Origin: Prototheca cutis
Lineage: Eukaryota > Chlorophyta > Trebouxiophyceae > Chlorellales > Chlorellaceae
NCBI GenBank assembly: GCA_002897115.2
Contig: BCIH01000008.1
Location: forward strand, 145,971-209,970
Length of the DNA stretch: 64,000 nucleotides
Direction: 5' to 3'
In this document: piece after piece, positions 1 to 64,000 of the stretch
How the letters are laid out: each line of letters opens with the position of its first letter
How positions within the stretch are numbered: position 1 is the first letter of the stretch
Notes under the pieces: model-generated
Database searches by the model: none
Told to the model about the DNA's origin: nothing
The model's input: the letters and a program-made list of their open reading frames with translations, nothing else
Program-made: the position numbers and the translations under genes

Positions 1-72
1 GGCTTGGTGGTGGGGGTTTGGCAAGGGGACGACGCCTTCTCCTTGAGAGGGCCGGACCTGGCTCCTCCCCAG

Positions 73-1515
<1,443 letters not shown>

Positions 1516-1924
1516 CGAGTTTGAGTCCGGACTGCACTGAGATGTTTGTTAACAACCACTGCGTTTGGTGCTGTAGCGGGCGGTGGAGTCTTGGTCCTGC
1601 AGGCAGCCGGGGAGGGGGAAGGCTGCGCTGCTTTCATGTGGAATGTACCAGCTTTCGTGGGCTTCATGTCAGATTCCAGCGGGTGACGAGATTCCAGCGG
1701 GTGAGGAGTCGAGGAAGGAGTTGCTTGGCCACCAGTTGGTGGGCTTCAACCCCCCTCCAAGCAGTCTGCCTCCACGGCACAGCGTTTGTAAAAGAATGTC
1801 ATTCGGCAAATTCGCGCAGAATAGGGCTTCGCAGACGCAAAACGACCAGGGCGGTGATCCACGGGAGTGCGACTCCAAATTAAACATGAGATATATCGCG
1901 CTGAAACACAAGAACAAGTCTGAT
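1516..1924. other. Intergenic: PCNA 3' flank and tRNA 5' flank
   Basis: No coding region is recognised. An 18-bp unit (agattccagcgggtgacg) occurs twice in tandem at about 1672-1707. An ATATAT stretch at about 1891-1896, roughly 30 bp before the tRNA 3' half, could act as a TATA-like element for RNA polymerase III; that is inference. Confidence 0.4.
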
Positions 1925-2008
1925 AGCTGCAGGTCAACGGTTCGAGCCCGTTTGGGGCCACTTAGCGTCTGGCCCCATAGCTCAGTTGGTTAGAGCGGCA
2001 GTCTAATA
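1925..2008 (+). tRNA. Circularly permuted tRNA-Ile(AAU) gene
   Basis: The two tRNA halves occur in reversed order. The 3' half is 1925-1960: base 38, anticodon-stem strand GCTGC 1926-1930, variable loop AGGTC, T stem AACGG, T loop TTCGAGC, T stem CCGTT, acceptor strand TGGGGCC 1953-1959, discriminator A 1960. After a 10-bp spacer (1961-1970) comes the 5' half, 1971-2008: acceptor GGCCCCA, TA, D stem GCTC, loop AGTTGGTTA, GAGC, G26, anticodon stem GCAGT 1998-2002, loop CTAATA with anticodon AAT at 2005-2007. Re-joined at 37/38, every stem pairs: 7-bp acceptor, 4-bp D, 5-bp T, and a 5-bp anticodon stem with one G-U. The loop becomes CTAATAA, the usual tRNA-Ile(AAU) loop. No 5' half lies upstream of the 3' half and no 3' half lies downstream of the 5' half. 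Permuted tRNAs matured through a circular intermediate are known from Cyanidioschyzon merolae and some green algae. CCA is not encoded. Confidence 0.92.
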
Positions 2009-2012
2009 TCGA

Positions 2013-2025
2013 ATTTTTCCTTTTT
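2013..2025 (+). terminator. Pol III T-run terminator after the tRNA 5' half
   Basis: Two T runs (TTTTT at 2013-2017 and TTTTT at 2021-2025) begin five bases after base 37 of the permuted tRNA. This is where Pol III would have to stop if the transcript is 3' half, spacer, 5' half. There is no T run between the two halves. Confidence 0.65.
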
Positions 2026-2148
2026 ATCATTTTCAACATGACCCCATGTATTCTATTGAGACACGCGGGCAATTCACAGGGCCATTGCTCAGGATCAGTT
2101 CAAGCGTTTCAAGCTTTTGCGGGTTGGGCATGCTGCCCACGCCCCGCG

Positions 2149-3441
2149 TCAGATGCGCGGCAGCTTCCAGGGAAACACGGCGACCACGGCAGTGACGTTA
2201 TCAAAGCTGCCATTCTTGAGGGCCGCAGACACGAGCGCCGCAGCCGCGGCCTTTGCCGCATGCGCTGCGGTCGCTCCGCTGTGCGTCTGCAGCGCCCGGC
2301 TCACCAGCGCACAGGCATCCTGATTGCTCACCACATCCCACTGCATTAACATTGAATTTTTGAGTGTGGGGTGTGTTCTGGTGGGGTTTTACGCCAAGGC
2401 AGTTCTCCAGGGGGGGTCAGGCTCGGGCTTCCATGACACCCGCAGCCATCCCACCCTCCCACAAGCCGACCGCCCTCACCAGGCCGTCACTGGCGATAAC
2501 TAAAAATTCGTCGTCCTGCGTCAGCTCTGCATCGACAATGTCTGGCTCAGAGTTGACCACCGGCAGCGGGGTCTTGAACGACACATCCCCAAACGCCCTG
2601 CATATAGTCGATGGGGGGGGGGGGGGGGGNCTAATGTGTCGTTATCTAGCAGTGCATGGGTTTGGGCATTCTTTCCAACGCACCCCTCTGTGGCCCCAAC
2701 ACACAAAACCTGACCCGCCCTCCGCAAAAACCCAGCATACCCACTGGACACACACCTGGACACGGCGAGGCCCGTGGCCGGGTGGCCGTCGGTGGGCTGG
2801 GAAATGATGCGCCAGCCCGCGGCAAACTCGATGCGTCCCCCGGCCGCCAGCGTCCGTGCCTTCTCATCCGGCATCCAGGGCTTGTGGTCCATGGTCAATG
2901 GCCGCGCGCTGTGCAAGCTGTGCTCTCCCGGCACCTGGTTCGGGGCATCTTCGGTGGGCGCGGGCTCGCTGCGGCGACCCAGAACGGCACGGCAGTCACC
3001 CAGGTGGCCCACGACGAGGCGCGTGCCGGCCAGCACTGCGCAGGTGGCCGTGGCGCCGGTCGTCTGCACCGCCCGTGCCGAGCCCATGATCTCGCGCTCC
3101 GTGGCGCGAAAGGCATGCAGCATTGCCGCACGCAGGGTGGCACGAGAGGGACTGGAGGCGGGGTGTGAGGCACTGGCGTGCGAGGGATTCGAGACGCTGC
3201 ACAAGGAATTCGAGCCGGCGCCAGGGCCCCCCGCTCGCATCCGAAGTCCATCCATGAGGTGCTGGTGGAGCCGGAGGGATGCGATGCTGGCGGCGCAGTC
3301 GCCGTTGTGCCCGTCAAACACGCCCAGGTAACTGAGCGGGGCCGCCGAGGTCGCGTCGTCCTCGCCCTGCCTGCTGCAGGCCTGCTGCAGGTCCCGGATG
3401 ACAACAGACCTGTCTTCCATATACGGCCGCCGGCCCGAGGA
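2149..3441 (-). CDS. PP2C-family Ser/Thr protein phosphatase (5' exon unresolved)
   Basis: Metal-dependent PPM/PP2C phosphatase. Exons from 5' to 3' on the minus strand: 3441-2756, 2597-2480, 2340-2149; the AG|G split codon and the phase-0 join both fit. PP2C motifs appear in order: RRPYMEDRSVV, GVFDGHNG (metal-binding Asp), GHLGDCRAVLG, TMDHKPWMPDE, GLAVSRAFGD across the first intron, LVIASDGLWDVV across the second, and FDNVTAVV near the end. It starts at an acceptor (TACAG|TCC), so a short N-terminal exon lies further upstream, probably between 3442 and 3920; I could not choose it. Intron 1 contains a G homopolymer with an ambiguous base at 2630, apparently an assembly weak spot outside the coding exons. 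The target is not deducible. Confidence 0.88.
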
Positions 3442-4726
3442 CTGTAGGGTGGCGGTGTGTGCGCATCGGCATTGGCAATAGAAAGCTGTCCACCAAATTC
3501 CACCAGGTCCCCCAACGATCAGTGAACCTGATCCTGCTCCCCAGATTCCCAATTTGATAAATACCAATCAATGCACACACCTCTGCAGCACCCATGATGG
3601 GTTGCTCCATTGCCAGTGTCGCCACGGCACCTGGGCGGTCGACCACGCCATGCTGGTGCCGGTGGCCAGTGGGACTCTTGCAGCGCCCGTGTGGTGCGCC
3701 ATCTTCCTGGTGTATCCGAGAATCCTTCCTGCTGTTTCTGACACGATGCAGTTCGGAAACGAAGGGGGCTTTCCTTTCCCTGCTCCGGCTCCGCCGTCTG
3801 GCATGAGCTCCACAGGCGGGCCGGCCCTGGCACCTTGCGCTGGGCGGGCGTTCCTCGACCCGCGACGTCTCCATCCACGCCGTGGTCTCCGCAGGCGAGC
3901 AGCGTGTGACATGCACACTCAGGTCCTCATGAAGGCTCCAGGCCCCGACGGTGCGCAAGCTACGCGTCGAGGCCGACGCGGCTCTGCGGGGATGTGGTTG
4001 AGAGACGATGCGCGGGTGTCGCCTCCGACGCTGTCATTCGAAACTCCCGACCCGCACCCGCAAGAGATCGGGGTGCCCTATCGAATATACGCAACTGCAC
4101 GAATATGATGACGTACCCTACGAACAAGGGCTGGGGTGCATCCACCGACAGATCGGCTGGTGGGTGCTGTCCTCCCATTACGATGGCCATTGTCGCGCCG
4201 CGCAATCACAAGAGCGTGACGTGACCTATCAACATAGACTTGTGGGTTCGGAAAGAAATCAGCCACGTAACATAATGATCTTCACTGCGGCATGTATGGT
4301 CATGATGACAGCGGCCGAGTTGCAAACGTCTACAGGGCTTGCCGGCGAGGAAGCTGGGCCCTGAAGCCGGAGGGTTAAGCAGGCGCCAGCCCAGCGCCGA
4401 CCCGGAAGGTGGGGGCCCCTTGCGAAAGTGATCCGTGCGTGGCAATCAGAGCGCCCATCTCCGGGGGCCCCTCCCAAACTCGCCAGAAGCCCGTTTTCGG
4501 CCATGCGCGCTTGTTCAAACGTTTTCATCGTGAGCGTTAGGGAGCATTTGTGCAAAGAAAGGGGCCAGAGCGGTTGGGAGTGGGCAGCACGGGGCCGCCG
4601 AACCCGCGCGCTCACACCGCCCTTGGAGTCAGTCCAGCTTGGCACATGTCTCCCGCATGCATGAAACTCTGAATGCATGACATGATGGCTTTGAAGTTTG
4701 TTTGATCAGGGAATCCTCCCTGCTCG
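3442..4726. other. No confident gene; may hold the PP2C 5' exon
   Basis: About 1.3 kb between the PP2C exons and MED25. Open frames exist on both strands but none has a recognisable domain or consistent splice signals. The PP2C N-terminal exon and promoter should be here. Confidence 0.4.
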
Positions 4727-6899
4727 ATGTCCACTCGGCTGTGCCTGGTGGTGGAGACCACTACCCGGCACCATGATCCCTGGCGCGACGTGCGGCTGAA
4801 CTTTGTGGAGCCCATTCTCCGAGAACTGGGGTCGTCCAACACGGTGGAGTACGCCCTGGTCCTGGTCGGAGCCCATCGTCTGAGGTGGGAGTGCATGGAT
4901 GCCTTGTGGGATGTGAAACCCTGGCATGCCGCGTGGCCTACAGCATTGTCGTCGGTGTGTCACCCTTGTTGCGCTGCCACAGCGGTGGCAAATGCACCGG
5001 GGACACACGTGCACACATGTGAACACGTTGATCCTCCTCCTCTCATGCTGCAGTGTGACGGACGCGGCGTGCAGCGGCTGGACGCGTGATCTGCAGGAGC
5101 TGCGGCGGTGGTTGGACAGCATTGATTTCTGCGGTGGCGGGTCGGCCAGTTCGGGCCTGAGCCTGGCATCGGCGTTGCAGGGCGCGGCGTGCCTGTTCAC
5201 GCAGCCCAGCACGCTCATCACGCCACCCACCTGCCACTGCCTGCTCTGCCTGGTGTCTGACCCAGGGCCAAAAGCCATCGGATGGCCGTGGCCCGAGGAA
5301 TGTGGCAAGGTCACAGGATGCACGTCCCTGGCCACTTCGGCGGAGCTGTGCTGCGCGTTTGAGAAGCACAGCTGGCACCTGGCCCTGGCCTCACGCCGTG
5401 AAAAGCCCCTCGTCCGACCGTCCCTGCTATGGCACCTCCTCAACATGATCAGTGATACACCGGTGAGTGCTTGGGCTGTTTTGAGTGTGCACGTATGTGG
5501 TGGTTGGTTGAGTGGTACCAGGATTCCCTTGGCCATTCCACAGCTCATTGTCAAAAAACACACACACACACACACACAACAAATCCCATGGCAGGTGGAC
5601 TACATGGAGAGCACGGTGGCACTGATGGCTGCGGCGCGCCAGCAGCCGGCGCTGACAAGATGTCATGTGACATCGCGGGCCGGCTGCATCGCTTTCTTCC
5701 CGCACTGGGAGGCCATGCTGCGGCTGCTGCAGCAGCAGCAGGGGGGCCGGGCGGAAGCGGGCACGGACACAGGCAGGGTTTCTGGTGCGGGTGCTGGCAC
5801 GCAGGCGGCGGCCGCCTTGGGAGGGACCCTGCCGCCGACCGCCAGCACTCAGGCAACGGCCAGCAGTGCCGCACTCCCTCCCATTCCGGCCACGGCACCG
5901 ACTGCTGTGGCGCTCACGCCATCGCTGCTCCCGGTCGGCAGTGGTCCCTTGGTCATGCCCCCGAGCGCCACGGGCCAGCCCATTCAGCTGCCGGGGTCCC
6001 TCGGCGCAACAGCCCCCGGCCCCGCCGGAAATGGCCAGGGTCTGCCAGTCGTGCCTTCAGTGCAGACACTAGCCCCATCACCGGCTCTGCCCGACACGTC
6101 TCCCGGTGGGTTTTGGGACGTTATGAACTCTGAGCTCGTGATGAGTCAGCCGGGGGAGCCGCCGTTCCTTCCGAGCAGTGGCGGCGGGCCGGGGAGTGCG
6201 GACGTGGCGGTGGTCGCAGCCGCAGGCCTGCCCGGCGGCCCGCTGTCGCCGGGGTCAAACGACATGGCAGCGGCGGTGATGACCATGCCGTTGGGAGGGC
6301 TGCCCATGGGCCAGGGCCGCACGCCGCCGCTGGCCACGCCGCCGGCACTGGCACAACCGCAGCCGCCACAGTTTGTGCCCGCACCCCTCCCTTCCCAGCC
6401 GCCGATTCAGCAGCAGCAGCAAGTCCAGCAGCAGCAACCGCAACACCCGCCGGCTCCTACACCACCACCGTCGACCACTGCCAACCAGCAGCAACAGCGG
6501 GGTCCTGTGCAGGTCTGGAAGGGTCCACTGCGTGTGTCGGACCGCGTACGCGGATCTTCGCCGCCGTTTCTTGCCCAGGTGGATGCGTATGTGGCGGCAG
6601 ACTCTGCGGCCCAGGCCCGTCTGGCGGTGCCGGCCCTGACGATCAACCATTTCCTGCTGGACGGCAAGGACGCTCGCATGATTGCGGCAGCGGCGCAGCG
6701 CCCGGGGGCCGTCGTCATGCGCCTGGTGCCCACGGAGTACGGCCCGAACGGGGAGCAGGCACTGCGGCGCATGGCCGATGGCTTGGTCACGGGCCAGGTG
6801 GACCTGGGACCGGGCCTGTCGGGGTATCTGTCGGTGCAAGTCAAAGAAACCGACGGACGCCAGCGCCTCGTGCTTCGACTCCTCTGCCTCGCCCGATAG
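4727..6899 (+). CDS. MED25: Mediator subunit 25 (VWA domain, Q-rich linker, C-terminal activator-binding region)
   Basis: Mediator subunit that bridges transcriptional activators and RNA polymerase II in the nucleus. Exons 4727-4884, 5054-5462 and 5595-6899 join in phase to about 623 aa. The first roughly 200 residues match the MED25 VWA fold: CLVVETTTRHHD at the start, VEYALVLVGAHR, then TRDLQELRRWLDSIDFCGGG and SGLSLASALQ, which is the family's WLDxIxFxGGG region. A long Pro/Ala/Thr-rich linker with Gln runs (about 6407-6500) follows. The end, VQVWKGPLRVSDRV onward, resembles the plant MED25 C-terminal domain. Intron 2 (5463-5594) is a multiple of three and reads open, so retention would not shift the frame; it carries a (CA)10 tract. 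Identification rests on the VWA and C-terminal similarity, not on a search. Confidence 0.75.
5559..5578 (+). repeat. (CA)10 microsatellite in MED25 intron 2
   Basis: Ten CA units directly upstream of the acceptor region. Similar AC tracts occur at 27589-27615 and about 28290-28315 inside the GH9 gene. Confidence 0.95.
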
Positions 6900-7366
6900 A
6901 GAGGAGTGTGGGATTCAAGTGGTGCTTCCGTTGCCCAAACACGGCTAGTCTCTCTCTGGAATGACTAGTCCCAGCACTGAACCACCTACCCCTGCTGTGG
7001 GGTGCAAAATCTGCCCGGCCCATGTGCCAATGAAACATGTGAAGGTGTGCAGCGTGCGTGCGACAGTCGTGCTCAAGCAGACGCACAGTCAGTTGTCTTC
7101 TAGGGGAAAAAGGGGAATGATGTATCGGGGACGCAGGCCAGCACCACAAGAATAGAATACAATACAATACGGCAAGGGCATTGTCCATTGCCAATGATGA
7201 TGAAGTGGCTGTGCAGGGACAAGGGGGCTGAAGGGGCCCACCACCGCCGGTGCAACAAGAAACACCAAGTGAGGTTCATTTTCAGTGTTTATTTGTGTGG
7301 GGCCATCTGGCAAGCCAGGGTTGCCGGCCACCCAGCTCAACCGCTGCACTTTATGGCCTAGGGCCG
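6900..7366. other. Intergenic between convergent MED25 and FolB
   Basis: About 470 bp of 3' flanks of two convergent genes. No ORF with recognisable similarity, RNA gene or repeat seen. Confidence 0.5.
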
Positions 7367-8140
7367 TCAAATGACGCCTGCGCTCGTCATCTCGTCCCGA
7401 GTGCGGCAGATGGAGATGCCGAGTCCCTCCACCACACCGCTGACAGCCACATGTGGCTTCAGGATCTCGACCCTCACGGCCGAGACCAGTGGCTCCTTGA
7501 TCAGGATTTGGGCGGCCACCCGCTCAGCCACCCTCTCCAGCAGCTGGCAGGGAGGGCCTGTCACGACATTCTCAATCTGCCTGCAATGAACAAGCAGCAT
7601 GGTAACGGCGGATCAATCAAGACTCCCAGGCTTATGCATGGGGTGTTTGGACCATGCATCAACGGTGCACTTCACCCCGCACGCTCCAATGCATTTGCCA
7701 TCTCAATCAACTCGCGCACTTGTACACTTCGGCATAGTTGATGGTGTGGTTGAGATCATCCGTGCGGCCTGCCTTGCGAAGATCGGTGTCCAGGACGACG
7801 TCCATCCTGAACTTTTGGCCCAACTTGCGCTCCTGTGTTTGTGTGTGTTGTGGTGGTGGTTGTGAGTGTGTTGGGGGGGGTGGGGAGGGGGGCGGGGTTG
7901 TAGGTTGGGGCCCCCCTGCCAACCCAGGCTGGCCGCCGAGCACAGCTTCACACCTCGTACCAAACACAAAACCTTGAGCATCATTTAACAATGCCGTTCT
8001 CTACATCATACCTCCTCATACACGCCGTGGTGTCCATGGAAGACCAGGCCCCTGAGGAAGACCTTGTCGCTCGCCGCACTGGACAGGCAGCGCTGGCCTG
8101 CCAGCCCCGCCGCTGCCCGCAGGGCCTGCCTGCACAGCAT
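7367..8140 (-). CDS. folB: Dihydroneopterin aldolase, organelle-targeted
   Basis: Cleaves 7,8-dihydroneopterin to 6-hydroxymethyl-7,8-dihydropterin and glycolaldehyde in folate synthesis. Exons 8140-8012, 7832-7720 and 7580-7367 give about 151 aa in phase. The FolB core is clear: DKVFLRGLVFHGHHGVYEEE, KLGQKFRMDVVLDTDL, LNHTINYAEVY, LLERVAERVAAQIL and the C-terminal VRVEILKPHVAVSG. The glutamate of HGVYEEE is the pterin-binding region known in the family. The first 25 residues (MLCRQALRAAAGLAGQRC...) are basic and hydroxylated like a mitochondrial presequence, matching the mitochondrial location of this step in plants. The start was chosen at the Met that gives this presequence; an in-frame upstream extension without Met was ignored. 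Confidence 0.92.
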
Positions 8141-8643
8141 CGTTGCCCGGCACGGCGGCAGAGATTTCACTATATACCCGTGGTTGTGATGCAGGTATCG
8201 GATCGCGACAGCGCCGACACACGAGCGCCCTGCATTGGCGAGCCAGCAGCTGGCCTGGTTTAACCCTGGCGCCACGAGAGACGTGCAACAGCGACGCGAC
8301 AGCTCCTGGGCGCGAGACTGGAGGTCGCGCTGCTGACGCGGCAACCACGTGCCGTACGAGGCTTCGTCATTGGCCTGATCACCTTACTAACGCGCATGCG
8401 TTGATTTCGTATGCAACAGCTCCCCGCGGTTGTGTGGGCATGGGGAAGAAACCAGCAAGAAGACAAGGGGACTCGGCCGAGGGGGACCCTTTTTGGCACA
8501 CTCAATCAACCATCAGCGCAGCCATGACACAGCTAGCATGCTCGGGCATGCATTTGCTCGAGCGCGCATCCATCCAGACGCAGATGCACATCAATGCATC
8601 GGCATCCCCTAGGACATAGCCCCCAGAACAGAGAACCACGACT
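8141..8643. other. Intergenic between FolB and NDUFA9
   Basis: About 500 bp holding the FolB promoter and the NDUFA9 3' end. No gene recognised. Confidence 0.45.
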
Positions 8644-10073
8644 TCAGGTGGCGGTGGTGGGCGCCGGGGCGCGGGTGGCCGGGGTCTGCTCAAAGGGCAG
8701 CGCGCCGACGTCGTAGCCTCCCGAGCGGTAGAAGCGGACGAACTCAATCGGGTGCCCCTCAGTCACCGACCTGGGCTCGACGCCCAAGTCCTGAGCGGTG
8801 AGCAGCGAGGCGCCACCCGGCCGGGCGCGGGCAGCGGCCAGCGTGAAGTCGGCCCGCGCCTGCTCCTCGATGGCTGCAGGACTGAAGTAGGCGTTGGCGC
8901 GGAAGGGCGTGTTGCGTGCCATCCAGGCCAGCGGCCCTGCGGCGACCATGGCGATGCGTTCCGGCACGGAAATTAGCGACTCCGGCTCGCGGATGGTCTC
9001 GTACGTCAGCTCCGCTAGGTCACGCAGCGTGTGAACCTCCGGTCCGGCCAGGGCGTAGGTCTTCCCTCCGCCAAGCGCCGTCTCGTCCTGGAGCGCGGCA
9101 AACACGGCGTCGGCAACGTCGCGAACCCAGATGGGCTGCAGGCGCTGGCGCCCGCCTTCAACGAGAGGCACGGCCGGCAGGCTCTTGGCAAGGCGCGCGA
9201 TCGTGTTGAACAGGTAATCTTCCGTTCCAGTGACGGGGGCCAGGCGGAAGGTGGTGACTGCGTCGCCCAGGACCTCGCGCACCGCAGCCTCTCCCGCCGC
9301 ATGGCTCCGCAGCCGTGCGGACGGCGCGTCCGCGGCAGCGGCAATGTCGGAAAACTGCAAAAAGTGCTGCACCGCGCCGCCGCGGGCCGCAACCGCGCGG
9401 GCGGTGCGCCGCGCAAAGTCGACGTGCACCTCGTCAAAGCCGTAGTTCCACGTCTCCTGCCGCGCACTCAGCAGGTTGATCACGACGTTGGAGCGGGACA
9501 CCGCGCGCTTGTATGCCGAGTCGTCCCGTGGGTCGAAACCGGGGAGCATGACCACCTGACCCAGGTCGCCCATGATCTTGAGGTGCTGCACATCCAGATC
9601 GTCGCAGCGGTACGGCAGCACCAGCTGGCAGCCAACACGCCCCAGGCTCTGCGCGATGTAGCGCCCGACAAAACCAGAGCACCCAAAGATGGTCACCGTC
9701 ATGCCGCTCACCTGTCGATTGTTTTTTAGGTTGGGGGAGAGTGGTTTGTAATCGAGGTGGTGATGGGGTGAGGCGTGTGGGTGTGGGTGTGTGTGGGGGG
9801 GGGGGGGGGGGGACAAGGTGCAGAGGCACGAGCGATGGGGGCCATAATGCCCTGGTCCGCTCGCTCAAACCTTCTCTGCCATCGACCAACAACTCCCCGC
9901 CCACAGCGATCGTCAAAGCTGCAGCCGCCCAGGCCGTCAGCACTGCTAGGCACAGCCATGCAATCCCTCCCAACCATGCAAACACGACTCCCCCTCACCG
10001 AGGAGCGACCGCCCTTGCCTCCCTGGATGGCCTGCTCGCCGCGGATGGCCAGCTGGCTTGGGTAGGTGGCCAT
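8644..10073 (-). CDS. NDUFA9: NADH:ubiquinone oxidoreductase 39-kDa subunit (complex I, NDUFA9)
   Basis: Atypical short-chain dehydrogenase-like accessory subunit of mitochondrial complex I. Exon 1 is 10073-9999 (25 codons) and exon 2 is 9711-8644, giving about 380 aa. The join recreates GGRSSVSGMTVTIFG, the conserved segment of NDUFA9 across eukaryotes, with the NADPH-binding GCSGFVGRYIAQSLG right after it. Further family motifs are LVLPYRCDD, IMGDLGQVV, SNVVINLL and QPIWVRDVADAV. The N-terminus is short and basic enough for mitochondrial import. An in-frame Met start at 10073 was chosen; a further upstream exon cannot be excluded. Confidence 0.92.
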
Positions 10074-10121
10074 GCCCCTTGCCCATGCCTCCACGCCAGG
10101 ACCTGCAGCGGGCGCACAGGG

Positions 10122-10553
10122 TCATGGCCGTTGGCACACACGATCACCCCGACGCATGCCTCCAATGCCAGCCGGGCGGGTGCAGCCATGGGCACCCTCT
10201 ACTTGGCCGGGCTTGACCATGGCGAGCACTCCTCCCACCAAGGGCCCCCGCCTCGAACCCTGCAGCCACACACCCTGGCGGGAGAGGATGGACCTGAGCC
10301 CGGAAACCGCTGCCCGAGACATGGCGCCTCTGGTGGCGGAGTTCACGCTCCCAGCAGATCCCCCAGACTGGCCCCTCCCTTCGAAGAGCGCTCCGCGACG
10401 TTCACCGTACTCGCACCAGGCTGGGAAGGGGTCCCGGCCCTCGATCAAGCACTCGTAATTTCCAACACAGGGATGGTTCAATGCAGGTGGGGGGTTGGTG
10501 ATGGCCGGGGTGCTGGCGTGGCCACCCGGCTCGCTCGTTGCCGGGGTAATCAC
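10122..10553 (-). other. Uncertain coding segment
   Basis: An open frame of 144 codons upstream of NDUFA9 on the same strand and in the same frame. Its middle (YECLIEGRDPFPAWCEYG) reads like protein, but I recognise no domain and found no convincing splice partners or start. GC-rich sequence makes long chance frames common here; a 300-codon frame also runs on the opposite strand. Treat as hypothetical. It fills most of the 740 bp between NDUFA9 and aconitase, which otherwise holds their divergent promoters. Confidence 0.25.
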
Positions 10554-10811
10554 TCCAGGCTGGGAGTCCGTGGAGGGGCCTGGCTGGGGTTTCCCGCGCT
10601 TCCCAACTTTCCACTCGGGCCAGTCAGCCCGGCAACCAAGTGAATTTAGTAATATGCATAACAGCTGCTCTCATCATCCACCCCCAACCCCTTTTTTAGA
10701 GTGCTAAAACGATTTCTGGATATAGTGCGACCTTTATTCCAGGGTCTGGCACACCATAAACCTTTGCCCTTGCAATCCGGTGGTTCGCTCCCAAGGGGGC
10801 CCGTCTCCAAG

Positions 10812-13666
10812 ATGCATTGCAGCCGGGCCGCCAAGAGGGCCCTGATCTCGGTGAGTTGGCATTGAACAGCTCAATTCCCACGCTCGACATGCTCTCGGCT
10901 ATGGGTTCCAGCGGTGTTGCTCCCGGTGCCGTCGTCTCAGCGTCTTCCGCTGCCCTACCCGCAGTCACGGTCGAGCGCCCTCTATGGCCGCTTCAGCGCC
11001 CATGCCAACATGTCCACCAAGGTGCGTGACCATGCCGGGGTTGCGCGCGCGCGATCATTGTACCGTCGTTCGAGGGCGGGTGCAGCACGTGCGGGCCACC
11101 AGGTTCCCTCGAACCCGTCGAACGCCCCCCCGGCCTTCTCGACCCCACGCAGGCGCCCATGAGCCGCATGGAGCCGGACGAGTTTGTCAACGACCGCTAC
11201 GACGCCATCGAGAACCGCCTGGGGGTGCGCACCTTGACCCTGGGTCGGGGCGGGTTTTCCTTTGGCGGGGGGTTTGGGGCCTGTAGGGTTGTTCCAAGGT
11301 GGCTGCAGCAGCTGAGGTTGTTCGTCCCCCGATACCCGTTGTAGCTGCTACCCCAGCAGCTCCTCAACAAGCCCGACCAACACACAATCACTCGCTCCCC
11401 TCCCCTCTCACGCCTCACCCAATGCGCAAAAATGCAGGTCGTGCGCGGCCGCCTGAACCGCCCTCTGACCTTTGCGGAGAAGGTCGTGTACGGTCACCTT
11501 GACGAGCCGGCGACCCAGGACATCCAGCGCGGCGTGAGCTACCTGCGCCTGCGCCCCGACCGCGTGGCGATGCAGGACGCGACGGCGCAGATGGCCGTGC
11601 TGCAGTTCATTTCTTCTGGCCTGCCCAAGACGGCTGTGCCGTCGACCATCCACTGCGACCACCTGATCGAGGGCTCGACCGCCCCGCAGCCTGACCGCGA
11701 CAACTCGTTTGGCGGCGTGGCCGACCTGAAGCTCGCCGAGACGGCGAACAAGGAGGTCTACGACTTTTTGGCGTCTGCCGGCTCCAAGTACGGCATCGGG
11801 TTCTGGAAGCCCGGCTCTGGCATCATCCACCAGATTGTGCTGGAGAACTACGCCTTCCCCGGCGTGATGATGATCGGCACCGACTCGCACACCCCCAACG
11901 CCGGCGGCCTGGGCGCGTGCGCGGTGGGCGTGGGCGGCGCCGACGCCGTCGACGTCATGGCCGGCCTGCCCTGGGAGCTCAAGGCGCCCAAGGTCATCGG
12001 CGTGCGCCTGACGGGCAAGCCCAGCGCGTGGACGTCTCCCAAGGACGTCATCTGCAAGGTCGCGGGCATCCTGTCTGTCAAGGGCGGCACCGGCGCGATT
12101 GTCGAGTACTTTGGCCCCGGCGTGGAGGAGCTGTCGTGCACGGGCCAGGCGACCATTTGCAACATGGGCGCGGAGATCGGCGCGACCACCTCCATGTTCC
12201 CCTACAACCGCCGCCAGTACGACTTCCTGGTGGCCACCAACCGCAAGGAGATTGCCGACCTGGCACGCGACTTCAAGGACAACCTGCGCGCCGATGCCGG
12301 CGCCGAGTACGACCAGGTGATTGAGATCGACCTGTCGACCCTGGAGCCCCAGGTCAACGGCCCCTTCACCCCGGACCTCGCCCACGGCATTTCCGAGCTG
12401 GGCGACGCCGCGCGCGCCGCGGGCTGGCCCACCACCATCTCGGCCGGCCTGATCGGGTCGTGCACCAACTCGTCGTACGAGGACATGCAGCGCGCGGCGA
12501 GCATCGCGCGCCAGGCCATTGCTGCGGGCCTGAAGGCCAAGGTGCCCTTCACCATCACCCCCGGCAGCGAGCAGATTCGCGCGACCATCGAGCGCGACGG
12601 CCTGATCGAGGTGTTTGAGAAGGTCGGCGGCACGGTGCTGGCCAACGCGTGCGGCCCGTGCATCGGGCAGTGGAAGCGTACCGAGGTGGCCAAGGGCGTA
12701 CCCAACACCATTGTCACCTCCTACAACCGCAACTTTGCGGCTCGTAACGATGGGAACCCCGCGACGCACGCGTTTGTGACCTCCCCCGAGATTGTCACCG
12801 CATTCACCATTGCGGGCGACCTGAGCTTCAACCCCGAGAAGGACACGCTGGTGGGCAAGAACGGCGAAGAGATTATGCTGGAGCCGCCGACGGGCGACGA
12901 CCTGCCCCCCCGTGGCTACGACCCGGGCGTCGAGACGTACCAGGCCCCCGCTGGGCCCGCGGGCGTGGAGGTGATTGTGTCCCCCGAGTCGCAGCGCCTG
13001 CAGCTCCTGTCCCCCTTCACGCCTTGGTCTGGCGGCGACATCACCGGTGCGCGTGTGCTGATCAAGGCCAAGGGCAAGTGCACGACGGACCACATCTCCA
13101 TGGCCGGGCCCTGGCTCAAGTACCGCGGCCACCTGGACAATATCTCCAACAACATGCTCATCGGCGCCGTGAATGCCGAGAACGGCGAGGTCAACAGCGT
13201 GAAGAACCAGCTGACCGGCGAGTATGGCGGCGTGCCCGAGACGGCACGTGCCTACAAGGCCGCGGGCGTGCCCTGGGTGGTGATTGGCGACGAGAACTAT
13301 GGCGAGGGTTCGTCCCGCGAGCACGCGGCGCTGGAGCCGCGTCACCTGGGCGGCGTGGCGGTCATCGTCAAGTCGTTTGCGCGCATCCACGAGACTAACC
13401 TGAAGAAGCAGGGCCTGCTCCCCCTGACCTTTGCCGACCCGGCCGACTACGACAAGGTCGGCCCCTTTGACACCATTGCCATCAAGGGCCTCACCTCGTT
13501 TGCTCCCGGGAAGCAGCTGACGGTCGAGGGCACGCGGCCCGACGGCTCCACCTACTCCTTCCCCGTCAACCAGACCTTCAATGACAACCAGATCACCTGG
13601 TTCAAGGCGGGGTCGGCCCTCAACGCCATGGGCAACTCCCTCAAGGCCAAGGCCGCCGAGCAGTGA
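10812..13666 (+). CDS. ACO: Aconitate hydratase, mitochondrial type
   Basis: Interconverts citrate and isocitrate in the TCA cycle using a [4Fe-4S] cluster. Exons 10812-10850, 10941-11021 (a second acceptor at 10964 is also in frame), 11153-11224 and 11438-13666 give about 806 aa. The N-terminus [13 protein letters not shown] followed by a Ser/Arg-rich stretch is a mitochondrial presequence; the mature start [11 protein letters not shown] aligns with animal ACO2 MSHFEPNEY. Cluster ligands are visible in [10 protein letters not shown] and ACGPCIGQW; other signatures are [31 protein letters not shown] and [19 protein letters not shown]. Length and alignment match the animal/fungal mitochondrial enzyme of about 780 aa, not the longer IRP1/AcnA type used by land plants. 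A 793-codon antisense frame is a GC shadow. Confidence 0.96.
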
Positions 13667-14875
13667 ACCGTGGTCTGCTGATGATTGTGCGGGGCTGGGG
13701 GGACTTTGTCTCTTTTTGATGGATGGGTGAGGGCTGGGGAGCGCTCGCTGGTGGCCTGGACGGTCGCCCCTTGCCCCCCCCACTCTCAACCCCCTAAAAA
13801 CCCCATCGAAGACTGTAGATGTCCGTATGAAGAAGAAGAACGTGGGTGCTCGTTTCCGGCTGTTTTCATGAGTGAAAATGTAACGCCAAATTTTGTGGCA
13901 AAGACTCTGTGGTGGGTAGTGGAAGGGGTTCAGTCGTCAGCAGCAAGCACTACCTACCTACCTACCTGGTTTGGAGGCGCAATGGACGATGTCCTCGACT
14001 GGCTGGGTTTTGCACGCTGGAATTTGTAATGGTGTATATTCCTCGTACGAAGACCGTACAGAGCTTACTGGCAAGCATCCACACTCGTGCTGCACCACGG
14101 CCTTTGAGTCGAAAGACACGCCTTACGGAGCGCAGGGCATCCCATTCGCCATCCCAATACGTCATCAAGATCTGCAATTTGACGGGAGCAAGTTACGCCT
14201 AGCAAATAGAACTGTCTTGCTTGCCCCAGGACTGCGGCAGGACAGGCGCCAATGGCAATGTGCTATGCGGGTTGTCGCTATCACTCCGTCTGTAGCCGAC
14301 ACCTTGCAGGCAGGGTCAGGAATCACCCCTTGTTTCAACGACACATCATTCGAGAGACTGACGTTTGAAGCGTGTTGTTGACGCGCTCACGCGTGACGCA
14401 TGTCGTGACGAGGAAGATGCCCGGAGCATCATTTGTTCGCACAGTCAACGATCAGAATTATTCCCTCCCATCGTTTGAATTTCGATAAGAAAGGCGGGCT
14501 GACACATTTCCTTTATTGGCATGAACAAGCTAACGGCCACAATCCCGGCACAGTGACCCATTCGTTTGTGTGAGGCGCAGAGTCTCCAGCAGGAGCGGAG
14601 GCCCACTTCCGACGGCTCGCGGACGTGCGTGCTTTCCAGCGGGCCCCAACCCCAGCGTGCCGGTCGTCCCTTTCCTGTATTTATTCCAGTCGTGGCAGGT
14701 CATACATCGCCAAACCTTGCGTTGTTTGTCAAGTAAATAAAGGTGGGTTTGATGTGCATTGCCTGGCAACGGGTTCCAGCCCCGGCAGTATGGGATGTGA
14801 CACCTGGGCCGTGCGTCTGGCCAGTCAAGGGGCCGCTGGACCATTTTGCCGAGACCGCATCGCTTGCATTTCCCT
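13667..14875. other. Intergenic, no gene seen
   Basis: About 1.2 kb after aconitase. It contains a (CTAC)n-like run at about 13951-13968 and only short chance ORFs. The GGH promoter should lie at the right end. Confidence 0.5.
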
Positions 14876-16523
14876 ATGCAGATAGTGATGAAGGCGTCAC
14901 AGGCCGCGTGCCTGGCCCTGCTGGCCCTGGTGTGCGTCAGCATTGTGCCTGCGAACGGCAGGGCCCTGGTGGATGCGGACGAGCTGGACCGTGCCGCGCG
15001 TGGTGCGAACGGCGAGTACAAGAATGACAGGCCTCTGATCGGCATCCTGACTCAGGCTTGCCACTATTGTCCTGGCAGGTGCGTCGGCGACGTTGTCCGG
15101 GCGTGCCTGCGATGGTCCCGGCAGACCGGGGTGTCCGGGACCCAGCTTCTTGGGGTTGTTCCCGGGTGGCGCGTGGCGCCTTCCGCTCCCCAGACCGAGC
15201 TAGGGTTGCAGCTGTGTGGAGCCTGCTTTTGTCTCGCACATGCTACCCTCATACGGACGTCTCACCGAGGTTTACAACCATTCCTTTTTCACAGGTCGTA
15301 TGTGGCCGCCGGCTTTGTCAAGTGGGTGGAGGCCGCTGGCGGCCGCCCCGTCCCCATCCGGTGAGGCAGTGATGAGAGCCTGGCTTGGCATGTGGGGTCG
15401 GCGTGCCCATCAGGATCACACATGCCAAAACAGTACACATTGCGCAGTCCACCAAAACAAACATGAGCAAACACCTGTGCGTGCAGGTTTTACGATTCGG
15501 ATGCTGAATTGAGGCGGCTGTTCAAGTCTGTGAATGGCATGATTTTCCCGGGGGGCCTGACCAACATCTGGCTGGACGACCCTTACGTCATCGCGGCCCG
15601 CAAGATTTGGGACATGGCCAAGCAGGCCAACGACGAGGGCGATGTCTTCCCCATCTGGGGCACCTGCCTTGGTTTCCAGCTGCTGCACGTGCTGGAGGCG
15701 AATGTTTCGTTCACCGACCTGCTGGTGCACACGGACAGCGTCAACCACGCCTCGACGCTGGACTTTGAGCCCGCGGCCAAGGACAGCCCGCTGTTTGGTA
15801 CCATGTCGTCCGAGCTGCGTGCCAAGATCAGCGACCGGGCGCAGAACATCACCATGGAGAACCACTACTTTGGCCTGCCCCCCGCCAACTACGACAAGTT
15901 CCCCGTGCTGCGCGAGAACTACGAGATTGTGACCACCACGCTCGACCGCAAGGGCGTGCAGTACGTGTCCACAGCCGAGAACAAGCACTACCCGTTCTTC
16001 GCCACGCAGTGGCACCCCGAGAAGCCGCCGTTTGAGTTTGGCATCTCCGACATCCCCCACTCCCTCGACGCCATCCTCGTCTCCCAGCACCTGGTGAGTC
16101 TTCCTTTTGGGGGGGGAGTTTTTTTTTTNGGGGGGGGGGGGGGGGNGGNTTTGAGGGNGNGGACAACCATNCCTGNCCCGAGACCCTCGGCATGAATGCT
16201 GTCAATGTATGTGGACTGCCCACCAACCCACCCACTCCATTCGACGACAGGCCAACGTCCTGGTGGACACGGCCCGCAAGTCGAGCCACAAGCCCGAGTC
16301 GATGGAGGAGGAGCTTGCCATGGTCATTTACAACTACAAGCCCTACTTCACGCTCAAGGACAGCGTCATGGACCACTCCTACGATGGACCAGACATGACC
16401 TACTTTTTCGATGCCAAGGACGATGCCCCAGACAACCGGCTGCCCATCTCCAGCTCCGTCAGTTTTGCAGGGCGAATGTACCGCGGTCACGGCGCCGCCC
16501 CCTCCCTCACCGCGTGGGCCTGA
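14876..16523 (+). CDS. GGH: Gamma-glutamyl hydrolase, secreted or vacuolar
   Basis: Removes gamma-linked glutamates from folylpolyglutamates; vacuolar in plants. Exons 14876-15078, 15295-15360, 15487-16093 and 16251-16523 join to about 382 aa. A signal peptide (MKASQAACLALLALVCVSIV) begins at the second in-frame Met. Peptidase C26 motifs are present: RPLIGILTQ, SYVAAGFVKWVEAAGGRPVPIR, GMIFPGGLTNIW, the nucleophile Cys in FPIWGTCLGFQ, and the catalytic His in FFATQWHPEKPPFEF. Intron 3 contains poly-G and several ambiguous bases (about 16120-16177), an assembly weak spot that does not touch the exons. With FolB at 7.4 kb this is a second folate gene nearby, but they are not linked in regulation as far as I can see. 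Confidence 0.95.
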
Positions 16524-16629
16524 AGTCTCCTCGGGGACGCCCCGCGCCCTCGACCGTGACTGAACGCCGTCATGGGCGCGCCCCCTTCTTGAGAAAGGGG
16601 CGCACACACAGGAGGACCGCCTGATGTCC

Positions 16630-16661
16630 TGCAGGGTGTCGTTCAATCACGACACCCTGCA
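16630..16661. repeat. Perfect 12-bp inverted repeat (hairpin) downstream of GGH
   Basis: The arm tgcagggtgtcg (16630-16641) is followed by an 8-base spacer and its exact reverse complement (16650-16661). It lies 107 bp after the GGH stop and would form a strong RNA hairpin in the 3' UTR or a cruciform in DNA. The rest of 16524-17223 contains no recognised gene. Confidence 0.9.
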
Positions 16662-17223
16662 AGGGGCAGGGCGGGCGCTCGGGGATAGAGGACCGACCTT
16701 GAATTCATCATGTGCTGCGGTGATACTCCTGCCGCATTGTGACATTGCAGTGACTCAAACAAAACATTTTAAAAACACAGTCATACACATCGACCTTGTT
16801 TTTGAGGAGAGGTGGGGTGGGACTGGCCATTCTTTTGGCCCCCTTGGTGCATGGCATGGACTCCAGCGGGGCGCCACGTTTGTGATGACGGGACCTTGCA
16901 TGGACCCCATGTCAGTCAGCAAGCGCCTTAAAGCAACATCCCTCGGATTAAAAATTGTCTTGAAACGAGGATAAAAGACACAAGGAGCTGATTTCAAACC
17001 TTCAGAAACAGGTTCGTGGTGCGCATGGGCCCTAGTGCCGGTCGAAACGCTCAGCACGCGTGACCGAGGGCGGGCTGCCTGCCTGGCCGACCCTGCACCG
17101 TGGCCCCGTGTGCCTGGCCAATGGTTCCCGCAATTGTGTGTCGGTTGCAGGTGACGGGTGCCCAGTCTCGCGAATCTCGCCGGGAGCTTCCTTGGGGTGG
17201 TCGTTCCCCCAGTACCGGCGGGG

Positions 17224-17758
17224 ATGAGTTTCTCGTCGCGCCTGAAGGCGTTCTGGAACCACCCCGCTGGGCCCAGGACCATCCACTTTTGGGCCCCAAC
17301 CTTCAAGTGGGGCATCTCCCTGGCCAACATCGCCGACTTCTCCAGGCCTGCTGAGCTTGTGTCCTACCCCCAGCAGTGTGCCGTGACCGCCACGGGTCTC
17401 GTGTGGTCCCGCTTTGCGACGCAAATCACACCGGTGAGTGCTGTTGATGCTGCTGCTATTGTGCCTGTGGGCATGTTGATGATGGGCTGCCTCCTGCTGA
17501 GAAATAGATGCCTGGGCCATGCAAGGCATCAGGCAGGGCAAACCCTGATCTGCCTTTTCCGCCCTTGCGACGGACTGACCTGGCTCAGAAACGAGCATGG
17601 CCCATATGGACATCTCCCCCCAAACACCATCATATGCGCAGGTGAACTACAATCTTCTAGCGGTGAACCTGTTCATGGCGGCCACGGGCATATACCAGCT
17701 GTCTCGGAAAATCAATTATGATATGACACACAAGCAGGAGGAAGGCCAGGCCGCGTGA
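17224..17758 (+). CDS. MPC2: Mitochondrial pyruvate carrier 2-type subunit
   Basis: Inner-membrane subunit of the pyruvate carrier. Exons 17224-17433 and 17642-17758 give 108 aa, typical for the family. Diagnostic sequence: FWNHPAGPRTIHFWAPTFKW, then GISLANIADFSRPAE, TATGLVWSRF and VNYNLLAVNLFMAATGIYQL. The NHPAGP and FWAP motifs and the HFWAPTFKWG helix are characteristic of MPC2 rather than MPC1. Two to three hydrophobic helices are visible. The join is phase 0 with a clean GTGAGT donor. Confidence 0.95.
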
Positions 17759-18093
17759 TTCCTCGCTTGGCTTTTCGAACAACCACTTGAAATTCGAGTT
17801 GCATGGACTTCTATGAAATTGTAACATAGAAATTGGTTGCCTGGGGAGTCCCCTGTGAGCGGGCGGGCGCCCTTTCCTCACTAGCTTTTCCGAGTTTTTT
17901 TAAAGCCACGCAGACACAGGTTTGGGCTGGAGAAAAGGCAATGCAGGCTCTCACGCTCATGGACCCACTCGTGCCGCTGATGTACCCTAACACTGTCCGG
18001 CCAGTAGATTAAAAATAAAAATAAAGCCGCGTGTTCAAGCCCCATGTACCTGGCTCTCTAGGGATTGAGGGCTGTCAGCGCTCTGGCCCGACC
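17759..18093. other. Intergenic between MPC2 and the coiled-coil gene
   Basis: About 335 bp; AT-richer than its surroundings near 18005-18025. A GTGTTCAAGCCCC string looks like a tRNA T loop but its flanks do not pair. Confidence 0.5.
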
Positions 18094-19950
18094 ATGGCCT
18101 CGCTCTTGGGTACCGAGAACGAGTCGAGCTCGGTGCGGCCTCGTCCTACGCCAGGACTGCTGGCACTGGAGGAAAGCAATCGAATGACGGTCCCATGTTC
18201 GGAGGGATACAAGAGTCCATACGCGAGGGGCGGGTATTCGGTGCTGACAACAGGCACTGCAGCCCGGCTCTCGGATCTCCAAGCCCGGCACGCCGCGCTC
18301 CTGGAGTGCGTGCAGGACGCCCAGGAATCAGCAGAGCAGGTATTCCGAATCGTAGTGTTTTGATTTGAGAATGTGAAGCGAGGGATGTGGTGGGCCTCGG
18401 ACGCAGTGCCTTTTTCTCCCGATTGCTCTTGGTGGGCACACTGCGGCCCTCGATTCAAGCAAGACCATGTTCCCACCCACGCAGCTGGCCCTCCTGTGTG
18501 CTGAACGCGAGCAGGCAGCAGACGCAGCAGAGGCACGCGTCGCTGCAGCCAGTGCAGCCCTACAGTCCGCCGAGCGTCAGCTTGAAGAGGTGCGGCAAGA
18601 GTACAAGGACACGTGCTCCCTGCTCGACCGCTGTGCTGAGGGCTTGACAGCCCACCATACTGCTCTCGAAAAGGCAGAGGCGGCCGCAGCCGAGGCAGAG
18701 GCCGCGGGCTCCGTCGCCCAGGTGCGGCGACAAGAAATCGAACAAGAGGCGGCGGTCGCGGAGCGAGCGCTGGATACCCTGCGCGAGCGCGGCCGGGAGA
18801 TGGAGGCGCGGCACGCCGAGCTGGAAAGCGCGCACGCTGAGAAAATGGAGGGCCTTCGGCGCACGCTTGCCAACGAGGCCGCCGCCGCCCAGAGCAAGGT
18901 GGGATGCCTGGATGGATGTAGCACGCAGCGTGGCTGGGTTTTGTGATGTGACAAACGCACATGCACTGCCAAGTGCGGCAAAATCTGCGTACCTGGTCGA
19001 TTCACGTCGTCTCACAAGCAAGCAATAAAAATGCTCCCCATTATGAGTGCACGAACATGCAGATTGGGGAGTGCGTCGCACAGGGCGAGGCACAGCTGAG
19101 GTCCCTGCAGACCGAGGCTGAGGCCATGGCCAAGGAGGTGCAGGCGAGGCGGGAGGAACACGCCGGCATGCTGGAAGCATTGGGTGCCACGCGTGCTGAG
19201 CTGGCGGGACTGGAGTCCGACGTGGAGGCAAAGAAAGCGCGGCGAAGCGACCTGGAGCAGGAATTGCAGACGCTCCAGGACGAGAAGGCGGCGCTGCGCG
19301 GGGCCATGGCTGACACGTCGGCGGCGCTGGCATCGTTGGATGCGCGGTTGGCAGAGAAAGAAAGCGCGCACGGCACGCTGGCAGAGGTGGCGGACGAGCT
19401 GGCCGCCGCACGCTGCCGCATCGTGGAGCTGGAAGAAAGCGTGGAAGAGCTTCGTGGTGAAGTGGCGGAGCACCACCAGCGAACCGCCTGCCTGAGAGAT
19501 GGCCCTCCTGCAGATACCGATGATGCCTCTTCCACGGCTGGCGAGGATAAAGATGCTGCCGACACACCAGCCACTTTGAGGCGAAGCAGAGCAGCAGTAG
19601 GGGACAAAGGCCACCTGCCCTCCCCCTCGGCAGGACGCCTTGGAGAAGATGGGATCTGCCGTGAGCAGAAGCGTTTGGGAGCAGGCGCTCCTGAGACGCC
19701 TTGTGGGTCTTCACCCCAGCGCATGGATGCCTCTTTGCGCCTGCCATCGAGCCCCGCACATGGATCATTAGACCCCGAGCATGTGACAACAACTCGCAGG
19801 CTGGCGGCCATGCAGTCCACGGCCCACCGGCTCACACGTGCGCTGATCCTGCTGATGCAGACGCCGGCGGCCAAGCAGCTGGCACCTGAATCCGCAGCCC
19901 AACTCCGACAGCTTCTCGGTGACCTCCTGGCCGGGCTTGAGTTCCCCTGA
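18094..19950 (+). CDS. Coiled-coil protein of unknown function
   Basis: Exons 18094-18339, 18485-18898 and 19063-19950 join in phase to about 515 aa. Residues from about 60 to 330 are almost continuous heptad-type sequence rich in Glu, Ala, Gln and Arg (for example LEEVRQEYKDTCSLLDRCAE and LAEVADELAAARCRIVELEE). A low-complexity linker follows, then a conserved-looking C-terminal helix MQSTAHRLTRALILLMQTP. No signal peptide or catalytic domain is seen. Coiled-coil proteins of this kind serve in cytoskeleton, basal-body or vesicle tethering, but nothing here decides. Confidence 0.8.
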
Positions 19951-20142
19951 CATGCTTGTGCTTGACAGGGGATTGCTCGATGTGTGCCCTGGTTTGACTC
20001 TTCATGTGGGAGCATCAACCGACTTCAAATTTTCTGTGACTGCCAAAAACACAATGCACTCTATCTTCATCCACCTGCCAATGGAGCCTACCGCCCTGTG
20101 ACCGAGGCACTACGACTCAACACAGCTCATCAGACGTGGATA

Positions 20143-22466
20143 TCACGTCACCAGCCCACAGTACATGCCATCCCACAGGATCATCTTCTTGTATGCCTGA
20201 AAGGCCAGTACGAGACGGCCAAAGCGGGCGGGCTCCCAGCCGATGGCGTGAAGTGCTGCACAGTCTGGCTCTGTGAGCGTTGGAAGATGATCAAGCCCCA
20301 CGATGGGTTGTCTGGTGTCAGATGTGGCCTTTCCGCCGCCATTAACAAGCCAGGGATCGCGTGTCTGGGTCCGTGAAAGTGCCCGGTAGTGCTCAGCGGC
20401 GCGAGCCCATGGATGCCTGCCACCGTCGCCCCAGAGGTCGCCAGAATCTCCGGCAGCAGTGTTCGCACCCTCAGCAGCCAGGAAATCAAGGTCGGCAAGC
20501 AGCGACCCTCCCATCGCCCGTGCGAGCTCGGTGCACCTTAACGACAGCATCCGCTGGGACAGCCGGAGCTCGCTGTTGGTATCGCCAGATACCCACCCGA
20601 GCACGCCATACAAGCACCTCGCCACAGCGAGGAACCGGGCATCGGCGCGGGCACCGGGCTGGAGCAGGATCCGGTGCGAGCCCAGGCGCAGGGCTTCGGC
20701 CTCCTCTGCACTCAACGACGCCAGCGCAGCCGCCGGCGGCTCCTGCGTCAGCTTCCTTGCAGCTTCCAGGGCGCTTGTACGCAGGGCTTTTTGGTGCTCA
20801 TCAGACCAAGTGGGGGCCTGGATGGATGGCGGGTGATCGAAATTGTCAGTTGGAACTTCCATGAACCTGCAAGCAGAGCGTTGTTTCTTGCACTGCGACC
20901 TGTCTCAGCAGCTCGCTCGCGTCACCCATTCAGTCATCCACAGTCCCAACTGCCGATGCAAACAAAGGCGCACCATTGTCCGGCCATCATTCCCAAACAG
21001 CGCTGCCACGGCAACTCCCAGGGCCCAGTCTACGAGGTCTTCGGGGCTCTCAAACAGGACCATGTCGTCGTGGGGGTTCATGACCGGCACAAAGCCGTGG
21101 TGCACAAAAAAATCATCGTTACTTCTCTCGCCTGCAGGGGCAAATCATGGTGATGAGGTGGTCAAAGGCGGTTTCTTTCGTGTTGCTGGAAATGCTCTGT
21201 AGGTAGCACCACCGCCAATCACTGCAACCCTAAAACAAACAAGATGGTATGCAGCCCAGACCACCACCACCCACCCCACCATAGGACAAGAGGAGTTCTT
21301 CCCCGTCTGCAATGTCCCTCGTGGCCACCAGCACCACAGCCCATCCGTCGTCCTTGGACTCAGTGACGTCCCACCTGGGCGGGGTGGGGATGAGCTAGCA
21401 ATGTCATGCCACATCACAGTGTCCTTCCGTGCCTGATGATGTGACGGAGCAAGCACAGCAGCAGCAGCACATGCATCCATAACCACACTCCTCCGCTTCC
21501 ACGAGATCCATGCGCACCTCACGTTGTCTGTGGCGACAGGAGCAGCAGCAGCGCCTGTAGGGCCCCAGGGCCCCGCCCATTCGTCCCCGGCATGATTGAT
21601 CATGTCCAGAAGCGGCACAAGCATGCGTAGACCCACACCTCCTTGCTCGCCGGCCACGCCAAATGTCCTGGAGAAGACCACCTGTGAGAGAAGATAAGCA
21701 CGGCAAATCGAGTTTTGAAGGTCACTAGAGTTAGGCCATGGTCGATCTTGCAGGATGCATGCATGGTCGATCTTGCAGGACGCATGCATGGTCTCACAAT
21801 CAGTGAGCTTGCGGTGACATCTTCTGTGCGACCCTCAGCAGGGCCCACCATCTCATGACCCGCGCCCACGTACACTGAGTGCCCACCGAGCCAGCGATCG
21901 TGCGGGGTTGCCGCCACCCTGGTGGTCCCAGCACTCGGCAACTGCCAATACACGGTCAATCTCGGTGGCGGCGGGGCCGTACCGGACTGCACTCCGCATG
22001 CCAAGACCATCGGCAAGCCAGGGTATGGGACTTGTGCGTGGCAAGACCGAGATGTAGGGTGCCCTGGGCGTGGCATCCCCCGCCTGCATCAACGCCATCA
22101 CCTGTGACGCAAGTCTTTGGCTCCATGGGCTGGGGGGATTGGCGGCTTCCTCGGGGTTGTCCGGGGTCGGCTGGTCAGTAATGGCCAGTCTTCCTGGGAT
22201 CGTGATCAAGACGTCCCCAGACTTGCAGGCCTGTGTGTTGTGGTCGGCCTCGTTTCTTCTTGGAAAGTCCTATTCATTTGCAAGGCATCAAACTCCCTGC
22301 AGCACCAGCACCAACAAACTACTCTGCATGCACATAACCGACACTGCAAACACAGTCTCGCCAACCCTCAGTCTTACATTGAGGCACAGAATGCCTCGCT
22401 GCCCACTGCCGTCATCGTGCTCGAACAATGCGGTCTTGCTATCGGCATCCCCAATCCCCTGTACCC
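20143..22466 (-). CDS. SET-domain protein lysine methyltransferase of the Rubisco-LSMT/SETD3 type
   Basis: Likely exons 5' to 3': 22466-22378, 22230-21874, 21681-21518, 21374-21280, 21131-20974 and about 20866-20143; all joins but the last agree in phase. SET signatures appear across exons: SGQRGILCLN|ACKSGDVLITIP, APYISVLPRTSPIPWL, VVFSRTFG, LVPLLDMINHAGDE, AVVLVATRDIADGEELLLSYG|ERSNDDFFVHHGFV. The NHxxD, SYGxxSND and following tail mark the SET plus Rubisco-LSMT substrate-binding family, which methylates lysines in plastid or cytosolic proteins. The last exon encodes a helical region as in this substrate-binding domain. The first exon with the Met is not resolved and may lie within 22467-22800. 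A 25-bp tandem duplication sits in the intron after exon 2. Confidence 0.82.
21737..21786. repeat. 25-bp tandem duplication in an intron of the SET gene
   Basis: The unit catggtcgatcttgcaggatg plus CATG occurs twice head to tail (21737-21761, 21762-21786) with one mismatch. Confidence 0.9.
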
Positions 22467-23140
22467 CTGCGCGTGGGTGCGTGCGGTGGGGATGGGATCC
22501 ACACGGTGCATGACGACCCACATGCCAGGTTTCATCACAGGTCAAAAGGGAATTCACGAAGTATCCAACAACACAATGGCACCGTTCAGGCATAGCCAGG
22601 AAACAAAGACTTCGCGCGCCTCTGTAGTGGCGGCACCAGCATCGCCGCTGGCTGCCCTGATCAGAGCAAGACTGGCTCTCTGGTTGGTGGGAGGCGCCCG
22701 AAACGGGAACTTCGACCCTTTTTTGTGCCCGAATCTTGCGCATCCATTATATTTTGGTCGCTTGTGGGGCAAAAATCTGTGACATCTCAAGACATCGGGT
22801 ATGAATGGAGTGCCGCAGGAGTGTCCTCGCGCCGCACGCATGGACTGGGCCGGGGTTCAACCCAATCACCACAGTCCAGCAGGCACGCCGTAGGTTTTAC
22901 ATGACAGTTTCATCTGATCATGTAGAGGGGCTTTGAATCTTGAGTCATGAATGCAGCAGTGCTACCCAGAAGAAGGGCGGGCATATGGCTCTCCGGGCCG
23001 GACGACGTCCCCTCAACACGATGACATCTCGGGCGATGGCTCGTTCCGGAGGGAGACCAGTGGCCACCTGGGGACCGGCATGTCGGTCACACCAGTTTGT
23101 GCACCGATGATCCGCGGCATAGTGATGCCACACCGTTTCG
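22467..23140. other. Region between divergent SET gene and P450
   Basis: About 670 bp that should hold two promoters and perhaps the first SET exon. No other gene is recognised. The GGGTTCAACCC string at about 22854 resembles a tRNA T loop but does not fold. Confidence 0.4.
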
Positions 23141-25093
23141 ATGTTGTCTGAAGTGTCAGATACTCTGTCACACGATCCTGGGCGGGCGCTGCGATGGCTC
23201 GCCACCACGGTCTTTGTTGCCTGGGCATTGAGCCGGGTCTGGGGCAGGAAGCGGTCCGCCATCGAGTCCTCGCCGATCCCTCCGCGCCCATACTGGATTG
23301 ACGGTGCCATTCCTGCAATCATCAAGGGGGATCTACCGGATGCATCGCGGCGCAGTCATCTGCGCGGCGGTCTCGTGTACGCTCGGCGCTTCCTCGGTCG
23401 AGACACCGTTTACGTCGCAGGCAGGCGACCACGTTGGAGCTTGTTAGTCGCTGGGATGCGCGTTGCAAGCGTCATGCGATCGACTATATACTTGAGAAAT
23501 AAGCATATTGCAGTTCATACTGTTTGATACAATTATAGATACTGTACATCGCCTTCTGCATGCACAGGGGCGCCGAATGCTCGAAAGGTCCTGCTCGGCG
23601 AGGACAGCCTGGTGGTGTCCAAGTGGCCCCCGGCCACTGCGGCCCTGCTGGGCCCGCAGTCCCTCGTTAACAACACGGGATCCATGCATGCGCGCCTGCG
23701 TTCCATGATGCAGGCCGCCTTCACCCCGCGGGCCGCACTGTCGCATTTGCCGGATATCGTGCAGGCCACCTCGGCGGCGCTGGCGGCCTGGGCGGTCCAA
23801 GACCGAGTTTTGGCCCACGCTGCGGTCAACACCCTGGCCCTTCAGATTGCCCTGCAGGTCATCGCGGGCAGGGACACGGTCCTGACTAGATCCTCGAATC
23901 TGGACCACGTGGAACACTTGGTCCACACCTGGCTGGCAGGCCTTTTCGCTTGGCCCCTCGACCTGCCCTGGACCAGGTTTGGCCAAGCCAAGGCCGCCCA
24001 CGCTGAACTTGCAAAGGTGGGCTGCCTGTTGGGAGGAGGCTTAGCTGGTTGAGTTTGGGTGCAGGACGATTCGTCCAATTTTACACGCACCCGCTCTCTC
24101 CTCCCATTCGCAGCTGGTCCTGGAGACGGCTGGCGGCACCCTGGAGCCAGGCGCAGTGCTGGCGCACATGTTGGCCTCCCGGGACAAGGCTGGCCAGCCC
24201 TACAGCGACGCAGAGCTCGTGGACAACGTCATGACGCTGCTGTTTGCAGGCCACGACACTTCGGCCACCGCAATGATTTGCATCCTGGAGGAGCTGCGCA
24301 AGCATCCAGACAAGTTTGCAGCCGTTCGTCAGGAACAGGTGTGGGTGGTGTGATGTGATATGGGGGTTGTTTGAGGCTTGCGGGATTCCCGACCATCAGC
24401 AGTGACACCCACAAGCACAAACCTGCTTCCCACACTGCTCAACAACACCCCACACCCACTTGCTCGCCAGACGGAGGTTATCGCGACCCATGGCGAGGAA
24501 CTCATGCCAGAGAGCCTGTCGGCGATGCGACTGGCAGAGGGCTGGGTCAAGGAAGCCATGCGCCGCACCCCTGTCGTGCCCGTCGCCCCCCGCACCGCGC
24601 TGGTGGACTTTGAGGTCGGCGGGAAGCTGGTGCGCAAGGGCCAGGGCGTTGTGGCATCGCTGCGTGCCACCATGCAGCTGGACCCCAGGTTTGAAGGGGA
24701 TGACCCCCTCGACTTCAAGCCCGAGCGCTGGCTGAGCCTGGAGACGGCTCGGGACGGGGCCTGGATGCCGTTTGGCGGCGGGCCACGCCTGTGTCTAGGC
24801 AACGTCATCTCCATGATCGAGCTCAAAGTCTTTGTTGCCCTGCTGGCGAGACGGTGGGTGGGTGTGCGTCGGGGGGACTGGTGTCAAATATCACTCCTTT
24901 GCGTTTTTGGGGGGAGGGGGACGATGAGGAATCGGTTCATCGTGTGCACCTTCCCCACAGAGCCACCCGAGGCACCTTTCCTTCATTCTTTTCCAGGTAC
25001 ACCGTGGAGTTTTTGGACCAGTCTGAACCCTGGCACTTCATCCCCCTGGCCCGGCCCTGCCGTGGAATGCCAGTCATCCTGCGCACGCTCTAG
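23141..25093 (+). CDS. Cytochrome P450 (CYP85-clan-like monooxygenase)
   Basis: Haem-thiolate monooxygenase with an N-terminal membrane anchor (residues about 17-30, LRWLATTVFVAWALSRVW). Exons 23141-23420, 23568-24016, 24114-24338, 24471-24853 and 24997-25093 give about 477 aa. All P450 hallmarks are intact: I helix FAGHDTSATAM, K helix EAMR (ExxR), FKPERW and the haem loop FGGGPRLCLG with its Cys ligand. The arrangement, with ARKVLLGEDSLV and a short C-terminal tail, is closest to the CYP26/CYP85/CYP120 group, which oxidises terpenoids, sterols or retinoid-like molecules; the substrate cannot be told. Intron 1 appears to use a GC donor (GCAG|GCAGGC), the only choice that keeps VYVAG|APNARKV in frame. 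Confidence 0.93.
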
Positions 25094-25374
25094 GGAGGTT
25101 TCGTACACACATGCTGTCACACAGGAAGAATCGGCGGCGCTACACAGCGTCCGCATTGCTCAGAAGGCCAGAGGCATGGACGGGCGGTCGTTGTATGGGT
25201 GGGGTGCTCGGATCGCGGGACAGACAGAGGCGCAAGTGGCAACGGAAGAAGGAAGGCATGCGGGTACTTTCACTCACACTCTCGGCCGGGAGAAAGGCAA
25301 TCTCGCTCATTCTTACGCAATGGGAAGCACGGTCAACGCGCCTTTGCGGCGCGGCCAGGTCTCGGGTCGAGGTG

Positions 25375-27588
25375 TCACTCGCTCAGCAGGTCCGCGTAGT
25401 CGACTTCCTTCACCTCCTGCATGTCCTCATAAAAAGGGCCCGACATGCCAAAGTACTCCACCATGTGAGCCAGCGCACCCACGATCGCCGTGTTTGTCGG
25501 GTTGGCCGGCTCAGCATCTGTTTTTTCAGGGTGATGTGAGAGAGGCAAGGATCATCATGGCAAATGGCGATCTTTGGCATGCCCACCAATGCTCACGTAA
25601 TTACACAACTCATCCACCCGCCCAGACGTACAGGTGTAGTCCTTGCGGCTGGCAATCAGACCGTCGTTGCGGAGGGGGGACGCCCAGACGCCGCCGTAGA
25701 GAATGTGGGGGTTGGGCTCCAGGCTTGCCTCCATCACCATCCTGCATTCGGGGGGCAGTTTTGGCGGAACTTTTTCTCAGTGAGGAACTGAACTTCCATC
25801 ACTGAACACAGGCGCGCCATCCATGGTTCCAGTCTCGGTTTCCTCTCGCCCAGCATCCCTTTCTCCCTTTTAAAAGAAAAAGGCAAATAACCAAGCAAAT
25901 AAACAACAAGAGACGCACTGTCCACGCTGCAGGAACTTGTTCTCCCCCGTCTTCTTGGAAGACCAGGGACCGATGTCACGGCCCGTCTGCACGGGGAAGG
26001 AAGAAAGGAAGGACGATGCCATCTTTTTGGGACCACTATCGAGCTGGGTACATGTGGAAAACAGAAAACGATGCATTACAAGGCCCTAGCCACCTGTAAT
26101 CACCAGCCAACACGCACGTACCCAGATGAGATCACCCATGGCCGGGGTCCACGTGGAAACGGAAAAGTACGAGGGCTTGTGCCAGACGTAGGTGGGGTAG
26201 TCCTTGCCAAACCCAATGATCCAGCTCCTCCCAGCATCACCTGGGAGTAGGGTTGTGTATGTGCTTTTGTGGGCGTGCATGGGACGGATTCTTCGGTGCT
26301 GGGCAGCAGGTGGTAGCCCTCGTCGATGCACTCCTCCCACCAACTGGACCCCCCGTCCCCAACTCCGAGCTCCCACGACGGGCAAAGGCCAAGACTCACC
26401 AAGCAAATAATTTGTCTGGAAGTGGCCGAAATTGAGAAGCCGTGCGGCGTAGGATTCATCGATGGCCGCGGAATTATTGGCATGCAGAGCCGCCAGAAAT
26501 GCGACGTTGCCCACTTGGGCATTCGAGGACCAGTGGTAGGCGTAGACTGCCCCCGCGTCGGTGTACCCGATGGATCCGTCGAGGTAGGTATCGAAAAACT
26601 GGCGGGCTGCACTGGAGTAGACGCTGTTGGAGGTATCAAGCCCGGCCAGCAGCACGGCCGCGGCGGCATAGTAGTTCCAGACTTCCAGCGTGTAATGGAA
26701 GGGCGTCTGGCTGAACCAGCTGGAAGCTGCCTGGCGATAACTGTCCTCGCCCGTGGCCTTGAACAGCCAGGCTGCAGCCCAGGCCAGCTCGTCGTTGTAG
26801 TTGCGGTCCGAGGAGTACAGCTGTCCCATGTTGAGCACAACGGGGTCGCTCGAATCCATGAAAGATTTTGGGTTCGTGGAGGCAAAGGTGTACAGCGACC
26901 GGGCCTTGGACAGGGCGTTGGCCGACCAGCTAGGCAAGTCATCCTTGAGTAGGAGGCTCGCCGCCGCCAGGGCCGCCGCCGCGCCGCCTGTGGCCTCGCT
27001 CCCGGGGTCGCCCTGGGTCAAATAGCCGGCGGGGCGGGCGGGGACGTACTGCTCAAACAGCTCCAGAGGCGAGAAATTGTCAAAGTCCCTGGGATAGTGG
27101 TTATTTGAGTGGATTGAAGATGATGATGATGATGATTATTAATTTATTTTGTTTTATTCTTTTTTTTTTTTTTGGGGGGGGGGGGTTTTTAGACCTTTTT
27201 TCTTTTTTTTTAAGAAATTTACAGGTAAATATACATTTGATGATGCTAATAAAGCAGATTCAAAATTATCAATATTTTCANNNNNNNNNNNNNNNNNNNN
27301 NNNNNNNNNNNNNNNNNNNNNNNNNNNNNNNNNNNNNNNNNNNNNNNNNNNNNNNNNNNNNNNNNNNNNNNNNNNNNNNNTTTTTTAAGAAATTTACAGG
27401 TAAATATACATTTGATGATGCTAATAAAGCAGATTCAAAATTATCAATATTTTCAAGTTTTTTAGTTAAAGCTGGGGGGGGTAATTATCGAGGGGAATTG
27501 AAGGGAATGGGGGAGGTTGAGAGGGACCGGTGTTTGGCCTGGGGGTGGGCCGCCCATCAAGGAGCCCATCCTTCCTGAGTCCCTCACA

Positions 27589-27619
<31 letters not shown>

Positions 27620-29497
27620 TCCACCAATCAATGACCATTAAAAAACGCACTGGGTGCTGTTGCCGTAAGAGGCCATGAAGATTGGGGGATTCTCCGAGAC
27701 GTAGCTGTTCAGCAGGAAATCAGCGCCGTGCTTGACCTTCCATTTCAGCTCATCGTGTGTCTTGGTAGCCACAAAGCCCTGCTCGAAGGCCAGCCCCGCC
27801 CAAGCCATGATGGACGTCTGCAGGAGTGGGAGTGCGAGGAAAGGGTGGTTTCAGCATCAAACGCACGCTTCATGACAAGTATAGCTGGTTCCGACAAAAG
27901 CACCCATGTACACAGCATATCGTCTCTTTTCACACAGAATCTCTCCCCAAGAAAACAATAAATAAATAATAGAAATCCCCCGGGAAAAGAACGCACATGG
28001 AAGTTGTGGACGACGCTCATTTTCATGGTGGAACCGCCGGACTCGTAGTAGCCACCAGACAGGTCTTCGCCATACTTGCCCTTGCATGTCAGGCAAGAGT
28101 CGCCACGCCTGTTGCATGTACATACACGTGAGGAGAACGAGCTTGTTTTGGCGGAGGCAAGGTGCAGGATTTAGTACGGGAGCTCAGCTGTTTGAGCGTC
28201 TTGCTCTGGAAAGGAGCACGCCGAAGCCCCCCACTACATTATCAAGATACGTTTGACAATGGACAGGACAGTCCCCCCCCACCACCACCACCACCACACA
28301 CACACACACACCCCACACACACCCACCCACACAAAACACATTCGTTTCTAGAATGGCGCACCATTCGAGGCGCTGTGCCTGTGGCTCGATCTTACCGCTG
28401 ACCTGAGCATCCCAGTAGATGAGCACCTTGGACAGGGCCTCAACGTAGTCATAGGGCGGGTTGGAAGTCGAGGGTTTGTTGGTGTTGCCAGCTGCTTCGC
28501 TCCAACCTACCACAGGTCCGAGGTCAATACGTGTTGGGTCGTTTCCGTGCAATTGCGCGCATGCATTGCAGGAAGCCATCACGCAGCATTCCTAGGAGGC
28601 CGACGACGTGTTTTAAAATGACAAACTTAAACGTCTTTCCAAGCACCATATCCCCTTGTTCAGCACGCCCACTCACTGCCGCCCTTGCCACCGGTGGTGG
28701 GAATGTAGGTCATTTCCTGGCCGTCACGCTCGCCATAGTCGCAGACGCCTGGTGCAGCGCACTCCGCGCTGTAGCCGCTGTACGTAGCTTCTGCCAGGTT
28801 CCGGAAGGTCAGGCCCACCACGCAGTAGGGCTCGGTGCTCGACCAATCGCCCTCCACTGCAGGACGTCATAATGACTTTTGAAAGAGGGATGGATCAACC
28901 CGATCGATTCCCGCTTTAGATATCGTTCAATCAACCCAAATTTGCACACACACAAAAACTTCATGCATGGAGAGCGTTAATATCACACCCAGCACGAGAA
29001 GTCCACCTCGCTGCTGCCAACCCAGATCACCCGCGCACCGCTGGCACCGGGGGGATAGCATGCTGTGGGGCATTTTCCCGTGTGTGCAATCTTGACATTC
29101 AGGCACGATGGGACGCAATCGTTGCCGTACGTCTGCGAGAGATCAGTCGTCGGGTGTGGTGGGCGCGACATGGAGAAGAGCTGGGGGCCACGTCGCCCTG
29201 TATGTGCCTGCCACGCTGCCGCACAGCCCGGAGTGCCAGGTTAGCCCACGGATACCCTGGGGCCCACCCTCCAGTATCGACGCGAGTGCTGCCACCTACC
29301 TGGCTGTCCACGCCGCAAACGGGGTCGTAGTTTGTCACGTTGCCGCACTGACTGCACCAGTCCGCGGGTGCGATCGGAGTGCTGGCGGGAGCCGGGGCAT
29401 CGGCCGTGGCCTGGAGCCGGCGCGCAGCTGCCCCTGCTGGACAGCTAGCCAGCGCCAACAGGAGCAAGGCAACCAGAAACGCCATGGCGGTATTCAT
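25375..29497 (-). CDS. Secreted glycoside hydrolase family 9 (endoglucanase-like) with N-terminal Kazal-like module
   Basis: Eleven exons, all in phase (about 674 aa): 29497-29300, 29132-29039, 28856-28677, 28506-28362, 28108-27997, 27817-27651, 27088-26400, 26240-26122, 25986-25919, 25741-25632, 25517-25375. The exon 2 end has an alternative donor near 29047. A signal peptide (MAFLVALLLLALASCPAGA) is followed by a Kazal-like Cys pattern (CSQCGN, DPVCGVDSQTYGNDC, C, GKC). The GH9 catalytic domain begins near YDYVEALSKVLIYWDAQ: WRGDSC, DLSGGYYESGG, MAWAGLAFEQGF, GDPGSEATGGAAAALAAASL, PTYVWHKPS, NPHILYGGVW, and RKDYTYAEPANPTNTA carrying the expected proton-donor Glu. The usual DAGD catalytic-base motif reads ESGG, so activity is uncertain. 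Family enzymes hydrolyse beta-1,4-glucans; in an alga, wall remodelling is likely. Intron 6 holds a 100-N gap. Confidence 0.88.
27206..27455. other. Assembly gap (100 N) flanked by an identical 75-bp AT-rich repeat
   Basis: Exactly 100 N occupy 27281-27380. The 75 bases before the gap (27206-27280) are repeated without change after it (27381-27455). The repeat is strongly AT-rich, unlike everything else in the window, and is preceded by poly-T and poly-G runs. It lies in intron 6 of the GH9 gene, so no exon is broken. An unmerged contig overlap or a misplaced foreign fragment would explain it. Confidence 0.95.
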
Positions 29498-31040
29498 TCA
29501 ATGCCAGCTCTGGCCAGTTGTCTCACGGTTTTGGGAAGGATTCCCCCCAGCTCTTGGCACGGGGTGCCCCCCTGCAATAGCGCGTCGGCTAGTCCAATGA
29601 AATGAAAGCACTTTGAAAAGGTGGTGGTCAATGTGGAAACCAGTGCAGACAGGCCTGCACGAGGTCGACGATACGGTATCTACGAAATAAAATAGATGTG
29701 GGATTGTTTCGTGGTGGGCCTAGATTAGTACTTGCGGAGTTTCCCGTCAGTTACGCGTTTTTGGAGGGGCTGATCGCGCGGGGATCCACGTGCCTGCAAT
29801 GCGCCTGTGGTTCCGACGGGGCCCCGATCGCAAGCCTGCCGTGGTGCTGCACTGCAAAAACCAAACAGTGCCGCGATCCAAACGATCAGCCCTTGCCATT
29901 TGCGATCCGGGCCATGCACCGCTTATCCCGCATTGAGAAAAGCGTAGGATGAACTTTACTATGTTGTTGGACCGACTTGGCACTCCAACAGTGCTCCAGG
30001 TGGGGGTGGGCATTTTCATTCTCGACAAATGGTCTTCAGGGCCCTCCTACGCCCACCAACCTCGCCCGCTGCACGACAATTTGTATCCCAAATTGCTGAC
30101 GCAGTCTGCGGGCACCTCTGAGAAGGAGGTGGGCGTGCCTGCACGCAGGCCCCCCCCAAAGCACCCCGGAGCGCCGTCCCAAAGATCGGGACCTCTGAAC
30201 AGCGGAGAAATGTCTTTGCAGCGCCTTTTTCTTCCAGAATTATGTATATCAACAAATCTTAGAAGACGAGAGATGGAAAGAGCACCTGGTATTCGCGACT
30301 GAAGTGGTTTCACGAACACCGTCTTAAAGACCCTTGATCATTACGCCACTTCCTGGAACGGAACACTGGGCTGCCATGCAACGATACAAGGACCATTGTC
30401 TGAGATGAGAAAGAGTCCCAGGCCGGGAGTTGCAGGCCATGCATGCAAGACGAGAAGGTGGTACTTGTCACTAGCAAGGCGAATCGTGACAAGAAAGCAA
30501 GGCTGGAAAATGTGGAATCCACTGGGATGTGGTGGTTGCGGGGCAGGCCAACGGGCAGCCTGGGGTGCAACAAGTCCAACCATTTCCACACTGCAGAGTG
30601 GGAGACGTGTGGAGCCCCCAGGGCGACCGTTACATTGCGTCAGTGGCCGCAGTCCCATCCGTGGCATGTTCTTTGGCATGTTACTGCAGGGTCTGCACTT
30701 NCGCACCGCTCGCCNGACTCCTGGCGAGCTCCCAGATCCCCGGCAGGACCCTGGGCTGGTCCTGGTCCCCTGCTNTGCTGCCNCCTNATAGCCAATCCGT
30801 CAACAGCTGCAACATNCNATCGGCAAATCCACGGAGGCACCGTTGCACATCTGCGGCCACCGTTGTATGGTGGTGGGTAGGCNNGNGTGTGTGGACGTGC
30901 GCGTGTGGGTGGGTGGCGGGTGCGCTTATGCGTGGGTGTGCACGTGCAGAGTGTGCCTGGACAGGGGCACGGAGTGCGCCGGCGCAACCACAAGTGCACG
31001 CAGCGTGCGAGGTGTCAACTGGCTGCGGGCCGACACACTC
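29498..31040. other. Intergenic, low-quality sequence
   Basis: About 1.5 kb upstream of the GH9 start with no recognised gene. Scattered ambiguous bases at about 30702-30892 point to a collapsed repeat or poor read support. The GH9 promoter should be at the left end. Confidence 0.45.
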
Positions 31041-31046
31041 CCCGAC

Positions 31047-31291
31047 CAAACATGCCGCTCCGCAGATTTGCCGCAAGTGCCATCACAAAAGGTGCCTGGT
31101 CCACATCGCCAGCGCCAACTGGAGCCACTGTCCTGCAGTGCCCGGCATGCGGCATGATCCATCGCCGCGACGACAACGCAGGCGCAAACATCCGCTACCT
31201 GGGGTTGTACGCGGTAGTCAACAACACCAACGTCAGGCCGCCGCCTTTTGACAAGAAGCTCGAGACGCCCAAGACGCCAGGGCAGGGCTGA
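31047..31291 (+). pseudogene. Fanzor/TnpB-like C-terminal fragment (zinc ribbon and RuvC-III)
   Basis: A reading frame ending at 31291 contains CPACGMIHRRDDNAGANI, the pattern C-x2-C followed by RDxNAxxNI that forms the second half of the zinc ribbon and the RuvC-III aspartate of OrfB/TnpB and eukaryotic Fanzor nucleases. It is followed by a stretch ending NVRPPPF, and Fanzors often have a similar G-x-RPxxF tail. The first Cys pair may be ICRKC at 31066-31080, but it lies in a different frame, so a short intron (donor at 31091, acceptor before 31139) or a frameshift is needed. No RuvC-I or RuvC-II segment was found in the poor sequence upstream. I read it as a remnant or an incompletely assembled element. 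Confidence 0.4.
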
Positions 31292-31711
31292 GCATTCGCC
31301 CCCTGGCACACCTTCCTTCCCTTGGCATGAGCCATATCGCCGCGGGTTTCGGCCTCCGGGCTGGAGCCCGCGGCGACCTCTGCACTACGAAAAGTGTCGA
31401 GGGTCACGCAATGAATGCATGCCGAGTCTGACTGTGCATTTCTTGGATACCCGCCTGCGGGGACGCCTCTCATCAACATTTGGGCGCGCATGCGCTGCCC
31501 ATGGGACAGACTGGAAGGATGCCGGCCCCCCGACGTTCTGTTTGTTTTTCTTTTTTTTCAAAACGCATCCCAAACATACCATGCTCGCAATATTCACGCA
31601 CGTTCATTTATTCATCAAAATTAGGGCACGTCAGTATGAGAAAAACCGACAATGCTGGGCTGTCCTCATGCCACCTGTTCACCGGCCGGCGGGCGCCAGA
31701 AGTGCCTGTGT

Positions 31712-32732
31712 TCATGACCCCCGCTGCGTCTCGCGCATGGTGCGCAGCTCATCCAGCACCGCTGCTGCGCTCGACTTGTCCACGTCCGCTGCCGACTCCT
31801 CCACAAACTGCGGCCGGGGGCGGGATGCCGGGGTGGTTGATTGATCGATTGCAAGCTGGGCGCAGGTGTGGGGTCCTCGGAGTTCGTACCTCCCGTCGCG
31901 TTGTACACACACAGCAAAAGCATGAACGCACCAGACGGAGGAGGACGCCATCTTCAACCAGCGCCGCCCAGCGCAGCGTCAGCGGGCCACCCTTGGCGAC
32001 GTTGGCTTCAGCTTCGGGGTGTTCCATGCCCAGAAATCGAGCCAGCCGGCCGCCCTGATCGACCACATTCACCACCGTGGCTGGATTGAGGCCAAGTTGG
32101 CCCGCCCAGGCGGCCACAGACTCGGGCTCGCCTTGGGAGATGCTGAGGATGGGCAGTCGCACACCGCTCGACGCCAGCGCCCCTGCCGCCTCCACAAACC
32201 CAGGCATGTGCCGCTCGGAGCAAACCTTGCCCCGGTTGGGCAGACCGACAACCACGCGCAGGCCTCCCTGATGTGATGTGTTTTGGAGCGAGAATGATCC
32301 ATTTTAGGCCATTTGCGCTGCCGATGCAATGTGGTCCACATCGGTTCTGGTGGACCCCCTGCGTCCCCATCTGCGTATACATATATCCAGGTCTCGACCT
32401 GGGAATTCACCCGGGTACATGCATTCGCATCCCAGCAGCATAACGCGTCATCTTTCCCCGGCAAGTCGTGCCTGGAGGATCTCCTTGATGTGGGTGGGCC
32501 GGCCATCCACGAGCAGGTCAAGGTGCGCCAGGTGGTGTAGCTCCTTCCGACGCAGCAGGCTCGCATTGCACGTATGCGCGTTCAGATCCGAGTCCTTGTG
32601 GCCCATGGGCACATCCTCACAACCCGGCGGGTTGCGCTGGATCCATCGCAGCCCCGGGACTGGGCCCAACCCCGCCGGCCACTCGGTCCCACGGAGTTGC
32701 CGGAGTAGGGGGCCCGACGCCCCCCGCAGCAT
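31712..32732 (-). CDS. Peroxiredoxin of the PrxII/Prx5-like group, organelle-targeted
   Basis: Thiol peroxidase. Exons 32732-32472, 32267-31932 and 31807-31712 give about 230 aa. The Prx core is LRVVVGLPNRGKVCSERHMPGF, with the peroxidatic Cys and the CSxxH-x-PGF segment, then ILSISQGEPESVAAWAGQLG, LARFLGMEHPE, LRWAALVEDGV and FVEESAADVDKSSA, which track PrxII sequence to its end. The canonical P-x3-T-x2-C active site is altered: the Thr is missing and the spacing is one shorter. About 80 N-terminal residues (MLRGASGPLLRQLRG...) precede the domain and look like a transit peptide plus linker. Intron 1 must use a GC donor (CAG|GCACGA), since no GT exists before the frame closes. Confidence 0.8.
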
Positions 32733-33102
32733 TGGACGTCAATTCCTTGGGTCTGAACCTGGGCGATAAATAACGTGCCGTGCCGGTGGATTCCCATTGC
32801 TGTGCAGCGTTTTTGGGCCAGCTCTGCTCTCGATCGCTTTCTTCGAAACACGGGATGCGTGATGCGCACAGGCGGGTTCAATAATCATGATGGCAGAAGG
32901 AAGTAGGGAAGCAGGGGGTTGGGCAAATGATTGTGTCATGCACGACTGCCACATGCTGTAGCTCTCGCCACAGTCTTGTCAAGGCCATTTTGCAGTGCAT
33001 CGATGTGTGTGTTTATTGTGCGTCACGAGGGCCCTTTGCAATGGCGGCTTGATGGGAGTGCCGTAGGTTACCGGCGGCCCGGTGGCTGGATCACCCTGCT
33101 CC
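32733..33102. other. Intergenic between two minus-strand genes
   Basis: About 370 bp: peroxiredoxin promoter and 3' flank of the PH-domain gene. Nothing else seen. Confidence 0.5.
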
Positions 33103-35339
33103 CTAGAGCTCCGGGCTGACCAGTTGCAGCAGTGTCTCCTCCACCTCGTCCAGTCCCACCAGCATGCCATTCGTGATGACCTGTGTACGGCATTGTAGGG
33201 CAGGGGGAACTGTGAGGAGGTGTTGCTTGTTTGATGTTCGGGCCCCCCTCTCCCGGCCGACCAGGCGGCCCCCTTCCCNCCCCCCCATCTGTTCAATCAC
33301 CTTGGACAGTTGGTCTGCCAGTCTGGCACAGGCTGCGTGGACGTAGACGCGGACGACAGGCAGCACCGCCCGCAGCACCGCCCGCTCCTCACGAATCATG
33401 ACTGGCGGCGCTTCTCCCAGAACGACGACGGCTGGGGCCTCGTCATCTGACTTGATCTTGTCATCGGCATCCGCCCCGTCCTCCACTGCATTCTCATCCG
33501 GTTCGCTGCCACCCAGTGACTGCGCGCCTTGGCCATTGTCACTCAGGCCGTCGCCCGACGTTTGGCGCAGCAGGCGGTCGATGAGTTTGTCGAGGCTGTC
33601 CTCTGCCTGTAGCGCTGCAGACGGTGATGCGGACGACGCCTGGCGTGACACGACCGGATCTGCGGCATCGGCAGTGGCAACAGGAGCAGATTCCCGGGGG
33701 GCATCGTCAAACACGCGCGTGGAAATCTTGCGGTCCACGGCGGCGAGTGTGGTTGTGGACGCCGCCGAAGACAGGCAGGGCCCAGCGACGGCGCTGTCGG
33801 TTCCATCATGGTGTGTATCATGGACCTTGGCGCCTGCACTCGCTGCACCCCCACCAGCCGCCTGCTGGATGGCGGCCCACAGCGTCGCAACCCAGGCATC
33901 CCGCGCCGCGGGCGATTCCGCACGCAGCACAAGTCGCTCCCTCGCAGGGCCTTTGACAATGGCGGGCGACGCGCTGTCCGCAACCACACCCGCCCCGACA
34001 ACCGCGAAGACGCAGGCCGGCCGGGCACCGGCAAGAGCGGCCGGGCCCAGCGCCTCGCCTGCCACCAACCCGGCCCCCCGGAGGTCCAGCACGCCCCGCG
34101 GCCGTGCGCTGGCGGCGTCCTTGCTATACCAGAGGCGACACAGGCCGGCGCTGGACACCACCCACCGCCGCTGCCACCGCCCGTGCCGCGACTGCTTCTC
34201 CAGCCACCCCATGTAATAGTTGTTCAGGGGAGGCGGTTGTGCAGATTTAGATGGGGGGATTGATGGTTCTTCCGCGGCCTCAGGCGCAGTGGCAGCTTCC
34301 TTTTCAGGCTCCGCAGCGTCGGCTGAAGCACCGCTGCCACCATTGTTAGCACCCTGCACCTGCTCTTCTTCGCCGTCAGACTCAGTCAGCGTTCGGACGA
34401 GACCCGAGAGATCTGTCAGCGCGATGCGCAGACTGGCAAACGCCGGGGACGAAGGGAAGCGCGCTTCGGCGGCCAGCGTCGCGCTGATGTGCGCCGCCGT
34501 AGCGTCCCGTCGGACACCCAGGAAACGCAGGCAAGCGTGCACCGCGGAATCACCCTGATCGTCCCAGTCGGCACAGCGCGCCTCCACCGCGCTCCGCATG
34601 GCGTTGCACAGTATGCCGTGCACCACCTTGACCAGCTCGTGTGCGGGGGCCTGCCACGCGCCAAAGCATTCCGCCAACAACGCCCGAACGCCCGTCTCTG
34701 GCGCCAGGATGTAGTTCTGGTAACCCTGGCCGGCACTGCAGAGGAGCATGGGCAGATGGACAGGGGGCGGGTGACATAGGGTTTCCGGTTTTATTCCTCC
34801 CATCCCAAGTTAAATCCATTGAACATGTATGATCACCCCCCAAACCAAGAAAAACAATGTGCCGTATAGACAACAACCGACGCTGCTGGTGGTGTTGGGG
34901 CCAATAGTGGTCCTACACCCACCCACCCCCGGTCCCCCCCCCGGTCCCCCCGAGAAAAGCACGTGGCCGACGACGACACACGATCCACCGATCGACCCTT
35001 CTCACGCAAGCCCGCCCAACCATGCCAACCAATCCACGACCTCGTTATCCCCTGTCAAAACGTGCTGTAATGCGCCACAAATGCTCACCGGAATATGCAG
35101 TGGGCATTCTCCAAGCTGAGAAGCTCGTTCAGGCGGGTGGCGTCCAGCCTGCTGGCCACGGCATCCGGATGCAGGAGTGTCGCCAGACCTTGTCGAAGCT
35201 CGCCGTCCGAGTTTGCCAGGCCGCCGCAGACCCTGCCAAGCACGCGTATGCGGCCCAGTCGCTCAACCTCCGTCATGGGCCGAGGAATCACGACTCCCGC
35301 CTCGTCCTGGGAGTGACGGGGGGTGTGGTCGCTCTCCAT
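33103..35339 (-). CDS. Dynamin-stalk/PH/GED-like protein lacking a GTPase domain
   Basis: Exons 35339-35089, 34735-33301 and 33180-33103 join in phase (FR|AGQGY; SK|VITNG) to about 587 aa. Residues about 85-130, with YILAPETGVRALLAECFG and HELVKVVHGIL, resemble the dynamin middle (stalk) domain. A clear PH domain follows (YYMGWLEKQSRHGRWQRRWV to AARDAWVATLWAAI). The end (YVHAACARLADQLSK, VEETLLQLV) resembles the GTPase effector region, the same order as plant DRP2. No P-loop GxxxxGKS or other G motif is found, and only about 400 bp separate the start from TadA, too little for a 300-residue G domain. The PH call is firm; the dynamin relation is inference. It probably acts at phosphoinositide-bearing membranes. 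Confidence 0.65.
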
Positions 35340-35748
35340 CTGGCCGCCCCGGACGACGCCCCTGGTCACCGAACAGGCAGCATGCCGCGAGAACATGGGA
35401 ACCGGAGCATGCGCTTGCAAGACTATGCACAATTGGCATGATCTCTGCGGGTTTCCACTCTGCCATGCCTTGTAGCGTGGCAGTCGAGGTCGGAGCTGCC
35501 AGCGCGTCACATGGCGAGCGAGCCTCCGGCGTGGGTTCCGTCGTCGGCCCAGCCGAGAGGACTGATGTGACCGCCTGGAGTGCGAGCCATCCCAACAAAC
35601 ACCATCCAACGCTCTCGACACTAAAGGTACCTACCTTGACGCGGCAGGAGGTGTCGATGTCGAGGTGTATCCAGGGTGTGGAGTTGGGATGTGCCTTGGA
35701 CAGCCCAATGGGTTGCCTCCCAACGCGGCGCTACTGCTCCCCGAGATC
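35340..35748. other. Short intergenic or 5' exon region upstream of the PH-domain gene
   Basis: About 410 bp. A minus-strand frame here (with KPAEIMPIVHSLASACSG) could be an extra 5' exon of the PH-domain gene, but no splice pair is decisive. Confidence 0.35.
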
Positions 35749-36703
35749 TCAGGGTCCGCGGTCTCCTGAAACCCAGCCGTGCGGGTGTGGGATCTCCCCA
35801 AGTCGTCGCTTTCTGAAAAACTCCACCATCAGGGCACGGCATTCCTCCTCCAGCACGCCCCTCCGGACCCGAAGCCCCGGGTGCAGCGGGTGACGTGGCG
35901 CGGCAGCCCTCCCCCCCTCTCCTTCAGACCCCTCCTGGTCCAACAGCGCTGTCCAGGAGCCGTCTGCCCCCAGCAGTGGCGAGCGTGCGCCGTAGACGAC
36001 GGCATCCACACGCGCCAGGAGCGCCCCGCCAGCGCACATGGCGCAGGGCTCCACCGTGACATACAGCGTGGCACCTCCCAGACGCCACGTGCCTGCCCGC
36101 TGCCCCCCGCGGCGCAGGCACAGCAGCTCCGCGTGGGCCGTGGCGTCGTGGGTGTCTTCCACTTCATTGTGAGCCGACGCCAGCGGCGAGCCATCCGCCG
36201 AGACCAGCACCGCGCCGATGGGCACTTCTCCTTTTGCCATGCCCTGTGCAGGGAAGAAGTGAGGCGATGGTCTTCTTGTGATGGGATGGTGGCTCTGCAT
36301 GGCAGTGCCAACACAGGACACAGCCATTTGGGTGTTCAACATCATGGTGATTGACAGCCAATGCACCCCCGGGACGCCAGAGAAGATGCCCCCTTGCCAC
36401 CCTGGCCCCTTCCTCCCAGGCCATCAACCCACCTACCTTCCGGGCTTCTTCAAGTGCAAGACGCATGTATCGCTGGTCGTCCTGCGACGCTGGTGTTGTG
36501 TGCGTCCGATCTGAACATGTGTGTGATGCGCTGCACACGAGACAGCCCGCCCTGAGGCCCCTGCCGGGCCTCGGCCATCGACTGGCGCATGACCCATGGG
36601 CACGCTTAACCAGTCCGCCGGCACGGCAGAGCGGGTGCCAAGCCATTTCACAAACCACAGCCATGATCATAAAATACTTATATCTCACACTTTTGAATGC
36701 CAT
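35749..36703 (-). CDS. TADA: tRNA-specific adenosine deaminase (TadA/TADA type), probably plastid
   Basis: Deaminates A34 to inosine in a tRNA anticodon. Exons 36703-36437 and 36243-35749 give about 253 aa; the join rebuilds MRLALEEARK|GMAKGEVPIGAVLV. The catalytic zinc site is intact: HAELLCLRRGG (HAE with proton-shuttle Glu) and EPCAMCAGGALL (PCxxC), with CRALMVEFFRKRR at the end as in bacterial TadA. The bacterial-type single-polypeptide architecture plus a basic N-terminal extension of about 70 residues (MAWHPLCRAGGLVKR from an internal Met) points to the chloroplast enzyme that acts on tRNA-Arg(ACG). The Met at 36703 or a downstream one may be the true start. Confidence 0.9.
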
Positions 36704-37461
36704 GGAAAGGCCACATCATATCCCCAGGTCCCCGTGAGCTCGTTGCGACGGATCGGCTACTTGGCGCTGCGACGGTTGTTTTCAGAGGCGATGTTCACCA
36801 GGGCACCTCCCCAATGCCGCAACAGACGCCTCGAATACTGCAACGATCAGCGCATGCCGTACCAGTAACATGTGCACGATGATGATTCAAAACGCTCAAG
36901 AGATCTTGCTCGTGGGTTTTGTGACCAATTCCACACTTTTGGCTCTGCCAGTCAACAACCCGGTCCCTCACACTCCTGGTCGTCCTTCCTTGGCTTTCCA
37001 GTTTGGACCCCACTTCACACACATGACTCCAACAGTTTCCAGGTCAATGGGTCTTGTGTGCGCACGCCTGCACCAAATACAAATGCAATGGGAGTGGCAG
37101 CCAGCCAATGCACAGCGGAACACATTGATCACAGTGGACGAGCATATGTCCCAAGGCAGACCCTGTTTCTCTGTCCCACTATGCCATTGCCACAAGGTGT
37201 ATTAACGTAGGCTCAAAACTGAGAGAGACGGCTGGCTGACAATGGAGAGCACATTGGAAATGCCCGGGAGATCCACCGTTGGGGGGTAACCATCAGATGG
37301 GAGTGGGAATGGAATCCCCCCCGCGCAGTGCATCGGAACTGCCCGGCCCTCTTATCTGCACATCGGGCCATGATCTGTGCCATTCGCAGCTTTTTTCCGG
37401 TCCTTGCCATCATGGAATAACTTGAATCGTATTATTGGCGGGCCTGACGCCGAGCCCAGCC
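36704..37461. other. Intergenic between divergent TadA and DENN genes
   Basis: About 760 bp with no recognised gene; contains both promoters. Confidence 0.5.
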
Positions 37462-39508
37462 ATGTTCCGGACGTGCCTTGCCGCGACCATTGTGGAGGTC
37501 AAGGGGGCGCGACAGGCGGTTGTCACCTCCCGCTTTGACGTGGAGCCCCAGGGCTTGCCCAATGACGCAAACCTGCTCAGCTTCTGCTTCCCGCTGGGGC
37601 CCTCGAGCGTGGCACCTAGGGAGTATCAAGCCACGGAGGCGAGTGTGGGCGACACGTATTGTCATGGGGTGGTTCTTCCCGGGGGAGGGCCTTGGACAGG
37701 AACAGATCGATGTCGCCGGCCCGACCACCGATGCCACCCCATCCACACATTGCATCTGCGCGCCATGGCATGAAATGCACCCCTCAAGCAGGTCCCCCTC
37801 CGCAAACTCTTGCAGGAGTTTCTGTTTGCACTGACGGGTGGCAACGGCGACCGGCTGTATGGCTTCTGCCGGCTATCCCTGCCGCCCGTGCCAAAGGGCA
37901 CCACCCTGGCACGGTACCCGCAGGCGCTGTGCATCATCAGCCCCCACCCCTGGCCCACATTCATGTTCCGGGTGCGCATGCGCGGGGGGACCAGCGGCGC
38001 GGTTGGTGGTGGGCTGTCTTTGGGCTTGCCGAGAGGGTAGGGACTGGTCCTGCTTGTCCACTCTCCTCAATTCAACCCCACCTTCCCCACACATGCACAC
38101 ACACACGTACGGACCACATCAGGTGCTGGAGGTTGTTGACCGCACGCTGCGGACGGTTCCTTCTTTAGAAGGCCACCCATTGCTTGCGGAGCTGGATGCG
38201 GTGACGTCGCCTGCGCTGGGCAGCGTGGTGCGGCTGCGGCTGCAGCCTGGCTTGCTGGGCCCGGGGGGCTCGCTGCCACGTCAGCACCGTTGCCTGTCAT
38301 CCCCCGCGGAGCCTGGCGCCTGGCTGGAAGCCGGTGAGTCAGGATGGCTGGAACTGGAGGTCCCCCCCGACGTCGGTGGCGGCGCCGCGACGGCCGGCGT
38401 GCCGCTCGCCCCACTGCTCTGGTACCTCACCCCTCGACTGGCGGTGTCGCTGCTGGGGGCGTTGCTGCTGGAGCGGCGGATCGTGCTGGTGTCTGCGGAC
38501 CTGGGCCGCCTCAGCGCGGCTGTGACGGCCGCCGCGGCGCTGCTGTTTCCCTTCCGCTGGCAGCACATCTTCCTCCCCATCGTCCCCGCCAGCCTCATTG
38601 ACTATCTGGCGGCGCCGATGCCTTTTCTGGCGGGCGTGCCCGCGGCCTGCCTCCCCGCGCTGCAGCGGCTGGCCATGGAGGAGGCGCTGGTTGTGGATCT
38701 CGACACGCTGGGCGCGGCCTCGCCGCCGCCCGGCGGCCCTCGGGACGACGCACTGCTTTTACCCCATGCCGATGCGCTGGAAGCGGCGTTTGATGAGCTT
38801 CGTGATGCGCTGCGGTCGCCCGTGGAGGCCACCTCCACGCCCCGCGCGGCCGAGATCGTCCGTGCCTGGGCCGTCCGCGTGTTTGGCGCGTACCGGTCCT
38901 TTGTGAGGAAAGAGGGCATCGGCTGCACAGCCCAGGTTGGGGGGGGTGGTGGGCCGGTGCCAAAACCTGGCCGTTCGTCGAGGAAAGCACCAATGGCGAC
39001 AAAAGGCGGCGCCGCTGCTGATGGCGGGGGGGCTGATGCCGAGGACGATGCTCCAAATGGTGGTAGTGCCATTGATGCAAGCAAGCGACGGTCCCCCTCG
39101 CCCAACCAGCGCCGACGGACCGAGGAGGACCGGGTGGTCCGTGCGCACGGCTACGTGTTTGACCTTGAGGGTTTTGTGGGCACCCCACGCAAGGGGTCTC
39201 GTGCAGCGGCCTTTCTGGCTGCGTTCCGACACTCGCAGATGCTCGAGGTGTTTGCTGCCGAGCGGTGCGCGGCCGCAGCGGCGGGCTACCCCCTCACCGA
39301 CGCCTTTGAGGCCGAGGTGTCGGATCTCAGCGCGGCACAGGCGACGCCCCTGTCCGCCGCCGCGGCCCGCACGTCGACGGGCGCAGGCGTGAAATTCGGC
39401 ACGCTGTGGAAACGCACCAGTCTGGTCGTGCGCGCCAGCTCCGAGACGCTCGTCTCTGCCGTCCGCCAGCTCAGCACCCTCCAGGACGACGAGCCCCTGC
39501 CGGGGTGA
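37462..39508 (+). CDS. DENN-domain protein (Rab guanine-nucleotide exchange factor family)
   Basis: Exons 37462-37638, 37816-37971 and 38123-39508 give about 573 aa. The tripartite DENN module is visible: uDENN (FCFPLGPSSVAPREY, EFLFALTGGNGDRLYGFCR), core DENN (LLLERRIVLVSADLGRLSAA, LLFPFRWQHIFLPIVPASLI, DYLAAPMPFLAGV) and dDENN (VFGAYRSFV, FLAAFRHSQMLEVF). DENN proteins activate Rab GTPases in membrane traffic. A Gly/Ser-rich insert lies between DENN and dDENN. Intron 1 is best read with a GC donor (GAG|GCGAGT); a GT donor (GGG|GTGGTT at about 37668) would also stay in frame but adds residues that break the uDENN match. Confidence 0.88.
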
Positions 39509-39652
39509 GCGGTGATGATGATGGCGCAATTTTTTTGTACCTGTCATGCCTGTTGTATTATTTTTCGTGAACACTTGCCCCGTCGCAACACCCCCTCCCT
39601 TTCAAAACACCCAACCCACCTTAGGCAAATAGCGAGGCCGTTCCCGAGCGCG

Positions 39653-42382
39653 ATGAACCCAGCGGGGCCGCCGGCGCCGCCACCGCCGTCGGTGCTGTCG
39701 GCCACCATGCCCCCTCCTTCCTCGGGATCGCTGCTGGCTGGCGGCGGCGCGTGGGGCCGGGCCGAGGGCGGCGAGCCGGGCTGGCCGCCGCCACAGGGTG
39801 CCCTGTTCCACACCGTACCCCCACGAACGGCCGCAGGTGCCTTTGGCGCCCAAGGGCCGTTGGGCGCCGCACCACCGCCGGCAGCGCCGCTCCCGGCCCG
39901 GGGCCCGCTGGCCAGCGGGCCCCTGGCGGCGGGCATTGGCGTTGGGGCTGCACGCATGGTGGGTGCGTCTGCGCAGGGTGATCAGGCTGCGGCCGCATCC
40001 AACGACGGCGGGGCAGTGCCATGCGTCGACTCGCCGACCCGTCCCCAGGTGGATGCGGTGGCGGAGGCCGCGGCCAGCATGTCCCGACCGCCAGCCACGA
40101 GCGCATGGAGCGGGGCATTTGTGAGCGCGGCCAGTGCCTCCCCTCTCGCCTCCCATGTGCGTGCGGGGGTGCCGACGCCAGCGGGTTCCACTGCAGCGGT
40201 TCGATCCGTGCCCGTCGGGCCGGCAGCATCCACTGCCTCGTTTTCTGTCGCCACTGCCTTCTCGGCTGTGGGTGCTGGCGCGGTGGGCACCGGCGCCGTC
40301 GCAGGGTCGGTGGTGGGGAGCACCGCACCGAGTCGGGCGGGGCAGTACCCCACCGCCACGGCCGACGGGCCCTCCGTGGCCTCTCGACCGACCGTCCTGC
40401 CGCCCCCGCCGCTGATCGTCCCAGGTGCCGGGATGGCGGGGCCGTGCTCGACGCCACCACCCCGCGCTGCCCCCGGACCTGCAACGACGCCAGCGCTGAT
40501 TACACTGGCTTCGCCGGTGGCAATGGAGGCAGGGGTGCACGCGCGATGGCTGCCATCACGGCCCGAGGTGTATTCCCCGTTGGCTGCTTCACTAGTTGGA
40601 CGCATGGACGCGGCAGCCGCCGTGCACGTGGACCGGGGCGGCCCACCCATGGTGGTATCAGGAGCGGCTGCCGCAGGCATCGGAACTGGGAGACCCAGTC
40701 CGAGAGGTGCTACCAACGCTGCAGCGGCAGCACTAGCGACGCCGGCGCTTGCGCCGACGGGCCCGTTGCAAGCCCGGCTGTACGCCGGCAGCGACGGCAG
40801 CGTGCGCTCGGCATCTGGCGGGGGCACGCCCTCGCCCTCTGCATCGCCCTCGCCAGCGGCCCCGCGTGACGCGCAGTCCCGAGCCGCCGCAGCCGCCGCC
40901 GCGGCCCGGGCCGCCGAGTGCGCCGCGCTGTGTGAGTTTAGCGCGACCCTCGACCTCAGCGGGCTTGGCGGTGGTGGTGCGGGGGCCCGCAGGGCCGGTG
41001 GTGGGCCAGATCGCCTGCGGTCCCGCGATGGCGATGGTGGTGGCCCCGCTCCTGCACGGCTGACTGCGGGTGTCGGTGAGGCCACTGCAAACTCCCGGGG
41101 CTCTGTCAACCGCTGGTCGACGGCTGGTCTGCGGAGCTCGGCACAAGGCGCTGCGCCGGCGGTTGCCACACGATCCGTCGACGTGCTGTCGTTCCCGCCG
41201 GCCTTCCTCACGGGCAAGAGCCTGTCCCCACTGCAGCAGAGCTGGGAAGCAAAGCCATTGCCGGGTGGTGGCACGGGGTTTGATGCAGCAGCGGTGCCGG
41301 TCACAGTGGCTGCTTCAGCAGCGATGCCAGTCGCGGCAGCACCAGCCGCAGTGGCGCCACAGCCGCCGGCCTGGGCCGCCGCTCCGGTCGCCGCGCCGGC
41401 AATTCATCACCAGCATCAGCAGCAAGTGCATGGGGCCGATCCGCGGCAGAGCTGGCCGCCGGCTTCATCCTCGCCTGGGCCAACGGCAGATGCCTTTGGG
41501 GCACTGGCCAACGCACAGGCCGCATCTGCCCGGGCCGTGGCCCCAGCGCCGGGGGCCATGCTGGCCGCACGGGCCATGCAGCGCCCCGTCATCCGCGGCG
41601 AGGTGCAGCCGCTCAACGCCTCGCATCGACGCGGTGGTGGTGATGTGGCTGGAGGGAGCGAGATGGACCCAAACAGCACGCCACTCGGGGCGCATGCACC
41701 GGGGTCAAAGCCATCGGTTCCAGGTCCGCCAGCGCCGGGCGAGAAGCCGACGCTCTACCACCAGCTGGCTTCACCGCTGGCAGCTGCCGCCGCGACGCGG
41801 GCGCTGCCAGTCAAGGGAGGAGGGGGTTCGGCAGCCGATGAACGCTTTGCAAAGGCCCCGCCACCTGAGGCAAAGCCTGCGGCGGGACCGGCGCCACGAG
41901 CGGTGCCGCCGTCGGCACCTGCACCTGCCCACCCATCACGCCCAGACGCAATGCGCGATGCTGGCGAGCCTGTCGATCAGGACCTGCCTTCGCCTGTGGT
42001 GCCGGCGCTGCCGGACAACCCCTACCTGGTGGACACGCTGCGTCTGGCGGGTGGCGCGACACCCTGGGGCTCGTGGCGCCGGGTCCCCGGCGGCGCGGGC
42101 CGCGGCTGGGACCTGCACGACACCGCGGCCGAAGCCGAAGCCGACGACGTCGTGGCGCGACCCGAAGGGCCCAGCGCGGATCCCAGTGCGGAGTGGAGTG
42201 CGAGCAGCCCTGGCGCCAGCGGTGGCAGTGCCCACCCACGCCGCCTGTCGACGGGCGAAGCACCGGGCCCTGTGGCGCCCCATGCGCGGACCGAGACCGT
42301 GGTAGAGCGGCTGCCCAGCGCTGGAACGGCGCAGGAGCCGCCGCCGTGGAGCGGCAGCACCCTCCCCACCATGCAGCTGTAG
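39653..42382 (+). CDS. Ala/Pro-rich low-complexity protein, unknown
   Basis: A single-exon frame of about 909 codons starting at MNPAGPPAPPPPS. It is dominated by Ala, Pro, Gly, Ser and Thr with no transmembrane segment or signal peptide. Islands of ordered-looking sequence are AAECAALCEFSATLDLSGLG (about residue 425), DVLSFPPAFLTGKSLSPLQQ (about 520), MQRPVIRGEVQPLN (about 640) and PDNPYLVDTLRLAGGATPWG (about 790), which could be short binding motifs. Uninterrupted length and a strong stop-free frame in the same direction as its neighbours favour a real gene, but GC-rich DNA can give long chance frames. No function assigned. Confidence 0.65.
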   Translation: MNPAGPPAPPPPSVLSATMPPPSSGSLLAGGGAWGRAEGGEPGWPPPQGALFHTVPPRTAAGAFGAQGPLGAAPPPAAPLPARGPLASGPLAAGIGVGAARMVGASAQGDQAAAASNDGGAVPCVDSPTRPQVDAVAEAAASMSRPPATSAWSGAFVSAASASPLASHVRAGVPTPAGSTAAVRSVPVGPAASTASFSVATAFSAVGAGAVGTGAVAGSVVGSTAPSRAGQYPTATADGPSVASRPTVLPPPPLIVPGAGMAGPCSTPPPRAAPGPATTPALITLASPVAMEAGVHARWLPSRPEVYSPLAASLVGRMDAAAAVHVDRGGPPMVVSGAAAAGIGTGRPSPRGATNAAAAALATPALAPTGPLQARLYAGSDGSVRSASGGGTPSPSASPSPAAPRDAQSRAAAAAAAARAAECAALCEFSATLDLSGLGGGGAGARRAGGGPDRLRSRDGDGGGPAPARLTAGVGEATANSRGSVNRWSTAGLRSSAQGAAPAVATRSVDVLSFPPAFLTGKSLSPLQQSWEAKPLPGGGTGFDAAAVPVTVAASAAMPVAAAPAAVAPQPPAWAAAPVAAPAIHHQHQQQVHGADPRQSWPPASSSPGPTADAFGALANAQAASARAVAPAPGAMLAARAMQRPVIRGEVQPLNASHRRGGGDVAGGSEMDPNSTPLGAHAPGSKPSVPGPPAPGEKPTLYHQLASPLAAAAATRALPVKGGGGSAADERFAKAPPPEAKPAAGPAPRAVPPSAPAPAHPSRPDAMRDAGEPVDQDLPSPVVPALPDNPYLVDTLRLAGGATPWGSWRRVPGGAGRGWDLHDTAAEAEADDVVARPEGPSADPSAEWSASSPGASGGSAHPRRLSTGEAPGPVAPHARTETVVERLPSAGTAQEPPPWSGSTLPTMQL

Positions 42383-43266
42383 CAGTTGCTGCTGCAAATT
42401 TTATTCGTTCACTAGGCGCAGGCTGAGCAAGGGCCCATTCTCTGCTGCCATGTTTGACGGCCAACCACTGTGCCATCAACCAGGCAGATTCTTGGAGGAG
42501 CATCGACTGTTTGTTTGTGCTCTGGTCGCCTCGCTGGACATTGCAACAAAACTGACGGTGTGATGCATTGCATTCCTTACGGTGCTGCATGCAGTCCTGA
42601 GGAAAGAGACTGAATTCCTGGGCCAAGCTAGCTTGTCAGCTGGGGGTCACGACTGCGGTCAGTTTATACAGTGATAGGATGTTTCGCAATGAACGCATGT
42701 GAGTATGGATGGGCTTGAATGGAAGCCTCGGACGGGACAAGTGCAGGGGGGCTGTGAAGGAGGCGTGGGTACGTTGTTGTGAACGATGGATGGGATGCGG
42801 GCGCCCCTGGACGCAGCAGCTGCCGGGCCACATCCAGGTCGAGATCTGTGCCAGTGTTTCCCGTCATCTAGGCCCGTGTTCGGGAGTTGCGCGAAAGCCG
42901 AGATTCACACAGCACATTGTACCTGATTGTCACTGAAAGGAGCTGGAAGAAGGCGTTGGGACCATCCTGTGTGTGCCGTGAAGTTCTGGCTTGGCAGTCC
43001 CGCCACAGCGCGGCTCCGTCCGTGCAGGATCCCATCGGCGGTCTAGGACACGGCGACGTTGGTATAAAAGACGGTGACAAATTTGTAAGCGAGAGGATCG
43101 GGCTGGCAATGGCTCCGACGTTGGGATCACCCGGCGCTGTTCAAGTTTGTTCTGGTGTGCCACCTGCCGCGGACTTGCAGCACACGAGCTGGTTGCGATC
43201 CTGCACTCTTCCATGTGCACCGTGCCTGCAGGACATGTGCATGGTCCTTTGATCGGGAGTGACAGT
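42383..43266. other. Intergenic, no gene seen
   Basis: About 880 bp between two plus-strand genes. Only short chance frames; the golgin-like gene's promoter is presumably here. Confidence 0.5.
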
Positions 43267-46200
43267 ATGGCGAGCACGGGAGGGATGAGCCCTGCTGACA
43301 AGCTGGCAGCAGGCCGGCGCAAGGTGTGGGCATTGGTGCTGGGCCGGAAAAGGGAGAGACACTGGAAGGGCTTTTTGGTTGGATTTTCCAATGTGACAGT
43401 GGAAATGTATTGGGGGTTGCATGCCTGGCTGTCGGACAAGCACAAGAACAACAGCCCACTCACCCCTCCCACTGGCAGTTGGAAGAGTTCAAGAGGAAGA
43501 AGCAGGCAGCACTGGCCTCCAGGGCCGCCGCTGGCACGAACGCTCTGTCGACTGTTCAAACAACTGCCACAGTAACGCCTCCTGTTCGCCATGCAAAGCC
43601 AGTTTCGGCGCCGCCGATCCCCCCCACGACCATGCCCGTCCCGCCGCCGACGGCGGTTCCCAGGGCCCAGCCCGCTGTCCCACATGGCCTCGCATCCAGG
43701 CCACCACCTGTCATGCCAGTGAGTCACGTCGCTCCTGGCGTCGCTCCTGTCGTCGATTTTGGCGCCGGCGCCACCGTCGCTGCCAAGATCCCCGCAGCAC
43801 GGGCCCTGCCCTTTTCCAAGGCCCCGCCGGTCGAAAACGGTGCAGCCGATGCTGTGACTGAGGCGGCAGGCTTGGCGGCGGGCACGACAGCACCTGCCGT
43901 GCCCCAGGCCCCGACAGAGCTTGTCACAGCAACGCCGGGGCCCAGCAATGCGGAGCTGGAGGCACAGCTTGCGGCGCTGCAGGCGGCCAATGCCGAACTG
44001 CGGCGGGTGCTGGGCGAAGCGGAAAGCGCGGCTGCGACCCGAGTGTCGGAGCTTGAACATCAGATGCAAGCGCTGGAGCATGTAAGTTTGATGGCGGGCT
44101 GGTTTTTTCAAAGGAGGGTGGGTGATTGTTGTTGTGAGTGGGGCTTGGGAATTCGGGGACGGTAGATGGCAGTGGAGGAAGGCAAACGCGCAAGGTTGTC
44201 GTTCCGAGGGGCGCAAAGCTCGCCGCTGTTGCTCAGGGCCGACACGCTTCCGACCCATCCCGTACCCTTGCGCCAGGACCGCACCCGTGCGGTGAGGGAC
44301 GCCGAAGTCATTAACGAAGAAAGGACGGCGCTCCAGCGCGAAAAGGCCCAGCTCGTGGGTGTGTGTGGATGTTTGTTGAGGGGAGGGGGAGTTGGGGTCG
44401 TTGGCCTGCATGGCTCCATGTCTCGATGAATTCATTAAAAAGAGAAAAAAGGCTCCAGAAAGAACAACGAGAAATCATGCCCTTGACCTTCAGAAAATAA
44501 CAAAAATAATTGCAGGAGAGGCGGTGATGTTGCGGGTGCAAGCCGAACAGGGCGCCGACGCCCAGGACCGGGTCGAAACAATGAGTCGGGAGCTGGAGAC
44601 CCTGCGTGCCGAGATGGAGGCTGTCCGAGCAGAGGCTGAGGCGCACAAAGCCGAGGTGTCCAGGCATGAAGCCGAAAACGCACGTGTGGGTGAGCTGGAA
44701 AAGGAGCTGGCCGAAGCTCAGGCTGCGCTGGCGGCTGCCGCTGGCCACGCCGAGCTGGAGCGGCAGCACCTCGAGCGGCACTTGAATGAAACGCGGGAGG
44801 CCGAAGCCGCCACAGCGGCGGAAGCACTCCACGCCGTCGAGCAGCGGTGCAGGGCCGCTGAGGAAAGCCTGGCTCGTGCGGAGTCACAATGCCAAGAGGC
44901 GCAGGCGCGGTGCGCTGACGCGGACCGGCGCGCGGCCGGGTGTGAAGAGGAAGCCGAGCTAGCTCGCCGAGAAGCGGAGGAAGCGTGGCGAGAGTCGGCG
45001 CAGGCCCAGGGCGAAGCAGAGACGGCCGCGGCGGCTGCGGCGGCTGCCGATGGCGAACTGGCTGCAGTGCGCGAGGAACTTGCTCTTGTGAGGTCGGAGC
45101 TGATCAACGCCGCGGTGGGGCTGTCGGAAGCCGAGGAGAAGCTGCATGCCAAGACGCAGGAAGTACACAAACGTGACCGGGATCTCCAGGCCCTGCACGA
45201 GGCTGGCGCTGGCAGCGTGGAGGCCGCGATAGCAGAGGCCCAGGCGGGGATGGAGGCTGAAGTTTTGCGACGGGTTGCTCAGGAGATTGATGGAGTTCGT
45301 GAGAAAGCCAAGGCAGAGCTTGTGCAGAAACTGGAAGCGCAGCGAGCTGGAATGGCTGAGGAGGTCGAGCGCGCCGTCACTGCTGCAAAGGCCGAAGCAG
45401 TTGCCGCTGCACAGGCCGAGTCATCGGCTGCGCTGGCAACGGCACAGGCGGAAGCGGCCGAGGCGCTCCAGGCGACCGAAGCAGCGCTGGCGCGAGTCGA
45501 TGATGCCGAGGCCGCGGCCGAGAGTCTTCGAACGGAATTGGTTTCAGTATCGGCGGCACGGGATGGGTACCTTGAGGCATCACAGGCTGCAACCCACGCC
45601 GCGGAAGAGCTCCGCGAAACGCTGGCGGAGACGCAAGCCGCGCTGGGTGCGGAAAGAGAAGCCGCGGAGATGGCGCTGGCGCGGGAGCGAGAAAGGCACG
45701 CCATTGAGCTCGAGGCGCTGCACGATGGCCGGGCCGTGGAAGAAAGTGAGGCACGGATCGCGCTGGCAGCCGCACAGCGGCGTAATGCTGAATTGGAGGT
45801 CGAAGTCACATCCCTGATCGCCGAGGTCGAGACGGCACGGTCCGAGGCTGCTGCCGTGGCTTCAGCCCAGGCGCAAGCTGAGCTCACTGAAAAGCTGGCG
45901 CAGGCGGAGGCCGTCAACGCCAGCAGGCTAGCAGAGGTTGAACGCAGTTTGACGGAGCAGCTGGCTCGGGCCGAGGAGCGTGCAGGGACGGCGGAGCGGC
46001 TGATTGCTGAAGGCGAAGGCCGCATCGCAGCCGCGGAGGCTCGGGCAGCAGAGGCCAAGCAAGCGGCGATCGACATACAGGAGAGCGCACAGGCCGATGT
46101 TGCAGCGGCACGGAACGATTTGGCCACGGCCCTGCATGACCTCGCAGCCATGAAGGTCGCCGGCCGCTCCTCCTCTGAGCAGCAGCACGGCCCCGGAGTG

Positions 46201-46746
46201 GCAGCCGCCGCAGCCGCGGCGTCCCCCGATGCTGCTGCGGCGCTGCAGTCGCTGCAGGCCCGGCTGCAGCGGGCCGAGGCAGCTTTGGAAAAGGAGCGAC
46301 TGGCTGCGGCCTCGGAGCTGGGTCCTCTCCGGGCACGATGTGCCGAGCTGGAAACTGCGCTGCTGCACCAGGGGCTCGGGGGCTCGCCGCATGTTGGTGG
46401 TGGCGTTCCTGTCGACGACAACGGTGGACCCGGGTCAGAGGCGGAGATGCTGCGTGCGCTGCAGGCCTCCTCCGCCGCCACAATCGACTCGCTGCTGCAG
46501 GAGAACGAGAGCCTGGCTCGCCGCATCAACGCCGGTGCCTGGGGCACTGCGGCGGCTGCGCCATCGGCCGACGGGTTGAGAGGTCGCGTGGGATCTGGTG
46601 GGAATGGCACGGAGTTTGGGGTCCCACCTCCAACCGACCATGCCTCGTCGTCAGTTGCAAGACCACGGAACGAGCCCAAGGGAGGGTTTTCCTTCTGGGG
46701 ATGGCTGGCGGGGGCCGACCTGGTGAGCTCTGATGCAGAGGACTGA
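43267..46746 (+). CDS. Golgin-like long coiled-coil protein
   Basis: Exons 43267-43323, 43479-44081, 44277-44358 and 44516-46746 give about 990 aa. The start MSPADKLAAGRRK|LEEFKRKKQAAL resembles the N-terminal helix found in golgins and other Golgi tethers. A Pro/Ala-rich linker is followed by about 700 residues of near-continuous coiled coil, extremely rich in Ala, Glu, Arg and Gln (for example LEKELAEAQAALAAAAGHAE). The C-terminus (GGFSFWGWLAGADLVSSDAED) has an aromatic FSFWGWL patch that could touch membrane. No GRIP domain or transmembrane helix is visible. Exon 3 may instead end at 44354 with a later acceptor; both keep frame. The Golgi role is inference from architecture. Confidence 0.78.
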
Positions 46747-47249
46747 TGCTGTATGGTGGATATGATGTGGTCACCATGCATTCAGGGCCCCCTTGTTCCC
46801 GCCCCCCCCCAAAAAAGAACAGCAATGTTTGATGGATGTTCCACCCACCTGTAGTTTCAAAATGCAACATCGCACCAGAAACTGCAATGCTCTGCTTTTG
46901 TGTGCTTCAAGTTGTGCAAGGATTACAGCGAGGAAGACGTACAGAGAAAAGAAAGTTAGAAATGTTTGGTCTCGAAATGAGGGAACACATACCGTTCTGG
47001 GTTGCATGCGTGCATTTCCCATCTGCCCGCCGCACAGGGGTGGCCTGCCCTGTGTGGCTTGCTGGCAGACTCCTCACCTGCCCAGCACCGCAGAGGCCAG
47101 GCCAACGCCCTGGCATCAAGGAATAGCCCTCCAGGGGGTGCCCATGGAGTTGCCTGCAGGCTCCTTATGGGGCCGCCACCTGGCAGCCTGACGGCAGCCA
47201 GGTGCGGCCCCGACCCAGCGCTCGTCAGAACCCGCAACATGAAGACTTT
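46747..47249. other. Intergenic between convergent genes
   Basis: About 500 bp; no gene recognised. Confidence 0.5.
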
Positions 47250-48013
47250 CTAAGGCCGGGCACCACGGCCACGGCCTCCCATGCCCAGCGCAACATTCTT
47301 CATCTTGTTCTTGGGGTCAATCCGCTTGAACTGCAGGGGTGGCAATCGGGGGTTGATCAGATCTGGGTCCGCGGAGTAGGAGTGCCCGCACCCAGGTGGG
47401 GCCCCCACACACGCATGCGGGGGCCCGTGCCCCACAGTGCATCCCTGTCCATACCATGGGCGCGTTCTTGAGCATGTCTGGCAAGATCATGAACCGGATT
47501 TGGCTGCCGCGGATGAAAATATGCTCCATGTGGGAAACACGGCCATCCCGACCCGTGGCGGTCACGTTGGTGAGCTGCACGTTCCAGTTGTCCTCGGCAT
47601 CCTCCATCTCCCCACGGAACATTTCTCCCGTCTTCAGCTCCACCTGAAACAGCGCAGAAGGGCGGTATGAGTTGTGACGCCTGCTCTTCGAACGGGGGCT
47701 GGCTTGCCCCAGCCTACTCTTCCCTCGGCCTTGCCCATGCAACCACACAAGTTTCCCCCACAGCACAGCACGCCGACAAGAGTGCACTCTACAGCATCAT
47801 CAACGCCCGTACCGTCACGATGTGGCCCTCGGCTTCATGGATGAGCTTGATGGGGATGCCAACCCCCTTCAGGCTACCAGCTGCATCGCTCGGGGGGACC
47901 GTATTGTGTCGTCAGGCGGAGGAAGGGGTCTGTCAGCAATCGCACACACATTTTATAAACGTCTTCAGCCCCTCGCCGCCCCAGAACAGGCCGTCACCTG
48001 CCGCCATCGCCAT
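47250..48013 (-). CDS. SNRPD3: Small nuclear ribonucleoprotein SmD3
   Basis: Core Sm-ring protein of spliceosomal snRNPs. Exons 48013-47998, 47880-47813, 47643-47455 and 47330-47250 give 117 aa. Sm1 and Sm2 motifs match D3: GIPIKLIHEAEGHIVT|VELKTGEMFRGEME, DNWNVQLTNVTATGRDGRV, HIFIRGSQIRFMILPDMLKNAP, with the RG-rich end MGGRGRGARP that is the site of arginine methylation in D1/D3. The 16-nt first exon (MAMAA) is inferred from the start codon, donor and phase; the other exons are certain. Confidence 0.95.
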
Positions 48014-48369
48014 GTTGGGCAACCTTGTGCTGGGGGTGATGGCTGGAGCGCCCAGAGAGTGCCTTCTGGCGCGAGTACCGCTCCGACAGGCCTGGCTTAC
48101 AACAAAAACAGGAAAACCAAGGCTTGAATGCAAATTGACTGGGATCTCAAGAACCACACAGTCTGGCATTGGGGGGAGGTGTACGAACAACATTTGGGGG
48201 CGGGCAAAGCCGAACAGCACCACTGGGTACCAATTGACAAATGGCAGCTAGACAGGGTCATCGGGCATCGTTTGGACCCTTTTGCACCTCTCCACCCGCG
48301 AGCCCGGTCACCGATGCACCACCATGGCTAATTCTTGGCCACCCGGAAGCCTCTAGCCTGCCCCTCCCG
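48014..48369. other. Divergent promoter region of SmD3 and CK2 beta
   Basis: About 360 bp separate the two divergent starts. No further feature recognised. Confidence 0.5.
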
Positions 48370-49759
48370 ATGGCAGTGGCGGGTACCGTAGATGTCATGG
48401 AGCAGGACCCAGCCACCGATTCGGAGAGCGAGAGCCTGGATGCCGGCGGTTCCAATGACCAGGGATTGGAAGAAGAGGTCAGTATCGCGGCGGGGTTGTT
48501 TGGGCTACTCTGGCGACGAAGGAGTGGGGTCCCGTTGTGGCCGGGCTTGAGGACTCGCCCCCAGCTTGCGGAGCCTCAGACCTGTACGGGGTGATGGATC
48601 GCCAGCCAGGCCTTGTTGGGTGCCTCTGGGATGAGGGGCTTTGCGCTCTGGCACACCTGACCTTGCTACGTGCCACCCAGAACTGCTGGCACACCTATGC
48701 GGTGTTGGGCACCAGTTGTGGTTTGCTTGTCTAGCGGCTCGTCATGTCACCCAGGCTCTCATGCATTGCTCCAGTACTGCGCATGCATTGATCGCATCGG
48801 CGTGTATTTTGTCTCGACCCAACCATATTCTGTTTCCCTACAACAAAGCAAATTCCGAATGAATCTCAGGTATTTAGGATCCCTCCTTCGACATGCAGGC
48901 GACCTCGTGGATCCACTGGTTCACCAGCCTGCGTGGAAACGAGTTTTTCTGCGAGGTGGACGAGGAGTACATCCAGGACGATTTTAACCTCAGCGGTCTG
49001 AGCGGCCTGGTGCCCTATTACGATTACGCACTGGACTTTATCCTGGAGTCGGACTCGCTGCAGGCTGAGATCCTGACGGAGGAGCAGCAGGAGGTGATTG
49101 AGGCGGCGGCCGAGACGTTGTATGGATTGATACACGCGCGCTTCATCCTGACTGCCCGCGGCCAGCAGGCCATGGCCGACAAGTTTCGGGGGGCGGAGTT
49201 TGGGCGGTGCCCGCGTGTGCTGTGCCACGGCCAGCCGTGCCTGCCCGTGGGGACCAGCGACCTTCCTCGCCAGGCCACCGTCAAACTCTTCTGCCCGCGG
49301 TGCGAGGAGGCCTACTACCCACGCACACGCTTGCACGGGCACCTGGACGGCGCTTTCTTTGGAACCACCTTTGCCCACCTGCTCCTGCTGACCTACCCCT
49401 CACTCCGCCCGCCACGGTCGGCAGAGGCGTACGTGCCCCGCATCTTTGGCTTCCGCATCCATCCCTCGGCCCGGGGGGTCCAGGCTGCCCAGACCAGGGC
49501 TGCAGAGCGCAAGCTTCGCCGGGTCCAGCCAGCCTCCAGGGCTGCTGGCGGCGTGAACAGTGGCGCAGGAGCGAATGCGGGAGTGAGCGGCGACCCGGCC
49601 GCCGCCACGCCGGCCGCCAGCCGCAGCCCTGTGGGTCGCGTCTCGGAGGGCGGCGCGGGCACCGAAACTGCGGCCGCGGCCGACACCGCCGGGCCCGCAG
49701 CGCCAGACGTGTCCATGGACAGCGCACCCAGCACCAGCGTCGCTGGTGGTGGAAACTGA
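48370..49759 (+). CDS. CKB: Casein kinase 2 regulatory subunit beta
   Basis: Regulatory dimer of the CK2 kinase, which tethers two catalytic subunits. Exons 48370-48477 and 48899-49759 give about 322 aa. Family signatures: [28 protein letters not shown], the acidic loop after it, [15 protein letters not shown], the Cys4 zinc finger (CPRVLCHGQ and [11 protein letters not shown]) and the kinase-binding segment [18 protein letters not shown], then [12 protein letters not shown]. The N-terminal exon is acidic and Ser-rich (TDSESESLD), as in plant CKB. A C-terminal tail of about 85 residues, Ala/Ser/Gly-rich, exceeds the usual family length of 215-290. Confidence 0.95.
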
Positions 49760-50190
49760 GCTTATTGATGATTGGACGGGCTGGACGCCAACGGGAGGGG
49801 GCTTGTGTGTTCTCTGGATTGATGACTGGCGGCCCCACACACAGGATTTTCTTTTTTGCTTCCTGGTAGCTCCCACTCGGTCGTTCGTATGCGTGAGTGG
49901 CGCGGGCTATGCGCAGACAAGGCTACGTGCGGCTGGATTCTGCCTCCGATCCCCGGTGCCCCACAGAAAGCTGCTGTAATGACCTTGTCAAACCAGTTGT
50001 GCTTTGACTGGTTGCAAATTTTTCAGGACAGTCACACAGGGAGTGAGTGCCAGCCAGCCCGCCACTGGTGCGTGTTGGCAAAGTGTTGCGTTGCGTCGAT
50101 CACATGCGCTGGGACTGAGTTGTTCAACCACTTTTCCTCCCGGCAGCGAATGAGCAAACCCGGCATTGAATTACTTCAGCAATCCGCATC
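49760..50190. other. Intergenic between convergent CK2 beta and NUP98-96
   Basis: About 430 bp of 3' flanks; nothing recognised. Confidence 0.5.
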
Positions 50191-53100
50191 TCAGGCGGCC
50201 GTGGCGCCTCGCTCACGGGCGAGCGTGGCGGCTGCAAACTGCACCGCAGACGCGGCGCGGAGCCCGGCCAGTCCTGGCACGCGCGCCGCCAGCAATGCGG
50301 CGGTGCCCGTCGGAAGGCCCCCATCGGCGTCGCCGTCACACAAGACCCACGCGCTAAGCTCGCCTGCCATGCTGGAAAGTGCGGCGCGGCGCCACAGCGC
50401 CGCCGCATGTGCCGCCTGACTCGGGTAGCCACCGGCGGTCGCAGGAGTTGTCATGGGTCGACCAGCTCCCCCACTCCCGCCACTGACGCGCCTGGTGGCG
50501 GGCTCGGTCCCCGGCACAATGGCCCAGGTATCAAAAGCAGAAGCCAGAGCGTCGGCGTGGGCAGCGCACGCAACACGCCGGGCGTCCAAATCCATGGCCC
50601 CGCCGCCGTGGGTGCTCAGGGCCAGGGCGCTAAACATCTCGCGCAGGTTCATGTGCGCCTCGTAGACCCCGGCACCCGAGGGCCAGCCTACGATGATCCC
50701 GCGAGCGGGCCGCAGCTTCAACAACCGCGACCACAGCTGCTCGACGGCGGATGTCGCTGCCGTCGTGGTCGCGGTTGTTGATCCTGCGCCGCCGCTGCCG
50801 CGGACGGACCGCGTGGCTGCCGCTGCTGCTACAACCAGTCCAGGCGCAACATGCCCGCAAAAGACGTCGTGCGCCTGCTGCCACTTTCGCGCCTCGATCA
50901 GCAGGTCCAGCAACTCTGCATAGAATGGGGATGGCAGTGATATCGACCACGATGTTTGCTGTACCACGTAAACATAAACCAGACAGATCATTTGTCAAAC
51001 AAAAGCAATCGCAAATCCAAGTATGTACGGAAACAAACAAGAAAGAAAGCAGCGTACCATCGTAGTCCGGTGCCACTGCCACAGAACAACGCATCGCGCG
51101 CGAAGCGGCCACCCAATCGGCCGGCACGTGCAGTACCTCCACGAGGAAAGCACGAACCGCACCGTCTTCCCACGCATCGGCGTGCCTGTCGAGCAGCTCA
51201 CGTACGCGGCTTGCCCGCTCAATTGGTTCGGGAAGGCATGTGGCGATGTACACGGCCCATTCCGGCGCCCCGGCGGCGGCAAGCTGGGCAATCGCGCCGT
51301 CGGCCGCGACATGCAGGGCGGCGGCAAACCCGGGGCTCGACGGATGAAGAATGCCCGCGCCGCAGAGCGCAGTCAGCGCCAACCAACCCGGCGCCGCGTC
51401 GCGAGCGTCGGCGCCCCACCCCGCCGGCCGAGCCAACCGCCGTAGCAGCGCCGCCGTGGGCGCGCAGGGTGGTGAAGGACCAGCCGTGTCGCTCCCAGAT
51501 TCGTGCCATGCGACGTGGAGATTCAACAGCTCCCACGCCACGTCCGTCGCCGGCGGCGGCTGCCGGTGCAGCGAGGTCGAGAACGGCTTGGATGATTTCT
51601 CGTCCTGGCCAGATGCCACTGTATCAAGATGGGCCAACACCGGTGCCGCGGGGGCCGGGGCCTCGCCCCCGGACACGGCCGCTCCATAGGCATCCACAAC
51701 TGCGTGCAGCGAAGCGTCTGGCGGGCACCCGTACCAGAGGTACATGCCAAAGGCGCGGCGCCAGTCCATGCGAGCCGCGGCAGAACGGACATCTCCCGCC
51801 AGCACTGCATACACCGCGGAACGCGCTGGGTCGATGTGGGGCTCGAATCCAGCAGCACGCCAGACCTCGCGCTGTGACGCGACGTCGCGCGTCGTGCCGT
51901 CGCCCGACCCGGCCTGCGCCAGCAGGCTCGCCAGGCGGACGTCGCCCGTGGCCGCGGCCACTGCCGCCGCCTCAGCCAGCGCACGGCCCGACAGCAACGC
52001 CATCACCGCCTCGGGCGCCGCTGCCGTGCCGCGCTTTCCAGCTGCGCGAAGAGAAGCAAGGTCCGCCGCAACCGCCGGCCGGGCTCTCGCAGCTAGCCAC
52101 GCCCCGACATCGCCCCGTCGACGGAAATCAACCAGCCGGGGACAAATATTTGTGCTGTTGTCGTCCCTTTTGGCGCCGACGATCGATGCTGTTGCTGCTG
52201 GGAAGTCGGTGTCATCGACCATCTTGTCATCGTCGGCACCGTCGGATCCAGGTGCACCCCAGCTGCCAGCATCGTTGCCAGCGTCGCCCGTGGACATCGA
52301 TGATCCTTCGCCGCCGCCGCCGCCACTGCTCGTGCGCGGCGCCGCAGCACTGTCGCCCCCAGCATCGGCGTCGCCATCGCCCACGACCACAAAACCGCTC
52401 GAGTCGCTGCGTTTACTGCCAGCGAGATCACCAGATGCATTGCCCACAAGATCCTCCTCCCTCTCCTCTTCCTCCCCTGCTCCCTCGACAGCACCAACAG
52501 CAGAAGGTGCCTCGCCCTCAAGCTCCGAGAACAGGAGGTGCAGGAGCTCCCAGGCCACGGCCTGGTGCGCCGCGGCGCGTCGCCACGCCGCCGTGCCGGG
52601 CCTTCTTTTCCTCTCTGCGGCCGTGACGGCCAACGCGGCGTCCGCACAGATGCTCAGAAACGCTGCGGTAACCTGCCGCAGCCGCCCCGTGCGCGGACAC
52701 ACCAGTCGCCACAACGGCACCCAGGCGGTCGGAGCCAGCGGGTCGCTGTTAACGGTGCGTGAGCTGGTGGTCGTCATGCCACCGAGGACTCCCTCTTCGT
52801 CACCGTCATCAAACCCACCACCCAGCTCATTGCCCCGCACGCTGTGATCGAGGTGTGTCCGGAGCAGGGCTTTCCAGGTCGGTGCCGCCGCAGCGGCGTA
52901 ACCCGCAGGCGGGCCTGTGCCACGCACGACCAGCATGTGCGCCGCGCTCTCCGCACGCCCGCCTGTGATCATCATTGTTGTTTATTCAAGGGTTCTGCGT
53001 GCATGACCAGGCTCTACATTTTCGTCAGGGTGTAGGGTGCCTCCCCTCCGCCACCCTCACACAATGAAAATAATAATAAAGAACACCCCCCACACACACT

Positions 53101-56100
53101 GACTATCCCACCTGGAAGGGCAAGCATGCCACCCGGCCCCCAACCAGCTCGCCAGGAACGGCCCAAAGCCGTGGGCACGTCGGCGGCATCCGCCACCGTC
53201 GCTGCATCCTCCACCTGCACTGCCGCGGCGCTTAAGCCCCCCGTTGGGGGCAGCGCCTGCCGCAGCGACGCCTCCCCCACGACCAGGCGCATGGGACCCT
53301 GAATGCCGGGCGCAGGCTCCATAGCCAGCCGACGAGTGCCTGCTGTCGTCGCCGCTGCCAGCACCGCTGGCTTGGACGGCAGCAGGGCCGGAGCGGACTT
53401 GACCCAGGCGTTCATCCGCCGAAGACCAGGCTGCGCTCTGGCGTTTTCACCAGAAACACCGGTGGCCGAGGACGTGGCCTTTTCTTTCGGCTCCTCCGGT
53501 GCCGCCGCCATTGCCATGGCAATGTCTGGACTCGCCAATCCCAGGGGCACCGACGGGCCCCAGGGGAGTGTCGCCCCACCGGACCCGGCGCCCCAGCCGC
53601 GCCGCGCAGCAGAGATTCCGCCGCTAGAGCGCCCCGCTCCGCCCGCCTGTGCCAAACCCCTCCTCGTGGACCCAGCAAACAGGCCCAGTCTGCACATCAG
53701 GATGGTGGTGACGATTGCATCGACGGACACACGGGCTGGGCCTGCCGAGGCGCCAATTCCCATTCATTTCATTCGCAAATAAAGCCCTCCTCTTCAGTCG
53801 CACTTGAGCCCCCCAAACGCACACATGCAACAAGCACACACGCATCCATATCTCGCTTACCCGACGCGCTGCATGTCCTCTCCTGCATCCGCTCCCAGCC
53901 GGCCCAGCAGCTCGGTCTGAAGGCTGGGAGCGACCCCAAAATCCGGCCCTGAAAAGGTGGCGCCCCGCATGGTTGATGGACCCCACGCGGCTGTGCCATA
54001 TGAGGCCCCAGGGGGACTGTCCGGGTCGTCGAAGGCCCCAGCAGGACCATGGAGGCCCAGCCCGCCGCCCCGCGGCCGGCGGTGGCTGACGACTTGTGCC
54101 ACGAAGCCCGCCTCGTCGTCGCCACTGTCTCCCATATCATCGTCGCCACCCTCAACCCCGACCCCATCCTCGTCGTCATCGCTGTCGGCAGGCAGGCCGT
54201 AGCGCGAAAAGTGCTCGACCGCAAACCGCCACGTGCCCCTAGCAGGGTCGTACGACACAAATCGCGCGCCCTGCTCGGCCGCGACACGGCGGAGCTTGCG
54301 TGCAAAGGCCTCTTGCGCAGTAACGTCGGTCGTCGGCTTGCCCGTAGCGCGATCGAGCTTGTGCACGCCCAGCAGCGTCACTTCCGCGGGGCGGTTGAGA
54401 CCCCGGCCTACAGGCGGCTTGTCGGGACCATCAAGGTACACCTCCACGCTCCCGCGCGTCACCGACACACATGCGTCCAGGTCCACGCCCCTCAAGTCCA
54501 CGGGTTCCAGCCACCGCACCGAACCCACACCCCGCCGGCCGATCGAGAAGTCAGTCACCTCGGCCAGCGCTGCGGCGCCGCCCTCCCTCGCCATGCGAGC
54601 CAGCTGCGGACGGGTGGCAGTCGGAGTGGCTGGGCTTCAGATGAAAGGGGGTGCTGAATCTACTGTCATCCAGGCGGCCGGCCATAGGAGTATCAACACC
54701 TGGTCTGTCGTCATGATGAAGCCCTAAGACCAGACGACGACCAGAGGAAGAGCACCACACATGAGCATGCCCGCCATCTTCCCAAGCACACAATCCTACC
54801 TCTCCCCACCAATGAATTAAAAAAACAGACAGCACTCACGTCGGCCACACTGGGGACGCAGTAGTAGTCGGCTCGCTCCAGCTTTGGCAGCAGGCCATGC
54901 AGAGATTTGTCCCCGGCGTTGGTCGCCGGGGCATCGGCGGGCTCGGCGGTCGTTGTGCGCCCTGGAGTGCCCTCACGCTTGCCGTTTGCCGTTGTCACTG
55001 GCGCGGCAGCGGCGGCTGGCGTGCCTGCGGCAACGCCATCCCCATTGGCTTCCGCGCCCGCGCCCAGCGCAGCTGGGGAAAGGCTCAGCGTCCCCGCAGC
55101 TGCGGTGGAGGGCAGCGCCCCGCGAATAAACAGCCTGCGCGGGTCGTCCCGCGGCGCAAAAATACCGCTGCCACCCGAGCTGGATGTGGCCACACCGCCC
55201 GGCGTCGACGCCCCGCCGTTTGCAGCACCGGGCAGGGGCGAAGGCCGGGGGGGCGTGGTGGCTGCCACAGCAAACATTCCAAGCGACGGCGTGGCACTGC
55301 CGGAGCTGGCTCCGGGCGTCGCGGCGCCACCTGAGGTGCCCACAACAGTGCCGTTGTCGGTGCCTCGGCCACGGGGTCCCAGAAGGCTGACACCCCGTGC
55401 AGAGGCGCCGAGGCGCCAGGCGGACCCGCGCGGCCGCAGCGTGCGCGGCAGGGCCAACGCGGCGACGTTCGGCACGGGCTGTGTCGCGCCGGGCGATCCC
55501 ATGAGCGCGCTCCAGCCGCCGGCAGAGCCAGCGGCGCCAGGTGCGCCGCGCTGCTGCTGCGTCAGGCCCACTGCCGCGGGCTGCAGCGTCGGCAGCGCCG
55601 GCAGCGAACCATAGGGCGATGCTGGGGTTGCACCGCCAGCGCCGGGCTGCACAGATCCGGGCGTGCCCGGGGGGACGCCACCGGCACCAGCACCCACGCC
55701 ACCGGCGCCACCAAACAGTCCACCGAGTTGCAGCGCCCCCGGCTGCGCTGGCTGTTGCGGCATGGCACCTAGCGTTAAAGGCGACTGGCCGGGCGCTGCG
55801 GTCTGCTGCGGCGTGCCCAGCCCCGTCAGGCCGAACCCGCCGGCACCAGGCGCACCGGGCGTGGTCGCCGCCCCAAACAGTGAGCCGCCGGCAGGTGTGC
55901 CGCCCAGGGAAAAGCCCCCGGCTGCGGTGCCAGAGGCCGGCGCCGCGCCAAACAGGCTCGTTCCGAGGGTAGCCGCCGCACCAGGCGTGGTCGTGGCGCC
56001 AAAAAGCGACCCTGAGGCCGGCGGAGCAGCGCCAAAGGCAGGCGCGCTGGGGGCTGCAGGCGTTGCCGAGAAGGAAAACGCCGGGGTCGAAGCCGCGCCG

Positions 56101-58519
56101 CCCAGTGCGCCTGCACTGGTGCCACCAAACAGGGAGCCGCCAAAGGCCGGGGCCGATGCAGGCGCCGACGCGGGTGCTCCGAACAACGACCCACCCGCAG
56201 GCCCAGCACCAAAGGCAGGCGCGGGGTTCCCACCCCCAAACAGTGAACCTGCGGAGGACGGGGTGCCGGCGCCAAAAGCCGGCGCCGATGCTGGCGCGCC
56301 AGGGGCTGCTCCGCCAAACAACGATCCGCCGGCGGGTGGCGCGCCGAATGCCGGCGCGGGACTGGCACCAAAGCCTGCCGCTGACGAGGCCGGCGCCCCA
56401 AACCCTCCAAAAGCCGGGGCAGATGCCGCTGCACCGAAGGCCGGAGCGCTGGTGGCTCCAAACCCCCCAAACGCAGGCGCTGATGATGCCGCGCCAAAGG
56501 CTGGGGCACTGGCCGCGCCGAATGCCCCGAATGCTGGTGCCGGCGCCGCTGCCCCGAACGCTGGGGCGCTGGCCGCTCCAAAAGCGGGCATGCTGGCGGT
56601 CGCACCAAAGGCACCGGGCTGGGCTGCGCCAAACCCGGGGCTGGCCCCAAACGCTGGGGCCGAAGCCGCCGCACCAAACAGTGGAGTCGATGCAGCCCCG
56701 CCAAAGCCCGTGCCTGTGCGTTGTGTGAATAACATGGTGCCATTGGTGGTGCACGGTGCAGCTGCGTTTGTTCGTCGAGAACTTGTGTTCAGGACGTCGG
56801 GCACGCAGACAATCGCTCATCCCCATGCCACCCTTGTTTCCTTGCCTTGCCTACATGGCAGGCAGCCGCACGATCTCGTGTCCCCCCCCCCCCTACCAGC
56901 AACGGAACGGCCACTATCCCAACCTTGAGCCCACCACCAACAAGTCGCCCCGCCGCACCTGCCCCACCAAAGGGAGAGGGCGTGGAGCCAAAGGCAGGCG
57001 CGCTGGTGGCGCCAAAGCCGGTTGCCCCTGGCGATGCGGTTGCACCAAAAATGCCGCCGCCGGCCGGGGCAGCGCCGGCGCCGGGGCCGCCTTTGACTCC
57101 GTCCTGGTAGTCCTCCCACCGGAGCTCCTCAAACGACTTGCCGGCATACTCGGGCATGCACGTGATGCTGTTCAGGTAGACTGTATAGTGGTGGTCATGG
57201 TATTGATGGAAGGGGTTGGAATGAGCGGAATGGCCATGATCTACAAAGGTTTGTTTGCAGTGTCGCCCAGTTCACAACTTTGCGTCCGTAGCCTTGTAAT
57301 GCAGCAAGACCCTGCAACCAATCTCCCCCCCCCCCCCCTCCGCACACATACATACAACCCTAGTCACACACACCAGTCGTCTTGGGTCCTGCCGGGGGCC
57401 CATCCTGCTCGGTGACTTTGCGGAAGGGCGCGGCACGGGTGCCCCGCTGGGCCGCCGCCTGGCCGCCGGCACCAAAGCCGGTGGCCCCAAAGCTCGGGCT
57501 GGCGCCAAAGGCCGAGCCCGCAGGCTTGCCAAAGGGTGACGACGCCTGCTGCACCCCAAAGGCAGGCTGCGGGTGGAGGTGGGTTTGGGAGTGGTGGGTC
57601 AAAGCTTCCCTTGTCGAGCCGCATGCGTTGCTCTGCCCTCAATCCATGCAAACCGAACAATCCCCCTCTGGGCTCACCTGGGAGGCTTGACCAAAGAGAC
57701 CGCCGCCGGCACTGCCAAAGGCGGGTGTGGCCGACGCGCCAAAGGCCGGGGCCGACTGCCCAAACAGGGAGCTGCCCCCAAAGGGGCTGGACGAGGCCGC
57801 TGGCGCGGCGCCAAAGGGCGCCGGGGTCGCGGCAGCCCCAAAGGCCGGCGTCGACGCCGCGCCAAAGGGATTTGGCGTGGCGGGTGCAGCACCGAAGCCA
57901 AATGACGTCCCGGAGGTCGCCTGCAGGTTGAGGCATGGTCTCATTGATCTGACAGTCGGTCGTATCATGCCGTACAATGCGCAGTTCAACCACCACCAAC
58001 CCCCAGAGAATCCACGGTATGTGCGCAGTTGTTTTGATGTTGCCTGCATTCCATAATACAACGCCCAAGCGACCGCCAAGGCGCACCCCAAAAGCAGAGC
58101 CTCCAAAGGCCGGCGTGCTCGCTGCGCCAAAGGCAGGGGCGGGGGGAGCCCCAAAAGCAGGCGGCTGCTGCGGCTGCAGTGTAGGGAGGGCTACAGGAGA
58201 TGGGTGCAAGAACAAGCAAGGACGGGACCGGGCAGGAACAGCACAGGGCATCACCACTGTCCATGCTGCATCACCGCCCACCGCCATGCTCCTGCCTGGG
58301 CCCCTGCCCATCTTACCTGTCCAAACACGCTGGTCTGCTGCGTCTGTCCGAATGGACTTGACGAAGGCGTCCCAAAACCTGCGGGATGCGGGGCCATTGT
58401 TCGGACATCACCAGCGCCGCTGCATGGGCCTAAGCCGCACCTGGCCGCACAGGTGCACTGCCTGCGCACCAGCCTCGCCCTTGCCAGCCCCTCTCACCTC
58501 CCCCTCCGAAGAGCGACAT
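50191..58519 (-). CDS. NUP98-96: NUP98-NUP96 nucleoporin precursor
   Basis: Eleven exons, all in phase, about 2,217 aa: 58519-58498, 58378-58317, 58173-58087, 57920-57678, 57566-57374, 57180-56959, 56713-54840, 54603-53861, 53689-53112, 52962-51058, 50915-50191. The start MSLFGGGG leads into FG/GLFG repeats over exons 2-7, interrupted by the segment TCMPEYAGKSFEELRWEDYQ, found in all NUP98s. The autoproteolytic domain runs over exons 7 and 8: RADYYCVPSVADL, TDFSIGRRGVGSVRW, GRGLNRPAEVTLLG, then VEHFSRYGL with the HF|S self-cleavage site. The NUP96 part has LGRSWRAGWGPGGML at its start and later GDVRLASLLAQAG and MDWRRAFGMYLWYGC. Processing should give an FG nucleoporin and a Y-complex scaffold. 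The exon 6 donor is one of three in-frame options. Confidence 0.95.
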
Positions 58520-59113
58520 TGTGATGTGTGTTTACGACAGCAATCCCAGGCGAGCCAGTGCTGATGGAGCGGCAAGATTACTCCAGGAGCCGGGCAGGGT
58601 GATCCCCCCCGCCCCACGGCGGGCAGGCGAGGTGGGCCCCTGTGTCCGTTGATGCGACGGTGGCTCGCGATGCGTCACTGACGCGACTTCTGATCCCCAG
58701 GACCCCTGGGCACCCCCATTCGTTTGTGTGGACCCGGGCAGGCAATGCGACGCCCAGCGCCCAATGGCTGGCCCACTGCTGGGCACCGCCACCGACCGAC
58801 CAGGGGAGATTTCAAAAGACCGGTAGGTGCCTCGTCAGGTCGGGGTCTGGACACATCAACACCAAAACCATCCCTTGTGCAGACCAACAAAACTCATGTA
58901 CATGTAAATATCAATCATCAAATCCAACTCGGTCCACGCAGCAGCGAGGTGTCCAAAAACGTCGTGGTAGACAAACACAAGGACGCACCATCCGCGGCCA
59001 GCGGGCTATTGGCTCAATTTCCCTTCCCTAATGATGGGATGTTTCCCTGCCAAAAAGAAGCCAGGTCAATGCAATGTCATGTACACAGTCCCGCATCGCC
59101 ATAATCAACATCG
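58520..59113. other. Intergenic upstream of NUP98-96
   Basis: About 590 bp between NUP98-96 start and SBPase stop; no gene recognised. Confidence 0.5.
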
Positions 59114-60544
59114 TCAGTCTTCCCAGCCCGCGGCCATGGCACGCTCGCAGGCCTGGACCGCACCCGGGGATCCCAGGCACACCGGGCCCCGGTGGTCGTG
59201 CCGGGTGACGGCCACCTCCAACGCGTCCCCCCGGCCATCCCGCGCCGCGCCGCCCGCGGCCACCGCCACGTAGGACAGGGGCGCCACCTCGTACAGCAGT
59301 CGCAGCTTGGCAGGCGCGGCACGGGAGGCGGGATTGCAAAACNCCCCCCCCCCCTTGGTCAAGGCATGGTGCAGGTCTGGCACCAGTGCCCCGCTGTACC
59401 GCAGCGTGAACCGCTGCGCCATCCAGTCCAGCACCAGCGCATGATAAGCCGCATTGTCCACCGCCGACCTGCAGTTGTGCAGTATGATTTTCGAATCCAT
59501 GGGAAGGGGCTGCCAAATTGGACAATTCTGGCACCCACACAGCAAAAGGACCCCAAGACCTCCAGTGCACATCCTCCTCCCTCCCCCCCCCCAAAAGAAA
59601 TACAAACCACTCACCGGAGGTTGGCGGGGGCAAAGATCTTGACCCCGTCACCGAGAGTTAGATCCTTGACCAACGTCCATGCGCCCTTTGTCGTTCCTGC
59701 AGCAGATGATGTACGATCCAGCAAAAACTCCTGGCAGCGGGGCGCGCCGCGGCCCAGCCCCCGTGCGAGCACCAGCAGCGTGCGGGGGCCGTAGAGCGCA
59801 TACCCTGCCGCAGCCTGTTCGGCGCCACGCCGGCCCAGCAGCGTGTCGCCCGGCCAGATGCCGAAGATCGTGCCCACGGCCCACCCCGCCGGCAGGACGG
59901 AGGAGCCATCCAACGGGTCGAACGCCACGCTGTAGCTGGCGCCGCCCAGTGCCTCGTCCCGCGGCGTTTCCTCGCTGCTCGCCGTCGCGACGGCCCCACA
60001 GGCCCGCAGCGCCGCAAACATCGCGCCATCTGCCGCCACGTCAGCTGCCAGCTGACGATCACCTAATGCATTGGAGGTGCCCACCTCCCCCGTCGCGCCC
60101 GTCGTCAGCATGCGCTGTGGGATAGTGGAACAAGAGCATGTCGATGGGGGATCTCGTCCCTTGGCACAGCCAATATACACGCTCCAAGTGGCGGTGTCCA
60201 AGGCTCAAGCACCAGAGTGCTGCAGCTGTCCAAGCAGGAAAGGGTCACAGGAAGGAATAACCCTTTGCCCAGGCCCAATGTATCCCCGTCCACCACCCAC
60301 CACCAAAAATCAACACACCGAGATCTCCTGGCAAGCATCCGCAACGCCAGTGATGACTTTGATCTGGGAGGGTAGGCATCGATGCATCAGGGTTGTGATG
60401 ATCACGCACACATGGTCGTGGCAAGGGATCGTGATGGCTGGGGCCTGGCGAGGGCCCTTGGCACTCGCGACACAGCCCCACCCCCGGCGCACTCACAAGC
60501 TCGACGTCCTCTTCGCCATCCAGCACAGCTTGCAGCGTCGTCAT
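59114..60544 (-). CDS. Sedoheptulose-1,7-bisphosphatase-like enzyme without obvious transit peptide
   Basis: FBPase-superfamily phosphatase. Exons 60544-60497, 60363-60319, 60114-59615 and 59468-59114 give about 315 aa. The sequence follows SBPase rather than FBPase: IKVITGVADACQEIS, GDRQLAAD, SSEETP, the metal/catalytic FDPLDGSSV, VGTIFGIWPGD, YALYGPRTLLVLA, VKIFAPANLR, FTLRYSGALVPDLHHAL and LRLLYEVAPLSYVA. It begins MTTLQAVLDGEEDVEL, with the domain starting within about 15 residues, so there is no room for a plastid transit peptide unless a further upstream exon exists. Plastid SBPase works in the Calvin cycle; a non-plastid paralogue would serve another sugar-bisphosphate route. One ambiguous base in a poly-C run (59343) lies in the last exon and may hide a small indel. 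Confidence 0.85.
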
Positions 60545-61029
60545 TGTTGTGTCGGAAACACGAGGGTTCCAAGAGATCGAGCAAAATCGCACAATCTTTG
60601 TGTTGGGGGCTGGGGGGGTGATAGAAACTGATCAAGAAGGTCGAGGGGGCCGTCGAGTTGCCCGCCATCACATCGAAAGGGTTTCGCGGATATGAGCCAT
60701 AAACGAGCCCAAGCACAACAGCAGTGGAATTTGCCTCGATAAATTACCTGAAGATTGAAACACAGACGTTCTGACAAAAGAATTTGACGAGGACCGAACA
60801 GCTTCGCCGAGGCCAGCCCTTGGGCGGCCCTGTTGCTGGAGTGGTGGAGGGGAGCCTGCACAGGTGCGTGCCGGTTCTCCCAGATCTCTGCCCAGCCAAT
60901 GAGGCATTGGTGCAGTGCAACAATGCACGTGCAAAGGGAGGCACCGAGAGCACGATTCCCTGATGCCTTGTATCTCATCCAACCATGCAGCCAGGTCAGC
61001 CGCAGCGATTGGACTGAATCTGCGGAAGC
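60545..61029. other. Divergent promoter region of SBPase-like and SPCS2
   Basis: About 485 bp; no further feature recognised. Confidence 0.5.
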
Positions 61030-62033
61030 ATGGCGCCCCGCCGAAAATCTTCGTCGTCGTCCAAGGAGACCCCAATCGTAGACGAGGCACCCAAGCCTGC
61101 CAAGGTTGAAAAGCTGGATCTCGGCGATGCAGCCGGCCTCAAGAGGGCCGTGGACGACGCAGTCATTGAGGTGCAGTGGGGGGGGTGCAGGCTGGATTTT
61201 GCCAATTATTGAGTTTGATCGCGACACGGATCTGCCATGCTAAGGTCTGTAGGAGCCTTTTAAATGAACAGTGTGCTGTTTCATCCATGCACCACATTGC
61301 CTGCCTCTGATGCCCCACCGAGCCAGTGTGGTACTGTCAGTCACACCTGGATCCCCTCCCCCTCCTCCCTCTGCACGCATAACACGCTTAATCACTCACT
61401 CCCACAATCCACAAATAAGCATGTTCGTGCAGGCCCTTCAAACAGTGGGGCATCGCCTGGATCACAGTGCAACAGACCTGCGGATCGGGCTGGGCCTGAC
61501 CAGCTGTGCGCTCGCAGTGCTGGCTCATTTCTACCCCGAAAAAGGCCCCCATGCATGGTGGGTGGCCTGCGCCTGCGTGGTCGGCTACATGCTGATCAGC
61601 GGCGTCCTGACTGTGCTCGCACGGTTTGTGGAGCGAGGGGCCATTGCTTCCACGGCTGCACACCGGGGCAAGCCCGCGGTGGTGGTCACATCATCCCTCC
61701 CACGATGGAGCTATGACTACACCCTGCGCCTGGAGCGCAGGAGGATGCGGTTCCAGCTCTCTGCTACCAAGTAAGAGACCGCTTGCCATTCTGTGAACAT
61801 TCGACGAGGTGCAAATTTGTCCCAGGACTACTGGCTCCCGAGAGTGATTCCATTCCCTCATTCCCTCACCCGGCAATCTCCAATCCCACTGCAGGGCGAC
61901 CGGGGAGGTGCAAGAGACCAAAAGCCTGGGAGTGCTGGTGCACAGGGATGGCGTCGTCGCTTCAAATCGGGTGCAGGAGTGGGTCACCGCACTTCTTGAG
62001 CGGTTGGAAGCGACGACTGAAAAGAGCGCCTGA
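61030..62033 (+). CDS. SPCS2: Signal peptidase complex subunit 2
   Basis: ER-membrane subunit of the signal peptidase complex. Exons 61030-61170, 61433-61770 and 61895-62033 give about 205 aa. Order of elements: Lys/Ser-rich cytosolic N-terminus, VEKLDLGDAAGLKRAVDDA (the SPCS2 signature before membrane entry), two hydrophobic hairpin helices (IGLGLTSCALAVLAHF and WWVACACVVGYMLISGVLTV), then RWSYDYTLRLER and GVLVHRDGVVASNRV with the C-terminal cytosolic domain, as in SPC25. Phases agree at both joins. Confidence 0.9.
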
Positions 62034-62415
62034 GTAGGTGGGCAGGAGGGAGTGGGCTCGCAGACGATCCCAAACGCTCTGCGACTTATGCCTCCATGCC
62101 CTTTGCATAGTGTAGACAGTGCACATCTGCACCTCGGGCGTGGGTGCTCAAATCTGGATCACGCCAGGCCAGGATTGTTTAGGCGTTCATTTCAGGGACA
62201 GAGGAGTAATGGGTTGAGCGAGAGCTTCGATGTCAGGGCCCCGAGAGCCCAAGGGCTGTGGACCAAATGTAAGGAATCCAAATCAATCGGTCCCGACCCG
62301 GTCCAAACACATCCATTTTTCCAAGCCAAGGGCATCGCGTTCAGGAGACAAGATTTGACGGCCCGTGGTATTCAGTCACACCTAAATATTCGTGGGTTCT
62401 GTAAAAATTGCAAAT
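62034..62415. other. Intergenic
   Basis: About 380 bp between SPCS2 and the Cys-rich gene; no feature recognised. Confidence 0.5.
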
Positions 62416-62969
62416 ATGAAGAAGATCGCCGCAGTCCTGGTGCTGACCGCCCTCGTGGCCGCAGTGGCCGCGGGTGACGGCCCTTGCAGCTGCTGGGGCC
62501 TCACGCCGGCGCGGTGTCTCCTAACCTCTGGATGCGATGTTTGCAACTTTTACGGAAAGAAGGAGCTCTGCGTGTGGAGCAAGGTCGCCGATTTCCTGCC
62601 GTCATGTAAGTCTGATGGGGCCCTGAACCTGTGGGGAACCCATGCAGGGATTTGCGTTGTTCGGAATGGAAAAACCAAGGCGATCCAATGGCAGACCGAG
62701 CATTCGCTTGATCCGATCACCTTTAAACTGCAGTCGTGGCCAACTGCACTGCCGGCCCCGTGCCGGACGAGCCCGAGGCCCCCAAGTGCGACGGCTTCAC
62801 TGGTCAGGAACCCTGCAACGCCGTCGACGGATGCGTGTGGTGCGTGAGCGCCGCTGTCCAGCCCGCCTGCTACCGCGTGGAGGAGGCCAAGCTGCTTCCC
62901 CCCGCTGTGTTCGAGTGCGACGCAAAGGCCGAGCTGGCCGTGGCGCGCCACAGGCGCGACATCGTCTGA
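62416..62969 (+). CDS. Small Cys-rich secreted protein, unknown
   Basis: Exons 62416-62605 and 62734-62969 give about 141 aa. A signal peptide MKKIAAVLVLTALVAAVAAG is followed by two similar Cys modules: CSCWGLTPARCLLTSGCDVC and, after the intron, CDGFTGQEPCNAVDGCVWC ending PACY and FECD. Both have a C-x5-7-C-x5-6-C-x2-C core, so the protein looks like an internal duplication of a small disulfide domain reminiscent of PSI-like folds. It is likely extracellular or in the ER lumen. I recognise no family. Confidence 0.75.
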
Positions 62970-63446
62970 GTCCGGACTTTTGGTGGGCCATGATGGCACC
63001 CGGCAGCAGCGCACTTCCTTTCTTTGGGCATGCACATGCCAGGTTGCACGTGCCTTTTGCATGCAAGGTGCTGCCCTTGAATGCCACGCAGTAACTATGT
63101 AACTCTCTATCATGGGCTGTTCACCCGAGTGCATGGGCAAATTCATAGGTGGTGGGGGGAGGACCGAAACGGCTGTGCCACAGATGCACGCCGATCGTGG
63201 TATCACACATCGATCATACGCATGCCGTGGCGGCTTGTCGCAGGGCAAAGGGGACAAGGGCAGGGCAGGCCTTTTTATCAATCTCTCGGGGGGCTGACCG
63301 GGCTAGGCCGGCACTGCATCGCGGCAGTGGCCGGCGGTGGCTCATGGCTGAAGACATCCACCCATCCGGCAGGCAGCCAGGCTGCGCTTTGTAGAAAAAC
63401 AGAGTAATCTGCCCGCAGGGGATCAACACACCGCATGCTCCCCGCA
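62970..63446. other. Intergenic between convergent genes
   Basis: About 480 bp; nothing recognised. Confidence 0.5.
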
Positions 63447-64000
63447 TCACAGCAGGGAGTAAGGCACCCCGGCCAGGACCAGGATGGCCACATCGCAGGC
63501 CTGGCCCGTGGCCACCACGGTCGCGGCGCCGCCGGGCCCTTTGACCCAGGTCGTCTCGCCGCCGCCGGCCGAGGTCAGGTCGAAGGCCGACCCGTCCATG
63601 GCCAGCGCAGTGCCGTCGGTGCCAAAGGCCGAGGCGGTCAGCGCCGCGCGGCTCGTCCACAACCCAGGGTTCGCCAGCAAGTCGGCGTTGATGCCGCCGG
63701 TGCTAGATGCCGCCTGCAGCGCCGTGTCCGTCGGCACCAGGAGGTAGCCACCATCCCGAGTAAGAACATCCAGCGGGTCTGTGCAATGAGGCGAGACGTC
63801 GGCGGCAACCCTTGCTGCTGTATGGCGGTGCCTGCCGGCCTTCACTCAATCAGGCGAACCCTGGACCCTCACGACACCCCACCCCCACGTCCTCACAAAA
63901 CCAGTCGACGTACTCTTGCAGGGGCACTCGCCCTGGCAGAAGAGGTAAGTGCCATTGGCCCGAGCAACGCACTCGTTGCCGTAGGTGATGCCCGTGGGGC
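63447..64000 (-). CDS. Kazal-like plus fasciclin (FAS1) secreted protein, 5' part outside window
   Basis: Two exons are seen: one continuing past 64000 down to 63914, and the last, 63778-63447. The first encodes the end of a Kazal-like module (GITYGNECVARANG, CQGECPC); the join gives CKNPLDVLTRDG. The last exon matches the second half of a FAS1 domain: YLLVPTDTALQAA (the family's FAPTDxAF), then hydrophobic ATVVATGQACDVAILVLAGV, where FAS1 normally ends in xxGVIHxIDxVLLP; here it stops at PYSLL. FAS1 domains mediate adhesion at the cell surface or wall. Only the C-terminal part is in the window. Confidence 0.75.

Follow-up and report, generated by a model that had tools for sequence, protein, structure and literature searches.

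Positions 1925-2008 of the window, the whole 64,000-nucleotide stretch of Prototheca cutis DNA analyzed here (contig BCIH01000008.1, 145,971 to 209,970), are occupied by a circularly permuted tRNA-Ile(AAU) gene with its junction at nucleotides 37/38, an assignment supported by direct reading of the sequence. The locus is best explained as a predicted functional, permuted nuclear type II (37/38) tRNA gene whose product is processed through a circle (probability roughly 0.92), and it belongs to a large set: a survey of the genome found at least 41 permuted and 18 linear tRNA genes, thus 41 permuted among 59. Permutation of tRNA genes is already a known phenomenon; what is new here is its extent. 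The first-pass annotation of this DNA had claimed that the 3' half is encoded ahead of the 5' half with a 10-bp spacer between them, which is correct to the base (Table 1), and that rejoining at 37/38 yields a full cloverleaf with four paired stems. The latter holds as well: the rejoined gene has 7/7 pairs in the acceptor stem, 4/4 in the D stem, 5/5 in the anticodon stem (one of them a T.G wobble) and 5/5 in the T stem, and ARAGORN identifies the rejoined 74-mer of the two exons as tRNA-Ile(aat).

Table 1. Features of the permuted tRNA-Ile(AAU) locus (window positions; nt, nucleotide number in the tRNA, negative in the leader)
Feature	Position	Strand	Remarks
A/T-rich TATA-like element (TAAA 1881-1884, ATATAT 1891-1896)	1881..1896	+	function inferred
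Leader strand of predicted bulge-helix-bulge: -6..-3 (TCTG) opposite nt 32-35; -2,-1 the 3' bulge	1919..1924	+	
3' half of tRNA-Ile(AAU), nt 38-73, CCA not encoded	1925..1960	+	AGCTGCAGGTCAACGGTTCGAGCCCGTTTGGGGCCA; direct read and ARAGORN
B box, upstream of A box (inverted order)	1939..1949	+	GGTTCGAGCCC; direct read and detector
Spacer, nt 73 to nt 1, 10 nt, acceptor loop of the presumed circle	1961..1970	+	CTTAGCGTCT
5' half of tRNA-Ile(AAU), nt 1-37	1971..2008	+	GGCCCCATAGCTCAGTTGGTTAGAGCGGCAGTCTAATA; direct read and ARAGORN
A box	1978-1989	+	inside 5' half
Anticodon AAT	2005-2007	+	inside 5' half
T5 runs (2014-2018 and 2021-2025), presumed RNA polymerase III terminator	2014..2025	+	direct read

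When the window was searched in its native order, ARAGORN reported zero tRNAs, even with introns of up to 300 nt allowed, as did Rfam at its gathering threshold; both blanks are expected because the gene is permuted. In an intron-containing linear gene the 5' half stands before the 3' half, and at 1925-2008 the order is the reverse. A permutation-aware search, as the first-pass annotation had proposed, was performed with a detector based on a B box, a full T stem, a downstream acceptor partner, an A-box-like D arm, an anticodon stem and U33; over both strands of the whole window it returned a single match, the locus itself, and over one strand of 40 Mb of simulated sequence (order-2 Markov, trained on the window) it returned none. 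An origin of the arrangement in misassembly or chance has a negligible probability: no point in its support was found, and it is opposed by the empty simulation, by the like architecture of 41 genes distributed over 14 contigs, and by the independent report of permutation in Auxenochlorella, as given in the accessible part of that paper (PMC12636532).

A BLAST search of the genome (19.9 Mb, 23 contigs) with the 84-base gene finds two places, the gene itself and C3:361646-361730 at 92%. The C3 copy is also permuted, with a spacer of 11 nt versus 10 nt in the window (C8) copy; the exons of the two differ by one D-loop base, and leader and trailer are visibly different. A linear tRNA-Ile(AAU) gene was found neither by this BLAST search nor by a genome-wide search with a 5'-half pattern (AAT anticodon, up to three mismatches), which recovered both Ile copies and one place with a GGC anticodon; ARAGORN, allowed introns of up to 120 nt, reported zero tRNA-Ile at 230 fetched loci, and no Ile gene is among the 17 linear genes obtained with the Rfam model, for which 63 of 246 candidates were scored. 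The proposal that an essential decoder depends on the permuted pathway had been made conditional on this being the only tRNA-Ile(AAU) locus. The locus comes close to being the only one: there is a single further copy, on C3, which is permuted too, and the count of linear genes that had been called for came to none in the searches just described. The window and C3 copies are predicted to supply all of the tRNA-Ile(AAU) for which a gene could be found.

A further permuted-looking structure lies at C2:1547147-1547222 (L125, L015), with a GGC anticodon, 7/7 acceptor pairs, a 16-nt spacer, a T run and a T stem of 3/5; it is perhaps a decaying permuted gene. The GGC half at C2:1547192 was rejected as a tRNA on account of this T stem and of a variable loop that by eye does not fit.

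Signals for transcription are placed alike across the set. Every one of the 41 permuted genes has a run of four or more T in the 30 nt that follow nt 37; such runs are rare elsewhere, being present in one of the 41 spacers, in none of the halves and in three of the 41 thirty-nt leaders (11 of 40 sixty-nt leaders in an earlier 40-gene set, used also for the duplex and register tests below, in which the Trp(CCA) junction was misplaced; it is right in the 41-gene set). The window gene conforms, with no T4 in its spacer or halves and T runs sited only after the 5' half. A TATA or TAAA begins between 30 and 54 nt ahead of nt 38 in 13/41 genes, compared with 2/41 and 3/41 in control intervals at 5-29 and 56-80 nt; in the window the corresponding element lies, by direct reading, 29-44 nt 5' of nt 38. 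The position of the T runs after the 5' half and their rarity elsewhere point to one transcript that ends past the 5' half. The halves could instead be transcribed separately and then joined in trans, as happens in Nanoarchaeum, and they are indeed distinct stretches of sequence with their meeting point at 37/38; this is nonetheless extremely improbable, because each of the 41 genes has both halves on one strand with 9-80 nt between them (the detector looked for neighbors of this kind only), because T4 or longer interrupts a single spacer while the T run is sited past the 5' half, and because one transcript is enough.

For the functional permuted gene that is the preferred reading, the following course may be proposed. 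A single transcript comprising leader, 3' half, 10-nt spacer, 5' half and T-run terminator would be made, probably by RNA polymerase III, from the upstream TATA-like element; the ends of this precursor would build the anticodon arm together with a bulge-helix-bulge (BHB), at which the splicing endonuclease (Sen2/Sen34) would cut off leader and trailer; a ligase would seal nt 37 to nt 38, giving a circle; RNase P (a probable PRORP) and tRNase Z would then excise the spacer from the circle; and CCA would be added after excision. Transcription, circularization, the order of the steps and charging of the window tRNA-Ile(AAU) are what we infer for this gene, and the circle with its RNase P and tRNase Z steps is carried over by analogy from other algae, in which a circular pathway for permuted tRNAs is known according to the consulted sections of a 2014 review (PMC3978253). 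Two observations speak against this course: an unconstrained fold of the window precursor does not form the D and T arms, and the window copy has only half of the helix pairs of the BHB.

The BHB can be evaluated statistically across the set. In the structure recognized by the splicing endonuclease, leader nt -3 to -6 are expected opposite nt 32-35. With one gene per anticodon (28 isoacceptors) and with leaders shuffled among genes as control, 73 of 112 such positions are paired, compared with 56.4 after shuffling (z 4.8, 0/5000). Register offsets 0, 1, 2 and 5-8 give no signal, and offset 4 gives z 1.7 (2.4 over six positions in the earlier 40-gene set). In that earlier set the signal is carried by nt 32, 34 and 35, with nt 36 and 37 at chance; nt 33 is uninformative because it is always T. 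Individual genes vary, with four helix pairs in 8 of the 41, three in 13, two in 12 and one in 8; the window copy has two of four (32:-3 and 35:-6) and the C3 copy all four. In the earlier 40-gene set the energy of the leader-trailer duplex also beats shuffled pairings (z -3.4), a control with distant leaders going in the opposite direction (z +2.45), and no single register is preferred (best z 1.9).

These data bear on the possibility that the locus is a relic of a tandem tRNA-Ile pair that lost its outer halves, leaving a dead 3' half beside a 5' half. Duplication followed by loss is, on general reasoning, a plausible route to permuted genes, and the window copy has no more than half of its BHB pairs. 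Such a relic is nevertheless very unlikely, given that both tRNA-Ile(AAU) copies keep intact exons, that no alternative source of this tRNA was found, that T runs stand behind every one of the permuted genes, that pairing between a leader and its own anticodon loop exceeds the shuffled control, and that the possibly decaying gene at C2:1547147, with its defective T stem, looks different.

Candidate processing enzymes are encoded in the genome. Sen2 exons match PDB Sen2 chains with a best E of 3.6e-15, and Sen34 exons are present with a best E of 1.7e-10. A PRORP exon is probably present, as judged from a match of 33/242 positions scoring 35.4 bits, or 40.3 with its neighbors against a cut-off of 39.1. 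BHB pairing, T runs and enzyme exons together tie the 41-gene set to the circular pathway of other algae.

In the genome survey, five B-box patterns and an initiator form were located, their flanks were fetched, and a detector with a wider B-box expression was applied. Places fetched were 97/97 for GGTTCGANYCC, 16/16 for AGTTCGANYCT, 31/31 for TGTTCGANYCA, 33/46 for CGTTCGANYCG, 39/88 for GGTTCAANYCC and 5/5 for GGATCGAAACC; reversed control patterns gave, in this order, 80, 49, 50, 234, 71 and 3 places, so the patterns are common by chance. One GGTTCGANYCC place (L043) has an N within its B box and was passed over by the scripts. The final detector demanded a T stem of 5/5, an acceptor of at least 6/7, an anticodon stem of at least 4/5 and U33, with a spacer from 0 up to a ceiling of ~100 nt (~75 nt in 301-base regions), and it finds 37/38 junctions between neighboring halves on the same strand only. 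In one earlier round of the survey a permuted match was obtained at 10 of 13 B-box places with a full T stem, and at 2 of 67 without one, where both matches were weak (6-pair acceptor) and were dropped. In 40 of the 41 genes retained the acceptor pairs 7/7, and Thr(CGU) has 6 pairs. No gene for Cys, elongator Met, Lys(UUU), Ser(GCU) or Ser(AGA) was found in the survey; the gene set is therefore incomplete and 41 is a lower bound. None of the 41 was picked up by the Rfam tRNA model, run on the genome, or by ARAGORN, run on the 230 fetched loci. An ARAGORN call of tRNA-Ala(ggc) at L203 was rejected as ordinary sequence by eye, and the C12:216306 region (L093) holds a short tRNA-like structure with no called anticodon, unlike the other tRNAs found.

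The 41 permuted genes are spread over 14 contigs (counted by hand) and cover 28 anticodons and, with amino acids assigned from the anticodons, 15 amino acids: Ala (AGC x3, CGC x2, UGC), Glu (CUC x4), Gly (CCC, GCC x4, UCC), His (GUG), Ile (AAU x2, UAU), Leu (AAG, UAA), Asn (GUU x2), Pro (UGG), Gln (CUG x2, UUG), Arg (CCG, UCG, UCU), Ser (CGA, UGA), Thr (AGU, CGU, UGU), Val (CAC x2, UAC), Trp (CCA) and Tyr (GUA). Of the 18 linear genes, 17 come from the Rfam tRNA model, namely those without intron (Lys CUU x2, Arg ACG x2, Arg CCU, Phe, Met, Leu CAG x3) and those with one (Asp GUC x3, Pro AGG x2, Pro CGG, Leu CAA); the Met gene is initiator-like, judged by its T loop. The eighteenth is an ambiguous long-intron gene, L086 (C9:723058 region), a linear tRNA-like structure that ARAGORN calls Phe(aaa) with a 59-nt intron and that by eye is Leu-like, class II. 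For twelve amino acids (Ala, Glu, Gly, His, Ile, Asn, Gln, Ser, Thr, Val, Trp and Tyr) every gene found is permuted. Some tRNA genes are closely paired (C13:122201 and 122516; C2:1800627 and 1800826; C12:494715 and 495065), among them two permuted Gly(GCC) genes that stand ~315 bp apart, an arrangement that may show how permuted genes duplicate.

Type II permuted genes of prasinophytes and of the Bigelowiella nucleomorph were reportedly described by Maruyama et al. in 2010, and permuted tRNA genes of Cyanidioschyzon merolae by Soma et al. in 2007. In the part of the 2014 review that was available, 34 permuted tRNA genes are listed from six algae and one archaeon, none of them for Ile, and the type II genes of prasinophytes (Ostreococcus, Micromonas) and of the Bigelowiella nucleomorph resemble those described here in the 37/38 junction, the leading 3' half, the short spacer and an hBH-type motif (PMC3978253). 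The green algae covered there have 3-6 permuted genes each, mostly for Ser, Leu, Cys and initiator Met, whereas here there are 41 with 28 anticodons, including two tRNA-Ile(AAU) genes and one tRNA-Ile(UAU) gene where those algae show no Ile. C. merolae, in which the circular intermediate has been detected, is alike in inverted halves, upstream TATA-like element and T-run terminator; by the same partial source, 11 of its 43 genes are permuted, with junctions at 20/21, 37/38, 50/51 and 59/60, in contrast to 41/59 here, all at 37/38, the sole junction sought (PMC3978253). An excerpt of a further paper mentions two permuted tRNA-Ser genes in the Amorphochlora nucleomorph (PMC4494063).

Nearer to Prototheca, in the trebouxiophyte lineage, permuted tRNA genes were reported in 2025 from Auxenochlorella UTEX 250-A, a close and genetically tractable relative whose tRNAscan-SE set was incomplete and whose permuted genes were then detected, according to the accessible text (PMC12636532). 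Beyond Auxenochlorella, no report of permuted tRNAs in Prototheca or Trebouxiophyceae was recognized in the literature searched, which covered few subscription papers. In the available portion of the Prototheca wickerhamii paper, tRNAscan counts of 64, 71 and 29 tRNA genes are given for P. wickerhamii, A. protothecoides and Helicosporidium, and 'all tRNAs' but Sec are stated to be found (PMC7941945); as far as that portion goes, these counts, which may include organellar genes, speak against the generality of a permuted majority. Because linear-gene models missed all 41 permuted genes, tRNA counts obtained with such models in this algal group may be too low.

Permuted genes, earlier a minority curiosity, here account for most of the tRNA genes recovered from a eukaryotic nuclear genome, and they include the only tRNA-Ile genes found. 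Since most of the genes found are permuted, protein synthesis in this alga probably depends on the cutting and rejoining of RNA through a circle. The shortest of the 41 spacers measures 9 nt and the longest 80 nt; 11 are of exactly 9 nt, a count weighted by duplicates (Glu, Gly), and in 7 of 28 isoacceptors the shortest spacer is 9 nt. Nine nucleotides is interpreted as the minimum size of the circle's acceptor loop, whereas permuted-gene spacers in other organisms go down to 1 nt in the sections of the review at hand (PMC3978253). It is reasonably probable that permutation is the default nuclear tRNA architecture of this lineage, that translation needs 37/38 circles, and that the acceptor loop has a minimum of 9 nt; if so, the limit would reflect the geometry of RNase P or tRNase Z on a closed loop. 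A single genome with 41 such genes makes it possible to test BHB recognition, spacer limits and the origin of permutation by statistics.

The setting of the gene can be described briefly. Aconitase identity is 90% to Auxenochlorella and 86% to Helicosporidium, with one further protein at 91%, and the light-harvesting family PF00504 has no match in the genome in a search run without an algal positive control. This picture suits a colorless alga of the Auxenochlorella/Prototheca group, probably Prototheca. The G+C fraction of the window ranges from 0.50 to 0.72 in 2-kb values. A minus-strand open frame at 2521-3567, with exon-like sequence continuing to ~2156, converges on the tRNA gene, and the frame at 2156-3567 reads by eye as PP2C phosphatase-like.
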